The position numbers and the translations under genes were made by a program. 64,000 bases of DNA from Streptomyces sp. NBC_00582. Lineage in GTDB: Bacteria; Actinomycetota; Actinomycetes; Streptomycetales; Streptomycetaceae. Where the stretch lies: contig NZ_CP107772.1 of NCBI RefSeq assembly GCF_036345155.1, positions 10,354,001-10,418,000 on the forward strand, read 5' to 3'. The first letter of the stretch is position 1. The number at the start of each line of letters is the position of its first letter. The notes beneath the pieces are model-generated. The model was not told where the DNA came from. It worked only from the letters and a program-made list of their open reading frames with translations, and searched no databases. Shown here piece by piece: positions 1 through 64,000 of the stretch.

Positions 1-2
1 AG

Positions 3-443
3 ACGCTGGTGACCTGGTGGGGGCTCATTCTGGAGGGTTTCAGTCGCGCCCATGGGCGTATCGATGCGGACCTGCGCGAGGTCGCGGATCTGCCCGGACC
101 GTGGTTCGAAGTCCTGCTGAGGCTCTCACGGACGCCCGGCCGTGAGCTCCCGCTCACCCGCCTCGCCAAGGAAGTTGCCTTCTCCAGCGGTGGGTTCACC
201 AAGATGACCGACCGGCTGGTTGCCAGGGGCCTGATTGAGCGGCGGCCGAGCCCCACTGATCGCCGAGTCACACTGGCCGGGCTCACCCCGCAGGGCGCGC
301 GTGTGCTGGATCGTGCGCTCAGGGTGCACCTCGACAGTCTCCGCCGGTACGTCCTCGAACCGCTGGGGGCCGAGCGGCTCGAACAGGTGGCCGTCGGTAT
401 GAAGGAGCTGCGCGATCATGAGGGTGGGACACCTACTCTCTGA
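3..443 (+). CDS. MarR-family transcriptional regulator, 5' end cut by window
   Basis: The reading frame is open from the window edge, so the true start may lie upstream; a GTG at 9 is the first usable start seen and would give 144 residues, near the usual MarR length. The middle of the protein is a winged helix-turn-helix: a helix pair ending in a recognition segment around SSGGFTKMTDRLVARGLIER, followed by the wing with the DRR motif (SPTDRRVTLAGLTPQG) typical of MarR. These dimeric repressors usually respond to small phenolic or lipophilic ligands. It lies upstream of, and in the same direction as, an ABC importer operon, separated by about 470 bp, so control of that operon is possible but not shown. 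Confidence 0.85.
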   Translation, partial: TLVTWWGLILEGFSRAHGRIDADLREVADLPGPWFEVLLRLSRTPGRELPLTRLAKEVAFSSGGFTKMTDRLVARGLIERRPSPTDRRVTLAGLTPQGARVLDRALRVHLDSLRRYVLEPLGAERLEQVAVGMKELRDHEGGTPTL

Positions 444-914
444 TATTCCGGACCTTGATCCTGATAATCCGGACTCATCAGCCGGATGATGCCGGGTGTT
501 CGGGCGCGGCCGCGCGGCCGCTCGTGCCCTAGGGGCTCATAGGGGTGTGGTGCGGTCGCCGCACCGCCCAGGGGCCCGGCGGCGGTATGGCGAGCGGCGC
601 GCGCGCCGTCGCGGATAGTCCTCCCTGTGCCCACGACCAGGGTCAGACCTCGTGCGGCGGTAGGTGGGGTGCGAGTAACTTGTCGGCCTCCGGCTGCCGA
701 TCGGCGTGCGGTGCGTGCCCGGCTCGCTGTTGGCGTTCGCATTCGGCGTCATCCGTCCCGCGGTCTCGTGAGCGTCATGAGCCGTCTCAGAATGTCCCAT
801 GTTGTAGGACTAGCGTTTCGACATGGAGGACCGTACGCTTCCGGCCAGTTACGGTCAACCACTCGCCGCGTGACATCACCGGGCATTCCCGGCGCGGCGG
901 TGAGGAGTCACGGC
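444..914. other. Intergenic region before the ABC importer operon
   Basis: I see no convincing gene here. The frames that stay open on both strands are arginine/proline-rich shadows of GC-rich DNA. The only supported signal is a purine-rich ribosome binding site (GAGGAG, about 902-907) in front of the GTG at 915. Confidence 0.5.
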
Positions 915-2600
915 GTGAACAGACTGGATGCTGAAACGACCCCCCACATAGGGGGCGGTGATGCCGGTACGGCGCCCCCACCACGGGCAGAACCTCAAGG
1001 CGCGGCTTCGCCCGCAGCCCGGCCGGGTGCCTTGCCCGGAGCCCCTCTCCAGGTGCGAGGACTCGCCAAGCGTTTCGGCGGCGTAACGGCTCTCGACGGC
1101 GTCGGCCTCTCGGTGGCGTCCGGAGAGGCGGTCGCCGTCATCGGGCCCAACGGCGCGGGCAAGAGCACACTGCTGAAGCTGATCGCCGGCGTGCACCGCC
1201 CCACCGAGGGAGAGATCTGGCTGGGGGAGCGGCGGCTGGACCGGATGTCGGCGCACCGCATCACCCGCGGTGGTGTCGCGTTGGCGCATCAGGTCCCGCG
1301 GCCCTTCCACGGCCTCACTGTCCAGGAGAACGTGCGCATCGGAGCCATGGCGGGCCGGCCTCACCTGCATTCCGGTGAGATCGACGAGATCCTCGCTCTG
1401 TGCCGGCTGGACACCAAGGCGTCCCGTCCGGCCGACTCGCTGCGGGTCCTGGACCTCAAGCGGCTGGAGGTGGCCCGGGCCCTCGCCACCCGTCCCCGGG
1501 TGCTGATGTTCGACGAGGTCGCGGCCGGGCTCGTCGGCCGCGAACTGGACGAGGCCATCGACCTGATCCGCCAGGTTCACGACCGGGGAATCACCATGCT
1601 CCTGGTCGAGCACATCGAGCGGGTCGTACGGGAGCTCGTCGACCGCGTGCTGGTACTCAACTGGGGCCGGCCCCTGGCCGAGGGCACACCGGCCGAGATC
1701 GCCGCCAACGAGGAGGTGCGGGCCGTCTACCTCGGCGACGGCGACAAGACCCAGGCGCCGCCCACCCGCACCCCGGCCGCCGTCTCTACCTCCGACACCG
1801 GTGCCGTGCTCGCGTTGGATACGGTCAGTGCGGCCTACGGCGACATGGTCGCCCTGCGGGACTTCACGATGCGCGTCGATGCGGGGCAGATCGTGACCGT
1901 CCTGGGTGCCAACGGTGCCGGCAAGTCGACGCTGTGTGCCACGATCATGGGCACTGTCGAGGCGAGATCGGGTTCGGTGCACGCCTTCGGCAAGGACATC
2001 ACGGGTATGCCCACCCACGACCGGGCGCGCCTGGGGATCGCGTACTGCCAGGAAGGCCGCCGCATCTTCCCCGGTCTCACCGTTGCCGAGAATCTGATGC
2101 TCGGCGCGCCGCTCGCGCTGGGCAACGACGAGGTGCGGGCCCGTATGGAGCGGGTCCATGCCATCTTCCCGGTGCTGGCCGAGCGTGCCACGCAGCAGGC
2201 CACGACCATGTCCGGCGGCCAGCAGCAGATGCTGGCCGTGGGACGCGCCCTGATGGCCGACCCACAGGTGCTGATCTGCGACGAGATCTCACTCGGCCTC
2301 GCGCCCGTGGCCATCGACGCCCTCTACGGGGCACTGGACGAGATCAACTCCCAGGGCGTCGCCATCGTACTGGTCGAACAGAACGTCAAACGAGCGCTGG
2401 GCATCGCCGACCACGCGGTCGTGCTGTCCCGCGGCCGCATCTCCTACAGCGGTGACCCGGCCGGCCTGCTCAGCGACGAGGCCCTGGACGCCGCCTACTT
2501 CGGCACCGCCGACGACAACGCCGCGAACGCCGTTCCCCTGTCCACTTCTTCTCCTCCCACTCCCACTCCGCTCAGCACCACCGAAGGAGAGTCCTCGTGA
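915..2600 (+). CDS. Fused double ABC ATPase (LivG-LivF type)
   Basis: One 561-residue chain carries both ATPases of a branched-chain-amino-acid-type (HAAT) importer, normally two proteins. Domain 1 resembles LivG: Walker A GPNGAGKST near residues 77-85 and Walker B ending in DE at 200-201. Domain 2, from about residue 300, resembles LivF: Walker A GANGAGKST, signature MSGGQQQ, Walker B with DEISLGLAP. The signature of domain 1 is degenerate: SLRVLDLK stands where LSxGQ/D is expected, so one composite ATP site may be weak or dead. I chose GTG 915 because of the GAGGAG upstream and because the frame before it is low-complexity. The stop overlaps the next start by four bases, so the genes are translationally coupled. 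The energised substrate cannot be read from the sequence. Confidence 0.85.
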   Translation: MNRLDAETTPHIGGGDAGTAPPPRAEPQGAASPAARPGALPGAPLQVRGLAKRFGGVTALDGVGLSVASGEAVAVIGPNGAGKSTLLKLIAGVHRPTEGEIWLGERRLDRMSAHRITRGGVALAHQVPRPFHGLTVQENVRIGAMAGRPHLHSGEIDEILALCRLDTKASRPADSLRVLDLKRLEVARALATRPRVLMFDEVAAGLVGRELDEAIDLIRQVHDRGITMLLVEHIERVVRELVDRVLVLNWGRPLAEGTPAEIAANEEVRAVYLGDGDKTQAPPTRTPAAVSTSDTGAVLALDTVSAAYGDMVALRDFTMRVDAGQIVTVLGANGAGKSTLCATIMGTVEARSGSVHAFGKDITGMPTHDRARLGIAYCQEGRRIFPGLTVAENLMLGAPLALGNDEVRARMERVHAIFPVLAERATQQATTMSGGQQQMLAVGRALMADPQVLICDEISLGLAPVAIDALYGALDEINSQGVAIVLVEQNVKRALGIADHAVVLSRGRISYSGDPAGLLSDEALDAAYFGTADDNAANAVPLSTSSPPTPTPLSTTEGESS

Positions 2601-3799
2601 CCAGACCCACCTCCCGCCGCACCCTCGCGATCAGCACCACAGCGGTCCTCGCCCTCACGGCGGGCTGTGCGGGCAACGCCTCGACGAGCAGCGGCGGCTC
2701 CGACAACGGTGACGGCCCCATCGTCATCGGGACCAGCATCCAGCTGTCCGGCGCCTTCGTGAACAAGCAGATCCGCGACGGCTACCTCCTGGCGGTGCAG
2801 CAGGTGAACGCCAAGGGCGGGCTCGAAGTGGGCGGGAAGAAGCGCAAGGTCGAGCTGAAAATCCTCGACAACCGCAGCGACACCAACACCATGGTCCAGC
2901 AGGTCCGTTCCCTGGTGCTCAGCGACCACGCCGTGGGGCTGCTGGGATCGTGCTGCCAGCAGAACATCGACATGCAGGGCCAGGCCGACGCGCTGAAGGT
3001 GCCGCTGGTGATGGGCGCCCTGCCCATCGAACTGCTGCCCAAGGGCAAGGGCTACACCTGGGACTCCTTCCAGTCACTCGCCGACGGCGCCAAGGGCTTC
3101 TACACGGTCGCCGCCGGAGCGAAGACCAACAAGAAGACGTTGATCGTCACCAGCAACGACGCCCAGGGCATCTCGGCCGGGAATATGTGGGGGACGGCCG
3201 GCAAGAAGGCCGGCTTCACCATCTCCGCCACCAAAGCCGTGCCCGCCGGCACCACGGACTTCTCCGACGTCATCAACTCCGGGAAGTCCTCGGGCTCGCA
3301 GGTGCTGATCGCCTCCATGGCCCCACAGGACTGCTTCGCCATGTGGAAGCAGATGAAGGCGCTCGCCTACAAGCCGAAGGTCGCCATCGGCCTGAACTGC
3401 GCCCAGACACCCGGCTGGGGCTCTCTCGGCAAGCTGGGCAACGGCACCCTCGTCCAGCTGAACTGGTCCAACTCGGCCGGGCTTCCGGACACCGACCTCA
3501 TCGTCAGCAAGTACGGCAAGAAGTACACCAACCTCACCGACCTCGGCTCGGTCGCCCTCGGCCTGCACGAGGCGACCATCCTTCTCGACGCCATCAAGAC
3601 CGCCGGAAGCACCGACCACGAGGCTGTCAACAAGGCACTGGCCAAGAGCACCACCGTCTCCGCGCAGGGCCCGGTGAAGTTCGTGGACAACAAGAGCGCC
3701 ACGCCGACCTTCATCGGCCAGTGGAACAACGGCGTCATCAAGCAGGTCTGGCCTGCCAAGGGCGCGAAGCCGCTCGGCCCGCTGTCCGGGCTCAACTGA
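2597..3799 (+). CDS. ABC importer substrate-binding lipoprotein (LivK type)
   Basis: 400-residue periplasmic-binding-protein-like receptor of type I fold (peripla_BP_6). The N terminus has a positively charged stretch, a hydrophobic core and the lipobox LTAGC, so it should be cut before Cys and anchored as a lipoprotein. The mature start (IVIGTSIQLSGAF) is typical of LivK/amide/aromatic-acid binding proteins. The GTG start overlaps the fused ATPase stop (GTGA) and has GAAGGAGAG upstream. The family binds branched-chain amino acids, amides, urea or aromatic acids; a CC pair (GSCCQQN) in the binding region is unusual but does not define the ligand. It works with the downstream permeases. Confidence 0.88.
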   Translation: MTRPTSRRTLAISTTAVLALTAGCAGNASTSSGGSDNGDGPIVIGTSIQLSGAFVNKQIRDGYLLAVQQVNAKGGLEVGGKKRKVELKILDNRSDTNTMVQQVRSLVLSDHAVGLLGSCCQQNIDMQGQADALKVPLVMGALPIELLPKGKGYTWDSFQSLADGAKGFYTVAAGAKTNKKTLIVTSNDAQGISAGNMWGTAGKKAGFTISATKAVPAGTTDFSDVINSGKSSGSQVLIASMAPQDCFAMWKQMKALAYKPKVAIGLNCAQTPGWGSLGKLGNGTLVQLNWSNSAGLPDTDLIVSKYGKKYTNLTDLGSVALGLHEATILLDAIKTAGSTDHEAVNKALAKSTTVSAQGPVKFVDNKSATPTFIGQWNNGVIKQVWPAKGAKPLGPLSGLN

Positions 3800-3854
3800 G
3801 GCCCGGCATGGACTCGATACGACACCTTGCGAGTGTGAGCGAACGGAGAAACTC

Positions 3855-4718
3855 GTGAGCCTCGACGTCCTGGCCGCCGGTATCCTCGCCGGCGGCCTGT
3901 ACGCCCTGATCGGACTGGGTATCTCCCTGGTCTTCGGCGTCCTCGGTCTGATGAACCTGGCGCACGGCGAACTCGTCATCGGCGGCGCCTATCTTGCCTC
4001 CCTGCTCGTGGCCGGAGCCGGCTGGGACCCGCTGCTGGCCCTGCCGCTCGCCATGGCGGGCGTCGCCCTGATCGCCTACCCGCTCCAGCGGTACCTGCTC
4101 ACACCGCTCCTCAAGGGGAGCAACACCGCACCGCTGGTGGGTACCTTCGGGTTGTCCCTGCTTGCCCAGGCACTTTTCCAGGGCGCTTTCGGCACCCACC
4201 CCAAGAGCCTTTCCGCCCCCTACGCCGACTCCGGCATCTCGATCCTCGGCGTACGCATCCAGACGATCTATCTGATCGCCTTCGCGCTGACCAGCCTCCT
4301 GTGCGCTGCCACCCACCTGATCCTGACCCGCACGCGCGCCGGCAGCGCGGTCAGAGCGGCTTCGGCTGACCCGGCCACGGCCGCCGTGCTCGGCATCAAC
4401 GTGCCGACGGTCTACGCCATGACCTTCGCCGGCGCCGCTGCCCTGGCCGCGGCCGGCGGAGTCCTGACCGGCGTCGCCCAGAGTTTCACTCCCACCAGCG
4501 GGATGCCGTTGCTGCTGACCGGAATGGCCGTGATGGCACTGGCGGGTATCGGCAGCGTCGGCGGCGTCTTCCTCGCCGGCATCGCCCTCGGCGTCCTGCA
4601 GTCGGTCAGCGTGGGACTGTTCGGCGGCGGCATGCGCGACGTCGTCGTCTACCTCGCCTTCTTCCTCGTCCTCGCCGTACGCCCCCAAGGCCTGTTCCGA
4701 AAGGCGGCCACCGGATGA
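3855..4718 (+). CDS. ABC importer permease, LivH type
   Basis: 287-residue integral membrane permease with about eight hydrophobic segments and the family pattern near the N terminus (LYALIGLGISLVFGVLGLMN, then AHGE). It forms the membrane pore with the LivM-type partner encoded next, whose ATG overlaps this stop (ATGA at 4715-4718). The GTG start at 3855 follows ACGGAGAAA. A 55-bp gap separates it from the binding-protein gene with no clear terminator, so it belongs to the same operon. Confidence 0.9.
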   Translation: MSLDVLAAGILAGGLYALIGLGISLVFGVLGLMNLAHGELVIGGAYLASLLVAGAGWDPLLALPLAMAGVALIAYPLQRYLLTPLLKGSNTAPLVGTFGLSLLAQALFQGAFGTHPKSLSAPYADSGISILGVRIQTIYLIAFALTSLLCAATHLILTRTRAGSAVRAASADPATAAVLGINVPTVYAMTFAGAAALAAAGGVLTGVAQSFTPTSGMPLLLTGMAVMALAGIGSVGGVFLAGIALGVLQSVSVGLFGGGMRDVVVYLAFFLVLAVRPQGLFRKAATG

Positions 4719-5737
4719 AAACCCGGCCGATACCACGAGGGAAACCGGCGGGCCTGTGGCCCGCGGCCACCCTCGCCCTGCTCACGGTCATCGCCTTCGC
4801 CCTCGCCCCGATGCTCGGCCTCGGGCAACTGGACCTGGGCGTCACCCTGCTGACGTATCTCGCGATCGCCCAGGCCTGGAACGTGCTCGCCGGCTTCAGC
4901 GGCCAGATCTCCCTCGGCGCCGCCGCCTTCATGGCGACCGGCGGCTACACCACCGCTCTCCTCCTCGTCCACACGGACCTGCCCTGGCCGGTGGCCCTGC
5001 TCGGCGCGGGCGTCGGCGCGATGCTGCTCGCCCTCCTGCTCGCCGTACCGCTCCTGCGCCTGCGCGGCGACTACTTCGCCGTGGGCACACTGGCCATCTC
5101 CATCGCCGTCCAGGCCCTCCTCAGCAACTGGAACTGGGCCGGCGGCGCCAGCGGCCTGACCCTGCCCACGGAGAGGATCCCCAGCGGCGGCAACCTGTAC
5201 CAGATCGCGGTCGTCGTCGCCGCCCTGTCCATGGCCCTCACCCTCTACGTCCGCCACAGCGCCTTCGGCCTGCGCCTCGCCGCCGTACGCGACAACGAAC
5301 CGGCCGCCGCCGGGCTCGGCGTCCCCGTCTACCGGCACCGGCTTGCCGCGTTGGTGCCCACCAGCGCACTCACCGGCCTGGCCGGAGCGGTGATCGCCTT
5401 CCAGTTCGTCGTCATCTCCCCGGACGGTGTGGCCAGTGTCAACTGGAGCCTGAACGCGGTCCTCATGTCCGTGGTCGGCGGCGCGGGCACGGTACTCGGA
5501 CCGGTAGTCGGCGTGGGCGTCGTCTACTACGGGCTGACCCGCCTGCTCCAGGACCAGCAGACGCTGTCCCTGGTCATCGAAGGCATCCTGCTGATCCTCA
5601 TCGTCCGCTTCGCCCCCCAGGGAGCCTGGCCGCTGATCTGCCGGGCGGTGCGCCTTCCGGCCGCCCGCCGCCGGGTCCCGCCGGCCGCAGCGGACACCGG
5701 CTCCGATCCCACAACCCGGACTCTGGAGCACGTATGA
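4715..5737 (+). CDS. ABC importer permease, LivM type
   Basis: 340-residue second permease of the importer, with the conserved LivM region (AWNVLAGFSGQISLGAAAF) followed by further membrane segments and the loop with RDNEPAA. It is coupled to the LivH-type gene by a four-base overlap. The last 35 residues are hydrophilic and rich in Arg, Pro and Ala and probably lie in the cytoplasm. Its stop overlaps another ATG at 5734, which opens only a 33-codon frame (listed separately). Confidence 0.9.
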   Translation: MKTRPIPRGKPAGLWPAATLALLTVIAFALAPMLGLGQLDLGVTLLTYLAIAQAWNVLAGFSGQISLGAAAFMATGGYTTALLLVHTDLPWPVALLGAGVGAMLLALLLAVPLLRLRGDYFAVGTLAISIAVQALLSNWNWAGGASGLTLPTERIPSGGNLYQIAVVVAALSMALTLYVRHSAFGLRLAAVRDNEPAAAGLGVPVYRHRLAALVPTSALTGLAGAVIAFQFVVISPDGVASVNWSLNAVLMSVVGGAGTVLGPVVGVGVVYYGLTRLLQDQQTLSLVIEGILLILIVRFAPQGAWPLICRAVRLPAARRRVPPAAADTGSDPTTRTLEHV

Positions 5738-5835
5738 CAGCGTACGAGGAACGCGAAGACGGACCTTCTCCTGGTCACCGTGGCGGCGGCCTGGGCTTGG
5801 CCACTGTCGAAGTGCTCGTCGCGCCGGCGCCGTGA
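5734..5835 (+). pseudogene. Short ATGA-coupled frame, possible start of a lost operon gene
   Basis: The ATG overlaps the permease stop in the ATGA arrangement seen earlier in this operon, but the frame ends after 33 codons (begins MTAYEERED, ends VLVAPAP). It matches no family I recognise. It may be the first part of a fifth operon gene that was deleted when the adjacent insertion-sequence debris arrived, or a chance frame. From 5836 to 6044 I see no gene. Confidence 0.3.
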
Positions 5836-6044
5836 CAACGACACCCCAATGGATCGCGGGGGACGGCTGACCGCAACGTGGCTGCACTCGACTGCACTCC
5901 GCCGGTCATCCGGCGCCGAGGGGCGTCGAGGGGCGGGTGCCGGGGCCGGGCGGGCCACCGGCCAGCTCTTACCGGGGATCTTGCAGAAAGCCCTGGCGTT
6001 CACGCCGGGGATGAATGCATCTCAAGACTGCTCTGACGTGCACG

Positions 6045-6400
6045 TTAGAGCGGGCGTTTTTGCTGCTCGATGTACTGGCGGACGATCGCCAGTGGTGCTC
6101 CGCCGCAGGAGGCGGAGAAGTAGGAGGGCGACCACAGGTGGCCGTGCATGATGGCGCGGTTGATCCGGCCGGTGAACTCCTGCCGTATCCGGCGGGCGGA
6201 GACGCCTTTGAGGCTGTTGACCAGCTTGGAGACGGCGACCTTGGGCGGGTAGTGCACCAGGAGGTGGACGTGATCGCGCTCGCCGTTGAACTCCTTCAGC
6301 TCCGCTTCGAAGTCCTCACACACCTTGCGCATGATCTCTTCGCAGCGCGTCAGTATTGCGTTGTTGAACACTCCGCGCCGGTATCTGGTCACAAAGACAG
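6045..6400 (-). mobile_element. IS200/IS605 TnpA transposase, N-terminally truncated
   Basis: The frame encodes most of a Y1 HUH transposase, the single-strand transposase of IS200/IS605 elements. It has the HVH metal-binding motif (RDHVHLLVHYPP), the SLKGVSARR segment and the C-terminal catalytic tyrosine in RQYIEQQKRP. Complete proteins of this type start about 20 residues earlier. Here homology begins at [11 protein letters not shown] and breaks at about 6400 directly against sensor-kinase sequence, so the N terminus is lost. The GTG at 6392 is only an internal codon. Confidence 0.8.
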
Positions 6401-6822
6401 GCGATCGTGCTCGCGATCGCCAGGCCGAGGCCGGAGCCGCCCTGGCCGCGGGAGCGGGACGGGTCCACCCGGTAGAAGCGTTCGAAGACCCGGTCGGTCA
6501 CCGCCGGGTCGATCCCCGGCCGTCGCTGGCCACTTCGAGCACGCAGATCCGCGCTCCTGCGGCAGAGGCGCCCCGGAACCGCTACGGCCGGACCGGTTCC
6601 GTCCGCCGGCGCCGGCACTCGCACGCGTGGCGCACACACGCACCCGCACGGACGTTCTGGGCGGGGTGTGCGTGACCGTGTTCGTCAGCAGATTGATGAC
6701 CACCTGCCGCAGCGGGTGCCGGTCGCCACGGCCGAGTCCAGCAGCTCCAGCGCGATGCGGTGCCCCTGGCTGTGGGGCGCGACGGCACTGACGGCGTCGG
6801 CGGCGAGGGAGAGCACTTGATC
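6401..6822 (-). pseudogene. Decayed sensor histidine kinase, C-terminal half
   Basis: Read on the minus strand, three frames in succession give one histidine kinase: LSLAADAVSAVAPHSQGHR (about 6815-6750), then the N-box [18 protein letters not shown] (about 6715-6660), then the G-box region [15 protein letters not shown] and [12 protein letters not shown] (about 6520-6402). The two frame changes and the abrupt end at 6401 against the IS200 fragment show a dead gene. The sensor half and any response regulator are absent. Further upstream to about 7030 nothing is recognisable. Confidence 0.7.
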
Positions 6823-7119
6823 CGGGCTTTGCGGGAATGCTCGACGGCGTAATCGAGGGCCTTGCGCTGTTCGGAGGTGAGGGACGTACCGCCACCGAAC
6901 CCGCCCATGTGTCCGGCCTCGCCGCCTACACCGGTGCCAGAACCGCCAGCACGGCGGTGACGACGGTGGCCGCCCTTGCGAACGGCCGGGCGGCCCAGCG
7001 CCTCGGCGAAACGGATCTCTCCGACAAACGGTGTGCACCACCCAAAACTGGTCCCCCCACGAGAACAGTTCGAGCCGTGTGGGCTGGGCACAGGCACGAT
7101 GCGTCGACAGCCTCGCACA

Positions 7120-7330
7120 GCAGTGAGCTTGTTCCGCTTTGACGGACACCATTGGTGTGGTGGTCAGACTGCCAGTGCGGCCTCGTAGTCGGCGGGACTG
7201 CGGTAACCGAGGCTGCTGTGCAGTCGGTGCAAGTTGTACCAGCTCTCGATCCCCTTAAAGATCGCGGCGTGGGCGGCGGACCTGCCCGGCCGGGGCTGGG
7301 TGCCGATCAGCTCGTTCTTCAAGGTGGCGA
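7120..7330 (-). mobile_element. IS3-family transposase remnant, 3' end
   Basis: The minus strand from about 7330 to the TGA at 7164-7166 encodes the very end of an IS3-family OrfB integrase: FATLKNELIG, then WYNLHRLHSSLGYRSP and the terminal ADYEAALAV. Just beyond lies TGAGCTTGTTCCGCTTTGAC (7124-7143), which resembles the terminal inverted repeat of such elements. The catalytic core is missing, so only the right end of the element survives. Confidence 0.75.
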
Positions 7331-7530
7331 AGAGTCGTATCTTCGCCCTGCTGCAGAAGAGATTGGCACCCGCTGCTGGACGGGCCGGGCGAGTGCCCGA
7401 GCGGAGATCTTCGCCTTCCGAGGATCTCTACAACTGACGCCGGCTACGGAAGTATCCGGTCTGGGGCTTCCTCATCCCGCTGGAGGTCCGGCAACGACAC
7501 GAGCAAGGACACCCTCGCGGCGTAAGCATT
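7322..7530 (+). mobile_element. Second IS3-family transposase remnant, opposite orientation
   Basis: On the plus strand, pieces of a different IS3-family OrfB C terminus can be followed through frame changes: IFALLQK, then RASARAEIFAF, then LYN-stop-RRLRKYPVWGFL and PLEVRQRHEQG. The TGA at 7435-7437 sits where Arg (CGA) is expected. It meets the minus-strand IS3 remnant tail to tail at about 7325, so two unrelated copies were joined by deletion. Confidence 0.65.
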
Positions 7531-7597
7531 GATTGTCCGACGTCACGGGAAATCTTCAGGTCGAGAGCACACCTGCATGGCGATCGGTGCAAGGATG

Positions 7598-7619
7598 ACA
7601 TGTGTAACCTTGTACATGT
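7598..7619 (+). promoter_or_regulatory. Candidate PadR operator
   Basis: ACATGT, ten bases, ACATGT at the start of the PadR gene. PadR proteins bind ATGT...ACAT dyads with an 8-10 base spacer, usually in their own promoter, so autoregulation is likely. The site overlaps the possible ATG (7600) and GTG (7618) starts. Confidence 0.5.
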
Positions 7620-8247
7620 GTCTCTTCGATTTGCGATCCTCGGGTCCCTCACCTCGGCACCCTCGTCCGGGTACGATCTCGCCCGCCAATTCAGCTTGGG
7701 GCTGGGCTGGTTCTGGTCGGCCTCACACAGCCAGATCTATCCAGAGCTCAAGCGCCTGGAGGAGGCCGGCCTGATTGACGGATCGCTCACCACAGTGGGG
7801 GAGAAGTTGGAGAAGCGGGTCTACTCGATCACCGAGAAGGGACTCGATGAACTCCTTTCATGGGTCACGGACCGACCCCACTACCGTCCCAACCGTGACC
7901 CCGAACGGCTACAGCTGATTTTCTCCGACCTGGCCTCCGTGGATGCGATCAGACGCCACTTGAGGGCGCACCGCGACCACTTTATACAGCGCCGCGACCG
8001 CGTGCGACCGGTTCGGGAGGCCATCACCGAGGGTGAGCACGAGCGGGTGCAGAAGCGGTTGCAAGGCAAGTCACCACGTCAAAGAGAGCTCACCATCCTC
8101 CTTCGGGAGTTCGCCTACGACGGCGATGTCGAACGCGCCGAGCTGGAGATCGCCTGGGCTCAACGTGCCCTCCGAGCACTCGATGAGTACGAGCGACGTT
8201 ACGGAGACGACGCGGAGAGCACGGTGGATACGACCTCCAGCCGGTGA
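7600..8247 (+). CDS. PadR-family transcriptional regulator
   Basis: PadR repressor with an N-terminal winged helix (LRFAILGSLTSAPSSGYDLA, then SHSQIYPELKRLEEAGLI) and a C-terminal helical dimerisation domain (Vir-like) ending in RALDEYERRYGDD. Up to 215 residues. ATG 7600 is preceded by AAGGA; family alignments would favour GTG 7618, giving a protein six residues shorter. PadR regulators often respond to phenolic acids, which fits the monooxygenase, hydrolase and dioxygenase genes downstream on the opposite strand. Its last ~55 codons recur in diverged form at 13527-13672. Confidence 0.88.
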   Translation: MCNLVHVSLRFAILGSLTSAPSSGYDLARQFSLGLGWFWSASHSQIYPELKRLEEAGLIDGSLTTVGEKLEKRVYSITEKGLDELLSWVTDRPHYRPNRDPERLQLIFSDLASVDAIRRHLRAHRDHFIQRRDRVRPVREAITEGEHERVQKRLQGKSPRQRELTILLREFAYDGDVERAELEIAWAQRALRALDEYERRYGDDAESTVDTTSSR

Positions 8248-8572
8248 CCTCGCGCATGGCGTATGAGGTCTCTCGCCGGCGGGGCCGTGCCGGGTTTCGA
8301 TGCGGAGGAGTTCGAGCAGGTGTGCCTGGACTCCTCGGCGGAGCGTGAGGCAGCACACGTCAGATACGGTCATCCCAAGGACCGGGGTCGATCTGAGGCA
8401 TCCACGCCGTGGCCGTCACCGCGACGGCGGCATCCCGGTCTTCCACCGGGCCTGCGATGACAGCGCGGGCGAGGGCCCCCCAGGTCGCCATCGCCGCCCC
8501 GTACCCGCGGCCCAGGTCAAAGCCGGCTTCTACGCCACTGTCGAGCTCGGTGTCCGCGTACTGGGCGACCCG
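8248..8572. other. Gap between PadR gene and monooxygenase
   Basis: These 325 bases separate a plus-strand gene from the 3' end of a minus-strand gene. I see no reading frame with family character and no strong hairpin. Confidence 0.5.
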
Positions 8573-9877
8573 TCAGGCGACGTGGTCGTTCTCGGCCTTC
8601 TCCCCGGTCGGCTGCGAGTCGTGAGCGGAGATCGCTCCGGTCTGGATGAGGGCATGCCAGAGGGCGTAGCCCTCCTTGGTGTACTGGTCCCCGATCACCT
8701 TGTTGGGAATCGGCGTGTGATTGAGCAGGAAGTCACGGATTCGGCGCACGAGCCAAGGGGCATTGTGGAAGATCCAACCGGTCCGGCGCGCGTTGGCAGT
8801 GACCTTGTTGGTGTACTTCAGGCGCTGGTCCTCGTACTTCGCAAACGCGTCGGCGACCCGCGCGGAGTCGGAGAGGTCGACGCCGTTGAAGTACCTGCCG
8901 AGGAAGAAGCCGTCCTCGAGCGCCATGCCCGCTCCGTAACTGGCGTAAGGCGAGGTGGGGTGGCCGGCATCACCCAGCAAGGTCACTCGGCCGCGGGTCC
9001 ACGTCTTCAACGGGTCTCGCCACTTGACCACCCAGCGGAAGATGTGGGCTTCGTCGAGCTCGGTCGCTGCGAAGATCTTGTCGACGGGACTCTCGAAGTC
9101 GGCGATGCGCTCACCGATGTAGGAGCGGACATCGTCCGGCATGGGCTGTGTCTCGGTGCAGGGCTCGACGAACCACCACTCGACACAGTCCGCCCCCTGG
9201 AACTTGAGGGGCGCATACCCGAACTGGTGCTTGTCCGAGTGGCGCATGTACTGCATGTGGCGGTCGATCTCGGCGCCGTCGGTCCAGCCGAGCCAGACCG
9301 CGATGCCGAGGTGCTTGGCGGGCCCCTCTCCGAACAACTTCTGCCGGACCAACGAGTCGATGCCGTCGGCGCCGATGAGAATGTCCGCGACATAGTCCTG
9401 CCCGTTGGCGAAGTGAAGCAGCACGTCCTTGCCACGGTCCTCGAATACGGCGAGCTCGTGGTTCGGGACGATCGACCCCTCCTTGACCGCTCCGACGAGC
9501 CTGTCGTAGAGCTCCGACCGGATCATCCCGGAGGCCCACCCGGTCGCCCCGGCCTGCCTGAGCAGATCGTGGTCCTCGGGGAAGACGACACGCTTGTAGC
9601 GCCCGTCGTGGCTCCGGAACTTCTGGTTGTGGCCGGTGAAGGTGTCGCTTATGTCGGCGCCGTAGGAGCGCATGATGTTGAGGGCGATGGCATTGAGGAT
9701 GATCGCTCCGCCCAGGCCCTTGACCTTGGAGTGGCGCTCGAAGACCCGCACATGGAAACCTGCCTGCTGGAAGGCGATTGCAGCGGAGAGGCCACCGGGC
9801 CCCGCCCCGATGATGGCGACCCGCTTGCCCACCTTTGCTTCCTCGGCTCGTGTCGTCCCGGTTGTCTTGGCATTCAT
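8573..9877 (-). CDS. FAD-dependent aromatic-ring monooxygenase
   Basis: 434-residue class A flavoprotein hydroxylase of the PHBH fold. The Rossmann motif GAGPGG lies near residues 24-29 after a short extra N terminus. The mid-protein DG motif (IGADGIDSLVRQ) and the GD motif (LLGDAGHPTSPYASYGAG) that binds the FAD ribityl chain are intact, so it should be active. Such enzymes use NAD(P)H and O2 to hydroxylate phenolic or N-heteroaromatic rings. It is last in a minus-strand series after an extradiol dioxygenase and a C-C hydrolase (173-bp gap), suggesting ring hydroxylation before ring opening. ATG 9877 has only a weak ribosome binding site. Confidence 0.85.
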   Translation of the reverse strand: MNAKTTGTTRAEEAKVGKRVAIIGAGPGGLSAAIAFQQAGFHVRVFERHSKVKGLGGAIILNAIALNIMRSYGADISDTFTGHNQKFRSHDGRYKRVVFPEDHDLLRQAGATGWASGMIRSELYDRLVGAVKEGSIVPNHELAVFEDRGKDVLLHFANGQDYVADILIGADGIDSLVRQKLFGEGPAKHLGIAVWLGWTDGAEIDRHMQYMRHSDKHQFGYAPLKFQGADCVEWWFVEPCTETQPMPDDVRSYIGERIADFESPVDKIFAATELDEAHIFRWVVKWRDPLKTWTRGRVTLLGDAGHPTSPYASYGAGMALEDGFFLGRYFNGVDLSDSARVADAFAKYEDQRLKYTNKVTANARRTGWIFHNAPWLVRRIRDFLLNHTPIPNKVIGDQYTKEGYALWHALIQTGAISAHDSQPTGEKAENDHVA

Positions 9878-10050
9878 GTCAGGGGATCTCAGACTCTCTT
9901 TCTAGCGGCGGATACGGCCGAAGGAGGTGGCGAGCCGCGTCCGCGGACTGGGCATGGACCATGTCTCGGCTCTCCGATGCCCTTGGCAGCGCCGTCACGA
10001 CGGCCACTCGGTGGGTGCTGGTGCTCACGTCAGTGCTCGGGCATGCCGAA

Positions 10051-11199
10051 TCAAAGGCGGTCGCTGACCCAGTCGGCGATGTAGTTCGCCGGAACGGACT
10101 CGTTGTCAGAGCCGGCGTGCGATGAGCCGCCCTCGACCGTGCTGAACAACTTCCAGTGGCGGTCGGGACTGTTCACGGCGTTCTCGTACTCCGGTGTCGC
10201 GAACTCCATCGGGATCTGTCGGTCGTCCTCGCCATGGGTGACCAGGAAGGGGACCGTGATCTCCTCGACCACGCCCTCCAGGGTCATGCTCGGGGCGAAG
10301 GCCATGAACTCGTCCAGGCTCTCCTTGCCGAACACCCACTGGACGTGGTCCCAGTAGTGCGGCACGGGGTTCTCGCCCTCACGCTGGAGACGACGTTTCT
10401 GCAGTTCGCCCCAGTTGTAGTTGGCGCCCCAGACCGCACAGAGCTTGAAACGCTTCTCGAAGGCGGTCGCACGCGGTGCGTAGTAACCGCCGAGCGAGAC
10501 ACCGCTCATGCCGATGCGCTCCGCGTTCACGTCGGGCCGGGTCTCCAGGTAGTCGATCGCGGCTCCCGCCCACCGCTCCGAGTCGTGGATGGCGTGCATG
10601 TCGCGCTCGCGGAGCGCGGCTCCCGTACCCGGCTGATCAACACAGAGCGTCGCCACCCCACGGCGTGACAACTCGGTCGGCAGGCCGCTGGTGAAGAGCA
10701 ACTCCTTCATGGAGTCCAGGCCGTTGCAGTAGACCATCACCGGCCAGCCACCCTCGGGGGGATTCCCTTCGGGCCAGGTGAAGATCGCGGGGAAGGAGGC
10801 GTCCTCGTAGGGAATCTCGACGTACTCGGCCCGGTACCGGTTGTGCTCGATCGCTGCCTTCATCGCCTCAACGGATTTCCGGTACGCCTCCTTGCGGGGG
10901 CCGAAGTCACGGCTCTGCATCCGCTCCGCGACGAAGTAGTAGACCGAGGCGCGGTGGTAGAGCGGGCCGGCGGAAAGCGGGTGCTGTGCGGCGACTTCCT
11001 TCTCAGCGCGTTCTGCGAGGGAGTCGGCGAAGTTCACCCAGGACCAGAAGAGCTTCTCGGTGCCGGCGTCGTCTCCCTCTTTGGCGATGTCGGCCAGGGG
11101 CGCGCTGATCTGGTCGACCTCGCCGATCTGACCGCCACAGTTCATGGCGATGCTGACCGACAGGCTCCACACGTAATTGGTGGGAAAGTAGCGGAACAT
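10051..11199 (-). CDS. Alpha/beta hydrolase, FrsA / dihydroxypseudooxynicotine-hydrolase-like
   Basis: 382-residue hydrolase with a helical N-terminal domain of about 120 residues before the alpha/beta core. The catalytic triad is visible: Ser235 in GVSLGG, Asp325 or Asp326 in HGEDD, and His361 in SSHAG. This arrangement is shared with 2,6-dihydroxypseudooxynicotine hydrolase and related C-C bond hydrolases. Given its neighbours (extradiol dioxygenase upstream, FAD monooxygenase downstream), cleavage of a C-C bond in a ring-hydroxylated or ring-opened compound is the likely role. ATG 11199 has a strong GGAGG seven bases upstream. A simple esterase function cannot be excluded. Confidence 0.82.
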   Translation of the reverse strand: MFRYFPTNYVWSLSVSIAMNCGGQIGEVDQISAPLADIAKEGDDAGTEKLFWSWVNFADSLAERAEKEVAAQHPLSAGPLYHRASVYYFVAERMQSRDFGPRKEAYRKSVEAMKAAIEHNRYRAEYVEIPYEDASFPAIFTWPEGNPPEGGWPVMVYCNGLDSMKELLFTSGLPTELSRRGVATLCVDQPGTGAALRERDMHAIHDSERWAGAAIDYLETRPDVNAERIGMSGVSLGGYYAPRATAFEKRFKLCAVWGANYNWGELQKRRLQREGENPVPHYWDHVQWVFGKESLDEFMAFAPSMTLEGVVEEITVPFLVTHGEDDRQIPMEFATPEYENAVNSPDRHWKLFSTVEGGSSHAGSDNESVPANYIADWVSDRL

Positions 11200-11402
11200 T
11201 TCAGACCTCCGGCGCCTTGATCACGTGTCGGTTGAACGGGCCTTGGCCGGCCACGATCGCCCGACCGGGCATCGCTGTTGACGATCCCGACCGGGATGAG
11301 CTCGTTCTGCGTGCTCTTCTCGAACTCGTCGAAGCAGAACGTCGCTGGGCGCAGCGAACGTCCGCGTCTTGTACTCACAGGACGTCATCGCCCATCTCGT
11401 CG

Positions 11403-12344
11403 TCAGAGCGGGGGCGCGACAAAGACGCCACGGTCCGGATCGTTGAACTGCTGCTTGGAGACGAACTCGTTCATCGGGTTCGCCGTGCCCCACTGATCGC
11501 TGTAGTCGGCATTGGTGGTGATGTCGTAGACGGAGGGGTGCCACTTGTCCCAGTCGACCTCCTCGAGCTCGGTGGTGATCTCGACGCAGTTGCCCGCTCG
11601 GTCGAAGAAGTAGGAAAAGGTGTTGTCCCCCGCTTTGTGGCGGCCGGGCCCCCAGATCATCTGGGTGCCCTGACGCAGCAGGCGCCCGGTGCCCCGCATG
11701 AACTCGTCAAGGCCGCGGAGCTCGAAGGAGATGTGGTTGATCGCCGTGTGCGGCCCGCGTGCGATGGCCAGGGAGTGGTGCCAGTCGTTGCACCGCATGA
11801 ACCACATGAAGCCGCCGCGCGCGCCGAGGCAGAGTGTGTCGGACAGCTTGAAGCCGAGGTGCTTGATGTACCAGTCGACCGTGGCTTCGGGATCGTTCGA
11901 GTTGATCACGAAGTGCGAAAGCCGGACCGGAACCAGCTCACGCTCCTCGATGCTGCGGAACTCCCGCGTGGCGACGTCGGAGGACACCTCGACGACCCGG
12001 CCGTCGCAGTCGAAGAACCGGAAGCCGTAGCCCCCGCCGGGAGTGTCCACATGCGTCGGCTCGTGGATGATCTGGACGCCGTCCGCACGAAGCTGGTTGC
12101 AGAGCGTGTCCACGTCGGCCGCGTTCGCCGCACCGAACGCGACCAGATCCATGCGCTTCTGGTCGTCCTTGCGCAGTCGCACGATGTAATTCTCAGGAGA
12201 GCCCTCGGCGGCGAGGAAGTGCACACCGGTGTCGGACTCGACGTGGGTCAAGCCCCACGTATCCCGGTAGAAGGCGAGCTGGCGGTCGAGATCGGGCATC
12301 GCGATCCCCACATGCCGCAAATGAGTGATGAGCGGTTTGACCAC
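11403..12344 (-). CDS. Extradiol ring-cleavage dioxygenase (VOC, two-domain type I)
   Basis: 313-residue vicinal-oxygen-chelate protein with two glyoxalase-like halves, as in 2,3-dihydroxybiphenyl/catechol 2,3-dioxygenases. The expected Fe(II) ligands of the C-terminal half are present: His144 (RLSHFVIN), His204 (INHISFE) and Glu255 (NCVEITTE). It should cleave a catechol-like ring next to the hydroxyl pair. I place the start at GTG 12344 rather than farther upstream, because AAAGGAG lies seven bases before it and the frame beyond has no family character. It is divergent from a LysR regulator with a 150-bp shared promoter region. Confidence 0.87.
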   Translation of the reverse strand: MVKPLITHLRHVGIAMPDLDRQLAFYRDTWGLTHVESDTGVHFLAAEGSPENYIVRLRKDDQKRMDLVAFGAANAADVDTLCNQLRADGVQIIHEPTHVDTPGGGYGFRFFDCDGRVVEVSSDVATREFRSIEERELVPVRLSHFVINSNDPEATVDWYIKHLGFKLSDTLCLGARGGFMWFMRCNDWHHSLAIARGPHTAINHISFELRGLDEFMRGTGRLLRQGTQMIWGPGRHKAGDNTFSYFFDRAGNCVEITTELEEVDWDKWHPSVYDITTNADYSDQWGTANPMNEFVSKQQFNDPDRGVFVAPPL

Positions 12345-12444
12345 GTGATTCTCCTTTGAATCCAGCGCGCCCGAGTCTGGACGTCGCCTGTCCCGGGCGC
12401 CGCAACCATGTCCAGAAAGATATGTCACTATTTGAACATTCACA

Positions 12445-12473
12445 ATCAATCTCCACCGATAGTTGGGATTGAT
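12445..12473. promoter_or_regulatory. Candidate LysR operator in divergent promoter region
   Basis: ATCAATC at 12445-12451 is followed after 15 bases by GATTGAT at 12467-12473, a perfect inverted repeat of seven-base arms. It lies between the dioxygenase and LysR genes, 23 bases before the likely LysR start. Interrupted dyads of this size are typical LysR recognition sites. Confidence 0.5.
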
Positions 12474-12495
12474 GTCAGTGATGTATCGTCCCGGC

Positions 12496-13410
12496 ATGGA
12501 CCTGCGCCGCATCGACCTCAACCTGCTGGTGGCGTTCGACACGCTGATGACTGAACGCAGTGTGACCCGCGCCGCTGAGCGACTCTCGATCGGGCAATCG
12601 GCGATGAGTTCAACACTCGCGCGACTCCGGAAGGCCCTGAACGACCCGGTGATGGTGCGGGATGGTCGCGGCCTGGTGCCGACGCCGTTCGCGGAAGTGC
12701 TCGCGCCCCGCGTACGCGACATCCTCGTCGAGATCAACGACGTGCTCTCGTTGCGCGAGACCTTCAACCCCGGAACGGCCAAGCGGACCTTCACCATCAT
12801 GGCCGACGACTACGTCACCGTGACTTTCCTGCGGCCGCTCGTCAGTCGGCTCGCTCACGAGGCACCGGGGGCTCGGTTGCTCTTGCGCCCGACCAGTGAC
12901 GATCCCGCGGATCAGCTTCGCCGCGAGAGCGTCGACCTCTTGCTGATCCCGCGAGAAGTCCTTCAGCACCAAAGCCGTGACTTCCTGACTCAGGTGTTGT
13001 TCACAGACAGGCTCGTGCTCGCGGTCGATCGTGATCACCCAGACGTCGCCGACAGCATCACTCGGGAGCAGTTCAGTGCGCTGCCCTATCTTGCTACCTC
13101 CTCGGCGAACGTTCGGTCGCTGGCCGAGAGTCAGCTCGACTTCCTGGGCATCCCGTACAACGTGACGATGACTGCCGGATCCTTGCTGGCGCCCTTCCTC
13201 CTCAAGGGAACCCGTCTCATCACACTCGTGGTCGAGTCTTTGGGGCGACAGGTCGCCGAACCGGCCGGCATCCGCCTCCTCGAGCCGCCGCCGCCCCAAA
13301 TGCAGCCGATCACACAGATCATGGCTTGGACGAAACGCACCGAACAGGACTCTGGGCACCGCTGGCTCCGGCAGTGCCTGCTTGACCTCGTCCCCGAAAC
13401 CTCGTCCTGA
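12496..13410 (+). CDS. LysR-family regulator (NodD/LinR-like)
   Basis: 304 residues from ATG 12496 (MDLRRIDLNLLVAFDTLM), the usual LysR opening; a TTG at 12463 would add 11 residues. The N-terminal helix-turn-helix is SVTRAAERLSIGQSAMSSTL, followed by an effector-binding domain of periplasmic type 2 fold. The sequence style (DLNLLVAFD, FTIMADDYV) is that of the NodD/LinR/SyrM branch, often activators of aromatic or chlorinated-compound degradation. Divergent orientation and the intervening dyad suggest it controls the dioxygenase-hydrolase-monooxygenase series. Confidence 0.88.
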   Translation: MDLRRIDLNLLVAFDTLMTERSVTRAAERLSIGQSAMSSTLARLRKALNDPVMVRDGRGLVPTPFAEVLAPRVRDILVEINDVLSLRETFNPGTAKRTFTIMADDYVTVTFLRPLVSRLAHEAPGARLLLRPTSDDPADQLRRESVDLLLIPREVLQHQSRDFLTQVLFTDRLVLAVDRDHPDVADSITREQFSALPYLATSSANVRSLAESQLDFLGIPYNVTMTAGSLLAPFLLKGTRLITLVVESLGRQVAEPAGIRLLEPPPPQMQPITQIMAWTKRTEQDSGHRWLRQCLLDLVPETSS

Positions 13411-13526
13411 GCTTCCCGGGATCGTCGCCCGTCTGCCTCCCGCGCCGATCAGTCAGAGGCCTGTGAAGCTCTTTGTGTGCGGGGTCCGACTCAACGAAGG
13501 TACAGGTGGTCGACGTAGGTGAGCGC

Positions 13527-13703
13527 CAGGAGCTGACCATCCTTCTTCGGGAGTTCGCCTACGACGGCGATGTCGAGCGGGCCGAGCTCGAGATCGCTTG
13601 GGCTCAACGCGCCCTCAGGGCTCTCGACGAGTACGAGCGACGGTACGGGGACGACGTAGAGCCGGCAATGGATGCGGCATCCGCACGGGTTACACGAGCC
13701 TGA
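13527..13703 (+). pseudogene. Truncated second copy of PadR 3' end
   Basis: This stretch encodes ELTILLREFAYDGDVERAEL and then WAQRALRALDEYERRYGDD, almost residue for residue the C terminus of the PadR protein at 8083-8225, with roughly one base in eight different. No helix-turn-helix part precedes it: the frame before 13527 has no family resemblance. It is therefore a relic of a related PadR gene. Position and direction match the intact copy and together they bracket the LysR/dioxygenase block. Confidence 0.75.
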
Positions 13704-13704
13704 C

Positions 13705-13731
13705 CCCGCCTGAGCAAGATAGGCAGGCGGG
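13705..13731. terminator. Hairpin after the PadR relic
   Basis: CCCGCCTG (13705-13712) pairs with CAGGCGGG (13724-13731) around an 11-base loop immediately after the stop at 13703. No U-tract follows, as is common in high-GC actinomycetes. Confidence 0.5.
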
Positions 13732-13896
13732 TTCAGGGTCGGCTGCATCCGCTACCCCGCATCAGGCGACTGGCGAGGTCGCCGCTGGTTCCTTGTGCAC
13801 TGGAGGGGTCGCACTTGACGCACAGTCTTGGCCGGTCGTTTTCGGTCTTCGGCACATGGTTCGGCGGACGGGCAAGACCCAGGTGTGCGAACGCGG

Positions 13897-14439
13897 TCAT
13901 CCGACGGCGTTGCCGCCGATCAGCACGAACGCGACGAGGCATGGCTCGTTGGAGCGGTTGGACCACGCGTGGTTGGTTCCTCGTTGGACGAGAACGTCAC
14001 CGGCGGACAGCTTCGTCTCCTGGGCGTCGAGCACCGCCCAGATCTCGCCGCTGAGAACGATGCAGTAGTCGATGGAGTCCGTGGCATGGATCTGCCGGCG
14101 AGCCATTTCCTCCCCCTCGGGGCCCGGCGCGCGCCAGAGGGAGTCAGGCGGGAACTCCACGGTACGGAACACCGAACCGTGCTGCGGGGGTGTTACCGGC
14201 AGGGGTTCGGACGGAAGGTCGACCGCCGGCTGGCTGTTGTCGGCCGGAGTCTCGGTCGTGCGCCAGAGTTGGGTGACGACGAACTGGTCGCTGCCGGCCT
14301 GGCAACTGGTGTGCGGACTGATGCCGTCGATCACCACCACAGACTCTCCTGCGCCGTTGGTCCCGGTCACGACCCGCCTGATCTTGCGGGTGGTCGAGGC
14401 CGGCGTGAGGTCCAGAGAGGCGACGAGATTCTCTGCCAT
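13897..14439 (-). CDS. Single-domain cupin protein
   Basis: 180 residues. The C-terminal half is a cupin barrel: IDYCIVLSGEIWAVLDAQET followed by LSAGDVLVQRGTNHAWSN, the second motif having the usual G-D-x-x-x-P/R-x-x-x-x-H shape. The N-terminal half (TTRKIRRVVTGTNGAGESVV) is common to a family of cupins found beside aromatic and aldehyde metabolism genes. The first motif lacks a clear HxH pair, so metal binding is uncertain. It lies 196 bp downstream of the CocE/NonD hydrolase on the same strand, probably in one transcription unit. The ATG has AGGAGAG upstream. Confidence 0.75.
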   Translation of the reverse strand: MAENLVASLDLTPASTTRKIRRVVTGTNGAGESVVVIDGISPHTSCQAGSDQFVVTQLWRTTETPADNSQPAVDLPSEPLPVTPPQHGSVFRTVEFPPDSLWRAPGPEGEEMARRQIHATDSIDYCIVLSGEIWAVLDAQETKLSAGDVLVQRGTNHAWSNRSNEPCLVAFVLIGGNAVG

Positions 14440-14635
14440 GAGCTCTCCTGTTCGGGATGATCGGTGTTGTGATGGGTTTGACGGGATGCCCTGGGAGGGG
14501 TCTGGCGGTGCTGGCGCGGGCCCCCTGCACCGTATTGCTCAGCGGCATCTCGCTTGCGCGAGCAGGCATCGCGGCTCAGGAGCACCTCGTAGGCCGGCTC
14601 ATGTCTTCGGTTCCCGGGGTCTGCCGCTGCTGGGC

Positions 14636-16453
14636 TCAGGCCGGAGCCGAGCTGGACTCCTGAGGGCCGGGCACCGTGGGGATGACCGGCAAGAGCAGGT
14701 GGGAGGGGTACTGGGTGTTGTGGAAGACGTGGTGCAAGGTCGTCTTCGAACTGCAGATGTGATACGGCACGTACTCCACATCTGTGGCACCCGCGACCCC
14801 GGTCGGGCGGTCCATGCTTGTGATTTCGACACAGATGCGGTGACCGGCTCGGAAGAGGTTCGCGGTCGCGAGGATCTCGATGTCGTACTCGACGACCTCA
14901 CCGGGGACCACCGGCTGGGCCGCGTCCCGAGTGAGCTTGTGAAACGGCTTCCAGGGCGTGCTCCGCTCGGCGTCCAGCGCCCGGTTCGTCGCCTTCAGCC
15001 ACCCGCGGGTCAGCTCCCGCTCGGGCATGCCCTGGGGAATGTCGAACTCGCCCTCTCGAGCCGTGCGCACCGACGGGTCCGGCCCCACGTCCTTGAGGAC
15101 GATGATCCAGTTGGTGTCTTCCTGATCGATCGCCGCCCACAGCTTGAGCTTTGACGGGCCGACGATCAGCACGTCGCGGGGGAGTGGGTCGGTCATGAAG
15201 CGAAGCTTCGCCACGTCGCGCGTGTTGGTCAGCGGCATCTGAACGAACGAGTCAGGGGGGATCAGGTCGTCGGCCGAGCCCGGGGTGAACTCCTGGCTGC
15301 GCAACCGTTCCCAGCTGGTGAGGTACAGCTTGGTCCACTCGGTCTCGGGCAGTGGCCAGTCGGTGCCGGTGCGCCATTCGTTGGCGCCGCTGACCCAGTA
15401 CCTGACCGGCGGTTCGTCCAGGATGCCGGTATCGATGCCCTTGAGCCAGTGGTCGTACCACCGCACGATCTCGTGGTGCAGGCCGTGGAAGGGACGCTCA
15501 AGGTGCGCGTGTCCGAGGAACAGGAGCTTCTTCGGGATGCCCTTCAGGTGCCGCCAGTAGCTCTGGGCGCCTTGCAGGTGCGTCTTGTAGGTGTAGCCGT
15601 ACCAGCCGGCGCCGGTGTAGACGGGAATCTTGATGGTGTCGAACTCCGCCTCGCTGCGTTCGACGGTGCCGGGCTCCTCGAAGGGGTCGATCAGGTTTTC
15701 GAAGATGGCCGGCATGTGCTGGCCCTTCATGCTCAGCACGTTGAGGATGTGGCCGTACATCCGGTAGTCCGGATTTGCCATCGCCGTCCGCCACAGAGCA
15801 TCCCGGGCCGGGGGAAGCTGCGTGGGCGCGCCCTTGTTCTGGTGGAAGACGCCGAAGTGCCCGACCAGGTAACGGAACAGGCTGAGCACGCCACCGGGGT
15901 GCTCCTCGCGGAAACCGCCCAGCGTTCCGTAGGCGCCGCGGGGGTCGTAGGGAAAGATTGCTTTGAGGCTGGGCGGGTTCTGCCGAGCGACGTGCATCTG
16001 TTCGGCGCCGAAACCAGAGATACCGACCATGCCGACGTTGCCGTCGCACCAGGGTTGGGCGGCAATCCACTCGATCAGATCGTAGGAGTCGAACTCACGC
16101 GAGCCGCCACCCTCGGATTTTCCGACGCCGCGCGGCATCCCGACCACGTGGACGTACCCGCGTGAGGTGAGAAAGCGGGTGTCGCCGGCTTCGGTCGGCC
16201 CCATCCAGAGCGGGGACCAGGCGGGCTGGGGCGGAAGGCTGGTCGCTTCCGGAGTGGCGAGCTCCTTGTTGTAGATGGAGAACGCCAGCAGGGCCGGTAG
16301 CGGTTCGTCGGTCTCAGGCCGGTACACGTCGACGCACAGCCGAACGCCGTCACGCATGGTTACGTAAACATCGGTTTCGCTGACCAGGCCTGAGTGTGTC
16401 GCCTCTCGATGATGGCTGCCGGGAAGCTCCGGACTCGGGACGAGTTCGCTCAT
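14636..16453 (-). CDS. CocE/NonD-family hydrolase
   Basis: 605-residue serine hydrolase with the X-Pro dipeptidyl-peptidase-like layout: alpha/beta core (VTMRDGVRLCVDVYRP at residues 32-47, nucleophile Ser146 in GISGFG), helical cap, then a C-terminal jelly-roll domain (VVEYDIEILATANLFRAGHR, VEITSMD). Relatives include cocaine esterase and nonactate hydrolase, which split esters or amides. ATG 16453 is chosen over longer frames because AAGGAGAG lies ten bases upstream. A TTGACA-type promoter element sits on this strand about 115 bp upstream. In this cluster it could release the acyl part of an ester or C-C bonded substrate. Confidence 0.85.
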   Translation of the reverse strand: MSELVPSPELPGSHHREATHSGLVSETDVYVTMRDGVRLCVDVYRPETDEPLPALLAFSIYNKELATPEATSLPPQPAWSPLWMGPTEAGDTRFLTSRGYVHVVGMPRGVGKSEGGGSREFDSYDLIEWIAAQPWCDGNVGMVGISGFGAEQMHVARQNPPSLKAIFPYDPRGAYGTLGGFREEHPGGVLSLFRYLVGHFGVFHQNKGAPTQLPPARDALWRTAMANPDYRMYGHILNVLSMKGQHMPAIFENLIDPFEEPGTVERSEAEFDTIKIPVYTGAGWYGYTYKTHLQGAQSYWRHLKGIPKKLLFLGHAHLERPFHGLHHEIVRWYDHWLKGIDTGILDEPPVRYWVSGANEWRTGTDWPLPETEWTKLYLTSWERLRSQEFTPGSADDLIPPDSFVQMPLTNTRDVAKLRFMTDPLPRDVLIVGPSKLKLWAAIDQEDTNWIIVLKDVGPDPSVRTAREGEFDIPQGMPERELTRGWLKATNRALDAERSTPWKPFHKLTRDAAQPVVPGEVVEYDIEILATANLFRAGHRICVEITSMDRPTGVAGATDVEYVPYHICSSKTTLHHVFHNTQYPSHLLLPVIPTVPGPQESSSAPA

Positions 16454-16544
16454 CGACTTGCTCTCCTTATGGGCATCTCGGCTCGTGGCGTCTCCAAGCC
16501 GTGGCGGATCCATGAGTGCTGGTAGCGGGGCGGGGCGGACGTCA

Positions 16545-16590
16545 AGGCAAGCATGGCAGTATTTACATGTCAATGACGTACATAAGGATC
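16545..16590 (-). promoter_or_regulatory. Possible promoter of the CocE/NonD gene
   Basis: On the minus strand CATTGACATGTAAAT (16564-16578) contains a consensus -35 TTGACA (16573-16568). The -10 seventeen bases on (TTGCCT) is weak. The nine-base core ATTGACATG recurs at two other points of this cluster (16651 on the plus strand, 24404-24412 on the minus strand). Confidence 0.35.
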
Positions 16591-16650
16591 GTGACCTCGC
16601 GACAGGCCCGCAGACCTAAGGCGCAGACATGTATGTTATGACACTAAAGC

Positions 16651-16680
16651 ATTGACATGATGACAGTGGCATCGTAGCGT
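16651..16680 (+). promoter_or_regulatory. Possible promoter of the bicupin-aldolase operon
   Basis: TTGACA at 16652-16657, 17 bases, then TAGCGT at 16675-16680. It would start a transcript with a leader of nearly 300 bases before the GTG at 16980. The 526-base gap between the CocE/NonD gene and 16980 contains this element, the opposite-strand element at 16564-16578 and the dyad-like ACATGTATGTTATGACAC (16627-16644), but no gene that I can support. Confidence 0.4.
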
Positions 16681-16979
16681 TCCACTGCCCCACGGATCCG
16701 TATGTTGATGCGACGAACGGAGAGGGGGCGCGAGCGCGGCATGCCGGGCCTCTGTCCGAAGGTATTTCCATACTGCGGCGCGCTGTCGGCATAACCCGGC
16801 GACATCACGACCCGCCCGCCAACGTCGGAGATGTCGTCGAAGGCCGGACCCCGTGGCGGTTGGCGCAGCGCCACGTCCTGACCCAGGTCGTCCGCCACGC
16901 CCGACCCCATCGGCACATTCCGTGAAGCCCGGCGGAACGTTCGAAGCGGAACGTTCGAAGACCAGCAGAAAGGCCAACC

Positions 16980-17942
16980 GTGAGCTCGATGTACCCGGCC
17001 GGCGATCCCCGCGCCGCGCTGACCAGCGCTCAGGCGGTCCCGGCAGCACCGCGGTCGAGGGCTCGGGCCGCCACCGTGCTTGATCTCGTCGCCGAGAAAC
17101 CGGACGCAGAGCTGCCGCTGGGCGGCCGGACCTGGGTCGTGCGCGGCCAGAACTTCGTGGTCGCCCTCACCGATGTGAGGGCGGGTGAACGACTCGCGGT
17201 GGAAGGAGGCGATGACGAACACATCGTCGTGGTGTGCGCCGGAACCGTCTCGGTCAGTCACGCCGGTCACGACACCGACGACGAGACCGTCCACGCCGCA
17301 GCCTCAACCGTCGTCATCGTCCCGCCGGGCGACAGCACCCTGACGGCCCACACCGACGGGAGGGTGGTCCGGATTTTTGCGGCCGGCCGCGCAGGACTGG
17401 CCGCCGCGGCACGCAACGCCGACGACTACCGAGCCGCGAATCCGTTGGTGGCGCTCCCGGGCACACCGGGCAGACCTCTGTCCGAGCGCATGCGCGTCCA
17501 CAGATTGGACGACGTCGAACCTGAGCCGGGTCGTCTCGGGCGAATACTGCGGTCCTCGTCGCTGATGATCAACTGGTTCCCGGACGAGCATCAGCCCCGC
17601 GACCCCGACCGTCTCTCACCCCACTGGCACGATGACTTCGAACAGTGCTCGGTCACCCTCGCCGGAACGTACGTGCACCACCTGCGCACCACATGGACGT
17701 CGCGATTGGCCGACTGGCGGCCAGATGAACACATCCAAGTGGAAAGCCCATCGATCACCGTCATTCCCCCGCCGCTCATCCACACGACCCAGGCCGTCGG
17801 GGACGGGCTGCACCAGCTGCTCGACATCTTCGCGCCACCGCGCCGTGACTTCCTCGACCAGGGCTGGGTCCTCAACGCGGCGGACTACGCCGCTGCCGAC
17901 GACGTGCCCGCGCACGACACCCAGAAGCGGCCACCGGCATGA
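16980..17942 (+). CDS. Bicupin protein, probable metal-dependent enzyme
   Basis: 320 residues with two beta-barrel halves. The first (about 45-135) has cupin-like strands but no metal motif. The second (about 190-295) has HWHDDFE, giving His215, His217 and Glu221, and a later His268 in PPLIHTT, the classic metal-binding set. Metal-bound bicupins include dioxygenases, isomerases and decarboxylases; the reaction is not evident here. The GTG start has AGAAAGG ahead. The stop overlaps the aldolase start (ATGA at 17939-17942), so the two proteins are made together and may act in sequence. Confidence 0.75.
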   Translation: MSSMYPAGDPRAALTSAQAVPAAPRSRARAATVLDLVAEKPDAELPLGGRTWVVRGQNFVVALTDVRAGERLAVEGGDDEHIVVVCAGTVSVSHAGHDTDDETVHAAASTVVIVPPGDSTLTAHTDGRVVRIFAAGRAGLAAAARNADDYRAANPLVALPGTPGRPLSERMRVHRLDDVEPEPGRLGRILRSSSLMINWFPDEHQPRDPDRLSPHWHDDFEQCSVTLAGTYVHHLRTTWTSRLADWRPDEHIQVESPSITVIPPPLIHTTQAVGDGLHQLLDIFAPPRRDFLDQGWVLNAADYAAADDVPAHDTQKRPPA

Positions 17943-19225
17943 ACACTGCCCGCAACAGGACCACATCCCTCATCGGTACCTGGGTGAAACTGCCCGCCGT
18001 CGAGGTCGTCGAGCTCCTGGCCACGGCCGGCCTGGACTTCGTGATCATCGACCTCGAACACGCGACGCTCAACATCGAGACCGTCTCCCAGATGGTCGGG
18101 TCGGCCCGAGCATCTGGGCTGCGACCGTTCGTGCGTGTCCCTGAAGCGACCGCCGCCCACGTCCAACCGGTGTTGGACGCGGGAGCAGCCGGCGTCGTCG
18201 TGCCCCGTGTCGAGGACGTCGCAGGTGCGCAGGCTGCCGTCCAGGCCGTCAGGTTCCCGCCAGTGGGGCGTCGTGGGGCGAGCCCGTCCGGACGGGCCGG
18301 CTCGTGGGGGACCGCCGGGCTGGCTGATTACCTCCGAGGCGGCGACCGGATCACACTCATCGCTCAGGTCGAGAGCGGCGCCGCGCTCGCAGCCATCGAT
18401 TCGATCGCGGCGGTGCCCGGCATCGACATGATCTTCATAGGTGAAGTGGATCTCGCCGTGTCCAGTGGTGGCGGTCTCGACGATCCCGGCCTGCGCCGCG
18501 GGATCGAGAACGCCGAAGCCATCTGCCGTGACAAGGGGATCGCGCTCGGCGGAGCCGCATACAGCGGCGCCGACGCAGCGGACCGCCTCACCCGCGGATA
18601 CAGCCTGATCACGATCAGCACCGATCTCAGTTTCCTGCGCGCCGGCGCCACAGCCGCGGCCGCGGCCGTTCGCGGCACCGGGCACTCAACCGAGACACCT
18701 GCCCCGGCCCAGGACGAACACGAGACGCACGTGCCGCATCCAGCGGCCGACGACGCTCGCACCAGCGGCGCGGCCGCGCCGGCGGTCTCGATGCGCGTGG
18801 CCCGCGACGAGTTGACGGCGTTGGTGACTGCGGTGTGGTACGAAATCGACGCCACCGATGGGTCTGGCGTGTCTAGGTACTTCACCGGCGACGCGACCCT
18901 GACGATCTCACGCGTGACCGTGACGGGAACGACGGAGATCGACAACCTCTATGCCAACCGCAGTGCACGCGGCCCGCGGGTCTCGCGGCACTGCGTCACC
19001 AACCTGCATCTGCTCGATTTCGACGGCAACTCCGCTCGCGCGCTGTCCTCGCTGCTGCTGTTCGCAGAGGACGGCCAGGCGCCGCGACGGCGCACATGCC
19101 CGGCTCTTGTCGCCGACGTCGAAGACACCTTTGTCCGCGTCGACGGCCGCTGGCTGATCCAAGCCCGCCACATCCAGCCGCAGTTCATGCCCGAGGACGC
19201 CGCGCTTGCGGTGCCGACCGAGTAG
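17939..19225 (+). CDS. HpcH/HpaI aldolase fused to a SnoaL-like domain
   Basis: 428 residues. Residues 1-245 are a class II, metal-dependent HpcH/HpaI aldolase of TIM-barrel fold. His41 (DLEH), Arg66 (FVRVP), Glu145 (QVES) and Asp171 (GEVDLAVS) match the catalytic and metal positions of HpcH (His45, Arg70, Glu149, Asp175). After an Ala/Pro/His-rich linker (245-282), residues 283-428 form an NTF2/SnoaL-like cone (VAVWYEIDATDG, RHCVTNLHLLDFDG, RVDGRWLIQARHIQPQF). These parts are normally separate proteins. The family splits 2-keto-hydroxy acids to pyruvate and an aldehyde; the SnoaL part may dehydrate or isomerise the substrate or product. ATGA coupling links it to the bicupin. Confidence 0.82.
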   Translation: MNTARNRTTSLIGTWVKLPAVEVVELLATAGLDFVIIDLEHATLNIETVSQMVGSARASGLRPFVRVPEATAAHVQPVLDAGAAGVVVPRVEDVAGAQAAVQAVRFPPVGRRGASPSGRAGSWGTAGLADYLRGGDRITLIAQVESGAALAAIDSIAAVPGIDMIFIGEVDLAVSSGGGLDDPGLRRGIENAEAICRDKGIALGGAAYSGADAADRLTRGYSLITISTDLSFLRAGATAAAAAVRGTGHSTETPAPAQDEHETHVPHPAADDARTSGAAAPAVSMRVARDELTALVTAVWYEIDATDGSGVSRYFTGDATLTISRVTVTGTTEIDNLYANRSARGPRVSRHCVTNLHLLDFDGNSARALSSLLLFAEDGQAPRRRTCPALVADVEDTFVRVDGRWLIQARHIQPQFMPEDAALAVPTE

Positions 19226-19254
19226 CCGCGAACGGGAACACCGGAGGAACCGCC

Positions 19255-20541
19255 ATGAGCGAACACCAAGTCGAGGAACTCGCGGACTCTGTCCGGACGG
19301 ACCCGACCCCAGCGAGCTTCCCGCTGCGTACGCAAAAGGGCGAGCTGCCCATCGTGGACTCGATCCTCTACGCCGATCTGCTGCCGGCCGTGCCGGCGTT
19401 CGAGCTGTCGGCGGGTGAACGGCACTACCGCGAGCCATTCGTCGGGATCACCGAGAGCGGCACGCCGAGACGAGGCCTCTACACGCTCACCGACACCGGT
19501 CTGCGTCCCACCCAGGCTGTCGCGGCCGCGATGACCTACCTCAACGCGTTGCAGCCGCACGAGCGGCTGATCGGGCAACTGCCGATGGACTCGCCGGAGT
19601 GGAGGCTGTGGACAAACGCGGTGCCGACCTGGACACCGAAGGGCATGCGGTTGGAAAGGTTCAACGACGAGCGGCGCGCCCTCGCGCTTCGTGTCATCGA
19701 GGCGAGCCTGAGCCCCGAGGGCTACTCGTCCGTGCGGGCGGCCATGAGGCTGAACGCGGCACTCGGTGAGCTTGTCGACGACTATCGCGACACCCTGACG
19801 GAGTTCAACTACTGGTTCACGGTGTTCGGGGAGCCGGACTCGGGTGCGCCGTGGGGCTGGCAGCTGATGGGTCACCATCTCGACCTGCACTGCGTCTTCG
19901 TCGACAGTCAAGTTGTCTTCGCACCGGTTTTCATCGGCGCCGAGCCCACGGTCGCCGTCGCGGGCCCGCACAAGGGTGTTCGAGCCCTGGATGACGAGAC
20001 GCAGCGAGGACTGGAGTTCCGGCGAGCGCTCACGGCCGACCAGGAGCAGGAGTTCCTGCTCAGCGCCACCCTCTTGCCGGAGGACCTGCCTGCCGAGCTC
20101 GCCGGGCCGTGGAACGGCCGGCACGTCGGTGGTGCGGGGTGCGACAACCTCGTGCTACCGCCGGAGGGCATCAAGGTCAGCCGCCTGACGAAGGACCAGA
20201 AGGATCTGCTCGTCGACCTGCTGCGCGTCTACCTCGACCGGATGCCGCAGGTGCACGCCGCCGCCAAGCTGGACCAGGTCGTTGGCCACCTCGACGAAAC
20301 TCATTTCGTCTGGCGTGGGGGACACGACGATGTCGCGCCGTTCTACTACCGCGTGCACTCGCCTGTTCTCCTGGTGGAGTACGACAACCACCCGGGTGTC
20401 TTCCTGGCCAACGAAGAAGCTGCCCGGTTCCACGTGCACACCATCGTCCGGGAGCCGAACGGCAACGACTACGCCATGAACCTGCTGGCCCAGCACTACG
20501 AGCGTCACCACGGTGGCCGCATGGCGCACCACGAGCGCTGA
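19255..20541 (+). CDS. DUF3500 protein
   Basis: 428 residues starting at ATG 19255 after CCGGAGGAAC. The pattern MGHHLDLHCVF, then APVFIGAEP, then PFYYRVHSPVLLVEYDNHPG is that of the uncharacterised DUF3500 family. Several conserved His/Asp/Glu residues (GHHLDLH, VEYDNHPG, and the terminal QHYERHHGG) could bind metal. No signal peptide is visible although many relatives are exported. It sits 29 bp after the aldolase-SnoaL gene and 56 bp before the crotonase-family gene, all in one direction, so a step in the same catabolic route is likely. No reaction is established. Confidence 0.8.
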   Translation: MSEHQVEELADSVRTDPTPASFPLRTQKGELPIVDSILYADLLPAVPAFELSAGERHYREPFVGITESGTPRRGLYTLTDTGLRPTQAVAAAMTYLNALQPHERLIGQLPMDSPEWRLWTNAVPTWTPKGMRLERFNDERRALALRVIEASLSPEGYSSVRAAMRLNAALGELVDDYRDTLTEFNYWFTVFGEPDSGAPWGWQLMGHHLDLHCVFVDSQVVFAPVFIGAEPTVAVAGPHKGVRALDDETQRGLEFRRALTADQEQEFLLSATLLPEDLPAELAGPWNGRHVGGAGCDNLVLPPEGIKVSRLTKDQKDLLVDLLRVYLDRMPQVHAAAKLDQVVGHLDETHFVWRGGHDDVAPFYYRVHSPVLLVEYDNHPGVFLANEEAARFHVHTIVREPNGNDYAMNLLAQHYERHHGGRMAHHER

Positions 20542-20597
20542 CCAGCACGGGCGGGGACTACCCAGCAAGTAGAAGCGTGCGGAAAGGAAACGAGAGG

Positions 20598-21362
20598 GTG
20601 GCGACCGAGCGCGTCAGCCATGGTCTTCACGGGAAGGTCGCGGTCATCGAGATCGGTGACGGGACCCGGCGCAACGCGTTGGGCGCTCGGGACTGGCACG
20701 TTCTGGCGGGTCTCGTCGCGTGGTTGCCGACCGAACCCGGCGTTGCTGCGATCGTCGTGCGAGGCCGAGGTGACACCTTCAGCGCCGGTTCGGACATGAA
20801 CGACTGGGTGGACGCGAGTTTCGAAGGGGTCGAGCAGACCTTCAGAGACATGGAGACCTGCTTTCAGGCGATCGAGCGGTCCTCGGTGCCGGTGATCGCG
20901 GCCGTCGAGGACATCGCGGCGGGGGCGGGATGTCAGCTGGCGCTGGCGTGCGACCTCGTCGTCCTGTCCGAGGCGGCGCGTATCGGAATGCCTGTGGCCC
21001 GGTTCGGGATTCAAGCGTCGGAGGCATTCGTCGCAAGGGTCTCTCGTCGGGCAGGGAAGGCGATGGCGGCGGACCTCTACCTGACTGGCCGTCTGCTGAC
21101 CGCCGAAGAGGCGGTCAACGTTGGGCTCGTTACGCGCGTCGTGCCGGCCGGGACGGCGTTCGCGACGGCGACGACGATCGCCACCCAGATCGCCGCCGCA
21201 CCAGAGGGTGCGATCTCGGCGGCGAAGCGCGCGCTGAGTCAGGTCGAGCCGGCACGTGTAGCCGCTGGAGCTGATGCGGCGACGACTGCCGGACCCACGG
21301 TGGCCTACAACGACTTCGTCGAAGCGATTCGCGACTTCCTCTCGAGCCGGCGGCCGACGTGA
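20598..21362 (+). CDS. Enoyl-CoA hydratase/isomerase (crotonase) family protein lacking hydratase Glu pair
   Basis: 254 residues from GTG 20598, with GGAAAGGAAACGAGAG ahead. The crotonase fold is clear: oxyanion-hole segment GRGDTFSAGSDMND, then AGAGCQLALACDLVVLSE, then GMPVARFGI, and a C-terminal trimerisation region. The two hydratase glutamates (GGGCE and GQPE in rat mitochondrial enoyl-CoA hydratase) are Gln113 and Val133 here. Simple hydration is therefore unlikely; isomerase, dehalogenase, or C-C bond hydrolase/decarboxylase chemistry on a CoA thioester is more plausible. It is followed by both subunits of a CoA-transferase, which could supply the thioester. Confidence 0.82.
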   Translation: MATERVSHGLHGKVAVIEIGDGTRRNALGARDWHVLAGLVAWLPTEPGVAAIVVRGRGDTFSAGSDMNDWVDASFEGVEQTFRDMETCFQAIERSSVPVIAAVEDIAAGAGCQLALACDLVVLSEAARIGMPVARFGIQASEAFVARVSRRAGKAMAADLYLTGRLLTAEEAVNVGLVTRVVPAGTAFATATTIATQIAAAPEGAISAAKRALSQVEPARVAAGADAATTAGPTVAYNDFVEAIRDFLSSRRPT

Positions 21363-21518
21363 CGACTGGCGTGCCTGTCCAGCCTGGGATCGGCCTCGAG
21401 ATGAACCTGTGGGATGGGATTCTCCGCCTTCGGGATCAGGCCCACCTGGTCCGCTTGTGCGGAGCGTGGCGCGGTCGGACCGCGGTGCCGGCGTGAAGAG
21501 CGAAGTCAAGAGGAGGAG

Positions 21519-22292
21519 ATGATGAACAAGGTTGTGGGGTCGGCTGACGATGCCGTGGCGGACATCCCGGACGGCGCGACACTGGCCGTGGGCGGGTTCG
21601 GACTGTGCGGGATCCCCTCGGTGCTGATCCAGGCAGTGCTGGATGCGGGCACCAGGGGCCTTGAGTTGGTGTCGAACAACGGTGGCGTCGACGACTGGGG
21701 CCTGGGCAGGTTGCTGTCGGCGCGCCGGGTGCGCCGGGTGATCGCCTCCTACATCGGTGAGAACAAGGAGTTCGCCCGGCAGTATCTCGCCGGGGAGCTC
21801 GAGGTCGAACTGACTCCGCAGGGCACGCTGGCGGAGCGCATGCGTGCGGGAGGGTCGGGCATCGCTGCGTTCTACACGCGCACGGGCGTGGGGACGCAGG
21901 TCGCGGACGGCGGTCTGCCGTGGCGCTATGACGCGAGCGGCAACGTGGTCAAGCAGTCGCCGAGGAAGGCGGTGAGCGTCTTCGAGACCCGCGACGGAGA
22001 CGTCGAGTTCGTTCTGGAGAAGGCCATTGTCGCGGACTTCGCGCTGGTACGGGCCTGGAAAGGCGACCGGCATGGCAACCTCGTCTACCGAAGCTCCGCA
22101 CGGAATTTCAACCCGCCCGCCGCGATGTGCGGACACGTCACCATCGCTGAGGTCGAGGAGCTCGTGGAGCCCGGCGAGATCGACCCCGACCATGTGCACA
22201 CCCCCGGGATTTTCGTGCAGCGGGTGGTGCCGCTGACGCCGGAGCAGGCCGCCGGCAAGCGGATCGAGAAGAGGACCGTACTGGTTCGTTGA
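21519..22292 (+). CDS. 3-oxoacid-type CoA-transferase, subunit A
   Basis: 257 residues; two adjacent ATG codons (21519 and 21522) follow an excellent AGGAGGAG. The N-terminal GGFGLCGIP loop is the CoA-binding signature of family I CoA-transferase alpha subunits, followed by SNNGGVDDWGLGRLL and the conserved EVELTPQGTLAERMRAGGSGI segment. The beta subunit, with the catalytic glutamate, begins 133 bp later. Such enzymes move CoA from succinyl-CoA or acetyl-CoA to a 3-oxoacid; substrate choice is not visible. Role: activation of the acid released by the upstream ring-opening steps. Confidence 0.88.
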   Translation: MMNKVVGSADDAVADIPDGATLAVGGFGLCGIPSVLIQAVLDAGTRGLELVSNNGGVDDWGLGRLLSARRVRRVIASYIGENKEFARQYLAGELEVELTPQGTLAERMRAGGSGIAAFYTRTGVGTQVADGGLPWRYDASGNVVKQSPRKAVSVFETRDGDVEFVLEKAIVADFALVRAWKGDRHGNLVYRSSARNFNPPAAMCGHVTIAEVEELVEPGEIDPDHVHTPGIFVQRVVPLTPEQAAGKRIEKRTVLVR

Positions 22293-22424
22293 CGGACTCA
22301 CCGAGGTGGGACGGGACCTCGCTGCCGGCCTTTCATCTGCCGGTGTCCTGCAGCGCGGCCTCACCCTGTGGGCGCGTGGAGCGAGGCTGGGCCCCGAACC
22401 TGACTACTACGAGGAGCTGTACGG

Positions 22425-23057
22425 GTGGCGTGGACGCGTGAACAGATGGCAGCGCGGGCAGCCGCGGAGCTACGCGACGGATCGTATGTGAACCTGGGCG
22501 TCGGCCTGCCGACGCTGGTACCGAACCACATTCCGGATGACGTCGAGGTGGTGCTGCAGTCGGAGAACGGAATCCTCGGGTTCGGTACGTACCCGTTCGA
22601 GGGCGACGAGGACCCCGACTTGATCAACGCGAGCAAGGAGACGGTGACCGTACGCCGCGGAGCGTCGTTCTTCGACTCCGCGACGTCGTTCGCGATGATC
22701 CGCGGAGGCAAGGTTGACGTCGCGATCCTGGGTGCGATGCAGGTCTCGGCGTCCGGTGACATCGCGAACTGGATGATTCCCGGGAAGATGATCAAGGGCA
22801 TGGGTGGGGCGATGGACCTGGTACATGGTGCCGACCGAGTCGTCGTGCTGATGACACACCTGGCCAAGGACGGCTCCCAGAAGATCGTCCGTCAATGCTC
22901 GTTGCCGCACACCGGCCGCCGCGTCGTGCAGCGTGTCATCACGGACCTCTGCGTCCTCGATGTCACCCCGGACGGCCTGGAACTCGTCGAGCTGGCGCCG
23001 GGCGTCACCGAGGACGAGCTCCGGAAGAAGACTGAGCCCGACCTGCTCCGCCGCTGA
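22425..23057 (+). CDS. 3-oxoacid-type CoA-transferase, subunit B
   Basis: 210 residues from GTG 22425 with GAGGAGC upstream. The catalytic glutamate is Glu47 in LQSENGILG, the SENG motif of family I beta subunits. Further matches are [33 protein letters not shown] and the C-terminal [18 protein letters not shown]. It forms the heteromeric enzyme with subunit A. The gene is followed within 32 bp by the 3' end of an oppositely oriented LLM oxidoreductase gene, so it closes the plus-strand operon that began with the bicupin. Confidence 0.9.
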
Positions 23058-23088
23058 CCCGCTTCACCGGCGGCGGGCACGGTGTCGG

Positions 23089-24051
23089 TCACCGGAGACG
23101 TTCACGCAACCCTGTCTGGGCCTCGGCCACCAGGTCCCCGAGCTGATCGACGTGATCTATGTACTGAGATGCCTTCATCACGAACGTGGCTATGCCCCGG
23201 CCGAAATGCGGAGCGGCCGCATCAAGCGCGGGGCCCAACGGTTTCGGGCCGCGGTCGTCGGGGAACGGCGTTTCCGCTCCCAACCACATGCACAGATCAA
23301 CGTCCTCGAGACGTCGCCCCTCTTGGGTAAGCGCCCACGAGAGGAGGTCGAGCTCTTCGTCTGTGGGAACTTTGCCGGGGAAAACGCCGTCGGCGTAACG
23401 GACGGCTCGCCGTATCGCTCGCCGGTGCAGTCGCGACCCTCCGATCCAGAGAAGTGGGCCGTCAGGCCGCCAGGGCTTGGGTTCGAAGTAGACGTCGCGG
23501 AATTCGTAGTGGGTGCCGCGGTGACTGAGGACGTCGTCGCGCCAGGCACCGCGCCAGACCTCAAGCTGCTCGTCGAGGATGTCACCGCGCTTGTCGAAGT
23601 CGACAGCCAGCGCCGCGTACTCCTCCCGCTGCCAGCTCGTTGAGGGCATGAAGACGAGACGCCCTTGGGAGATCAAGTCGAGCGTGGCCAACTGCTTGCC
23701 GAGGACGAGTGGATGGCGCAGTGGGCTGAGCAGGGCAACCGCATGCAGAACCAGGTGGTTGGTCACAGCGGCCATGGCGCTGAGCAGCTCAAGACTGCTC
23801 GGGTGTGCATCGGCGGGGCGCTGGTTGCCGTTGCGAAAGAAGTCTCGAGGGTTGGCCGGCGCACCGTTGCGTCCGGCATCGGGACCCATGACCACGTGCT
23901 CGCCGACAAGTACCCCGTGAGCTCCTGCCCGCTCGATCACGACACTCAGGTCGACCAGGGAACGTAGGTCGCGCGGTTGCGCCAAGGTCCACGACTCGCT
24001 GAGCATGACGACCAGCCTGGGCTCTGTGGGACGCGATATCCGTGTGTTCAT
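23089..24051 (-). CDS. LLM-class flavin-dependent oxidoreductase
   Basis: 320-residue luciferase-like monooxygenase/reductase of TIM-barrel type: VVIERAGAHGVLVGEH, LLSAMAAVTNHLVLHAVALL and LVFMPSTSWQREEYAAL are the usual strand segments, and LWIGGSRLHRRAIRRAVRYADG is the phosphate-binding region. Actinomycete members use F420 or FMN; no fingerprint separates the two. The sequence starts at ATG 24051. It lies downstream of a truncated fumarylacetoacetase-family fragment on the same strand and faces the CoA-transferase operon. A role in oxidising or reducing an intermediate of the same pathway is inferred only from position. Confidence 0.82.
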   Translation of the reverse strand: MNTRISRPTEPRLVVMLSESWTLAQPRDLRSLVDLSVVIERAGAHGVLVGEHVVMGPDAGRNGAPANPRDFFRNGNQRPADAHPSSLELLSAMAAVTNHLVLHAVALLSPLRHPLVLGKQLATLDLISQGRLVFMPSTSWQREEYAALAVDFDKRGDILDEQLEVWRGAWRDDVLSHRGTHYEFRDVYFEPKPWRPDGPLLWIGGSRLHRRAIRRAVRYADGVFPGKVPTDEELDLLSWALTQEGRRLEDVDLCMWLGAETPFPDDRGPKPLGPALDAAAPHFGRGIATFVMKASQYIDHVDQLGDLVAEAQTGLRERLR

Positions 24052-24081
24052 GTCAGTGGAGGTACTCCCGCGCAGGTGGTT

Positions 24082-24339
24082 TCAGTGAGGGTGGGCCCGA
24101 ATGGGCCGGTGCTCGCACGCCCGAGAGTCACGAGAGACACCCGGATCGGGTAGGTCAGCGCCGCGCACCATCCTCGCCTCTTCCGGGTGCAGGTCGGGGC
24201 GGCAGAGATCGAGCCAAGCCAGAACCGGACGCATGTCCCCCCGCACGTCGGCGCTCAGATCCGTCAGGGGTACGAGGCCGGCATCGGTCACGACCGCGAC
24301 AGTGGCCCCGTCGTGGCGGATGTGACTGGCGAGCTTCAC
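24082..24339 (-). pseudogene. Fumarylacetoacetase-family N-terminal fragment
   Basis: From GTG 24339 the frame reads VKLASHIRHDGATVAVVTDA and then LVPLTDLSADVRGDMRPVLA, which matches the small N-terminal domain of FAH-family hydrolases. It stops after 85 codons, where about 200 more with the metal site should follow. The large domain is gone; the LLM gene starts 30 bp after the stop. A good promoter precedes it, so the remnant may now serve as leader for the LLM gene. Confidence 0.6.
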
Positions 24340-24382
24340 GCTCAGGCTCCCTCCGCCGCACATGGATGTCGGCGTAGGGTCG

Positions 24383-24411
24383 AACTTATTGTGTCATAAA
24401 TAACATGTCAA
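24383..24411 (-). promoter_or_regulatory. Promoter of the FAH fragment / LLM gene
   Basis: On the minus strand TTGACA (24411-24406), 17 bases, then TAAGTT (24388-24383), a good SigA-type promoter 44 bp before the GTG at 24339. The ATTGACATG core and the TTATGACAC in the spacer recur near 16.6 kb (ATTGACATG on both strands, TTATGACAC at 16636-16644). Confidence 0.55.
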
Positions 24412-24450
24412 TCTTGACGTCTGTGGTTCATCAGGAGCATTCTTCGAGTC

Positions 24451-24900
24451 ATGCAGACCCAGGACGTTCTTGTTGTCGGCTTGGGACCGGTCGGAGCGGT
24501 GGTCGTGAACACCGCGGGTAGGGGTCGGGGTGCGCACGCTCGTCGTGGAGAACGCGACGGACGGCTATCCGCTGCCGCGAGCGGTGCACTTCGACGCGCA
24601 GATCACGCGGCTGTTCCAACGGGAGGGGCTGGCCTCCGTTACGGGTGCCCGCCGAGCGCGGCCCTTTGGGGAAGGTCCAGCAGGACCCGAGAGCGGTCGA
24701 CGTCAGGAGCCGCGATGGCGCCGGCAGGCCCGAGGTTGGGCGCGGACAGTGCGTCATAGGCCGCGACGCGGCCGGCGCCACGGTCCGTAACACGTGGGAA
24801 TACGCTGCTGGACCACGACCTCGACGATCCGTGGATCTGCCGGCTTTGCGCCAGAAGCACTCTGGCCGACCGAGGAACTCGTCACCGAAACACGGGGAAG
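24451..24900 (+). pseudogene. Decayed MhpA-like FAD hydroxylase
   Basis: Pieces of a 3-(3-hydroxyphenyl)propionate-hydroxylase-like flavoprotein appear in order but in different frames: DVLVVGLGPVGAVV (24460), VRTLVVENATDGYPLPRAVH (from about 24528), FDAQITRLFQREGL (about 24590), CVIGRDAAGATVRNT (about 24755, the DG region), then LLDHDLDDPWICR (about 24805). The protein should be about 500 residues, so most of the middle and the C terminus are deleted. It shows that a hydroxylase of this class once stood at the head of this operon. Confidence 0.7.
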
Positions 24901-24992
24901 CGCCCGGAGGAAGGGCGCATTCCGGCCGACAGAGGAATGGGCTGCACACGTCGGCGAGCACCTTCAAGCCCTCTGACCTACCGAGGAAGCAG

Positions 24993-26117
24993 ATGATGAA
25001 GCAGCAACGGCGCAGCGTCCTGATCGTCGGCGGCGGTATCGGTGGTCTCACCGCGGCTGTCGCGCTGTGCCGGCGAGGGCACGCGGTCGAGGTCGTCGAA
25101 CAGCAGCCTGGCTGGCCCGCCGTCGGCTGGGGACTGAGCCTGACAGGTCCGGCGCTGAGGGCGCTGGACTCGATCGGTCTGGCGCAGCAATGCATGGACG
25201 CTGGCTATCCCATGCGGGGTATTCGCAACTGCGACACCGCCGGCAACGTCCTGCACGAGATCGAACCCCCTTCCCTGCTCGGGCCGGGGCGACCGGTCAT
25301 AGTGGGCCTCGGCAGGCCGGCGTTGTCCCGTGTTCTGCGGACCGCGGCCGAGTCGGCTGGGGCGTTGCTGTCCACCGACGCCGAACTGGTCGACCTCACC
25401 TTCAGAGCCGACGACGTCCGAGCCGTGCTCGGCGACGGGACCGAACGGATCGTCGATCTGGTGGTCGGCGCCGACGGCGTCGGGTCACGGACGCGAAGCC
25501 TCATAGGGATCGACGGCAAACCCTCCTTCCTGGGTCAGTACGTGTGGCGGACGATGGTCGAGCGCCCTGACTGGGCGACCTGTACCCACACGTTCAACGC
25601 GCCCAGGCACGCCTCGGGCCTCACGCCGATCTCGCCCGAGCACGCCTACATCTTCTCCACGCAGAACGTCGCCCAGGTTTCGCACCTGAGCGGGGAGGCC
25701 CTCCTGGCCGAGTTCAGGGAGGTCCTGGCCCCGCTCGAGGGATGGATGGCAGGTGCCCGCGACGCCGTCGACGACCCGGACGCGATTGTCCGCCGACCGG
25801 TGCTGGGCCTGCTCGTCGACGGGCCGTGGCACCGTGACCGGGCCATCCTCATTGGGGACGCCGTGCACACGTGTGCTCCGCACATGATCAGCGGAGCCGC
25901 GCTGGCGATCGAGGATGCGGTGCTCCTGGCCGAGCACCTCGACGGGCCGGGCCCACTCGAGGAAGCGCTCAGCAGTTTCGGACGACGGCGCCTGCCGCGG
26001 GCGAAGATCGTCGTCGAGGCGTCGTCGACGATGTCCGGGCTCGAACGTGAGCACCGCTATGCGGAGGAGCACGTGGTGCAGGAAGCGGCATTCGCAGCCC
26101 TGGCGAAGGATGCCTGA
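24993..26117 (+). CDS. FAD-dependent monooxygenase
   Basis: 374-residue class A flavin hydroxylase. The Rossmann motif GGGIGG follows VLIVG near the N terminus. The DG motif (VVGADGVGSRTRSLIG) and GD motif (ILIGDAVHTCAPHMISGAALAIED) are complete. Two ATG codons (24993, 24996) follow CGAGGAAG. The stop overlaps the start of a broken hydrolase gene (TGATG at 26115-26119), so the pair was once one operon. It is probably a second ring hydroxylase distinct from the one at 8573-9877; the overall sequence resembles salicylate-hydroxylase/FAD-dependent urate-hydroxylase types. Confidence 0.85.
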   Translation: MMKQQRRSVLIVGGGIGGLTAAVALCRRGHAVEVVEQQPGWPAVGWGLSLTGPALRALDSIGLAQQCMDAGYPMRGIRNCDTAGNVLHEIEPPSLLGPGRPVIVGLGRPALSRVLRTAAESAGALLSTDAELVDLTFRADDVRAVLGDGTERIVDLVVGADGVGSRTRSLIGIDGKPSFLGQYVWRTMVERPDWATCTHTFNAPRHASGLTPISPEHAYIFSTQNVAQVSHLSGEALLAEFREVLAPLEGWMAGARDAVDDPDAIVRRPVLGLLVDGPWHRDRAILIGDAVHTCAPHMISGAALAIEDAVLLAEHLDGPGPLEEALSSFGRRRLPRAKIVVEASSTMSGLEREHRYAEEHVVQEAAFAALAKDA

Positions 26118-26720
26118 TGTCCACTGTGCAAGGCGTGGATCCGGTTACCGGTACACGCCCACTGAGCAACGCACGCGAATGGCTGCACGCCCATCTCGAC
26201 GCGCGGAGCCACCCGTTCCACGCCATCTCGATCGACGACGCCCGAGCGGTGGTGGATGCACTGCCGGGTATCGGACCCGAGGAATGGGCCGAGGCATGGC
26301 TGGCCACGGGACGGACGTTCGAGTCGCGAGCGCTCGACGCGCAGTCGCAGGGCTGGCCCGCCGACGCTCGTGAGGCGTGGCGGCAGGCATACCAGTTCGC
26401 GTTCGTCGGGCGATGTCCCAGTCCGCTGCATCCGGCTGGACAATTCGCCTACCGCAAGGCCTGGCGCTACTTCCTTCAAGCCGGTGCGCTCGACACCCCG
26501 CCCGTCGAACGCATCGAGGTTCCGATCGGCGACGGCGGGCGCGAAGGCAACGACCGGGTCGTTCTATCTCGCCCGGCCGGTCACGGCGATGGCCTCGGTC
26601 GCGTCACCAGTGGTGCTCGTCTGGGGCGGTGTCGAGACTGGAAGGCGGGCCGACCCGTTCGTCGGCGCCGTGGAACTGCTCAGCCAGGCCAACCGCGGAC
26701 CACACTCGCCTGCCGTCCTG
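26117..26720 (+). pseudogene. Alpha/beta hydrolase fragment, frameshifted
   Basis: The frame starting at ATG 26117 encodes the helical N-terminal part of an FrsA-like hydrolase (SHPFHAISIDDARAVVDALP, GQFAYRKAWRYFLQAGAL). Near 26550 homology moves to another frame (FYLARPVTAMASVASPVVLV) and then fades by about 26700. The nucleophile and the rest of the core are missing. It is distantly like the intact hydrolase at 10051-11199 and was coupled to the preceding monooxygenase. From about 26720 to 27007 I recognise nothing. Confidence 0.6.
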
Positions 26721-27007
26721 ATCACCGCCTCTGAACATACATCGGTCGTCAGCCCTGTCCACGTGGACCATGTCCTCCTCACGGAGTACGTGAGCCTCGC
26801 CGGACGGGCGGGATCTCCTCCAGCGGCAGTAGCCGCGATTGCGTGCCGAGCGACGATGCCGATGAGAGGCCACTGCACGAAGGATGGCTGCACGCATCCC
26901 GCCTCCGCACAGGCGGTGGACTGCTTCCACGCTGCCCCGGTGGCCTGCCGTGCCTTGCGGCCCTGCACGTCGCCCACTGCTGAGATTCAGACTGGAGAGC
27001 CTCCCTC

Positions 27008-29269
27008 GTGGCCACGTTCCTCTATCGACTGGGCCGAGTGTCGTTCCGGAAACGACACTGGTTTCTGTTGCTCTGGGCGGCGATACTCGCCGTCGCCGTC
27101 TTCGGCGCGGCCAAGGCTCCGGCCGCGCCCGAAGACTCTCTCTCCATTCCTGGGACGGAATCCCAGAAGGCGTTCGACCTCATGGACCAGCGCTTCCCTG
27201 ACAGCGGCAGCTCCGACGGGGCCACCGCCCGGCTCGTCTTCGTCGCCCCCGACGGGCAGAAGATCACGGCGTCCGCCAACAAGGCCGCGATCGAACACAC
27301 GGTGAGCGAACTGGCCGACGGCAGCCAGGTGCAGAGTGCCCTCGACCCCTTCACGGCGCATGCCGTGAGCAAGGACGGCACCACCGCGTACGCCACCATC
27401 AACTACGAGAAGTCGAGCAGCGGACTCACCGACGCCACGACCTCCGCGCTCAAGGACGCTGCCCAGGACGCCCGTGACACCGGTCTGACCGTGGAGATCG
27501 GCGGCGACGCCCTGTCGTCCGTGCCGATGTCCGGCACCACCGAGCTGATCGGTGTTGCCGTCGCGGCGGTCGTCCTGCTGATCACCTTCGGGTCCGTCGT
27601 GGCAGCGGGCCTGCCGCTGATCACCGCGCTGCTCGGCATCGGTACGGGCGTCGCCATCATCACGGCGCTCGCCAGCACCATCGGCTTCTCGTCCACGACC
27701 ACCGTACTGGCGCTGATGCTCGGGCTCGCCGTCGGCATCGACTACGCCCTGTTCATCCTGTCCCGCTACCGGTCCGAACGGGCTGAGGGCCGGGATCCGG
27801 AGGAAGCCGCCGGACGGGCCGTCGGCACGGCGGGCTCCGCCGTGGTGTTCGCCGGCCTCACCGTGATCATCGCCCTGGTCGGCCTGTCCGTCGTCGGTCT
27901 GGGGTTCCTCACCAAGATGGGTCTGGCCGCGGCGTTCACGGTCCTGATCGCGGTGCTGATCGCCCTGACACTGCTGCCCGCGCTGCTCGGCTTCGCCCCG
28001 AACGCCGTGCTGCCCCGGTCCGTGCGTAAGAAGGGCAAGAGGAGCGAGTCGGGCCAGACTCCCGTGACGGAGGCCCCCGCGCAGGAGGCCCTCACGCCGG
28101 AGAAGCCGGGGCTGAGCACACGCTGGGCTCGCCTCGTGATCCGCCGGCCACTGCTCGTGGTCCTGTTCGCTGTGGTGGCTCTGGGTACCTTCGCGGCGCC
28201 GGCGCTCGATCTCGAACTGGGCAACCCGGGCGACGAGTCGAAGTCCACATCGACCACCGAGCGCCGGGCCTACGACGCGCTGTCCGACGCCTTCGGCCCC
28301 GGCTTCAACGGTCCGCTGACCGTCGTCGTGGACGCCAAGGGATCCGACGATCCCAAGGCCGCGGCCACGACCGTCGCCGACGACCTCAAGGGGACGGACG
28401 GCGTGGTCAGCGTGACGCAGCCCATGTTCAACAAGGCGGGCGACACCGCCGTCCTCACGGTCACTCCGTCGACCGCTCCCGCCAGCACCGAGACCAAGGA
28501 ACTCGTCCACACCATTCGGGACGAGGCAGACGGCATCAAGGCCGACACCGGCGCGGACATGCTGGTCAGCGGCACCACCGCCGTGAACATCGACATGGCC
28601 GACAAGGTCACCGGCGCGATCCTGCCCTACCTCGCACTCGTGGTCGGTCTGGCCTTCCTCCTCCTGGTGGTGGTCTTCCGTTCGATCCTCGTACCGCTGA
28701 AGGCGGCGCTCGGCTTCCTGCTGTCGGTGTGCGCGTCGTTCGGCGTGATCGTGGCGGTCTTCCAGTGGGGCTGGTTCGCCGACCTGCTCGGTGTCCAGAC
28801 GGTGGGTCCGATCTCCAGCATGCTGCCGATCTTCCTGATCGGCGTGGTCTTCGGCCTGGCCATGGACTACGAGGTCTTCCTCGTCACCCGCATGCGCGAG
28901 GCGTACGTCCACGGAGAACGGCCCGGACAGGCGATCGTCACCGGGTTCCGGCACAGCGGCAAGGTCGTCGTGGCCGCGGCCGCGATCATGATGTCGGTCT
29001 TCGCCGGATTCATCGGGATGAGCGAATCGGTAATCAAGATGATGGGGGTCGGTTCCGCCTCGGCCGTCTTCTTCGACGCGTTCCTGGTACGCATGACTAT
29101 CGTCCCGGCCCTTCTGGCGCTCCTCGGGGACAAGGCCTGGTGGCTGCCGCGCTGGCTGCAGAAGGTCCTGCCGAACGTGGACGTCGAGGGCGAGAAGCTG
29201 AACCGGACACTCCAGCCGGTTCCGGCACCCGTGACCCATGAGGCCGAGCAGGAACCGGGCCGCGTCTGA
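27008..29269 (+). CDS. MMPL/RND-type membrane exporter
   Basis: 753-residue transporter with two repeats, each a membrane helix, an extracytoplasmic loop and a five-helix bundle. Repeat 1 holds the loop at residues 40-170 and helices to about 335; repeat 2 begins near 375. The proton-relay-type segments LGLAVGIDYALFILSRYR and FGLAMDYEVFLVTRMRE carry the paired Asp-Tyr of MMPL proteins. Actinomycete members export lipids, antibiotics or drugs. The GTG start follows a weak GGAGAG. A strong hairpin follows the stop. The two-component genes directly after it suggest inducible expression in response to an envelope or compound signal. Confidence 0.9.
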   Translation: MATFLYRLGRVSFRKRHWFLLLWAAILAVAVFGAAKAPAAPEDSLSIPGTESQKAFDLMDQRFPDSGSSDGATARLVFVAPDGQKITASANKAAIEHTVSELADGSQVQSALDPFTAHAVSKDGTTAYATINYEKSSSGLTDATTSALKDAAQDARDTGLTVEIGGDALSSVPMSGTTELIGVAVAAVVLLITFGSVVAAGLPLITALLGIGTGVAIITALASTIGFSSTTTVLALMLGLAVGIDYALFILSRYRSERAEGRDPEEAAGRAVGTAGSAVVFAGLTVIIALVGLSVVGLGFLTKMGLAAAFTVLIAVLIALTLLPALLGFAPNAVLPRSVRKKGKRSESGQTPVTEAPAQEALTPEKPGLSTRWARLVIRRPLLVVLFAVVALGTFAAPALDLELGNPGDESKSTSTTERRAYDALSDAFGPGFNGPLTVVVDAKGSDDPKAAATTVADDLKGTDGVVSVTQPMFNKAGDTAVLTVTPSTAPASTETKELVHTIRDEADGIKADTGADMLVSGTTAVNIDMADKVTGAILPYLALVVGLAFLLLVVVFRSILVPLKAALGFLLSVCASFGVIVAVFQWGWFADLLGVQTVGPISSMLPIFLIGVVFGLAMDYEVFLVTRMREAYVHGERPGQAIVTGFRHSGKVVVAAAAIMMSVFAGFIGMSESVIKMMGVGSASAVFFDAFLVRMTIVPALLALLGDKAWWLPRWLQKVLPNVDVEGEKLNRTLQPVPAPVTHEAEQEPGRV

Positions 29270-29282
29270 CCGACTGGCTTCG

Positions 29283-29324
29283 TACGGAGCGGTGGGCCCC
29301 CCGCGGTGGGCCCACCGCTCCGTA
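29283..29324. terminator. Terminator after the MMPL gene
   Basis: Fifteen-base perfect arms (29283-29297 and 29310-29324) with a 12-base loop, 14 bases after the MMPL stop. It should separate, at least partly, the exporter transcript from the two-component genes. Confidence 0.8.
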
Positions 29325-29392
29325 TCGGGTCGCGACCGGCATCGGGGATGCTGGTGGCGCAGGGAACAAAAGGGAAACGGCGGAGAGACATC

Positions 29393-30613
29393 ATGATCAG
29401 CGACTGGCGGAACACCTCGCGTCGCCACCCACGTGCGGCGGACGGTGCCCTGGCGCTGGCCACCTTCGCCATAGGGGTCTTCGGAAGCGCCGTACCCCCC
29501 GAGAACCCCGGGCATCTGAGAGTGCCCGATACGCTCGTGGTGGTGATCAGTGCCGTGGGGGCGGCGGCCCTCTTCCTGCACCGCGCTCACCCGCGGCTGA
29601 CGACGGGGATCACCACGACGTGTGCGCTCGTTCTGGCACTCACAGGTATCCAGCTCGACCCCCTGATCCAGGCACCGTGTCTGGTGTCGCTCTTTCTCCT
29701 GGCTCTCCGCACCGATCGGCGTACCGCCCGTATCGGAGCAGTCGCGACCGCCGCGACGCTGCTTGCGGCTTCGCTGGTCCACGACCCCGTATTCCCCTGG
29801 GGAGCCTTCATCATCGGCCTGATCTCGTGGACGCTGCTGCCAGGGGCCGTCGGAGACGCGGTGCGCAGCAACACCGAGTACCTCGCGGCCGCCGAGGCAC
29901 GGGCCGAACTCGCCGAGCGCACACGGGAGGAGGAGGCCCTGCGCCGCGTGAGTGAGGAACGCCTCCGGATGGCCCGTGAGCTCCACGACGTGGTCGCCCA
30001 TCACATCGCGCTCGCGGCCACACAGGCGCACACGGCCACATACCTCATGCGCCACCACCCGGAGCGCGCGCCGGAGATGATGGAGCACCTGTGCGACTCC
30101 ACCGACGAAGCCCTGCGAGAACTCCGCGCGACCGTCCGCCTGCTGCGCCAGCGCGGTGACACCGACTCCCCGCGAGACCCGGCCCCCGGACTCGCCCAGC
30201 TTCCGGACCTGCTGCGATCCTTCGAGCGCGCGGGCCTGAGTGTGGAGGCCACCACCGAGGGGGAGAGAAAGCCGTTGTCGCCCGGTGTGGATCTGACGGC
30301 CTACCGGATCATTCAGGAAGCGCTGACCAACGTCACCAAGCACGCCGGCACCGCCGGCGCCCGGGTGCATCTCGCGTACACCCGAAGCTGGGTGACGATC
30401 ACCGTCGTCGACGACGGCCACCCCGGCGTCCCGGCATCCCGTCCTGGTCAGGTGTCCGGCTACGGGCTCATCGGCATGCGGGAGCGCGCACAGTCCGTCG
30501 GCGGCCGACTGCAGGCCGGACCCAGGGAGGAGGGCGGCTTCACCGTCACGCTCGGACTGCCGATGCACAGCACGGCACAGCACCCGAGCTCCGAGGAGGT
30601 ACCGCAGCAGTGA
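29393..30613 (+). CDS. NarL-type sensor histidine kinase
   Basis: 406 residues from ATG 29393 (preceded by GGAGAG). Four to five membrane helices occupy residues 17-150, with almost no extracytoplasmic sensor. Then come a HisKA_3 domain with His198 in RELHDVVAHH and a HATPase domain (IIQEALTNVTKHA, then GYGLIGMRERA). This compact architecture is typical of actinomycete kinases paired with LuxR-type regulators. The stop overlaps the regulator start by four bases (GTGA at 30610), so they form a cognate pair. Confidence 0.9.
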   Translation: MISDWRNTSRRHPRAADGALALATFAIGVFGSAVPPENPGHLRVPDTLVVVISAVGAAALFLHRAHPRLTTGITTTCALVLALTGIQLDPLIQAPCLVSLFLLALRTDRRTARIGAVATAATLLAASLVHDPVFPWGAFIIGLISWTLLPGAVGDAVRSNTEYLAAAEARAELAERTREEEALRRVSEERLRMARELHDVVAHHIALAATQAHTATYLMRHHPERAPEMMEHLCDSTDEALRELRATVRLLRQRGDTDSPRDPAPGLAQLPDLLRSFERAGLSVEATTEGERKPLSPGVDLTAYRIIQEALTNVTKHAGTAGARVHLAYTRSWVTITVVDDGHPGVPASRPGQVSGYGLIGMRERAQSVGGRLQAGPREEGGFTVTLGLPMHSTAQHPSSEEVPQQ

Positions 30614-31287
30614 CCATTCGAGTACTGCTCGCCGACGACCAGGCTCTCGTCGTCAGCACGTTCTGCATGCTGATCGATCTGCAGGAGGACTGCGACGTCG
30701 TAGGGCTCGCGGCCAACGGCAGAGAGGCCGTCGACCTGGCCCGCGCCACCCACCCCGATGTCGTTGTGATGGACATCCGCATGCCGGTGCTGGACGGGTT
30801 GGCGGCGACGGCCGAGATCTGCTCGGACGTGTCACTGCGTACCACGAAGGTCCTCGTGCTCACCACGTTCGAGACCGACGAGTACGTCGCCGAGGCCATC
30901 CGCGCGGGGGCCTCCGGTTTCCTCGGCAAGGGCATCGGACCGGAGGAACTCCTCGCAGGGATCAGGACGGTGGCCGGCGGGGACGCCCTACTGTTGCCCG
31001 CCGCCACTCGGACCCTGATCTCCCGATTCCTCGCCGCGCCCGAGGCCGTGGGACCCCCCGTTCGTGGCACGGATGCGCTTCCCGAACTCACCGCGCGCGA
31101 AAGGGAGGTCGTCGCCGAGGTGGCGGGCGGTCTGTCCAATGACGAAATCGCGGAGAAGCTCTATGTGAGCCCGCTGACCGTCCGCAGCCACGTCCAGCAC
31201 GCCATCACGAAGCTGGACGTGCGAGACCGGGCCCAGCTCGTGGTCCGGGCTTACCAGTCCGGTCTGGTTCGGGCCGCCCGCGAGTAG
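30610..31287 (+). CDS. NarL/FixJ-family response regulator
   Basis: 225 residues. The receiver domain has the acidic pair at residues 9-10, the phospho-acceptor Asp55 (VVVMDIRMP) and the Lys of KVLVLTTF. The C-terminal LuxR-type helix-turn-helix is LTAREREVVAEVAGGLSNDE followed by IAEKLYVSPLTVRSHVQHAI. It is translationally coupled to the histidine kinase. The neighbouring MMPL exporter is the likely target, by position only. Confidence 0.92.
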   Translation: MTIRVLLADDQALVVSTFCMLIDLQEDCDVVGLAANGREAVDLARATHPDVVVMDIRMPVLDGLAATAEICSDVSLRTTKVLVLTTFETDEYVAEAIRAGASGFLGKGIGPEELLAGIRTVAGGDALLLPAATRTLISRFLAAPEAVGPPVRGTDALPELTAREREVVAEVAGGLSNDEIAEKLYVSPLTVRSHVQHAITKLDVRDRAQLVVRAYQSGLVRAARE

Positions 31288-31332
31288 AGCCGGAGCGTAC
31301 GCCCCTGCCGATGGAGCCGCTCGTGAGGGTAT

Positions 31333-31836
31333 GTGGCCTCCACCTCGGCTCAGCACAGCGTCGAGGCGGTGCTGCGCTCGGTGGTCGGCGCCGACATCAG
31401 GGCCCGGATGAGCGGCGTCTACGCAGGGGACATCGTGCCCGCCAAGAAGCCCGCACCGGACATCTACCTGCTGGCCCTGCGCGAACTGGGCCGCTCGGCC
31501 GAGGAGGCGATCGTCGTCGAGGACTCCGAGTCCGGCGCACTCGCCGCCGCCCGGGCGGGCGTCCCACACCTCGTCACCATCAGCCACTTCACCGCCGACG
31601 ACCCCTTCCCCGATGCCAGGGCGGTCCTCTCCGACCTGGGCGAACCGACAGCGCCGACCTGCTTCCTGGCGGGCAAGGACGTACGCAACAACCACGGGGT
31701 GGTCGACCTCCGCTCGCTGCACAGGATCCGGGCTCAGGACCAGTCGACCGGCGCAGGCGAGCGCTCTCGGAGGAGACCTGCATGCCGGCCCACGGGACGG
31801 GCACGGGTGGGGAGGTTCGGGTGCAGTTCCCGGTGA
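31333..31836 (+). pseudogene. HAD-family phosphatase, N-terminally truncated
   Basis: The frame carries motifs II to IV of a beta-phosphoglucomutase-like HAD hydrolase: VASTSAQ (motif II Ser/Thr), VPAKKPAPDIYLLAL (motif III Lys) and AIVVEDSESGALAA (motif IV acids). Motif I with the DxD nucleophile and the cap are missing upstream of 31333, where the response-regulator gene ends 45 bp earlier. The last 40 codons are low-complexity run-on. From 31837 to 32033 I see no gene. Confidence 0.65.
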
Positions 31837-32033
31837 GCGACATCCCCTGACGGCCCTCGGCAGAGACGAGCTGCGTCGAGCGCCGGATGATCAACGGCAA
31901 CTCACGCGGCGCCCAGCCGCCCGCCTCCGGGCTGCGTGGCACGCTGGGGCGGCTTGGGCCCGGCTACCAACCGCCCATGGTGGCCAACCCCGCCCTGAAG
32001 CCCTGGCTCAAGCCGGAAGGAGCCTGATCGCGA

Positions 32034-32290
32034 TGACGGAGACCGCCCCGACACTCGGCGCGGATCTGACCAAGAGCCCATCCAACGCCGGCATCCGGGA
32101 CATCGACCAGGCGTCCGACGCGGCGTTCCTCACCGCCCGCGGGGTGAGCAAGCCCCTCCATGGACGTGCTGTCCTCAAGCACCCCGACTTCCGGGTCAGC
32201 AGCGGCGAGATCGCCGTTCTGATCAGCAAGAGCGGCCTGGCAAGAGCACCGTCCTGAGGGTCATCGCCAGCTGGAGGAGCCGGACGCCGG
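32034..32290 (+). pseudogene. ABC-transporter ATPase N-terminal fragment
   Basis: ATG 32034 opens a frame whose end reads FLTARGVSKPLHGRAVLKHP and then DFRVSSGEIAVLISKSG, the approach to a Walker A motif. The frame breaks inside the P-loop (32241-32256); the next frame continues GKSTVLRVIA and, after another shift, LEEPDAGDID. It resembles SsuB/TauB-type ATPases of sulfonate importers. Nothing of the signature or Walker B remains. Confidence 0.6.
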
Positions 32291-32392
32291 CGACATCGAC
32301 CGGCGGATGCGGGGCTACGCCACGGGCCGCTGGAACGGCGGCAGAGCCGATTGCCCCACTCCTTGGACGCCGCTACCCTACGGCGCCGCGCA

Positions 32393-32548
32393 TGTGCGCA
32401 CGCTGCGGAGCATCCTGGGACGGACGCCCAATACGGCCTTGAACCCACATCGACGGCCTGCGTCGAGCACCTGTGACAGCTCTTCTACGAGCTCGCCGCG
32501 TGCTGTCGCCGACCGGCACCGTTTGGCTGAACCTCGGCCACAACTAGC
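32393..32548 (+). pseudogene. DNA methyltransferase remnant
   Basis: A zinc-finger-like CARCGASWDGR (about 32393), then AQYGLEPTSTACVEHL-stop-QLFYELA, then in a third frame RVLSPTGTVWLNLGHN, together match the centre of phage/plasmid-type site-specific DNA methylases (DWLNLGDS-type catalytic region). Only about 50 residues survive, with one stop and two frame changes. Confidence 0.5.
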
Positions 32549-32953
32549 GTGGAGGCGGTCATCGAGGCCGCCTCGATCGACACGGACAACGGGATGCGCG
32601 ACGGCCACCTGCGCTCCGAGGACTTCCTCGACGTGGACGTCCATCGCAAGATCACCTACCGCAGCACGGGCCTCACCCCCGCGGGCGAGGCTCGCTAAAC
32701 CGTCCATGGCGAACTCACCCTGCCCGGCGTGGCCCGGTCCGTCGACCTGGACCTGTCCTACCTCGGCACCGGCCCGGATCCGTGGGGCGGCGTACGGGCG
32801 GCGTTCCGCGCCACCTCCGAACTGCGGCGCGAGGACTTCGCCATGAACTACAACCAGGTCGTCCAAGCCGGCATCGCGGCCGTCGGCACGACCCTTCACG
32901 TGGAACTGGACATCGAGGCTGTGCAGGGAGAGCAACTGCCGCACGTCGCATGA
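32549..32953 (+). pseudogene. YceI-family protein, interrupted by a stop codon
   Basis: One frame encodes the last three quarters of a YceI-like lipocalin-type domain: VEAVIEAASIDTDNGMRDGH, RSEDFLDVDVHRKITYRSTG, then TAA at 32696-32698, then HGELTLPGVARSVDLDLSYL and TSELRREDFAMNYNQVVQAG. The family binds isoprenoid lipids. The stop replaces a sense codon in an otherwise undamaged frame, while the first ~40 residues are missing and replaced by methylase-like sequence. Confidence 0.75.
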
Positions 32954-32967
32954 CCGGTCACCGGGTT

Positions 32968-33019
32968 ATATACAGGCTTCCGCCGCCCGGGTGCACCCGG
33001 GCGGCGGAAGCCTGTATAT
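32968..33019. terminator. Perfect 52-bp palindrome, bidirectional terminator
   Basis: Twenty-six-base arms pair without a mismatch around the centre at 32993/32994 (GTGCAC). It lies six bases past the stop of the DHA2 exporter gene (minus strand) and 14 bases past the YceI remnant, so it most likely ends transcription from both sides. Confidence 0.75.
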
Positions 33020-33024
33020 CGGCC

Positions 33025-35397
33025 TTATGCATCTTTGTGGGTCAGCAGTATGTCGACGCCGTCCTGGCTGCCGCTCAGTGTGATCTGGGTGGCCACCGGC
33101 GGGTAGCCGCTGGCGATCACGGTGTACTGCTGGCTGGAGAGATCGGCGAAGGAGTAACTCCCGTCGACGCCGGTGGTGCGCGTCCCTACGACGTTTCCGG
33201 CGGCGTCGGTCAGAGTGACCCGGGCATCGTCCAGCGCACGGCCGTCCTGGGTGTGCACCGTCCCCCGCAGAGTCGCCGCGACGGCAAGCTGGATGTCGCA
33301 GCGGGTTCCCTCGGAGGAAACGGTTGCCGGCACGGCCGTCGGGTGGTGGCCGGGCGAGCTGGCGCTGAGCGTGTAGTCGCCGGGCGGCAGATCGTCGATC
33401 CGGTAACCGCCGTCGTTTCCGGTGGGGGTGCTGGAGCCTGTCACCTCACCGCGCTGGTCGGTGGCCACCACCAGCACACCGGACAGGACATCGCCGTCCT
33501 CGCCGCGCACCGTACCGGTCAGGCCGCCGGTGCTGGGGAGCATCACGAGATCGTGGGAGACCGGCACGTCGTTCACGCTCAGAGTGGCGACCTGTGGCTG
33601 GTAACCGGGCGCCGAGCCGATGAGGACCAGGCTGCCGCGCTCGGAGGTGTCCAGAGCGTACGACCCGTCCTCACGGGAGGTGGCGCGGGCCAGCTGGTGG
33701 CTGGCGGTGTCCAGCAGGGTGATCACCGTACGGGGCACGGGTGCGCCCGCGCCGTCCCGCACCCGTCCGTGGATGACGCCCGTGCCGCCCGTGTCCGTGG
33801 CGACGGCACGGGTTGTGGTGACTGCACGGGTGGCCGGAAGCGTGGCCGTGGAAGGGTAAGCGGTCTCCACGGCCGTGTCCGGGGCGGGGGCCGGGGTCTG
33901 GACCTCGGTGTCCGCCGCGGCCAGGCTCGCGCTCTTCTTCTTGCTGCGGAACAGCAGCGCCGTGATGACAAAGGCGAAGGCGAAGAAGCCGGCCGACCAC
34001 CAGAAGGCGACTTCGTAGCCGTGCAGCGCGGCATTTGCCTTGACCAGCGGGTCGTTCAGATGGTCCTTCGCGTAGTCGGTGGCGGCGCTGGTGGCCAGGG
34101 TGTTCAGCAGCGCGGTGCTGATCGCACCTCCCACCTGCTGGGTGGTGTTGACGCTCGCCGAGGCCACGCCCTGGTCGCTCGCCTGCACACCCAGGGTGGC
34201 GTGGCTCATCGCCGTGGGCATCACCATGCCGAGCCCCACGCCCAGCAGCAGCAGCGACGGCAGCACATGCGCCGCGTAGCTGCTGTCCAGCTCGATGCGG
34301 GTCAGCCAGGCCATGGCGCCCGCGGCCACGAGCAGGCCGAAGGGAACGACGATCTTGGGCCCGATCTTCGGCACCAGCCAGTTGGTGGACAACTGCGCCG
34401 TCGCCATCAGCGCGCCCACCATCGGCAGGAAGGCCAGGCCGTTCTTCAGCGGCGAGTAGCCCAGGGTCGACTGGAGGTAGTAGGTGAGGAAGAGGAAGAG
34501 GCCGAACATCCCGGCGGACGAGATGAGGATGGCCGACAGGGCGGCGGCGCGGTCGCGGTCGGCCAGCACCCGCAGCGGCAGCAGGGGGTGTTTCGCCCGC
34601 GCCTGCCACAGGAAGAAGGCCAGCAGCAGGACGCCGCCTCCGGCGAGGAAGCCCCACGTCATCCAGTTGTCCCAGTCGTGGGTCTCCGCGTTGGCGAAGC
34701 CGTAGACGATGCCGAACAGACCGCCGGAGACCAGGACCACTCCCGGGATGTCCAGCCGAGGCCGCTCGGCAGGGACGGAGCGGCCGAAGAGGAAGATCGC
34801 ACCGATCAGCGCGGGAACCGCGATGATGTCGTTGACGTACAGCGTCCAGCGCCAGTCCAGGTACTCGGTGAGCAGGCCGCCAAGGACCAGACCCACGGCG
34901 GCGCCGGAGCCGGCGATCGCGCCGTATATGCCGAACGCCCTGGCGCGTTCCTTGGGCTCGGTGAACGTCGTGGTCAGCAGGGAGAGCGCCGTCGGGGCGA
35001 GCAGGGCGCCGAACAGCCCCTGCACCGCGCGCGCGACGACCAGCATGGTGAAGCTGTTGGCAGCGCCGCCGACCGCCGAGGCGGCGGCGAAGCCGACGAG
35101 GCCGATGATGAAGGTCGTCTTGCGGCCGAAGAGGTCGGCGATCCGGCCGCCGAGCAGTAGCAGACTCGCGAAGGCCAGGGAGTAGGCGGTGACGATCCAC
35201 TGCCGCCCGTTGTTGTCGAAGCTCAGGTCCAGCTGGGCGGACGGGAGCGCGATGTTCACGATCGTGACGTCGAGCACCACCATGAGCTGGGCGAGGCCGA
35301 TCACGGCCAGCACCCACCATCGGTGCTTCGTACGGGCCTGGGCATGAGCAGGGCCGGACGGCCCGGCCTCGCCCATGGCGACTGGGGTGGATTCCAA
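33025..35397 (-). CDS. DHA2-family MFS exporter with three C-terminal carboxypeptidase-regulatory-like repeats
   Basis: 790 residues. Residues about 25-490 form a 14-helix drug:H+ antiporter of the EmrB/QacA type (VVLDVTIVNIALPSAQLDL, the motif C region GAIAGSGAAVGLVLGG). A Thr/Ala-rich linker to about 555 leads into three tandem beta-sandwich units of roughly 75 residues beginning GVIHGRVRDGAG, GLTGTVRGEDG and TLRGTVHTQDG, each with a DGSY/DGGY and LPPGDYTL-like core, as in carboxypeptidase-regulatory-like domains. The extra 300 residues would follow the last helix. TTG 35397 has GAGGGAG upstream; ATG 35376 is an alternative. A decayed regulator lies directly upstream. Confidence 0.88.
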   Translation of the reverse strand: MESTPVAMGEAGPSGPAHAQARTKHRWWVLAVIGLAQLMVVLDVTIVNIALPSAQLDLSFDNNGRQWIVTAYSLAFASLLLLGGRIADLFGRKTTFIIGLVGFAAASAVGGAANSFTMLVVARAVQGLFGALLAPTALSLLTTTFTEPKERARAFGIYGAIAGSGAAVGLVLGGLLTEYLDWRWTLYVNDIIAVPALIGAIFLFGRSVPAERPRLDIPGVVLVSGGLFGIVYGFANAETHDWDNWMTWGFLAGGGVLLLAFFLWQARAKHPLLPLRVLADRDRAAALSAILISSAGMFGLFLFLTYYLQSTLGYSPLKNGLAFLPMVGALMATAQLSTNWLVPKIGPKIVVPFGLLVAAGAMAWLTRIELDSSYAAHVLPSLLLLGVGLGMVMPTAMSHATLGVQASDQGVASASVNTTQQVGGAISTALLNTLATSAATDYAKDHLNDPLVKANAALHGYEVAFWWSAGFFAFAFVITALLFRSKKKSASLAAADTEVQTPAPAPDTAVETAYPSTATLPATRAVTTTRAVATDTGGTGVIHGRVRDGAGAPVPRTVITLLDTASHQLARATSREDGSYALDTSERGSLVLIGSAPGYQPQVATLSVNDVPVSHDLVMLPSTGGLTGTVRGEDGDVLSGVLVVATDQRGEVTGSSTPTGNDGGYRIDDLPPGDYTLSASSPGHHPTAVPATVSSEGTRCDIQLAVAATLRGTVHTQDGRALDDARVTLTDAAGNVVGTRTTGVDGSYSFADLSSQQYTVIASGYPPVATQITLSGSQDGVDILLTHKDA

Positions 35398-35429
35398 GGT
35401 GGGACTCCCTCAAGGGACTTGGATGGCTC

Positions 35430-35890
35430 AGATTTGCGTCAGTGCGGGCGGACAGCGATGTCCAGCGCGTCGTTGTAGGTGGGCGTCGTCGTCGGCTCGG
35501 CCGACGACCGGCGAGCGAGGACCGCCCCATCGATCAGACGCCGCACGATAAGGGGATGGCCGGGTCTCCTGTCCCCGTCCTGCCGCGGCGCGGTCCGGCA
35601 CCAGCAGCAGGATCTCCCGTCGCGGTCCGGGAGACATCGCGTGGCGGGCGCGTGCCAGGCCCTCGCGGTGACGGACGGTGTGGGCGAGTGCTGTCGCGAA
35701 CTCTTCATAACCACCGCACGGCGGCGCAGGAACCGCGTTCGGGCAGAGGTGGCGACTGCGGTGCCTTTCGCACCGCCCCCGCATGGCAGGCTGGAAGCAG
35801 CCGCGAAGCGTGCCAGTACCAGAGCCGGACTGGTGCGCCAAGTGCTGCCCTGCCCGGTCTCGACGCGGGTCGTCGTCATCATGACTGCCG
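35430..35890 (-). pseudogene. Remnant of a regulator upstream of the exporter
   Basis: On the minus strand pieces such as YEEFATALAHTVRHREGLAR in one frame and HPLIVRRLIDGAVLARRSSA with TPTYNDALDIAV in another look like the C-terminal half of a TetR-type repressor, but no frame holds a helix-turn-helix and the frames alternate. Location between two operator-like palindromes and the exporter start supports a lost repressor. This is a low-certainty call. Confidence 0.3.
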
Positions 35891-35903
35891 CCCACCATCG
35901 GTC

Positions 35904-35960
35904 CGAAACGGTTTCGTACGCAAGGGTAGAGCAGCCTTGGAGCGAAACACAATCGTTTCG
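35904..35960. promoter_or_regulatory. Two CGAAAC/GTTTCG dyads, candidate repressor operators
   Basis: CGAAACGGTTTCG at 35904-35916 is a perfect palindrome with one central base. CGAAAC at 35943-35948 and GTTTCG at 35955-35960 repeat the same arms with six bases between. They stand upstream of the regulator remnant and exporter. Paired dyads with identical arms are typical TetR-family operator regions. Confidence 0.5.
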
Positions 35961-36369
35961 ATCAATTCCATGTCACCTGCGCGGTAAGCCACAAACCGAG
36001 GTTCCATGTGTCGACGAGGAACCCCTGCGGCGTGCTGCGGTGGCGCCCGTATGTTGTGGCCCCCGTCGAGCACGGCCCGACGGGCACGGGCTGTGACGCG
36101 AAAGGGACGCCGCGGCCGCATCCACGGCTTCGACGTGCGACCCGCTCGGCGGCGGTCGGCTCCTCCGATCTCGGAAGGCGATCCGAAGTCACGGTAGGCG
36201 GTTGATGGTGTTGCGGCTCTGGCGACTGCGAAACCCATCCCTTGGTTCACGTGTGGCTGGCTGAGTGGTGCAGCACATGTGGCTCGTTGGACGTCGATGG
36301 TTCCCCGGCTGCGTGCCTTGGTGTCTCGGACCAACGCATTTGGGTGTGGCTCGGTTTGAGGGACTGTGA
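35961..36369. other. Non-coding stretch before the IS nest
   Basis: About 400 bases with no supported gene on either strand; it has no recognisable protein motif and is probably the junction between exporter locus and insertion-sequence debris. Confidence 0.4.
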
Positions 36370-36945
36370 TCATGCGGCGAGAGTGAGGGCGTCGCGGTAG
36401 CGGATGGCGTGAACCCGCAGGTGCTCGCGCTGCACGTGACGCTCCCAATACTGCTCGGAGTCGCCGTTGTTGATCACCGCGCGGAGCTTGAGGACGGCCT
36501 CGGCCCCGGCCTGCCGCTTGCCCATGTGCGTGCCGGTCGCGCGCTCGATCGCGGCGAGCTTTTTGAGCGCGGAGTGCCGCCCGGTCGGCAGGTCCAGGTC
36601 GGCATCGGCTGGTTGCAGGTTCGAAGCCCCCTTCGCGCGGTAGGGGCGATCCGCTCCACCTCCACGGTGCCGAACCGCGTGGACAGCAGTCGCTTATGGC
36701 CCGCCTCGGCGGCGCGCCGCACCACCTGGTCGGATCCGGCAACCTCCGGCAGACGCTCCTCGCGCTGGGCATGCTGGGCGAACCACTCCTGCAGCATCAG
36801 ACGGTGCACCTCGCGACCGCGGCGACGAACTCCTCCGCCTCGGCGTGGGAGGCACCCTCCTGGTCGAACGGATCGGCGAGCAGTTACTCGAAGGCGGCGC
36901 GGGAGGCGGGAAATGCTCGGGTCTCAGGTGAGCCATAGGCTGGCA
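36370..36945 (-). mobile_element. ISKra4-family transposase remnant
   Basis: Minus-strand fragments in order: DPFDQEGASHAEAEEFVAAV (about 36870), LMLQEWFAQHAQREERLPEV and GHKRLLSTRFGTVEVERIAP (36809-36640), then after a frame change KKLAAIERATGTHMGKRQAG and, to the stop at 36370, LKLRAVINNGDSEQYWERHV ... AIRYRDALTLAA. These are the N-terminal and C-terminal ends of an ISKra4 transposase; the catalytic centre is deleted and there are stops and frameshifts. Confidence 0.7.
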
Positions 36946-37012
36946 CCGGCCTCTTCTCTTTCTGTCGTGCGCGGCTTGTCACCAGGCACGACGCAGGGAA
37001 GAGCCCACCTAG

Positions 37013-37512
37013 TCACGACCGATCGGGTGCGCGAACGCCGTCGGCCACCGCGAAAGGGCCCCGGGGCGGCTCGGCCAACCACTCACCGCGCACCATGCGC
37101 TTCAGCCGCATCCGCAGCGTCTCGACGTGCCGGTGGTCGGCCACCTCCTCCGTCACTTCACAGATCTCTTTCGCCCGCAGCGACGCATTGGCACTGGCCA
37201 GCAGAGCCAGCACCGGCCAATCGCCCTCGGCGGGCACCTCACCGATCGCGACGCGCACAACCGGCGGCAGAGGGTCGGCCAGATCGTCCGGAGCGCATCC
37301 CGTACGGGCTCCTGCTCGAACTCCCCTTCGCCGCGTCGCGTTCGGCGAGCGTGCGGGCGAGGGTCGCCTGAGTGACCACCAGCTCGGACAGCTCCTCCTC
37401 GTGGCAGTGATCCGCTCGTTCAGCGCGGCCTGCTCGGCCCGCAGCCCCTCCACCTGCCGTCGGGCCGCCTCCTCGTGCTGCTTCAGCAGCGCCAGCAGCT
37501 CCTGCTCCATGC
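37013..37512 (-). pseudogene. Frameshifted IS-associated accessory protein
   Basis: ATG 37512 begins a coiled coil (MEQELLALLKQHEEAARRQV, RAEQAALNERIT) that continues in a second frame (CHEEELSELVVTQATLARTL) and then in a third as a winged-helix-like domain (PPVVRVAIGEVPAEGDWPVL, SLRAKEICEVTEEVADHRHV) down to the stop at 37013. The layout, coiled coil plus winged helix, matches the intact protein at 37900-38367. Function unknown; proteins of this layout occur beside insertion sequences in Streptomyces. Confidence 0.5.
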
Positions 37513-37687
37513 GTCCCTCCGGGCGATGCCGCCGACGCAACCGCGCCGGGCCCAACCCCCGCACCACCCAAGGACTTACCGGACCGCCAGAACGCGACAC
37601 GCCTACTGATCACCGTCCCTCAAACCGAGCAGCACCCGAGTGCGTTTGCCCAGCCGAAGGCGGTGGCGTCGCTGTTCACCGGACCAA

Positions 37688-38001
37688 TGAGCGGTGTGCA
37701 TCGTGAAGTCGCAGGTCGCGGGTCTGGTGTGAATGGCGAGTTGGATACTCGTGCCGGTCGGCGGCCGATGACCAGGGCGTAGATCATCGGGCGGGTCCGG
37801 CTCCGGTGGGATGCCGGGTTCGGCTGAGCCCACGACCGGCCCCCGCCTACGATCCGTCAGCAGGTCGGCACGCCGTGAGAACGCGGGAGGGCGAGGGGGA
37901 TGCAGGAGCGGCAGTGGATCACCGCCCGCCGGAGCGAACGGGATGCCCTCCCTGAGGAGTTGGCCAAGCAGCTTCAGGAGGTCCAGGCCGAGCGGGATGA
38001 A
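37688..38001 (+). repeat. 314-bp repeat, copy 1
   Basis: This stretch, containing the promoter region and first 34 codons of the accessory gene at 37900, reappears in inverted orientation at 57821-58134. I found one clear mismatch over 314 bases when reading both copies (GGCCGAG against GGCAGAG). The match stops sharply at both ends. Confidence 0.9.
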
Positions 38002-38367
38002 CTGGCGATCGCGGAGCGGGTGTTGAACCGCCTGTCCGAGCAGGCCCGGGCCGACGCCGGGGCGCTCGCTCCGGTATCGGTGAAGGTGGCCGGGCAGGCA
38101 GTCCTGCTCATCCCGCACCGCAGCGACGCTGCCGACGAGGGTGCGCTGCCCGGCGACTACCGCAAGATCCTGGCGATCGTGCGGGAGGCCGACGGCCCGG
38201 TGCAGGTCCGGGCGGTCGGCGAGCGGCTGGGGCTGGAGGCCTCAGTGCGCGGCAAGCTGGAACCTTTGCGGGCGAAGATGACCAAGCCCGCCGACCATGG
38301 CTGGCTGCACAAACGTCCTGACGGGCGGTTCACCGCACGTCCGCAACTGCGCGGGACGGGGGCGTAA
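37900..38367 (+). CDS. IS-associated coiled-coil / winged-helix protein of unknown function
   Basis: 155 residues from ATG 37900 (GCGAGGGGG upstream). Residues 1-50 form a charged coiled coil (RSERDALPEELAKQLQEVQA, ERDELAIAERVLNRLSEQAR). Residues 80-150 look like a winged helix (YRKILAIVREADGPVQVRAV, GERLGLEASVRGKLEPLRAK, then GWLHKRPDGRFTARP). It ends just before an IS5-type element. A truncated second copy at 57.8 kb and a related broken gene at 37.0-37.5 kb show that the family travels with mobile DNA. It may be a DNA-binding accessory protein; no function is established. Confidence 0.65.
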   Translation: MQERQWITARRSERDALPEELAKQLQEVQAERDELAIAERVLNRLSEQARADAGALAPVSVKVAGQAVLLIPHRSDAADEGALPGDYRKILAIVREADGPVQVRAVGERLGLEASVRGKLEPLRAKMTKPADHGWLHKRPDGRFTARPQLRGTGA

Positions 38368-38388
38368 CTGACAGGCCCCCGACGGCAG

Positions 38389-39262
38389 TTGAGTTTGGTG
38401 TGAAGAAAAACAACAGTTCCGTCGAGGGCCCTGACGGCCTTGTCTACACCGCCCGCCTGCCACTGTCGAGTGCACCCTGAACTGGCTCGCCGACCTGATA
38501 CGCGGCCACCTCAAGAAGATCGGCTCGCCGTGGCGCGCCCTGCCCGCGGGGAAGATCGCCGCCATCGTGCTGGCGGTACTGCGCTGTGACCAGCGCCCGG
38601 GCGACCTGGCCGGCGGCAACGGCATCCACCGCACCACCGTCACCCGGTGGGTCCGCGAGGTCGTCGGCCTGCTGGCCGCCCGCGCCCCGCGCCTGGACCG
38701 CGCCTTGCAGAAGATCGCCCGAAAGGGTGGTGGGATCGTACTGCTGGACGGCTCCCTGATTCGCACCCGACGCCGCACCGGCGCGGCGAACCGGAAGAAC
38801 TACTCCGGCAAGCAGAAATGCCACGGCCTGCTCGTGATCGCGCTCACCGACGACAAGGGACGGCTGATCTGGGTCTCTGCCGCCCGTCCGGGACGCACGT
38901 CGGAGATCACCGCCTGCCGTCACGACAAACTCACCGCCCACTTGCGGGCGGCCGGTCTCGGCGCCATCGCCGACCTGGGGTTCGTCGGCCTCGACGACAG
39001 CGGCCCGGACTCCGACCCGGCAGTGATCACCGGCTACAAGGCCGCCCGGAACCGCCCGCTCACCCGCGGTCAGAAACTGTCCAACACCGCACTGGCCGCG
39101 GTCCGGGCACCGGTCGAGCACGGCTTCGCGCACCTGAAGAACTGGCGCGTGCTCAGCAAGGTCCGCACCGACCCGAAGTGGGCAACCGCGCTCGTGAGGG
39201 CCCTGCTCGTCCTGACGAACCGCGAAGTTTCCCGCTGACCGATGATTTACACCGAAGTCATC
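38389..39262 (+). mobile_element. IS5-family element with frameshifted transposase
   Basis: The transposase starts at GTG 38400 (VKKNNSSVEGPDGLVYTARL), loses frame near 38470, and continues LNWLADLIRGHLKKIGSPWR, GNGIHRTTVTRWVREVVGLL, VLLDGSLIRTRRRTGAANRK, ADLGFVGLDD and the C-terminal APVEHGFAHLKNWRVLSKVR to 39238. The DDE residues (D of LLDGS, D of ADLGFVG, E of VEHGFAHLK) are present. End sequences TTGAGTTTGGTGTGA (38390) and, reversed, GATGACTTCGGTGTAA (39262) form imperfect inverted repeats. Whether the shift is a mutation or programmed is not clear; no slippery run is seen there. Confidence 0.75.
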
Positions 39263-39324
39263 CGCCCGTGACCAGCCCGAGCACACCGCAACCCGCGCAC
39301 ACCAGATCCGAACTGCAATTTCAC

Positions 39325-40675
39325 GCCATGCGTAGTGCTCGTCGCGTTTGACGCCGAAGTTGGACATCTTGCGTTTGACGACGCGTGGGTTGGAGCGCCC
39401 GCGGCGGGTGGGTAACAGGCGTGTGGTGATCTCGCTGAGTCCGTCGGTGAGAGCCGCGGCCAGGCGGTCAGGGGGAAAAAGCCGCCTGCGCGGTGACCTG
39501 GCGGCGCGCGAGGCGGATGCTGCGGGTGAAGGAGAGCCGGTCGGGATCGAGGCGGGCCTGCTCGGCGGCATCGTGCATCAGGGTGCGGATGGCGTGGTGG
39601 ACCAGCAGATGTGCCCAGACCTCCTGTTCGACGCCTTCGGGTGAGCGGGAACTTAGGACCTGGGCGGGTCCGCGTTGGTGGGTCTTCAGCTCATCCAGCG
39701 TGTTCTCGAACTCCCACCGCTGGTGGTAGAGGGCGGCCAACTCCGTGGCCGGGGCGGCATCGGGGTCGAGGACCGTGGTGATCAACCGGTAAGGAACGTC
39801 CTGCTCGGGCCGCCCGGGATCGTCCAGGGTGTACTCGATCATCCGCACCACTTCCGGGTCGGCACGCTTGCGGTGATCCTTGGCCGCGACGATCTCTGAC
39901 AGGTACGAGCCGTCGGGCAGCTCTTCGCGGACCGGCAGCACCTGGTGGGCACGGATGCGCCACAGCAGATCCGCACCGCCGGCCGCGGCCGCCCGCCACA
40001 GCTCCAAGCCGGTGAAGCCGCGGTCGGCCAGCAGCAGTCGCCCTCGCCCAGGTGGCCGAACAGCTCGCGGGCCAGGGCGGGTTCGGATGTGGTGAACGGG
40101 CCCAGGGCCGCCGTGGTGATGGAGTGGGTGCCGCACTCGGCCAGCGCGACCACCCGCACCTGCGGATACGCGCACCGCTGAGTGCGATGGGTTTTCGGGC
40201 GCCCGAAGTGCGCCGCGTTCACCTGGCTGTCCGGAACGTCGAAGACCGTGCCGTCGATGGCCATCAGCCGCCACCGGCCATAGAAGGCACCCCGAGTCGC
40301 CTCGGTTGCCAACGGCCGGGCCACCTGATCGAACAGGGCCTTCAGGGGCTCCGGGCCGAGTTTCACGCGCGCTCTCGAGATCGCCGCCGTGGTCGGCACC
40401 TGCCACGAACCCGACCAGCGTTTCGCCCAGGCCAGCCCGTGCGTCAGCAGCCGGGCGACCTCTTCGTAGCCCTGACCGGAGAACAAACACATCGCCAGTA
40501 CGAAGTAGACCACCACGCGCGGCGGCAGCAGCCGGTTCCGCTGCCCGGACCTCCCGCACCCGGCCACCACCCGATCCACCAGCTCCGGCGGGAACGACCG
40601 CGTCAGCAGCCCGACCGCGATGCGATCCGACAACCGCTCGTCCGTCTCCGGCTTCACCTGACCCGGCCGTGGCAT
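39325..40675 (-). mobile_element. IS4-family transposase, twice frameshifted and 3' truncated
   Basis: ATG 40675 opens a typical actinomycete IS4 transposase (RIAVGLLTRSFPPELVDRVV, CLFSGQGYEEVARLLTHGLA, MAIDGTVFDVPDS). At about 40035 the frame shifts within GHLGEGD; it continues RLLLADRGFTGLELWRAAAA and ALYHQRWEFENTLDELKTHQ with the YREK-like Glu region. A second shift at about 39480 leads to PPDRLAAALTDGLSEITTRL and VVKRKMSNFGVKRDEHYAW. The end is cut near 39325 beside the IS5 element. Not active as it stands. Confidence 0.8.
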
Positions 40676-40690
40676 CCGGCACCTCCCCCA

Positions 40691-40698
40691 TACTCCCT
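40691..40698 (+). repeat. Left target-site duplication of the IS256 element
   Basis: TACTCCCT, repeated exactly at 42090-42097 on the other side of the element. Confidence 0.85.
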
Positions 40699-42089
40699 GG
40701 GTGTGTCAATTTAACGGCTGATCTTGGTTGTTGAGTGATCAGTTGTTGCTCGGGGTCAGGCGACCCTCGAAGGCGATCTGGAACGCATTCAGGGGTGCTT
40801 TCCAGCGCATGGTCCACCGCTTGCGGCCCTTGCCCGTGGGGTCCAGGCTCATCAGGGCCATGTAGATGCACTTGAGGGCGGCGGCCTCGTTGGGGAAGTG
40901 GCCGCGGGCACGGACGGACCTGCGGATGCGGGCGTTGACGCTTTCGATCGCGTTCGTGCTGCAGATGACCTTGCGGATCTCGACGTCGAAGGAGAGGAAG
41001 GGCACGAACTCGGCCCAGGCGTCCGACCACAGCTTCACGATCGCCGGATACTTCCGGCCCCACGCTTCCTGGAACTCCAGGAACCGCTCCGTCGCGGCGT
41101 CCTCGCTGGGTGCGGTGTAGACGGGTTTGAGGGCCCCTGCGACCTTGTCCCAGTCCTGGCGGGCGGCGTAACGGAACGAATTGCGCAGCAGGTGAACGAC
41201 GCACGTCTGGACAATCGTGCGAGGCCAGACGGCCTCCACCGCATCGGGAAGGCCCTTGAGCCCGTCGCAGACCAGCATGAGCACGTCGTCCAGGCCGCGG
41301 TTCTTCAGCTCGGTGAACACGTGCAGCCAGTACTTGGCGCCCTCGCCGCCGTCGCCGGCCCAGATGCCGAGGATGTCGCGGGTGCCGTCCACGGTCACCG
41401 CCATCACCACGTAGATGGGACGGTTCGCGACCTTCCCGTCCCTGATCTTGACGTTGATGGCATCGACGAACAAAACGGGGTAAACGCGGTCGAGAGGACG
41501 GCTCTGCCATTCCGCCATGCCGTCCATGACCTTGTCGGTGATGGTGGAGATGGTCTGCTTGGAGACCTCCGCCCCGTAGACCTCGGCCAGGTGAGCGGCG
41601 ATCTCCCCATGGGTGAGGCCCTTCGCCGAGAGCGACAGGACCATCTCGTCCACTCCCGTCAGCCGCCGCTGCCGCTTCTTGACGATCTGCGGCTCGAACG
41701 TGCCCGAGGTGTCACGCGGGACTTTGACCTCGACCGGGCCGACGTCGGTCAGCACCGTCTTGGCCCGGCTCCCGTTGCGGGAGTTGCCGCTGCCCCGGCC
41801 GCCGGCATCGTGCTTCTCATAGCCGAGGTGATCGGTGATCTCACCTTCCAGGGCCGATTCCAGGACCCGCTTGGTCAGCTGCTGCAGCAGCCCACCCTGC
41901 CCGGTCAACTGCAGTCCCTCCGACCGGGCCCGCTCCACCAGCATCGCGACCAGCTGCTCATCCGACACGGGCTCAGGCTGCCCCAACCGGGCACTCTCGA
42001 CAGGCTCCACGGTCTCCAACTCCACGGCGGTGTCAGTCACTTGACGTCTCTCCCATGATCGTCGGATCCGCCGTTAGATTTACACTCCC
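40699..42089 (-). mobile_element. Complete IS256-family insertion sequence
   Basis: 1391 bp bounded by 25-bp imperfect inverted repeats (GGGTGTGTCAATTTAACGGC at 40699 and, reversed from 42089, GGGAGTGTAAATCTAACGGC) and flanked by the 8-bp direct repeat TACTCCCT. It inserted immediately upstream of the IS4 transposase start. Clean ends, clean duplication and an intact transposase make it the youngest element of this nest. Confidence 0.88.
40739..42040 (-). CDS. IS256-family transposase (mutator type)
   Basis: 433 residues, full length for the family. The DDE triad is visible as Asp in LFVDAINVKIRDG, Asp in LVCDGLKGLPDAV and Glu in CSTNAIESVNARIRR, and the C/H region ahead of the last acid is VQTCVVHLLRNSFRYA. 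The N terminus has LTGQGGLLQQLTKRVLESAL and GYEKHDAGGRGSGNSRNGSR as in other actinobacterial members. No frameshift or internal stop is present, so it is probably functional. Confidence 0.93.
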   Translation of the reverse strand: MTDTAVELETVEPVESARLGQPEPVSDEQLVAMLVERARSEGLQLTGQGGLLQQLTKRVLESALEGEITDHLGYEKHDAGGRGSGNSRNGSRAKTVLTDVGPVEVKVPRDTSGTFEPQIVKKRQRRLTGVDEMVLSLSAKGLTHGEIAAHLAEVYGAEVSKQTISTITDKVMDGMAEWQSRPLDRVYPVLFVDAINVKIRDGKVANRPIYVVMAVTVDGTRDILGIWAGDGGEGAKYWLHVFTELKNRGLDDVLMLVCDGLKGLPDAVEAVWPRTIVQTCVVHLLRNSFRYAARQDWDKVAGALKPVYTAPSEDAATERFLEFQEAWGRKYPAIVKLWSDAWAEFVPFLSFDVEIRKVICSTNAIESVNARIRRSVRARGHFPNEAAALKCIYMALMSLDPTGKGRKRWTMRWKAPLNAFQIAFEGRLTPSNN

Positions 42090-42097
42090 TACTCCCT
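42090..42097 (+). repeat. Right target-site duplication of the IS256 element
   Basis: TACTCCCT, the partner of 40691-40698. From 42098 to 42395 I see no gene. Confidence 0.85.
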
Positions 42098-42395
42098 ACC
42101 AGCTCACATCCTTGAGTCACTGGTATTGCGGCTAGGCCGGTCATTACTGCATGCCGGCGCCCCCGCCAATGGTGGCGCACGGCCTTCTGGGTGGAGTTGA
42201 GACACGCAGCAGCATCATTCGCGCCCTGGACCATGAGCGAGACGGCGGCATCGGTGTGTGGCGGTCGGCCGGCCGGGTCGGATCGGGGCCTTCGTGCTGG
42301 CTGGCGTCCCCGCGTGCGGGGCGGTGTCGGCTTGGCTGAGGCGCTGCTCTTCACCGCAGCCGACGAGGTCCGCAGTGGCCCGGGCCGGTGAAGAA

Positions 42396-42901
42396 CTAGA
42401 GGTCGACGTATGTGTGGCGGACCAGGGCGCATGCCCAGAGGTCGTACGACTGGGCTTCCTTACTGGCGGAGGCGGCGAGCGTGTACGACGCGGCGGCGTC
42501 GGTGTAGCGGTTGCCGTCGAAGACCAGTTCTCCGGCAAGCTGGAAGAGGTCGCCGGCCGCGCTGCACAGGGCCTGGGATTCCGTCGCTGGTCGGCCGTCG
42601 AGGGTGTCGTTGAGCGTGGTGAGCTGGTCACGGACGATCGGGTACACGGAGCCCTTGGCGCGGGCGAGTTGGTACACCTGCCACAGGTGGCCGTTCATGC
42701 GCAGGAAGTCCTCGGACGTCCCACGCCGGGCTCCGTCGGCGAGGGCGGCATGTCGTCGGCGGGCAGGGCCACCAGGGCGCTGGTGACGGCTATGGCGCGC
42801 AGAAACTGGCGTCGGATCATGTCGTCGAGGTCCCCTGAGCCGTGGTGGTCGCGAGGCGGCGACGCTGCCGACTCCGGGCGGGCTGCTTGGGGCTGTCCCA
42901 C
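42396..42901 (-). pseudogene. XRE-type regulator, C-terminal part, frameshifted
   Basis: Minus-strand frame one gives LDDMIRRQFLRAIAVTSALV (about 42830-42770) and breaks near 42710; frame two continues MNGHLWQVYQLARAKGSVYP, VRDQLTTLNDTLDGRPATES and AASYTLAASASKEAQSYDLW to the stop at 42396. This is the TPR-like C terminus of the Streptomyces-type XRE regulators. The N-terminal helix-turn-helix is missing. Confidence 0.6.
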
Positions 42902-43046
42902 CAGGGCGTCGAGTTCGTCAGGGTCGAGGTGCAGCAGCTCGGCCAGCTGTGGCCGTAATGGCGGCTGGGGGGTGGTGGCCCGGGTCTCCCATCGGCGCGT
43001 ACAGCGAGTTCTGGTTCAAGAATGTACGCCGCTGGCCGGACCCTGG

Positions 43047-43391
43047 CCAGACATTCACATGTCGCCGACCCAGGGGGTGCAGGCCCATCTTGACCTGCAG
43101 CGAGGCGGTCCGGGTGGGGTGCTGTTGCCGATCCACTGGGGGACCTTCAACCTGGCGTTGCACGCGTGGGCGGAGCCGGGGGAGTGGACGAAGTACGAGG
43201 CCGAGGAGGCTGGTCAGGCGGTGGCGTTCCCGCGGCCGGGTGAGCCGTTCGAGCCGGCGGGGAGGCTGCCGGTGGAGGCGTGGTGGAGGGCGGTGTCCGG
43301 TCCAATCGCCCGTCCTTGGCGCCGTCCCCGACGCGCTGAGGGTGCGGCCGAGACGAGCAGGGGTGATCTCGACCTCGCGGGTGAGCGGTGA
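43047..43391 (+). pseudogene. UlaG/NAPE-PLD-like metallo-hydrolase, C-terminal fragment
   Basis: The frame reads DIHMSPTQGVQAHLDLQRGG, LLPIHWGTFNLALHAWAEPG and FPRPGEPFEPAG, the end of a metallo-beta-lactamase-fold phosphodiesterase with its last metal-binding His in PIHWGTF. The N-terminal HxHxDH part is absent. The stop overlaps a GTG at 43388. Confidence 0.65.
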
Positions 43392-43562
43392 CGTCGGTCG
43401 GGGACGAGCTTGGCGCGATGGTCCGGATGCTGGAGCGTCTTCCGGCTGGTGAGCTGGATCGGTTGCTGCTCGATTTGGGCGGGGCGTGGACTACCGGCTG
43501 GCACCCGCGCACCCGCACCCGGCGGTTTGGGACGACGCCGAATCCGCGGCACTGTGGCTGGT
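43388..43562 (+). pseudogene. Small frame joined to an esterase fragment
   Basis: GTG 43388 opens a helical stretch (MTSVGDELGAMVRMLERLPA, GELDRLLLDLGGA) of unknown family. From 43486 a different frame gives VDYRLAPAHPHPAVWDDAES followed by AALWL, the recognisable strand-helix after the oxyanion loop of acetyl-esterase-type alpha/beta hydrolases. Both are short remnants. Confidence 0.4.
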
Positions 43563-43696
43563 CGCGTGCGCTCTCGCCGCGCAAGGGCGCCGGCGTGATC
43601 GTAAGAACAAGTCGGGCGGTCCTGTACGAATGACGGGTACTGCGAGGCATGGCGCCCCGCGGTACCCATATCGCCGGATCGATCGTACCTCGACGG

Positions 43697-45076
43697 TCAC
43701 TCGGGAAGAAGCGCACCCGCCCGGCTGTCGTCGGCCGCTGCCTCGACCTCGCCCTCGTCCGGAAAGCGCGGCATCAGGAAGAGCAGGACGAGGCTGAGTG
43801 CCGACAACACGCTCGCGACGACCAGTGCGGCGCCGTATCCGCCTGTGCTCTCGGCCGACGCCTCCGTCAAGATCGGGAACAGGCCGATGCCGACGCAGAT
43901 GCTGATTGCCAGGGAGATGCCCTGGAGCTGGGCGAAGACCCGCAGCCCGAAGTAGCGGGACAGCAGGTACGGGCCGACCGTGGACTCCGCTCCCGTCATC
44001 AGGCCCAACACTCCCATCGAGAGGTAGAGCAGCCACACGCTTCCGTTGGCGAGGAAGATCATGAGCGTGCCTACCAGAAGGCACACCGAGAAGGGGACGA
44101 AATCCCGGGCACTCCTCGACCGGTCGAGGGTGAAACCCGCGAGAATCTGCCCGATGATCGATCCCACGAGCAGGACCGACACCGACAGTGCCACAGTCGT
44201 CGCCGAGTAGCCGCGGTCACCGAAGAGCGACACGGCGTTCAGGCGGACGCTCATCACCACGCCGACCGACAGGGCCAGCATGACGTTCAGGAGAAGCCAG
44301 GCGCGAGTGCGCAGGAACTTTCCGACCGGTATGCGGGAGCCGTCCAGTGCTTGCGGAAGGCCCGCCGCGGACTGCCTCTCGGCTGTTTCGGCCGTCTCCG
44401 CCGTCGGCGCCGGCTGGGAGAGCAGGAACACCTGGGCGGAGAAGGAGATCAGCAGGATGCTCGCGCCGATCACCAGCTCGGTCGTCCGCCAGCCGATCGC
44501 GTTGATGGACAGCTGGCACACCGGTGAGAGCACCGCCCCGCCCAGGCTGGCCGAGACACCGATGAGCAGCGAGTAACCCGATCCGCGATGGCGGGGGAAC
44601 CATTGCGCGACGACCTTGTAGACCACGCCGAAGATGGCGGTGTACCCGGCGAAGTTGGCCACCAGAAGAACCAGGATCAGTTGTACGGTGCTCGCGCCGA
44701 TGAGGCCGACTGCGCCGATTCCGAGCGCGTACACGGCCATGCCCGGTATCGCGATGACCCGGGCCCCCCAGCGGTCGACCATGCGACCGGCGAGGGGCAG
44801 GATGAACGGGGCGAGGATCGTCGGGATGTTGAAAGCGGTCAAGGTTTTCGACTGTGCCCAGCCGAAGTCGCTGGACATCGGTTTGACCATGAGCGTGACG
44901 GTCGTGCTGAGGGCCACGGGGCTGAAGAGCATGGCGATTACACAGGCGGCCCCGGCCTTCCACGCCGCCGCTGGATAGTGCCGGAGGCCGGAGAGGTACT
45001 CCCGCAGGGACGGTTTGGGGCGGGGCGGTGTTTCGAGCGGCAGGGTATCGGGGCTGGGCCGGTAAGCGGACATCAT
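43697..45076 (-). CDS. MFS transporter, 12-helix carboxylate/aromatic-acid type
   Basis: 459 residues from ATG 45076 (second ATG at 45073), with AGAAAGG seven bases upstream. Twelve hydrophobic segments in two sets of six are joined by a hydrophilic loop around residues 245-275. Loop 2-3 has the MFS motif A variant LAGRMVDRWGARVI. Composition and helix order resemble oxalate/formate and monocarboxylate antiporter relatives. A 15-bp palindrome shared with the TetR and aldehyde dehydrogenase promoters lies about 100 bp upstream, so the carrier probably imports the substrate of that pathway. Confidence 0.85.
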   Translation of the reverse strand: MMSAYRPSPDTLPLETPPRPKPSLREYLSGLRHYPAAAWKAGAACVIAMLFSPVALSTTVTLMVKPMSSDFGWAQSKTLTAFNIPTILAPFILPLAGRMVDRWGARVIAIPGMAVYALGIGAVGLIGASTVQLILVLLVANFAGYTAIFGVVYKVVAQWFPRHRGSGYSLLIGVSASLGGAVLSPVCQLSINAIGWRTTELVIGASILLISFSAQVFLLSQPAPTAETAETAERQSAAGLPQALDGSRIPVGKFLRTRAWLLLNVMLALSVGVVMSVRLNAVSLFGDRGYSATTVALSVSVLLVGSIIGQILAGFTLDRSRSARDFVPFSVCLLVGTLMIFLANGSVWLLYLSMGVLGLMTGAESTVGPYLLSRYFGLRVFAQLQGISLAISICVGIGLFPILTEASAESTGGYGAALVVASVLSALSLVLLFLMPRFPDEGEVEAAADDSRAGALLPE

Positions 45077-45172
45077 TGTCCTTTCTCGCACAGGCACGGG
45101 GTTTCGCCGTGCTCCAGGCGTAGCGGCCGACAGAGAACGGCTCGCAGGCGGCGATGAGCGCCGCAATGCTGA

Positions 45173-45187
45173 ACTGTACGGACCAGT
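45173..45187. promoter_or_regulatory. TetR-type operator, site A
   Basis: ACTGTACGGACCAGT: arms ACTG/CAGT around N-ACGGA-N. The same 15-base pattern occurs at 51153-51167 and 56136-56150. Confidence 0.6.
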
Positions 45188-45494
45188 GCAGTATCTAGGT
45201 CAAGGTCTCTGCATGAGCAATGTGAGTGGCAGGGCCGTCCGGCGGCCTTCGTCAACGGCCGGGGGAGGGGGAGGATTCGGACGGCTCCCGGTGGCGAAGT
45301 TGCAGCCTGCCCGGCCCACGCCGGGCGGCCCGGCTCCTGCCACCAGGAACGCAGGCCGGACCTCGCCGCCGGCGCCGATGGCTCTGGCGTACCGACGATC
45401 GACTGACTTTCGACATCACCCTTGATTATCGATAATTCTGAAATTACCGTCTGGCCCAGGTGTCCGAGCGGAGTCGTACGCGAACAGGAGTCGA
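45188..45494. promoter_or_regulatory. Divergent control region between MFS and FAH-family genes
   Basis: No gene is supported in these 307 bases. The AT-rich palindrome ATTATCGATAAT (45425-45436), 59 bases before the FAH-family start, is a candidate operator for a second regulator, possibly the GntR protein at 49072. A frame that stays open from 45186 to 45425 is low-complexity and has no ribosome binding site. Confidence 0.4.
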
Positions 45495-46367
45495 ATGGTG
45501 AGGATTGCCAGTTATGAAGGCCGGCTGACCCTGCTGGTGGACGGCGGCGGTATCGATGTCGCGACGGCGACCGGTGGGTCGTTCACGCCCGACGTGCTGG
45601 ACGCGATCGAGCGCTGGGACGAGCTGACCGAGGTGGCGGCAGGGCTGCGCGGGCCGGTGCGGCCGGTGGATCCGGCCCGGCTGGACGCGCCGGTGCGGCT
45701 GCCCCGTCAGGTGTTCGCAGTAGGGCTCAACTACCGCGATCACGCCGCGGAGGCCGGCATCCGGGAGCTGCCGACAGCCCCGCCCGTCTTCACGAAGTTC
45801 CCCGTCTGCGTCACCGGCCCCGAGGCGACGGTGACGCTTCCCAGCACGGACGTCGACTACGAGGCCGAGCTGGTGGTGGTGATCGGCCGGCGTGCCGAAC
45901 ACATCGCCGAGGGAGTCGCCTGGGGTCACGTGGCCGGGCTGATGGTGGGCCAGGACCTGTCGGAACGGAAGGTTCAGCTGGCCGGCCCGGTGCCTCAGTT
46001 CTCGCTCGGCAAGTCGTTTCCCGGCTTCGGGCCGACCGGCCCCGCCATCGTCTCGCCGGACGAGTTCGCCGACCCAGACGCCCTCGAAATAGGTTGTTCA
46101 GTGGCGGACTGGGTCCTCCAGTCGGGCAACACGAAAGACATGATCTTCCCCGTTCCCGAGCTGATCGCGCGCTTGTCGCGCGTCTGCCCGCTGCTGCCGG
46201 GAGACCTGATCTTCACCGGCACGCCCGCCGGGGTGGGCATGAGCCACACCCCGCCGCGGTTCCTGCGCCCCGGCGAGACGCTGACGACCTTCGTGGAGAC
46301 CGTCGGGACGATCCACACGACCTTCACCGTCGGCCCCGGTCACGACGAGGCCGCACCGGAGGAATGA
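45495..46367 (+). CDS. Fumarylacetoacetate-hydrolase-family protein
   Basis: 290 residues from ATG 45495. The C-terminal large domain is complete: FAVGLNYRDHAAEAG, VFTKFPVCVTGP, the metal ligands in DYEAELVVVIG and GQDLSERKVQLAG, LGKSFPGFGPTGPAIV and DLIFTGTPAGVGM. Family members hydrolyse acylpyruvates (C-C bond), decarboxylate oxaloacetate or hydrate 2-oxopent-4-enoate. In an operon with an acetoacetyl-CoA-synthetase-type enzyme, release of a 3-oxoacid such as acetoacetate from an acylpyruvate-like compound is a reasonable inference. Confidence 0.9.
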   Translation: MVRIASYEGRLTLLVDGGGIDVATATGGSFTPDVLDAIERWDELTEVAAGLRGPVRPVDPARLDAPVRLPRQVFAVGLNYRDHAAEAGIRELPTAPPVFTKFPVCVTGPEATVTLPSTDVDYEAELVVVIGRRAEHIAEGVAWGHVAGLMVGQDLSERKVQLAGPVPQFSLGKSFPGFGPTGPAIVSPDEFADPDALEIGCSVADWVLQSGNTKDMIFPVPELIARLSRVCPLLPGDLIFTGTPAGVGMSHTPPRFLRPGETLTTFVETVGTIHTTFTVGPGHDEAAPEE

Positions 46368-46390
46368 CGACGCCGCATCGGAGAGACGAC

Positions 46391-46675
46391 ATGGCACTGC
46401 ACGGGCTCGGGATCATCACCGTCGGCGTCCCCGACGTGGCCACGACGGCCAACTGTTACCAGAACTTCGGACTCGCCCTCTCCACGCCCGGCGATGGCGG
46501 CACCGCCGGCCTGTCCACCATGGACGGCGGCGACTGCGTCGTCGACGACCAGCTCTGGACACCGCAGGACCGGACCGGCGCCCGCGCGCTCGCCAGATGG
46601 GGGCCGCCGCCGCCCCCGTCGTTCCTGGAGCCCGAAGGCCTGGCCGAGCTCATGACGGGTAGGCACAGCCGATGA
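46391..46675 (+). pseudogene. VOC-family protein fragment
   Basis: From ATG 46391 (GGAGAGACG before it) 94 codons start like an extradiol dioxygenase N-terminal half (MALHGLGIITVGVPDVATTA, YQNFGLALS) and end abruptly. A full enzyme is about 300 residues and its metal-binding half is missing. The stop overlaps the next gene's ATG (ATGA at 46672). It is probably an internal-deletion remnant that still couples translation of the ligase, but a small functional VOC protein cannot be excluded. Confidence 0.55.
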
Positions 46676-48684
46676 GCCGACCGCTGTACGAACTGCCCCC
46701 AAGGATCCGGCGTGAGACACGGGCCGCCGGTTACCTCGACTGGCTACGGGAGTCCCGGGGCCTGTCCCTGCCCGGCTGGGAGGAACTGTGGCGGTGGTCG
46801 GTCACCGACCCGGAGGGATTCTGGGGATCGTTGTGGGACCACTTCGGCATCGGGTCGCGGGCCCCGTACGACTGCGTCCTGGCCGATCCCCGCATGCCCG
46901 GCGCCGTATGGTTTCCCGGAGTACGGATCAACTACGCCGAGCACTGCCTCGGGGACGCGGAGGACGCCCAGCGCACCGCGGTCCTCGCCCGCTCGGAGAC
47001 GCGTGGACCCGTCCGGCTGTCGTACGCCGACCTGCGTGACCAGGTCGCCCGCGCCCGAGAAGGTCTGAGGCGGCTGGGCGTCGGCAAGGGCGACCGGGTC
47101 GTGTCCTGTCTGCCCAACATCCCCGAGGCGGTTGTCGCCTACCTCGCCACCGCGAGCCTGGGCGCGGTCTGGGCCTCCTGCGCTCCGGAGTTCGGCGTGC
47201 CGAGCGTGATCGACCGGTTCGGCCAGCTCGAACCGAAGGTCCTGCTGGCCGTCCCGGGCTACGTCTACGGCGGGAAGCAGATTGACCGGCGGGCCGAAGT
47301 GGCGCGCATCCGCGCGGCCCTGCCGAGCGTCGAGCGGGTCGTCGACGTGCCGTACGGCCCCGGCACGCTGCCGGACGCGGTCGGCTGGGACGCCCTGCTC
47401 GCCGATTCCGGGCCACTGGTCTTCGAGCCGGTGCCGTTCGACCATCCGCTGTGCGTGCTGTTCTCCTCCGGCACCACGGGAAAGCCCAAGGCGATCGTGC
47501 ACGGCCACGGGGGGATCCTGCTCGAACACCTCAAGAGCCTGGCACTGCACTGGGACCTGCGGGCCGGCGACCGCATGCTGTGGTTTACCACCACGGGCTG
47601 GATGATGTGGCAGGTCCTCGTTTCCTGCCTGCTCACGCGCGCCTCGATCGTGCTCCTTGACGGCAACCCGCTCCACCCCGACCTGCGGCACCAGTGGCGG
47701 GTGGCCGAAGAGACCCGCGCCACCCACTTCGGGTCCAGCCCCGGCTATCTCATGGCCTGCCGGAAGGCAGGGGTGCGACCGGCCGAGGAGTTCGACCTGT
47801 CCGCCGTACGACACCTGCCCGTCGCCGGGAGTCCGCTGCCGGCCGAGGGGTTCCGGTGGATCCACGAGCAGTTCGGCGACACCGTTCTGCTCAACGTCGG
47901 CAGCGGCGGCACCGACGTCTGCACCGGTCTCGTCCAGGGTTCGCCGCTGCAGCCGGTGTGGGAGGGCGAGATGTCGGGGCCCGCGCTCGGCGTGCACGCT
48001 CAGGCGTTCGATCCCCGGGGCGAGCCCGTGGTCGGCCGGCTGGGGGAACTGGTCGTCATCGCGCCGATGCCGTCCATGCCGGTCGGACTGTGGGGCGACG
48101 ACCCCGGGGCGAGCCGCTACCGCGCCACCTACTTCGACCGGTACCCGGGCATCTGGCGGCACGGCGACTGGATCCGCTTCGGCGAGGACCGCGGCTGTGT
48201 CATCACCGGCCGTTCCGACGCCACCCTCAACCGCGGCGGGGTGCGGCTCGGCACCGCGGAGTTCTACCGGGTCGTCGAGGAGATGCCCGAGATCGACGAC
48301 AGCCTCGTCGTCCATCTGGAGGACCCGGAGGGCGGCCCCGGGGAGCTGGCGCTGTTCGTCGTCACACGGCAGTCGCTGGACGAGGTCCTGCGGGACCGGC
48401 TGAAGGCCGCCATCCGCTCGGCGCTGTCGCCCCGGCACGTCCCGGACACCGTCGAGGCAGTCCCCGCCATCCCCTACAACCGTACCGGCAAGAAGCTCGA
48501 GGTCCCCGTCAAGCGCATCCTGCGCGGAGCCGACCCGGACGACGTCGTCGCCCCCGGCTCGATCAGCGATCCGGCCTCGCTCGACGCGTTCGTCGCCATG
48601 GCCCGGCGCCGTCGGGTTCCTGTGCGCCTCGCCGCACCGTCGACGAGCGCGCCACCTACCAACCCACCGAACAGCAAGGAGTGA
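46672..48684 (+). CDS. Acetoacetyl-CoA synthetase-type ligase
   Basis: 670-residue adenylate-forming enzyme of the acetoacetate-CoA ligase branch (ACAS N-terminal segment WEELWRWSVTDPEGFWGSLW, then VWFPGVRINYAEHCL). The AMP-binding P-loop is FSSGTTGKPKAIVHGHGG; the branch-typical TTTGWMMWQVLVSCLL and NVGSGGTDVCTG follow. The C-terminal catalytic lysine region is YNRTGKKLEVPVKR. It activates a 3-oxoacid to its CoA thioester with ATP. It is coupled to the VOC fragment by ATGA and lies in the FAH-family operon, so it likely captures the acid released by that hydrolase. Confidence 0.9.
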   Translation: MSRPLYELPPRIRRETRAAGYLDWLRESRGLSLPGWEELWRWSVTDPEGFWGSLWDHFGIGSRAPYDCVLADPRMPGAVWFPGVRINYAEHCLGDAEDAQRTAVLARSETRGPVRLSYADLRDQVARAREGLRRLGVGKGDRVVSCLPNIPEAVVAYLATASLGAVWASCAPEFGVPSVIDRFGQLEPKVLLAVPGYVYGGKQIDRRAEVARIRAALPSVERVVDVPYGPGTLPDAVGWDALLADSGPLVFEPVPFDHPLCVLFSSGTTGKPKAIVHGHGGILLEHLKSLALHWDLRAGDRMLWFTTTGWMMWQVLVSCLLTRASIVLLDGNPLHPDLRHQWRVAEETRATHFGSSPGYLMACRKAGVRPAEEFDLSAVRHLPVAGSPLPAEGFRWIHEQFGDTVLLNVGSGGTDVCTGLVQGSPLQPVWEGEMSGPALGVHAQAFDPRGEPVVGRLGELVVIAPMPSMPVGLWGDDPGASRYRATYFDRYPGIWRHGDWIRFGEDRGCVITGRSDATLNRGGVRLGTAEFYRVVEEMPEIDDSLVVHLEDPEGGPGELALFVVTRQSLDEVLRDRLKAAIRSALSPRHVPDTVEAVPAIPYNRTGKKLEVPVKRILRGADPDDVVAPGSISDPASLDAFVAMARRRRVPVRLAAPSTSAPPTNPPNSKE

Positions 48685-48685
48685 C

Positions 48686-49057
48686 ATGAGTACGGCAGCA
48701 TTGTTGCCCATCGCGATCCTCGGAGCCGGCATCGGCGGTCTGGCCGCGGCCGGCAGGCTGCGGGCGGAAGGCTGTGACGTCGAGGTGTACGACCAGGCGG
48801 CCGTCAAACGGGAACGCTGCGCCGCGCTCGGCCTGCGCGCCAGCACGGTACGGATCCTGGAGGACTGGGGCCTGGACGGCACGTACGAGTCGTACGTGTA
48901 CCCCTTCGACGCCCGCGCCGCCGCGCGCCCCGCTCCCCGCCGAGATCCAGCGCATGTCTCGCGAGATGTCGCCGTTCCTCCGGCTGCAGCCGGCCGCCCC
49001 CGAGGCGTCCCGGTGGCCACGGCGGTGAAGCCCGAAGACCCGAGCACGAGAACGTAA
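48686..49057 (+). pseudogene. FAD-monooxygenase N-terminal fragment
   Basis: ATG 48686, one base after the ligase stop, opens LPIAILGAGIGGLAAAGRLR and DVEVYDQAAVKRERCAALGL, a Rossmann FAD-binding start of a class A hydroxylase. Homology ends after about 75 residues (LEDWGLDGTYESYVYP), and the remaining codons are low-complexity. The DG and GD motifs are absent, so it cannot be active. Confidence 0.65.
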
Positions 49058-49071
49058 GGCAGTATGGGCCC

Positions 49072-49803
49072 ATGCCGGCAACCGACGCAGCGGTCACCCG
49101 AACGGAACGCGCCTACCAGCAGATCCGGACCGACATCCTGGCGGGCCGCCTCAGGCCGGGCTCGCCACTGCGCCTGGCCGCCCTGGCCGGTGAGTTCTCG
49201 GTCAGCATGTCCGTCGTACGGGAGGCGCTGAACCGTCTGAGCGGGCACGGACTGGTCACGACGACGCCGAACCAGGGTTTCCGGGTCACCCCGCTCTCCC
49301 GCGCCGACCTGGAAGACCTCACCGCACTGCGCCTCACCCTGGAGTGCCAGGCCCTGGCGGGCTCCATCGCCTCCGCCGACGTCCGCTGGGAGGGCGAGGT
49401 GGTCTCGGCCCACCACGTGCTGGAACGAACGCCGATCTCCGACGGCCGGTCGCCGGGCGCGAGCGACGAGTGGACCGAGGCACACGCCGCGTTCCACGAC
49501 GCCCTCGTCGCGGCCTGCGGCAGGCCACGCCTGCTCGCACTGGTGCGGTCCCTGCGGGACACCGCCGAGGTGTACCGGCAGTGGGCCGGTCCGCTGGGTG
49601 AGAAGCGCGGCCGCGATGTCGAGGTCGAGCACCGTGCCCTGATGGAGCTCGCAACCGCACGACGCACCGAAGACGCGGTCGAGGCCCTGCGCGCGCACAT
49701 CCAGCGCACTACCGACATCCTGCTCGCGCAGGATATTGCCGGGACCGACGCCGTGCCCGCCGGCGACGCTCGGGGCAGCCATGGCGCGATCCTCCTCCGG
49801 TGA
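49072..49803 (+). CDS. GntR-family regulator, FCD subfamily
   Basis: 243 residues. The winged helix is AYQQIRTDILAGRLRPGSPL, LAALAGEFSVSMSVVREALN and GLVTTTPNQGFRV. The FCD ligand-binding domain (ADLEDLTALRLTLECQALAG, EAHAAFHDALVAACGRPRLL, EHRALMELATARRTEDAVEA) contains the Asp/His metal set (D, H of HAAFHDAL, H of VEHRAL). Such proteins repress catabolic operons and sense carboxylic acids. It follows the FAH/ligase operon and may control it. ATG 49072 has no strong ribosome binding site. Confidence 0.88.
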   Translation: MPATDAAVTRTERAYQQIRTDILAGRLRPGSPLRLAALAGEFSVSMSVVREALNRLSGHGLVTTTPNQGFRVTPLSRADLEDLTALRLTLECQALAGSIASADVRWEGEVVSAHHVLERTPISDGRSPGASDEWTEAHAAFHDALVAACGRPRLLALVRSLRDTAEVYRQWAGPLGEKRGRDVEVEHRALMELATARRTEDAVEALRAHIQRTTDILLAQDIAGTDAVPAGDARGSHGAILLR

Positions 49804-50130
49804 CTCGATGGTCGACCGGCTCGTGCGGACACTGGAGGGGTTCGGTCCGCAGACGCCGGTCCTGACAGTCAGTGAGCTGTCCGCGCGGGCATGACTGCCG
49901 CTGTCCACCACTTCCAGCCTGGTAAACCAGCTGGTCCACCGCTGGCTGCTCGCCCGGGACGCGGCTCGCCGCGTGCGGATCGGCGTCCGGATGTGGGAGC
50001 CGGCGTCGCGGGCGTCGCCGGCCCTGGGGCTGCGCAGTGCGGCGATGCCGTTCCTGGAGGATCTGCACGCCGTGGTGGGCCACCACGCCCAGACAGGGGT
50101 GCTGGAACCCGATCCTGCCGATGTCCAGCA
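49781..50130 (+). pseudogene. IclR-family regulator, frameshifted
   Basis: ATG 49781 gives MVDRLVRTLEGFGPQTPVLT then VSELSARA and a TGA; one base on, the frame continues LPLSTTSSLVNQLVHRWLLA, RRVRIGVRMWEPASRASPAL and AAMPFLEDLHAVVGHHAQTG. This is the helix-turn-helix and the beginning of the effector domain of an IclR repressor. The rest is replaced by oxidoreductase sequence at about 50140. Confidence 0.7.
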
Positions 50131-50140
50131 CGCCGAGCTG

Positions 50141-50300
50141 CTCGGTACGCCGTGGACCCTGCTGTACGGCGGCCGCACCCGGTCGTCGATGGCCTTCCTC
50201 CCGGCGCTGGAGAAGTACGGCGAGCGCGTCGAGGTCCGCCCGCAGGACGAGTGACGAGTAGGGCCTCCTCGACCTGAGCGCCGCCCTGTGGAATCCGTTC
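50141..50300 (+). pseudogene. Phthalate-dioxygenase-reductase-like fragment
   Basis: In the same frame as the IclR remnant, PWTLLYGGRTRSSMAFLPAL, EKYGERVEVRPQDE, then a stop and, shifted, GLLDLSAAL. This is the NAD-binding segment of VanB/phthalate dioxygenase reductase-type ferredoxin reductases (LLYGGRSRASMAFLDEL-like). Flavin and 2Fe-2S parts are missing. It indicates that a Rieske-type demethylase system once lay here. Confidence 0.6.
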
Positions 50301-50351
50301 TCCGGAGCGGAGTGTGAGGCGGTGTCTGCGTCGGGAGAACGCGGGGGCGGG

Positions 50352-51062
50352 TCAGTGTGTGCGCGGCTCTGCGGTCCAGGGGAAGATGTCGCCGACCGTG
50401 CGAAGGGGCGCTTCGGGCAGCACTTCGGGGTCCCGCGAGCGCAGGGCGCGCAGGAACAGGGTGGTAGTCCAGCGGGCGTGCGCGGTCAGTCGGGCCGTGT
50501 CGAGATGCGGCTTCGGGGTCAACAGGGCGTCCATCTGCGGGCTGGCCGCCGCCATGCGGACGAACATCGCGGCGTACGCGTGGGCGTCCCGCAGCGTGTA
50601 GCCGTGCCGTCGGCCGTCCTCCAGCAGCGTCGCGGCCACGACATCGACGACGTGCGGCACGCCGAGCGTGCGCAGTGCCGCGGTCAGTTCGGGGCGGCGG
50701 GTTGTCTCCGTGGCCATGACGCGGACGAGGGCGAGGAACTGCGGGCCGGTCGTCGCCTCGAGAAGCTTGGTGACGATGTGCGTCAGCCTCTCCTGCGGGT
50801 CGTCGACGGATGAAAGCATCGCCTGGTCGAGGTCGAAGTCCAGCGAGGAGCCGCCGCGCTCGATTACGGCGCGGAAGAGTTCCACCTTGTCGCCGAAGTG
50901 GGCGTAGACGGTGGTCTTCGAGACGCCTGCCTGGGCCGCGACGGCATCCATTGACGTCTGGTCGAAGCCGCGGGCGAGGAACACCTCGACGGCAGCGTCG
51001 AGTACGGTCTCCCGCTTGCCCCGGGACCCCGTCGTCTTGCGGGGGTGTCCCTTGACCGTCAT
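50352..51062 (-). CDS. TetR-family repressor, likely local regulon controller
   Basis: 236 residues from ATG 51062, preceded by AAGGAGGAG; a longer frame to 51086 lacks support. The N-terminal helix-turn-helix is TVLDAAVEVFLARGFDQTSM, DAVAAQAGVSKTTVYAHFGD, and the C-terminal helical domain (TetR_C of the AcrR/AefR type) follows. It is divergent from the two-component monooxygenase operon. The intergenic region holds the ACTGGACGGTGCAGT palindrome, also found before the MFS carrier and the aldehyde dehydrogenase. Autoregulation and control of all three units is the simplest reading. Confidence 0.88.
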   Translation of the reverse strand: MTVKGHPRKTTGSRGKRETVLDAAVEVFLARGFDQTSMDAVAAQAGVSKTTVYAHFGDKVELFRAVIERGGSSLDFDLDQAMLSSVDDPQERLTHIVTKLLEATTGPQFLALVRVMATETTRRPELTAALRTLGVPHVVDVVAATLLEDGRRHGYTLRDAHAYAAMFVRMAAASPQMDALLTPKPHLDTARLTAHARWTTTLFLRALRSRDPEVLPEAPLRTVGDIFPWTAEPRTH

Positions 51063-51152
51063 CTCGCTCCTCCTTGGCCCGCTCACTCCGCAGGTGCCCG
51101 TACTGCTTCGCCTGTTGACCTGGAAGGGACCCTATCGTACCGTCGATGTTGT

Positions 51153-51167
51153 ACTGGACGGTGCAGT
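51153..51167. promoter_or_regulatory. TetR-type operator, site B
   Basis: ACTGGACGGTGCAGT in the region between the TetR gene and the monooxygenase operon, 59 bases before the latter's ATG. Same pattern as sites A (45173) and C (56136). Confidence 0.65.
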
Positions 51168-51225
51168 TCAATTTCGAGTCTGCCGGGACGGCACCGACCC
51201 CCGGAATCCCTGAAGGAGCCGCCTG

Positions 51226-52446
51226 ATGAGTGAGCAGAATGCCTCGCGCTCCGGCGCCGCACGCGGCCTTGTGCCACTGTTGCGCCGCAACGCCCTCGCA
51301 GGAGAGGAGATCGGCGCGCTGACCCCGGAAACCCTCCAGGCGATGCACGAGGCCGGCGTGTTCAAGATCATGCTTCCGCCCGAACTCGGCGGGGACGCCC
51401 TCGGCGCACGCGACACCGTCGAGGTCATCGCGGCGCTGGCGGAGGGGGACGGAGCGGCCGCATGGACCGTGTTCGTATCGGGCGGCATCCGCAATCTGCT
51501 CGGCTTTCCCGAGCAGGCCGTCGAGGAGGTGTTCAAGGAGGTCGACACCTGGGTCGGGCCGCTCGCTGTGGGTGCCTCGGTGTTCTCCCCCCTCGTGGGC
51601 GCGGCACGCGCGGTGGATGGGGGCTTCCTCGTCTCCGGCAAGTGGGCCTTCGGCAGCGGATGCAAGCATGCGGCCTGGGCGGTCGTCGGCGTGGAGTACG
51701 AGGACGCGCAGGGCCGACTCCGCCGGGCGATGGCGCTCCTGCGGCGTGAGCAGTACACGATCGTGGACGACTGGCGGGTCATGGGCCTGAAGGGCACGTC
51801 GAGCAACTCGATCACGGTCGAGGGAGAGGTCTTCGTCCCTGAGCACCGAGTCCTTGACATGGCCGATCTCCCCGCGGCCATGGACGGCGTCCGCGAGCGT
51901 TACTCGGGCGTCGGATTCCGCAACGGGGCGCGGGCGCTGATGGTCATCACCTGTCTCACCAACGTGGCGATCGCCCTCGGCATGGCCCAAGGCACCCTGG
52001 ACTGCTTCATCGAGCAGGCCAGGGCACGCAAGCCGTTCAATCTGCCTTATCCGACGGTGGCGGACATGCCGTCCACCCAGGTGTCCGCCGGTACGGCGCG
52101 AGCGATGGTCAATATCGCCGAAGCCGTGATCCTTCGGCACGCCGACGAGGTGGACCGTCGGGCGCTGGCGGGGGAGGACTTCACCGCGGCGGAGGAGTCC
52201 GAGATCACCATGGACCTCGTCTACGCCGTCCGGCTCTGCGCGGACGCGGTGGACCGACTCCAACTCGCCCTCGGCTCTTCGACGGTGAGCCTGAACAACC
52301 CGATCCAGCGCTTCGTGCGCGACATACGCGTGCTGGCGACCCACGGCGCCATCCGGTTCGACCCGATGGCTGAGATCAGCGGCCGCCAGGTCCTCGGCCT
52401 CGAGCCCCTGTCCATGTTCGCCAGCGGCCTGCCGCAGGTCGGCTGA
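51226..52446 (+). CDS. Two-component flavin monooxygenase, oxygenase subunit (acyl-CoA dehydrogenase fold)
   Basis: 406 residues with the acyl-CoA-dehydrogenase-like fold of group D flavin monooxygenases (HsaA, p-hydroxyphenylacetate hydroxylase C2, DszC relatives): ALTPETLQAMHEAGVFKIML, VEVIAALAEGDGAAAWTVFV, GGFLVSGKWAFGSGCKHAAW, VMGLKGTSSNSITVEGEVFV. It uses reduced flavin delivered by a separate reductase, encoded directly downstream (3-bp gap). The substrate is probably a phenol or another aromatic. ATG 51226 follows GAAGGAG. An operator-like palindrome precedes it. Confidence 0.88.
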   Translation: MSEQNASRSGAARGLVPLLRRNALAGEEIGALTPETLQAMHEAGVFKIMLPPELGGDALGARDTVEVIAALAEGDGAAAWTVFVSGGIRNLLGFPEQAVEEVFKEVDTWVGPLAVGASVFSPLVGAARAVDGGFLVSGKWAFGSGCKHAAWAVVGVEYEDAQGRLRRAMALLRREQYTIVDDWRVMGLKGTSSNSITVEGEVFVPEHRVLDMADLPAAMDGVRERYSGVGFRNGARALMVITCLTNVAIALGMAQGTLDCFIEQARARKPFNLPYPTVADMPSTQVSAGTARAMVNIAEAVILRHADEVDRRALAGEDFTAAEESEITMDLVYAVRLCADAVDRLQLALGSSTVSLNNPIQRFVRDIRVLATHGAIRFDPMAEISGRQVLGLEPLSMFASGLPQVG

Positions 52447-52449
52447 GAG

Positions 52450-53025
52450 GTGATCCCGATGGTTGACCGGGAGCGTGTGCGGCGCGACGGCGTCCCAAGG
52501 GACGAACGTCGGCCGGAGCCGGCGACCGCCCTCGACGAGCGGACCCTGCGAGAGGCGTTCAGCTGCTTCCCCAGCGGAGTGATCGCAATGTGCGGGACAG
52601 AGGGCGACGACCCGGTGGGTATGGCCGTGAGCTCGTTCACTTCGGTGTCGCTGGCTCCCCCGCTGGTTTCGGTCTGCCTGCAGACCTCGTCGCGCACCTG
52701 GCGAAGCCTGAGGGCACTGCCCCAGCTGGGCCTGAGCGTACTGGGGGAGGGCCAGGACACGGTGTGTCGTGCGCTGGCCGGCCGGGAGGAGGACCGTTTC
52801 ACGGGCGTGCGCTGGAAGGCGACTGAGCACGGCGCCGTGTTCGTGCACGGCGCGATCGCGTGGTTCGACTGCACACTGCGCGACGAACTGCCCGCTGGCG
52901 ACCACGCCATCGCACTGCTGGAGGTCGGCCGTCTGTGGACGGTTTCCGCCGCCGACCCCCTGGTCTTCCACGGCAGCCGATTCCGGCGCCTGGACAGCGG
53001 TGAGCGATCGGCGGTGCCCGCCTGA
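52450..53025 (+). CDS. Flavin reductase subunit of the monooxygenase
   Basis: 191 residues from GTG 52450 (or ATG 52459), close behind the oxygenase gene. The FMN-binding split-barrel core is LREAFSCFPSGVIAMCG, GMAVSSFTSVSLAPPLVSVC and TWRSLRALPQLGLSVLGEGQ, ending in EVGRLWTVSAADPLVFHGSR. These HpaC/HsaB-type reductases make FADH2 or FMNH2 with NAD(P)H for the partner oxygenase. Confidence 0.9.
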   Translation: MIPMVDRERVRRDGVPRDERRPEPATALDERTLREAFSCFPSGVIAMCGTEGDDPVGMAVSSFTSVSLAPPLVSVCLQTSSRTWRSLRALPQLGLSVLGEGQDTVCRALAGREEDRFTGVRWKATEHGAVFVHGAIAWFDCTLRDELPAGDHAIALLEVGRLWTVSAADPLVFHGSRFRRLDSGERSAVPA

Positions 53026-53077
53026 CGTGGATCCGCCGGTCGCCCGAGCCGCAACCCCAACGAAAGCGAGCCTTTCC

Positions 53078-53953
53078 ATGTCTGCTGTACCCACCCCTGC
53101 GACCGTCGCCGCCAAGCGGCTGGTGGTCGACTTCTTCACCGCTGTCATCGCCGCTCGCAACGTCGACGCCATACCCGATTACGTCGCCCCCGAGCTGATT
53201 CAGCACGGCGCGGACATCCCGGACGGCGTCCAGGCGTACACCGAACACCTGCGAGACCGTTTCCGGCGTGAGGCCCGGGCCGAGGACGCGGACGGCGTCC
53301 GTCAGCCGCCGGAACCCGTCTTCATCATTGCCGACAACGACCTGGTCTGTGTCTGCCGTTACCTGCCGCAGCCCGATCCGGACGTTCCCGGAGCCACCTT
53401 CGACTACTACACGTTCACCACCTACCGAGTCCGGGACGGGCGGATCACGGAGCGGTGGCCGTCCGTCAACAAGGTCGCTCTGCCGCAGCCGCCGGCACCG
53501 GACACGCCGTCGCGCGCGGTTCTCGTGTCGACGCCGCCCGGGAACGACATGGAGGCGAACAAACGTCTGGTGACTGACTTCTACCGCTGCATCTTCGACG
53601 CGCGGAACCCCGACGCCGTCAAGGACTTCGTCACGGAGGACTACCACCAGTACGTCGCCCACTACCCGACCGGTCGCGCCGGGCTGGAGAAGTTCGTTCG
53701 CATCCAGTTCCCCGACGGCCCCGTGCCGACGCCCGCCGAGCCGCTCAACCCGCCGGCGCTGCTCCTCGCCCAGGGCGACATCGTCGTGTGCGCCGGGCTG
53801 CTGCCCCAGCCCGACCCCGACGGCGGGACATACCCGTACTACGTCTACGACGCCTTCCGCGTCCGGGACGGGCTGCTGTCCGAGCACTGGAGCGGCGTCA
53901 CCAAGGCGGCCCTGCCCCGGCACCCCGGACCTCCCCCGCGGGGTCACAGCTGA
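53078..53953 (+). CDS. Tandem SnoaL-like (NTF2-fold) protein
   Basis: 291 residues with two consecutive SnoaL-like domains: AAKRLVVDFFTAVIAARNVD with YTFTTYRVRDGRITERWPSV, and ANKRLVTDFYRCIFDARNPD with YVYDAFRVRDGLLSEHWSGV. The two halves share their length and most motifs, so they arose by duplication; usual relatives have one domain and dimerise. Both keep the cavity His (LIQHGADI, YHQYVAHY). Such proteins act as cyclases, dehydratases or isomerases. I start at ATG 53078. It follows the flavin reductase by 52 bp in one operon. Confidence 0.85.
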   Translation: MSAVPTPATVAAKRLVVDFFTAVIAARNVDAIPDYVAPELIQHGADIPDGVQAYTEHLRDRFRREARAEDADGVRQPPEPVFIIADNDLVCVCRYLPQPDPDVPGATFDYYTFTTYRVRDGRITERWPSVNKVALPQPPAPDTPSRAVLVSTPPGNDMEANKRLVTDFYRCIFDARNPDAVKDFVTEDYHQYVAHYPTGRAGLEKFVRIQFPDGPVPTPAEPLNPPALLLAQGDIVVCAGLLPQPDPDGGTYPYYVYDAFRVRDGLLSEHWSGVTKAALPRHPGPPPRGHS

Positions 53954-54002
53954 CCACGGATCGTCCCTCGTACTCCCTCTCACCGACAAGAAGGGCTTCT
54001 TC

Positions 54003-54581
54003 GTGCCCACGTTGCATGTAGTGGTCGGCAGTACCCGCCCCGGCCGTCTGGCGCTGCCCATCGCGCAGTGGGCGGCGCAGGCCGCCGAACAGCACGGCGG
54101 CTTCGACGTCCAACTCGTCGACCTGGCCGAGTTCGGACTTCCGCTCCTCGACGAACCGGCGCACCCGCGTACGGGGCAGTACGCCCACGAGCACACCCGT
54201 GCCTGGAGCGCCACGGTCGACGAGGCGGACGCCTTCGTCTTCGTGACGCCCGAGTACAACTTCGGTCCTCCCGCCGCATTGCTGAACGCGATCTCCTACC
54301 TCCACCGGGAGTGGCTGTGCAAGCCGGCCGCGTTCGTGAGTTATGGCGGCGTGGCGGCCGGCCTGCGATCGGTGCAGGTACTCAAGCAGGTACTGACGAC
54401 CCTGAAGGTGATGCCGATCCCGGAGGGCGTCGCGATCCCCTTCGTGTTCCAGCTCGTCCAGGACGGCAGCTTCCAGCCAACCCCGCCCCTGGAGGCGGCC
54501 GCCACGGACATGCTCGACGAACTTCTGCGCTGGACCGAGCCGCTGCAGCTCCTGCGCAAGGGGCTCGTGCCCGCGCAGTGA
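54003..54581 (+). CDS. NADPH-dependent FMN reductase (flavodoxin-like)
   Basis: 192 residues from GTG 54003. The FMN phosphate loop is VVGSTRPGRLALPIAQW, and the isoalloxazine contact motif is VFVTPEYNFGPPAALLNAIS (PEYN). The rest fits the FMN_red family of azo/quinone/chromate reductases. It lies last in the monooxygenase operon, 49 bp after the tandem SnoaL gene, and may reduce quinone products or supply reduced flavin. A strong hairpin follows. Confidence 0.9.
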   Translation: MPTLHVVVGSTRPGRLALPIAQWAAQAAEQHGGFDVQLVDLAEFGLPLLDEPAHPRTGQYAHEHTRAWSATVDEADAFVFVTPEYNFGPPAALLNAISYLHREWLCKPAAFVSYGGVAAGLRSVQVLKQVLTTLKVMPIPEGVAIPFVFQLVQDGSFQPTPPLEAAATDMLDELLRWTEPLQLLRKGLVPAQ

Positions 54582-54599
54582 TCCCGCACTGGCCGGTGT

Positions 54600-54643
54600 G
54601 CAGGTGAGGGCCGACGGCGAATCCGCCGTCGGCCCTCACCTGC
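54600..54643. terminator. Bidirectional terminator
   Basis: Twenty-base perfect arms (54600-54619 and 54624-54643) with a four-base AATC loop between the convergent FMN reductase and aldehyde dehydrogenase genes. Confidence 0.88.
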
Positions 54644-54648
54644 GCGGG

Positions 54649-56112
54649 TCAGAATGGGTAGACGGGGATCTCGTCCCGGACCGTGACCCACTGCTGTTCG
54701 GTGAAGGCTTCTAGGTTGGCCGCCACGCCGCCGTGACGGGACCCGTTGCCGGACGCGCCGACGCCGCCGAAGGGCACGGTGGCCTCGTCGTTCACGGTCT
54801 GGTCGTTGATGTGGACGAGCCCGGTGGGGATGCGGTCGGCCAGCGCCAGACCCCTGGCCGTGTCGCGGGTCAGGATGCCGAGGGAGAGGCCGTATTCGGT
54901 GTCAGCGGCGAGCCGGACGGCCTCGTCCAGGTCCTGGAAGGCGACGACGGGTGCGACAGGGCCGAAGATCTCCTCGGTGTAGGCACGCGCGGTCAGCGGT
55001 ACGTCGGCCAGGACCGTGGGCCGGTAGAACAGGCCCTCGTACGTGCCGCCCGCGGCCAGCCGTGCTCCGGCGGCCAGACTGTCGGTGACGACGGAGTGGG
55101 CGGCCTTCAGCTGCATTTCGTCGATCATGGGACCGACCGCGACCGCGTTTGTCGCCGGGTCTCCCACGGGCGCCGCGTCGGCCCGCTCGGCTAGCCGTGC
55201 GGTGTACTCCTCGGCGATGGAGGCGTGGACCAGATGCCGGCTTGAGGCCATGCAGATCTGCCCGGCGTGGTGGAACGAGCCGAACGCGCCCGCCGACACC
55301 GCCTTGTCCAGGTCGGCGTCCTCCAGGACGATCAGGGCCGAGTTGCCGCCCAACTCCAGATGCACCCGCTTCAAGCGCTGCGCCGCCGCCGTGGCGATGG
55401 CCTTGCCGGCCCGGGTCGACCCGGTGAACGCGATGACCGGTACACGCGGGTTGTCCACCAGCGCTGCTCCGACGTCGGCGCCGCCGGGCAGGACGTGCAG
55501 CACGCCCTCGGGGAGGCCGGCCTCCTCGAAGACCCGCGCGATCGTGACGCCCCCGCAGACCGCCGTGCGCGGGTCGGGCTTGAGGACGACCGCGTTGCCC
55601 AGGGCCAATGCCGGCGCGACCGCCCGCATGGCGAGCACCATCGGTGCGTTGAACGGGGAGATCACGCCCACGACGCCCACTGGCCTGCGCCGCGAGAACG
55701 ACAGCCGGTCCTCGACCGAGCGGAGCACCTCACCGAACGGGGCCGCCGCGAGGCCCGCGGCCTCGTAGCACTCCTCGGCGGCTCCGTTCGACGTCTGGAA
55801 CTCCGCGAACGGGCGCAAGGCACCCGACTCGCGCACGATCCAGTCCGCGATCTCGGCCTGGTACTTCTCGAACAGGGCCCCGGCACGCCGCAGAACCTGT
55901 GCCCGCTCGATGTACGGCAGGGCCGCCCAGGCACGCTGTGCCGCCGCGGCCTGTCCCACGGCACGGTGGAGGTCGGCGGGCGTGGCGGCGCCCACCCGGC
56001 CCAGCACTTTGCCGGTGGCCGGTTCGACGGAGTCGTAGGGCTCACCGGACCCGTCCACCCACCTACCGGAGAAGACGCGCCCCTGCCAGTCATGATCCTC
56101 GAGAAAAGCCAT
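54649..56112 (-). CDS. Aldehyde dehydrogenase, benzaldehyde-dehydrogenase-like
   Basis: 487 residues. NAD(P)-dependent aldehyde dehydrogenase with the cofactor motif FTGSTRAGKAI, general base Glu253 (HLELGGN) and nucleophile Cys287 (HHAGQICMASSR). The sequence style (ISPFNAPMVLAMRAVAPALA, TVNDEATVPFGGVGASGNGS) resembles vanillin/benzaldehyde dehydrogenases. It would oxidise an aldehyde intermediate to the acid. The palindrome 24 bases upstream of the ATG matches those at the TetR and MFS promoters, tying it to the monooxygenase pathway although it is on the opposite strand. Confidence 0.92.
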   Translation of the reverse strand: MAFLEDHDWQGRVFSGRWVDGSGEPYDSVEPATGKVLGRVGAATPADLHRAVGQAAAAQRAWAALPYIERAQVLRRAGALFEKYQAEIADWIVRESGALRPFAEFQTSNGAAEECYEAAGLAAAPFGEVLRSVEDRLSFSRRRPVGVVGVISPFNAPMVLAMRAVAPALALGNAVVLKPDPRTAVCGGVTIARVFEEAGLPEGVLHVLPGGADVGAALVDNPRVPVIAFTGSTRAGKAIATAAAQRLKRVHLELGGNSALIVLEDADLDKAVSAGAFGSFHHAGQICMASSRHLVHASIAEEYTARLAERADAAPVGDPATNAVAVGPMIDEMQLKAAHSVVTDSLAAGARLAAGGTYEGLFYRPTVLADVPLTARAYTEEIFGPVAPVVAFQDLDEAVRLAADTEYGLSLGILTRDTARGLALADRIPTGLVHINDQTVNDEATVPFGGVGASGNGSRHGGVAANLEAFTEQQWVTVRDEIPVYPF

Positions 56113-56135
56113 GATGCTCCCGTCCCAATTAGTGC

Positions 56136-56150
56136 ACTGTACCGTTCAGT
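56136..56150. promoter_or_regulatory. TetR-type operator, site C
   Basis: ACTGTACCGTTCAGT; the reverse complement ACTGAACGGTACAGT agrees with site B at 12 of 15 bases. It lies directly upstream of the aldehyde dehydrogenase ATG at 56112. Confidence 0.65.
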
Positions 56151-56484
56151 TTAGTTTCACTTCCGACGTGTGGCTAGACGGTCCGGGTCTGCGGCTGACG
56201 GGGCTGACGCCTCTGCCGCTCGACTCCTGGTGGCGGGCGGTCTCCACCGCCCCCGACCGCGCCTCGCCCACGATCACGGACGAGCCGCACACCGCGACGG
56301 AGCCGCCGACGCTTGCGGCGGAGGCGGACAGCGCGAGGGCGTAGTCGGGGCGATGCCGGACGGGGTGGCCGCGCCCGCGGCGCGGGCAGCACCAGCGCCC
56401 GAAAGGGGCGCTGGGGGAGGAACTGCGCGACCAGCCGACCACAACCCGCACAATGGGTCGCGCGGCGGCGGGCAGTATGAGCGC

Positions 56485-57793
56485 ATGCGCATGACGGATG
56501 ACCCCGCAGGTGTCCTGCCCGAGCCGCTGCGGTACCGGGTCAAGCGCCATCTGCTCGGCCCGCCCCTGACGACGGAGCGGATCAGCGGGCAGAAGCTCGG
56601 CAATCCGATGGCGCTGGGGGTCCTCGCCTCGGACTGCATCAGCTCGTCCGCGTACGGCAGCGAGGAGATGCTGCGCGTCCTGGTGCCGGTCGTCGGGGCG
56701 GCGGCCTTCAGCCTGCTGATGCCGGTGACCGGGGCGATCCTGCTGGTCCTGCTGCTGACGCTCTGTTACAGCGATGTCGTGATGATTTACACCAGGGCGG
56801 GTGGCAGCTATGTGGTTGCCCGCGAGAACCTCGGCCCGGACATCGCGCAGATCGCCGCCGTCGCGCTGCTCGTCGACTGCACGGTGACCGTCGCCGTGCA
56901 GGTCTCGGCCGGCACGAACGCGCTGATCTCGCTGGCCCATCTGCTCGGCGACTCCTTCACCGGGCTCGACCACCTCCAGACGCCCGTCAGTGTCGGCGTG
57001 GTCGTCATCCTGGCGTACGGCAATCTGCGCGGCCTGCGCGAGGCGGGCCGGCTCTTCGCCGCGCCCGCCTACCTGTTCATGGGGGCCGTCGGCCTGATGT
57101 TCGCCGTCGGGGCGTTCCGCTGGGCGCTGGGCGGACTGCCGCACGCCGACGTCCACACCCCGGGCGCGGTCCCGCTGGGGCATCCGGAGAGCGGCTGGCT
57201 GTACGGCGCTTCGCTGTTCATGGTGCTGCGCGCGTTCGCCAACGGCGGCTCCTCGCTCACCGGCCTGGAGGCCATCTCCAACGGCGTCTCCGTCTTCCAC
57301 GAGCCCCAGGGCCGCAACGCCCGCCGCACCCTCATCGTGATGAGCTGCGTCCTGGGCACCGTGGTCCTCGGAGTGTCGCTGCTCGCTCACGTCACGCACG
57401 CCATCCCGTACACCGACGGCACCCCGACCGTCATCGCCCAGGAAGCCCGGCTGGTCGTCGGCAACGGCACGGCCGGGGACGCGGGCCTGGTCCTGGTCCA
57501 GCTCGCGACCGCCCTCATCCTCTATACGGGAGCCAACACCCCCTTCACCGGTTTCCCGTTACTGGCGAGCTTTTGTCGCCGAGGACCGCTTCCTACCCCC
57601 GCGCGCTGACCGGCGTGGCCACCGGCTGGCCTTCTCCAACGGCATCATCGCCCTGTCCGTGATCGCCCTCGCCCTGCTGCTGGTCACCGGCGCCAGCGTG
57701 GACCGCCTCGTCGCCCTCTACGCGATCGGCGTGTTCACCGCCTTCACCATGGCCCGGATGAAAAGCCACGAACCGGAGAACCGGCTGTCCTGA
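56485..57793 (+). pseudogene. APC-superfamily permease, frameshifted and 3' truncated
   Basis: From ATG 56485 the frame encodes a typical APC transporter (GVLASDCISSSAYGSEEMLR, YTRAGGSYVVARENLGPDIA, ANGGSSLTGLEAISNGVSVF). In the run TTTT at 57571-57574 one T too many shifts the frame; reading past it restores FVAEDRFLP and then HRLAFSNGIIALSVIALALL down to YAIGVFTAFTMA, where the sequence departs from the family and stops at 57793. The last helices and C-terminal domain are gone, lost at the junction with the 314-bp repeat. Confidence 0.8.
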
Positions 57794-57820
57794 AACTGAA
57801 CGCAATCCAACTGGGTTCTT

Positions 57821-58134
57821 TTCATCCCGCTCTGCCTGGACCTCCTGAAGCTGCTTGGCCAACTCCTCAGGGAGGGCATCCCGTTCGCTCCGGCGGGCGG
57901 TGATCCACTGCCGCTCCTGCATCCCCCTCGCCCTCCCGCGTTCTCACGGCGTGCCGACCTGCTGACGGATCGTAGGCGGGGGCCGGTCGTGGGCTCAGCC
58001 GAACCCGGCATCCCACCGGAGCCGGACCCGCCCGATGATCTACGCCCTGGTCATCGGCCGCCGACCGGCACGAGTATCCAACTCGCCATTCACACCAGAC
58101 CCGCGACCTGCGACTTCACGATGCACACCGCTCA
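57821..58134 (-). repeat. 314-bp repeat, copy 2 (inverted)
   Basis: Inverted copy of 37688-38001. It carries the upstream region and first 34 codons of the coiled-coil/winged-helix gene (ATG at 57922, minus strand) and then runs into unrelated DNA near the broken permease. From 58135 to 58316 no gene is seen. Confidence 0.9.
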
Positions 58135-58316
58135 ATGGTGCGGTGGCCGACTCAGGCAGCGATGGGTCGGGCGGGGGCAGGAGTGAGACGGTCGGCCACT
58201 GATCTTGCTTCGCTGTACGTTGGGCGGTCCCGAACTCCTGTGCTGCGGAGTCCGAGACCGCATCCGCCCCGTGCTGGAGTGAGATGCGAACCACGGGGCT
58301 CAGGGCGAGGCGGAGA

Positions 58317-59222
58317 TCAGGATGAGGGCGAGCCGCTGGGCATGGTCATCCCGCCCGAGCGGCCATCGTTCTCGGTGTCCAGGTCGACCGCCATCCTGAT
58401 CGACGCCTTGACGGTCCTGGCGGCGTTCTTCTTGTCCCACGACACGGCGAGCATGCCGTCCGTGGTTGTGTCACCGCTGTAGATGCCGTCGCTGCTGTTG
58501 GTGGTGAGCGGGTTCTCGTTCGACGTGTAGGGCTTGACCTTGGTGATCGCGTCGATCAGATCCTCGGGAAAGAAGAGCTGGCCGGTGTGCACGGTGGTGC
58601 CGTCTGCGTAGGCGTCGTTCAGGAGCACACCCTTGGTGTGCACCTTGACGTGGATGTGCACGGCTCGCCCGGTATACCAGCCGGGCACGATGCTGCGGAA
58701 CCGAACCCAGCCGTCCTTGTCCGTCATCTGGAAGCCGCGCATGTAGGTGGTCTTGCTGTCCGGTTCCTCGTGCATGCCGGGGGAGCCGCCGGCGGTCGGT
58801 TGGGCCGTGGGCGTGCCGCTCGGCAGGCTGCCGCCGCTGCCAGCTGCAGACGCCTCCTCGTAGCCCGAGTAGATGCCCAGCGCGTCGCAGTGCCAGATGT
58901 CCACGGCGACATTGCTCACCGGCTTGGCGTCCTGCGAGTTGCGTACCTGGATGCGCAGGTCCAGCGGGGTGCCCTGTTTGCCCTCGGTTATGTCGACGCG
59001 GTGCAGGTCGTAGTCGAGGTAATACGGACCCTCGATGGTCTCTTTGGTCAGGGTCAGGGCATCATCCGAAGCGGACGTGTCGGCCGCGGAGGCCGAGGTC
59101 TGAGCCTGGTCTGCTTTGGCGGTGGCCGCGTAGGCCAGGCCCAGCCCGACAGCCGCGGCACCCGCGCCACCAGCTGCGAGGACCTTGCGGCGATTCATGA
59201 AGGAAGGTGTGTGATCTGACAT
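58317..59222 (-). CDS. Tat-exported intradiol ring-cleavage dioxygenase
   Basis: 301 residues from ATG 59222. The N terminus has a twin-arginine signal (MNRRKVLAAGGAGAAAVGLG, cleavage likely after ATAKA). A Ser/Thr/Ala linker follows. The core is an intradiol dioxygenase beta sandwich: LTKETIEGPYYLDYDLHRVD, VAVDIWHCDALGIYSGYEE, and WVRFRSIVPGWYTGRAVHIH. The iron ligands fit as Tyr (GIYSGY), Tyr (GWYTGR) and the His pair (HIHVKV). Classic catechol dioxygenases are cytoplasmic; exported members of this family exist in Streptomyces and may act on extracellular catechols. It lacks the N-terminal helical dimer domain. The ribosome binding site is weak. Confidence 0.88.
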   Translation of the reverse strand: MSDHTPSFMNRRKVLAAGGAGAAAVGLGLAYAATAKADQAQTSASAADTSASDDALTLTKETIEGPYYLDYDLHRVDITEGKQGTPLDLRIQVRNSQDAKPVSNVAVDIWHCDALGIYSGYEEASAAGSGGSLPSGTPTAQPTAGGSPGMHEEPDSKTTYMRGFQMTDKDGWVRFRSIVPGWYTGRAVHIHVKVHTKGVLLNDAYADGTTVHTGQLFFPEDLIDAITKVKPYTSNENPLTTNSSDGIYSGDTTTDGMLAVSWDKKNAARTVKASIRMAVDLDTENDGRSGGMTMPSGSPSS

Positions 59223-59371
59223 GCCGCGCACCCTACGAGTCCCATGTGGGAAAACCCGGAAAGGATGCTTGGAGGCCCATGTGACTCACCTTGACTCCGA
59301 AGCTTCTGTAACGAGCCGACCCGCGATTGAGGTTGGGGCGTGCTGGCCTGGCAGTTCGGCTGGTGGGTGAT

Positions 59372-60304
59372 TCAGCAGGCCGCCGCGCGGACGTGTACCA
59401 ACTCGGTGCTGGGCCGGTGGCGGGAGGTCCGTAGGGCGGCACGGTCGGAAACCAGGCTGGCGATGGCTCGGTGGATTTCACCGTAGTTCTCGCGACGGCC
59501 GGTGTATCGCTGCAGTGGTCGCCACTGTCGGTGCTCGGCGTTGGCGTGCTCGACGCAGATCCGGCGGGAGGACTGGCGGCGGCGCATCTCGCGCCATCCG
59601 TATCGCTCGGTCAGTGGCGCACTGTGGATGTCCTTCGGCCTCCTGGGCGGGGCCGAGATCTGGCCGGGGAACTCGTTGGCCAGGCCTCGGTAGCCCTCGT
59701 CGACCTCGACCTTAACCCGTGGGTACTGGCGGAACTGCTCCGCGATGCCCTCGGTGCGCACGGCGGTCTGGTCGTGCATTCGGCCGGGCCGCTCGGCACC
59801 GGACCAAAGGGTCCGGCCCTGGTGGTCGCTGATCGTGGTCGTCTTGATGGTGTTCTGTTTTCGCTTGCCGGAGACGAACGCCCACCTGCCGGGGCGGCCC
59901 GCCTTCGGGCGGCGAACTGGGGTCTCCATGCCGTCGATGCGCAAGGTCACGCCCTCCGCGTCGGCATAGGCGAACACGTCGTCCAGCGTGCGCAGCCGAA
60001 TGCCGGGCCGGCCCGGCACGGCGAACCCGCGCGCGGCCAGCAGCGGTCAAACCTCGCTGGCCGCCCGGCCGATGGTGGAGGGGCCCACCTCGTAGATCAC
60101 GCCGAGCGCCGCATGCGTCAGCCCGGTCCGCAGATGGACCAGTGTCGCCAACACCCGACCGATGAAGACCAGTTCGTACTTCGGACCGGCTCCAGTCTCG
60201 CGTCGCCGGGCACCACCACGCCGCTCGTCGCGTCCGGACTCGCAGCGTGGCGCGAGTTCTTCGATCAAAGCCGAGATGCTATTGCGAGATGCCGCAGAAG
60301 GCAT
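59372..60304 (-). mobile_element. IS5-family (DDE_4) transposase with one nonsense codon
   Basis: One frame covers the whole transposase: CESGRDERRGGARRRETGAG, YELVFIGRVLATLVHLRTGL, TLDDVFAYADAEGVTLRIDG, then the DDE core DGMETPVRRPKAGRPGRWAF, TTISDHQGRTLWSGAERPGR, EVDEGYRGLANEFPGQI and the C-terminal ICVEHANAEHRQWRPLQRYT. It is interrupted only by TGA at 60047-60049 between AASEV and PLLAARGF, where Arg (CGA) is expected. Terminal repeats were not identified with certainty. Confidence 0.8.
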
Positions 60305-60312
60305 GATGTGCC

Positions 60313-60364
60313 ATGGCCGCGCGGGCCAGCTTGATGTTCACACCACAAGAACCCGCGCGGCCAT
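60313..60364. terminator. Hairpin between IS5 copy and MOSC remnant
   Basis: ATGGCCGCGCGGG (60313-60325) pairs with CCCGCGCGGCCAT (60352-60364), a 26-base loop apart. It lies 30 bases past the old MOSC stop and is probably its terminator, although the position near the IS edge also allows an element end. Confidence 0.4.
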
Positions 60365-60394
60365 CGACACGTCACGGCCTGCTCGCGAAGGAGG

Positions 60395-60938
60395 TCAGAC
60401 CCGGTCGAGGGGCCGATGCGGCTCGTCCGGAAGCTCCACCGTGATCGTGTCGCCGGGACGCACCATGCCGCCCACCTGGACGACGCTCATGATCCCGGCC
60501 TTACGCACGATCTTCCACGGCCTCGTCACGGCCGACGACCTTCTTCAGCAACCCGTCCTGGAAGTTGTCGATCTGCAGGCAGGGATTCCGCAGGCCGGCG
60601 ACCTCCACGATCGCCTCGTTGCCGATGCGCAGCAGTGTCCCGACGGGCAGGCCGAGCAGGTCGATGCCGCTCGTGGTGATGTTCTCGCCGAGTTCGCCGG
60701 GCGCCACGTTGAATCCCTCTCCGCCGACTTCGGTGAAGAGCTCCTGGTGAATGAGGTGGACCTGGCGCAGGTTCGGCTGGGTGGGGTCCTGCGCGACACG
60801 CGAGCGATGCTTGACCGTGACGCCGGCGTGCACGTCCCCCTCCACCCCGAGCCCGGTAAGTAATACGATGCTGGCCCGGTTGGGCTTGGTGAACGAGTAC
60901 TCGCTGTTGCTGCTGACTGCCGTTACCGTCCCGCTCAT
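60395..60938 (-). pseudogene. MOSC-domain protein with C-terminal frameshift
   Basis: From ATG 60938 the frame runs through the molybdenum-cofactor sulfurase C-terminal fold: KPNRASIVLLTGLGVEGDVH, HLIHQELFTEVGGEGFNVAP, GELGENITTSGIDLLGLPVG and the conserved Cys in AGLRNPCLQIDNFQDGLLKK. It stops at 60501 (GRDEAVEDRA). In the next frame the family's end follows: VRKAGIMSVVQVGGMVRPGD and TITVELPDEPHRPLDRV to 60395. A single indel near 60520 explains this. The truncated product could still fold partly. Confidence 0.75.
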
Positions 60939-61133
60939 CCCCGGGCCCTTCTCGTCGGCCGGCTCGAAGGCCAGTTGTCGGGAAGCGAGTTCGGAGGCGG
61001 TCAGGTCCTCCGCCCGTAGAGAGAGGGCACGGACGCGGGCGCGCTGGAGGGCGATTCGGTCGTGAAGCTCGTAGGCGAGCGTCGGCGGGTGGCCGAGCGT
61101 GGATGCAGGGCGACGCCTCGGCGCGCCTTGGGA

Positions 61134-61763
61134 TCAGCGTGACCAGTTGCCCGTTCGGGAATCCATCCGCAAGGTGACCGGCGAGGGCAGGGGTTTCGCC
61201 ATGGTTGGCCTCAGGCCTTCGAACATGAGGGTCAGATAGCGCCGCCAGCCATCGGTGCTGGGGTCCATGGTCCACAGTGTGGTGGTCAGCATGGCCATGA
61301 GCCGGGGCAGGTCGTCGGGGACGAGGTCCGCGCGGAGCAGGCCGGCGTCCTGAGCGCGTCGGGCGAGCAGGCTCAGTGCCTCGTAAAAGGGGGTGTAGAC
61401 CTCCGCCGTCAGGGTGCCGGCGCTGCGCGCGGCGGCCAGTGTGTGCAGTTCACGCGCTGCTAGACCCATGGCGGCCTCGATCAGGCTGACGAGGCCGTGC
61501 AGTGGGTCATCGTCGGCGAGGGCTCGTTCGACGGCAGGGGTGAGGTCCTCGGCGATGGCCAGGTCGAGGGCGGCTCGTACCAGGTCCGCCTTGTTGGGGA
61601 AGCGGTTGTACAAGGTCCTGATACGCACGTCGGCGCGACGGGCGATCTCCTCGAGTGGCGCATCGGGGCCAAGCTCGGCGAAGACCGCGCGTGCAGTGCG
61701 CAGGATGCGCTCGGCGTTGCGCGCGGCGTCGGCGCGCAACCGGCGCTCGGTGTCGGTGGTCAC
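61134..61763 (-). CDS. TetR-family regulator
   Basis: 209 residues. The N-terminal helix-turn-helix is ERILRTARAVFAELGPDAPL, EEIARRADVRIRTLYNRFPN; the C-terminal domain (TetR_C_13-like) follows. Two dyads of the form CAGTCRACTG lie 20 and 64 bases upstream of the start, suggesting autoregulation. The plus-strand SDR/esterase genes begin 300 bases away and may be controlled. ATG 61763 is the first of the frame. Confidence 0.88.
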   Translation of the reverse strand: MTTDTERRLRADAARNAERILRTARAVFAELGPDAPLEEIARRADVRIRTLYNRFPNKADLVRAALDLAIAEDLTPAVERALADDDPLHGLVSLIEAAMGLAARELHTLAAARSAGTLTAEVYTPFYEALSLLARRAQDAGLLRADLVPDDLPRLMAMLTTTLWTMDPSTDGWRRYLTLMFEGLRPTMAKPLPSPVTLRMDSRTGNWSR

Positions 61764-61783
61764 AATGACAGGTTAGCAACCTT

Positions 61784-61839
61784 CAGTCGACTGCAACTTG
61801 TGCTAGCTTCGACGCCAGGAGGATCTTGCAGTCAACTGC
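61784..61839. promoter_or_regulatory. Two CAGTCRACTG dyads upstream of TetR
   Basis: CAGTCGACTG at 61784-61793 is a perfect palindrome; GCAGTCAACTGC at 61828-61839 repeats it with one change in the centre. Paired sites in the TetR promoter region are likely operators. Confidence 0.55.
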
Positions 61840-61879
61840 CACATAGGGGTCCGGTTGCGGCTATGTACCTGGCCGAAGC

Positions 61880-62011
61880 ATGAAGGTTGTGATCCCTTGT
61901 GCGTTGGCGGGTGGGCTGGGCATGGCGGATGCGCTGCGCCGGACCGGGTATCGGTTCCGCGGCTGCAACGTGTTCCAGGACGCAGTGATCAGTAAGCGGA
62001 TGGCTGGCTGA
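61880..62011 (+). CDS. Hypothetical 43-residue frame
   Basis: ATG 61880 to TGA 62011 encodes MKVVIPCALAGGLGMADALR and ends ISKRMAG. I do not recognise a family. It could be a remnant of a larger enzyme, since its beginning looks like a strand-loop-helix, or a chance frame. It has no clear ribosome binding site. Confidence 0.25.
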   Translation: MKVVIPCALAGGLGMADALRRTGYRFRGCNVFQDAVISKRMAG

Positions 62012-62057
62012 CCTGGTGGTGGGCCCTGCGCCGTGGTCTGGAGGTCAAGGAGACGCG

Positions 62058-62822
62058 ATGAATATCAAGGACACGGCCGCTCTCGTCACCGGCGGTGCCT
62101 CAGGCTTGGGCGGCGCGACCGCGCGGGAGCTGGCCGGGCGGGGAGCGCGGGTGTTCGCGCTCGATCTTGCCGAGGGCATCGACAAGGCGTCCGTTGTGGG
62201 CGGCGTGACCTATGTCGAGGCCGACGTGACCGACACGGGGCAGGTGCGGGCTGCGGTCGACCGTGCCGCGAACTGCGGAATGCCGCTGCGCACGGTGGTG
62301 AACTGCGCGGGTGTCGCGGCGTCCGCGCCGATCCTCTCGAACCAGGGTTGGCACGACCTCGCGCTCTTCCGCAGGGTCGTCGAGATCAACCTGATCGGCA
62401 CGTTCACCGTGATGGTGCTGGCCGCCGAGGCCATGGCGAAGACGGAACCGCTGGCGGACGACGCCCGCGGTGTTGTGATCAACACCGCGTCCATCGGTGC
62501 CTTCGACGGCCTGGCGGGGACAGCTGCCTACGCGGCGTCGAAGAGCGGCGTGGCCGGGTTGACGCTGCCTGCGGCTCGGGACCTCGCGGCCCAGGGGATA
62601 CGAGTGATGACCGTCGCGCCCGGCATGTTCAACACTCACATGCTGGGCCTCGTGGAGGCGGGGGAGGACGTCCGGGCGGCAGCCGGCGCGAACGTGCCGC
62701 TCCCGAAGCGTCTCGGTCACTCGGACGAGTTCGCGCGTCTCGTCGTCGAAATCGTCGAGAACGACTACCTCAATGGTGAGGTCATCCGCCTGGACGGCGC
62801 GCTGAGACTGGGGGCGTCATGA
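62058..62822 (+). CDS. Short-chain dehydrogenase, 3-hydroxyacyl-CoA dehydrogenase type II-like
   Basis: 254 residues from ATG 62058 with CAAGGAGA upstream. The NAD-binding TGGASGLGG, the NCAGV segment, Ser in NTASIGAFDG and the YAASKSG catalytic Tyr-Lys are intact. The overall pattern (GLTLPAARDLAAQGIRVMTV, APGMFNTHMLGL, NDYLNGEVIRLDGALRL) is that of HSD17B10/FadB2-type enzymes that oxidise 3-hydroxyacyl-CoA. The stop overlaps the esterase start (ATGA at 62819), so they are co-translated. Confidence 0.9.
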   Translation: MNIKDTAALVTGGASGLGGATARELAGRGARVFALDLAEGIDKASVVGGVTYVEADVTDTGQVRAAVDRAANCGMPLRTVVNCAGVAASAPILSNQGWHDLALFRRVVEINLIGTFTVMVLAAEAMAKTEPLADDARGVVINTASIGAFDGLAGTAAYAASKSGVAGLTLPAARDLAAQGIRVMTVAPGMFNTHMLGLVEAGEDVRAAAGANVPLPKRLGHSDEFARLVVEIVENDYLNGEVIRLDGALRLGAS

Positions 62823-63723
62823 ACGTCGACGTGTTCCACCCCGACCTCCGCAAGGTTGCACGATGGGTGCCGCGCAGTCCCGTCAGTGCCCGACGGCTCC
62901 GGCTGATGCGGACGCTCGACCGGCTTCGCGAACCGCGCCACGCCCGGGACGTCACTGTCGAGACCGTCGGCCCGATCTCCGTACGGACATACACGCCGCC
63001 ATCCGGTGTCTCCGTGCCCTCGCCCGCACTGCTCTGGATTCACGGCGGCGGATACGTGATGGGGACGGCGGCTGTCGACGACGCCGTATGCCGCCACTTC
63101 GCCCGTGAACTCGGCATCATCGTCGCATCCGTCGACTATCGCCTCGCACCGGAGGACCCGTTCCCGACCCCACTGTACGACTGCTACCGGGCACTTACCT
63201 GGCTGGCCGAACACACAGACGTCGACGCGACGCGTATCGCCGTCGGCGGAGCCAGTGCGGGAGGCGGGCTCACCGCCGCGTTGGCTTTGCTCGCCCGAGA
63301 GCGCGCGGAAGTGCGGCCAGTCTTCCAGTTGCTGACCTATCCGATGCTCGACGACCGCACCGTCACCCGCACCGACATCGACGAAACCCACTTCCGCGGC
63401 TGGAACAACACCGCCAACCTCTTCGGCTGGCAGTCCTACCTGGGCACTGCTCCGGGATCGGCCGACATCAGCCCGCTCGCCGCACCGGCGCGGCATGACG
63501 ATCTGTCCGGACTCCCACCAGCTTGGGTGGCACCGGCTCACTGGACCTGTTCTATAAGGAAGACATGACCTACGCCGAGCGACTGAGGGCTGCAGGCGTC
63601 CACTGTGAACAACTGGTGGTCGACGGTGCCTTCCACGGCTTCGACCTCGCTTCCCCGAAAGCCGGGATCTCCCAGGAATTCCGGACCGCTCAGACACAAG
63701 CACTCGCGAATGCGCTGACCTGA
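62819..63723 (+). pseudogene. Acetyl-esterase-type alpha/beta hydrolase with one frameshift
   Basis: The first frame (62819-63568) carries LLWIHGGGYVMG (oxyanion HGGG), DYRLAPEDPFPTPLYDCYRA and the nucleophile motif GGASAGGG. Near 63525 one base is missing; the continuation in the next frame is GTGSLDLFYKEDMTYAERLR, then LRAAGVHCEQLVVDGAFHGF with the catalytic His, to the stop at 63723. Restoring one base gives a complete hormone-sensitive-lipase-type hydrolase of about 300 residues. This may be a sequencing error rather than a dead gene. Confidence 0.8.
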
Positions 63724-63825
63724 ACCACGGCGAAAGAAAGCGGAAGTTCGTGCACTCGCCACCGCCGGAGCCGGAACTCGTCTGCGGCGGCCGCGTGCCA
63801 ACAGCGCTCCCCGTCAGTTTCCATC

Positions 63826-64000
63826 CCGCACCAGCTGTACGCCATGCTGGACAAGTTCTCCCCGCGCCGGCACGCCGAGGCCCGCACCTGGGCCGCTGAG
63901 AACGACGTCGAACTGGTCTTCTCACCAACCAACGGCTCGTGGCTGAACTTGATCGATTCGGAGTTCGCGGCCCTGCGCTACTTCGCGCTGAACGGTACCG
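63826..64000 (+). mobile_element. IS630-family transposase fragment, cut by window end
   Basis: The frame reads QLYAMLDKFSPRRHAEARTW, AAENDVELVFSPTNGSWLNL and then IDSEFAALRYFALNGT, the second half of the DDE_3 domain of IS630 transposases. The usual SWLN.IE has Asp (LIDSEF) in place of the catalytic Glu. Nothing of the N-terminal helix-turn-helix is seen upstream; 63724-63825 has no gene. Confidence 0.75.

Follow-up and report, generated by a model that had tools for sequence, protein, structure and literature searches.

AefR and NalC, of the AefR-like (TetR_C_7) group, are among the described TetR-family proteins closest in sequence to the one analysed here, and are known for other targets. 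In Corynebacterium glutamicum, the TetR repressor RolR controls resorcinol catabolism and has a phenolic effector (PMC3086911). Long operators are described for the two-dimer repressors of the QacR/CprB type; according to PMC4150764, a 22-bp site carries a pair of CprB dimers, one on each side, and the recognition length of QacR is 28 bp.

The 64-kb stretch of DNA analysed here (the window) contains three palindromes that we take, at a probability of about 0.88, to be operators of a TetR-family protein encoded at 50352-51062. Ligand-free, this protein would occupy all three operators and repress its own gene, a hydroxylase gene run, a transporter gene and an aldehyde dehydrogenase (ALDH) gene, until an aromatic substrate or intermediate frees it from the DNA. 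Such control is of an ordinary type, of which the window regulon is a well-supported new example; among the papers listed in literature searches, none was on this regulon as judged by title and abstract opening, and the motif strings gave no paper.

The regulator, its predicted targets and the three sites

The presumed repressor (236 aa, minus strand) has the two domains of the TetR/AcrR family, an N-terminal helix-turn-helix (VSKTTVYAHFGDK; TetR_N, 64.2 bits, cut-off 24) and a helical C-terminal ligand domain (TetR_C_7, 39.5 bits, cut-off 22), and its AlphaFold2 model is all-helical (mean pLDDT 77.1). The nearest PDB sequence was 8wrf (76.4 bits); AefR (3cdl) and NalC (8ke8) were also found among the best 60 of 118 matches, although at low similarity (51.8 and 53.4 bits), and RolR (3AQS/3AQT) was absent from these 60. 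The putative role of the protein, to repress aromatic catabolism and respond to a phenolic effector, would be shared with RolR.

Divergent to the regulator gene, the hydroxylase run (plus strand) begins with a two-component flavin-dependent hydroxylase of the HsaA/HPAH-C2 type (51226-52446; acyl-CoA dehydrogenase-like by Pfam; best PDB sequence 2rfq) and its flavin reductase partner (52450-53025; Pfam Flavin_Reduct, 126 bits). An acyl-CoA-dehydrogenase-like oxygenase with a separate flavin reductase is the arrangement of this type, as in HsaAB and the p-hydroxyphenylacetate hydroxylase systems. Unlike in those systems, the window pair is accompanied by genes for a protein with two SnoaL-like stretches (53123-53953, start as chosen by the gene caller; Pfam SnoaL_2 twice) and, last in the run, an NADPH-dependent FMN reductase-like protein (54003-54581; Pfam FMN_red, 125.2 bits; 91% identity to that of a related locus, L025). 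The substrate assignment is putative; the oxygenase reached 181.9 bits against the NCBIfam HsaA equivalog cut-off of 450, and neither it nor the flavin reductase reached the cut-off for any of the NCBIfam models listed. The ALDH is of the aromatic-aldehyde type (54649-56112, minus strand; Pfam Aldedh), with 91 and 93% identity to the site-bearing ALDHs of L025 and a second related locus, L026; its best PDB sequence is the 4-hydroxybenzaldehyde dehydrogenase 9jw2, with salicylaldehyde and vanillin dehydrogenases lower down. The MFS transporter, presumed to act in uptake (43697-45073, minus strand; Pfam MFS_1, 99.1 bits), is 56% identical to the site-bearing MFS protein of L025.

The original prediction had placed one 15-bp motif at 45173-45187 (plus), 51153-51167 (plus) and 56136-56150 (minus), with no other occurrence noticed in the window. 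ACTGNACGGWNCAGT is an exact match at all three, and a scan of the 64 kb at up to two mismatches returned only the same places (six rows, each place being read on both strands; the mean over shuffled sequences was 2.28 rows, with six reached in 2 of 100). The asymmetric ACGGW core of that motif was set aside, because relatives often carry symmetric sites and, over 31 exact sites (window and relatives), G and C are similarly frequent at the middle position; the asymmetric GGW had come from having three sites only. The operator is better expressed as a symmetric palindrome, ACTGNACNGTNCAGT; site 1 deviates from it by one base, and the core symmetry over the 31 exact sites is a consequence of the pattern chosen.

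Conservation at the operator sites of window and relatives extends over 27 bp. On this length, and with no strand assigned, operator 1 (45167-45193) precedes the MFS start codon by 99 bp and operator 3 (56130-56156) precedes that of the ALDH gene by 23 bp, while operator 2 (51147-51173) lies between two divergent genes, 90 bp from TetR and 58 bp from the hydroxylase gene. A 27-bp matrix, for which the training loci all came from other genomes, gave scores of 27.9, 34.2 and 36.8 for sites 1, 2 and 3, respectively, against 20.1 for the best of 60 simulated 64-kb sequences.

The genes from FAH to GntR (45495-49803), which flank site 1 on the side away from the MFS gene, were considered as regulon members and put aside; they are probably not targets. 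The window FAH has 38 and 41% identity to the regulon FAHs of L025 and L026 (73% between the L025 FAH and the L095 copy), and pieces of 94 and 123 aa on this side gave no significant match to the regulon VOC and FAD proteins. A separate perfect palindrome precedes the FAH gene (45425-45436) and is unique genome-wide at up to one mismatch.

Conservation of the site beside TetR and enzyme genes

TetR relatives of 48-80% identity are held by 13 loci. Orthologues were rare in larger samples, with 3 in 392 genus genomes, all of them already known from the first sample, and 1 in 394 class genomes (G000 itself); the genus sample includes at least the listed genomes again, and in both, seven first-look candidates were scored per listed genome. 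With no orthologues added, there is no held-out set beyond the 13 loci. A plasmid search matched 625 records, all below 60% identity.

Upstream counts were made in 12 loci selected by TetR sequence alone, leaving out genes with an upstream gap of less than 40 bp, TetR genes below 44% identity (one, in L029, at 37%), L030 (short, near L031), L023, L024 and L038-L048. Conservation beside orthologues, on which the original prediction had been made to depend, was found: the site precedes 11 of 14 TetR genes, a palindromic operator beside the regulator's own gene being typical of TetR/AcrR proteins, and is enriched before MFS, hydroxylase, flavin reductase, SnoaL, ALDH and VOC genes. Overall it lies upstream of 39 of 73 regulon-type genes versus 6 of 91 other genes, a contrast whose Fisher p-value overstates independence because the loci are akin to one another. 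Several share a genome (L028/L033; L026/L034/L035). At up to one mismatch, 40 of 43 sites in the 12 loci are intergenic, where intergenic DNA makes up 17%.

Locus L025 marks the same three promoters as the window, with spacings of 96, 53/90 and 22 bp (99, 58/90 and 23 bp in the window), and the ALDH site of L026 also stands 22 bp from the start codon. The three TetR genes with no upstream site are that of L026, which has two sites elsewhere in the cluster, and both in L037. For one of the L037 genes, a one-mismatch site lies downstream, before a hydroxylase gene. No site was found in 19.9 kb of L024, which holds a 48% relative (genome G104). A search of 11 more distant loci, allowing one mismatch, found a single site in each of L040 and L042, with a mismatch and upstream of TetR, and none in L038, L039, L041 and L043-L048.

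The assignment of the sites to the TetR protein at 50352-51062 is supported by the conserved association of site and TetR gene, by the enzyme types behind the site and by the near-constant spacing to the start codon. From these we infer that the protein binds the sites and represses, and that its ligand is aromatic.

Alternative readings of the sites and the probable pathway

The alternative that survives best, although unlikely, is a genuine regulon in which the protein activates transcription, or in which the genes serve to dispose of a harmful compound, for instance through MFS efflux, rather than to support growth on it. TetR-family activators exist, and one of them, FasR, is the best NCBIfam match of the regulator, albeit far under the cut-off (56.8 versus 330 bits). 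Against activation, the distance from site to start codon is 12-130 bp in 43 of 45 cases (201 and 204 bp in the other two), which is consistent with steric repression. The direction of MFS transport is putative, leaving room for removal, but genes of ring-hydroxylating and ring-cleavage types also follow the site in relatives, consistent with catabolism: those for an MhpA-like hydroxylase, a VOC protein of extradiol-like type and an FAH hydrolase. An RPE65/lignostilbene-type dioxygenase likewise stands behind the site in relatives. The dioxygenase has a clear RPE65 domain (385.5 bits, cut-off 27) and falls below the NCBIfam equivalog cut-off for lignostilbene dioxygenase (242.9 versus 800), and the L025 MhpA-like hydroxylase exceeds subfamily model NF004829 (403.4, cut-off 390) and not equivalog NF004831 (466.4, cut-off 546).

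Because relatives have these genes behind the same site, the pathway probably takes up a phenolic compound and degrades it via an aromatic aldehyde; the gene content suggests that the substrate is aromatic and may be stilbene-like. The earlier proposal of uptake, hydroxylation and aldehyde oxidation of one compound is plausible, and strengthened by the larger regulon of relatives, for a compound that is itself putative. A second ALDH-dioxygenase-VOC-hydroxylase-FAH set is found in the same genome, its dioxygenase gene lying about 53 kb from site 1; before this set, no operator with a matrix score of at least 5 was found in 20 kb.

It is considerably less probable that the sites serve another TetR-family protein encoded elsewhere in the genome, the local TetR being a neighbour with another or overlapping target. 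The same core is found beside more distant TetR genes (27-37% identity) in 8 of 15 loci from genus genomes without an orthologue (one locus per genome; with G000 and G011 set aside, 27 genomes had an exact site, and 15 of these were used). The core is therefore shared beyond this protein, and by alignment TetR proteins with similar helix-turn-helix motifs could have a common operator. Genome G156 shares site coordinates with G011, the two probably being one assembly, and L088 overlaps the contig stretch of L033. Set against this reading are the position of the site upstream of the TetR gene itself in most relatives and the distribution of exact sites, of which ten genomes with TetR relatives hold 46 (8 for the reversed control), whereas 148 genus genomes (a sample of 150 minus G000 and G011) hold 35 (79 for the reversed pattern). 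G104, with its 48% TetR, is included in the 148 and holds no exact site.

The window's own genome (11,145,185 bases) was scanned with the symmetric pattern at up to one mismatch, giving 13 places. Sites 2 and 3 are the two exact matches; the other 11, site 1 among them, each differ at one base. Random matches are therefore not many, as the original prediction required, and three lie within the 11 kb holding the sites, but the total does not exceed that of the reversed pattern (18). As the genome-wide count is not above chance, the weight lies on clustering, position and conservation. By the gene caller, seven of the ten places outside the window are inside genes, and two are just upstream of a gene (L010 and L013; matrix scores 15.4 and 13.0). 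L006 (ACTGAACGGATCAGT) also fits the earlier asymmetric pattern exactly; it was set aside as a fourth site since it sits within a 513-aa frame (no Pfam match), albeit left intergenic by the gene caller. That the three sites are chance matches with no regulatory role is scarcely credible despite these counts, given the position before start codons and the spacing kept in relatives, the matrix scores above all 60 simulations and the intergenic concentration in the 12 loci.

Operator architecture and its implications

The operator is about 25-27 bp long and consists of the 15-bp palindrome and outer ACTG half-sites exactly 5 bp farther out. Letter match to the outer half-site is 67% at the 5-bp phase offset versus 12-29% at 16 other offsets, and at least one outer half-site in this phase is found at 24 of 29 distinct sites. 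In having a length above approximately 20 bp and more than two half-sites, it resembles the operators of two-dimer (QacR/CprB-like) repressors. The exact 5-bp placement suggests that TetR may be able to shift its register on the DNA or to bind as a pair of dimers. A long operator is common to this regulon and the QacR/CprB type; unlike there, 5-bp-phased ACTG half-sites belong to the operator set here, two-dimer binding is putative, and sequence similarity to CprB (1ui5) is weak (37.3 bits). A more speculative and rather doubtful picture is of a rare accessory actinomycete TetR regulator whose stacked operators, with their 5-bp half-site repeat, might control dispersed modules degrading a stilbene-like plant phenolic, three overlapping registers placing dimers on opposite DNA faces for graded repression.

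The 5-bp-phased operator offers a clean case for how TetR dimers share one site. For an uncharacterised actinomycete aromatic pathway, the work provides a defined operator and a testable regulon, and the operator could guide the search for more pathway genes and for the inducer, and might be turned into a sensor for aromatic compounds.

The palindrome in the window and the genome

The original prediction placed a 15-bp palindrome at three promoters of the window and noticed no other copy. All three are present, and no further match was found in the window at up to two mismatches. Site 1 (45173–45187) lies 99 bp upstream of an MFS transporter gene (43697–45073, minus strand), and site 2 (51153–51167) lies between the gene for the presumed TetR repressor (50352–51062, minus strand, 236 aa; 90 bp) and a plus-strand run (51226–54581; 58 bp) encoding, in order, a hydroxylase, a flavin reductase, a double SnoaL protein, and an FMN reductase. 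Site 3 (56136–56150) lies 23 bp upstream of an aldehyde dehydrogenase gene (54649–56112, minus strand). Taken together with the sites of relatives, the palindrome is symmetric and reads ACTGNACNGTNCAGT, from which site 1 differs at one base.

A scan of the whole 11.1-Mb genome, in which the window spans 10,354,001–10,418,000 of contig 1, had also been called for, with a mixed outcome: 13 places were found at ≤1 mismatch, and the reversed pattern, used to gauge chance, gave more (18). Both exact places fall within the window, and site 1 is among the 11 one-mismatch places. Besides the three sites, seven of the remaining 10 places lie within called genes, one lies inside a 513-aa frame, though the gene caller left it intergenic, and two lie directly upstream of a gene (CoA-transferase III and an endonuclease-VII-domain gene); these last are weak one-mismatch sites (1501–1515 of both L010 and L013, own-genome loci). 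A 27-bp matrix, trained on loci all from other genomes, scored sites 1, 2, and 3 at 27.9, 34.2, and 36.8, respectively; the highest score in 60 simulated 64-kb sequences was 20.1.

Beyond site 1 lies the FAH-to-GntR run (45495–49803). A perfect palindrome, ATTATCGATAAT, was observed at 45425–45436, 58 bp upstream of the FAH gene (45495), its sole place in the whole genome at ≤1 mismatch; it may serve the GntR/FCD regulator (49072–49803) as an operator for this run. A 94-aa piece without a Pfam match (46391–46675, between the FAH and acetoacetyl-CoA ligase genes) and a 123-aa FAD-binding piece (48686–49057) are short, apparently cut-down genes.

Conservation beside related TetR genes

With the TetR sequence as the sole search criterion, 24 loci were collected, of which 13 (L025–L037) hold a TetR at 48–80% identity; ten come from records named Streptomyces and the rest from Nonomuraea, Nocardia, and Trebonia. 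In the maps of these loci, the site precedes TetR, hydroxylase, SnoaL, flavin reductase, MFS, VOC, and aldehyde dehydrogenase genes. Counting was done in 12 of them (L030 excluded), with a site defined by ≤1 mismatch. Conservation at orthologues, whose absence was to count against the original prediction, was borne out: a site precedes 11 of the 14 TetR genes, and 39 of the 73 regulon-type genes have one upstream, compared with 6 of the 91 other genes (Fisher p = 2e-11, which is too small because the loci are related). With overlapping sites entered once, each of the 27 exact sites falls between genes, as do 13 of the 16 with one mismatch; intergenic DNA makes up 39,568 of the 235,411 bases. 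In L025, the same three promoters carry the site, and the spacings for MFS (96 bp), hydroxylase (53 bp), TetR (90 bp), and aldehyde dehydrogenase (22 bp) are almost the same as in the window (99, 58, 90, and 23 bp). No site was found upstream of the L026 TetR gene, both L037 TetR genes, or the 48% relative in genome G104.

The TetR of the window is rare: samples of 150, 392, and 394 genomes yielded it in 3, 3, and 1, respectively, each count including the window's own. In ten genomes that carry TetR relatives, exact sites number 46, against 8 for the reversed control. In a sample of 150 genus genomes, the 148 that remain after removal of the own genome and G011 have 35 exact sites, against 79 for the reversed control.

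Anatomy of the predicted operator, and a shared core

Across 31 sites, selected without use of their flanks, conservation reaches 13 bp from the palindrome centre. An outer ACTG half-site lies exactly 5 bp beyond the inner one, with a letter match of 67% at this offset versus 12–29% at 16 others. At least three of its four letters are present on at least one side in 24 of 29 distinct sites, and on both sides in 8; by the same criterion, eight other offsets gave 0–4 sites. The palindrome is thus nearly met in registers shifted 5 bp either way, where matrix scores were 17.7 for site 1, 11.0 for site 2, and 18.0 and 19.5 for site 3. CprB and QacR are described as binding longer operators as two dimers (PMC4150764), a possible model for the operator of the window.

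In 8 of 15 loci fetched from genomes without an orthologue, a more distant TetR gene (27–37% identity) neighbours the exact site; the core is therefore common to other TetR proteins. In four loci of other genus genomes (L069 2766–2830, L071 3047–3084, L079 3013–3054, and L082 2912–2953), the core is present as two or three copies spaced 23–27 bp from start to start, some of them carrying one mismatch. These repeats adjoin more distant TetR genes, themselves beside, for example, an MFS (L071) or alpha/beta-hydrolase (L082) gene.

The probable wider regulon and its proposed substrate

The window hydroxylase is of the HsaA/HPAH-C2 type, yet under family cut-offs. For the aldehyde dehydrogenase, the nearest solved structure is 4-hydroxybenzaldehyde dehydrogenase, with salicylaldehyde and vanillin dehydrogenases also among the top eight structure matches. 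In L025, L026, L088, and L090, the site precedes sets that add an RPE65-family dioxygenase, a VOC protein, an MhpA-like FAD hydroxylase, and an FAH hydrolase; L088 and L090 were picked for holding sites and therefore illustrate the regulon rather than test it. The NCBIfam models were run on the L025 proteins. The top NCBIfam model for the dioxygenase was lignostilbene dioxygenase, under cut-off, and its PDB neighbours were led by a carotenoid dioxygenase and also included lignostilbene dioxygenases. The VOC protein resembles the N-terminal part of extradiol dioxygenases, under cut-off, and the FAD hydroxylase exceeds one subfamily cut-off. Because of the enzyme types behind the site in these four loci, an aromatic compound going through an aldehyde is proposed as the substrate; that it would be stilbene-like is a guess.

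A second set in the own genome (L095 4815–12330, contig 1 about 10,338,815–10,346,330), comprising genes for an aldehyde dehydrogenase, an RPE65-type dioxygenase, a VOC protein, an FAD hydroxylase, and an FAH hydrolase with an IclR-type gene alongside, is without the site; its dioxygenase gene lies ~53 kb from site 1.

Judged from sequence, the three sites are a predicted, conserved TetR operator with a local, probably catabolic regulon, an ordinary kind of system.
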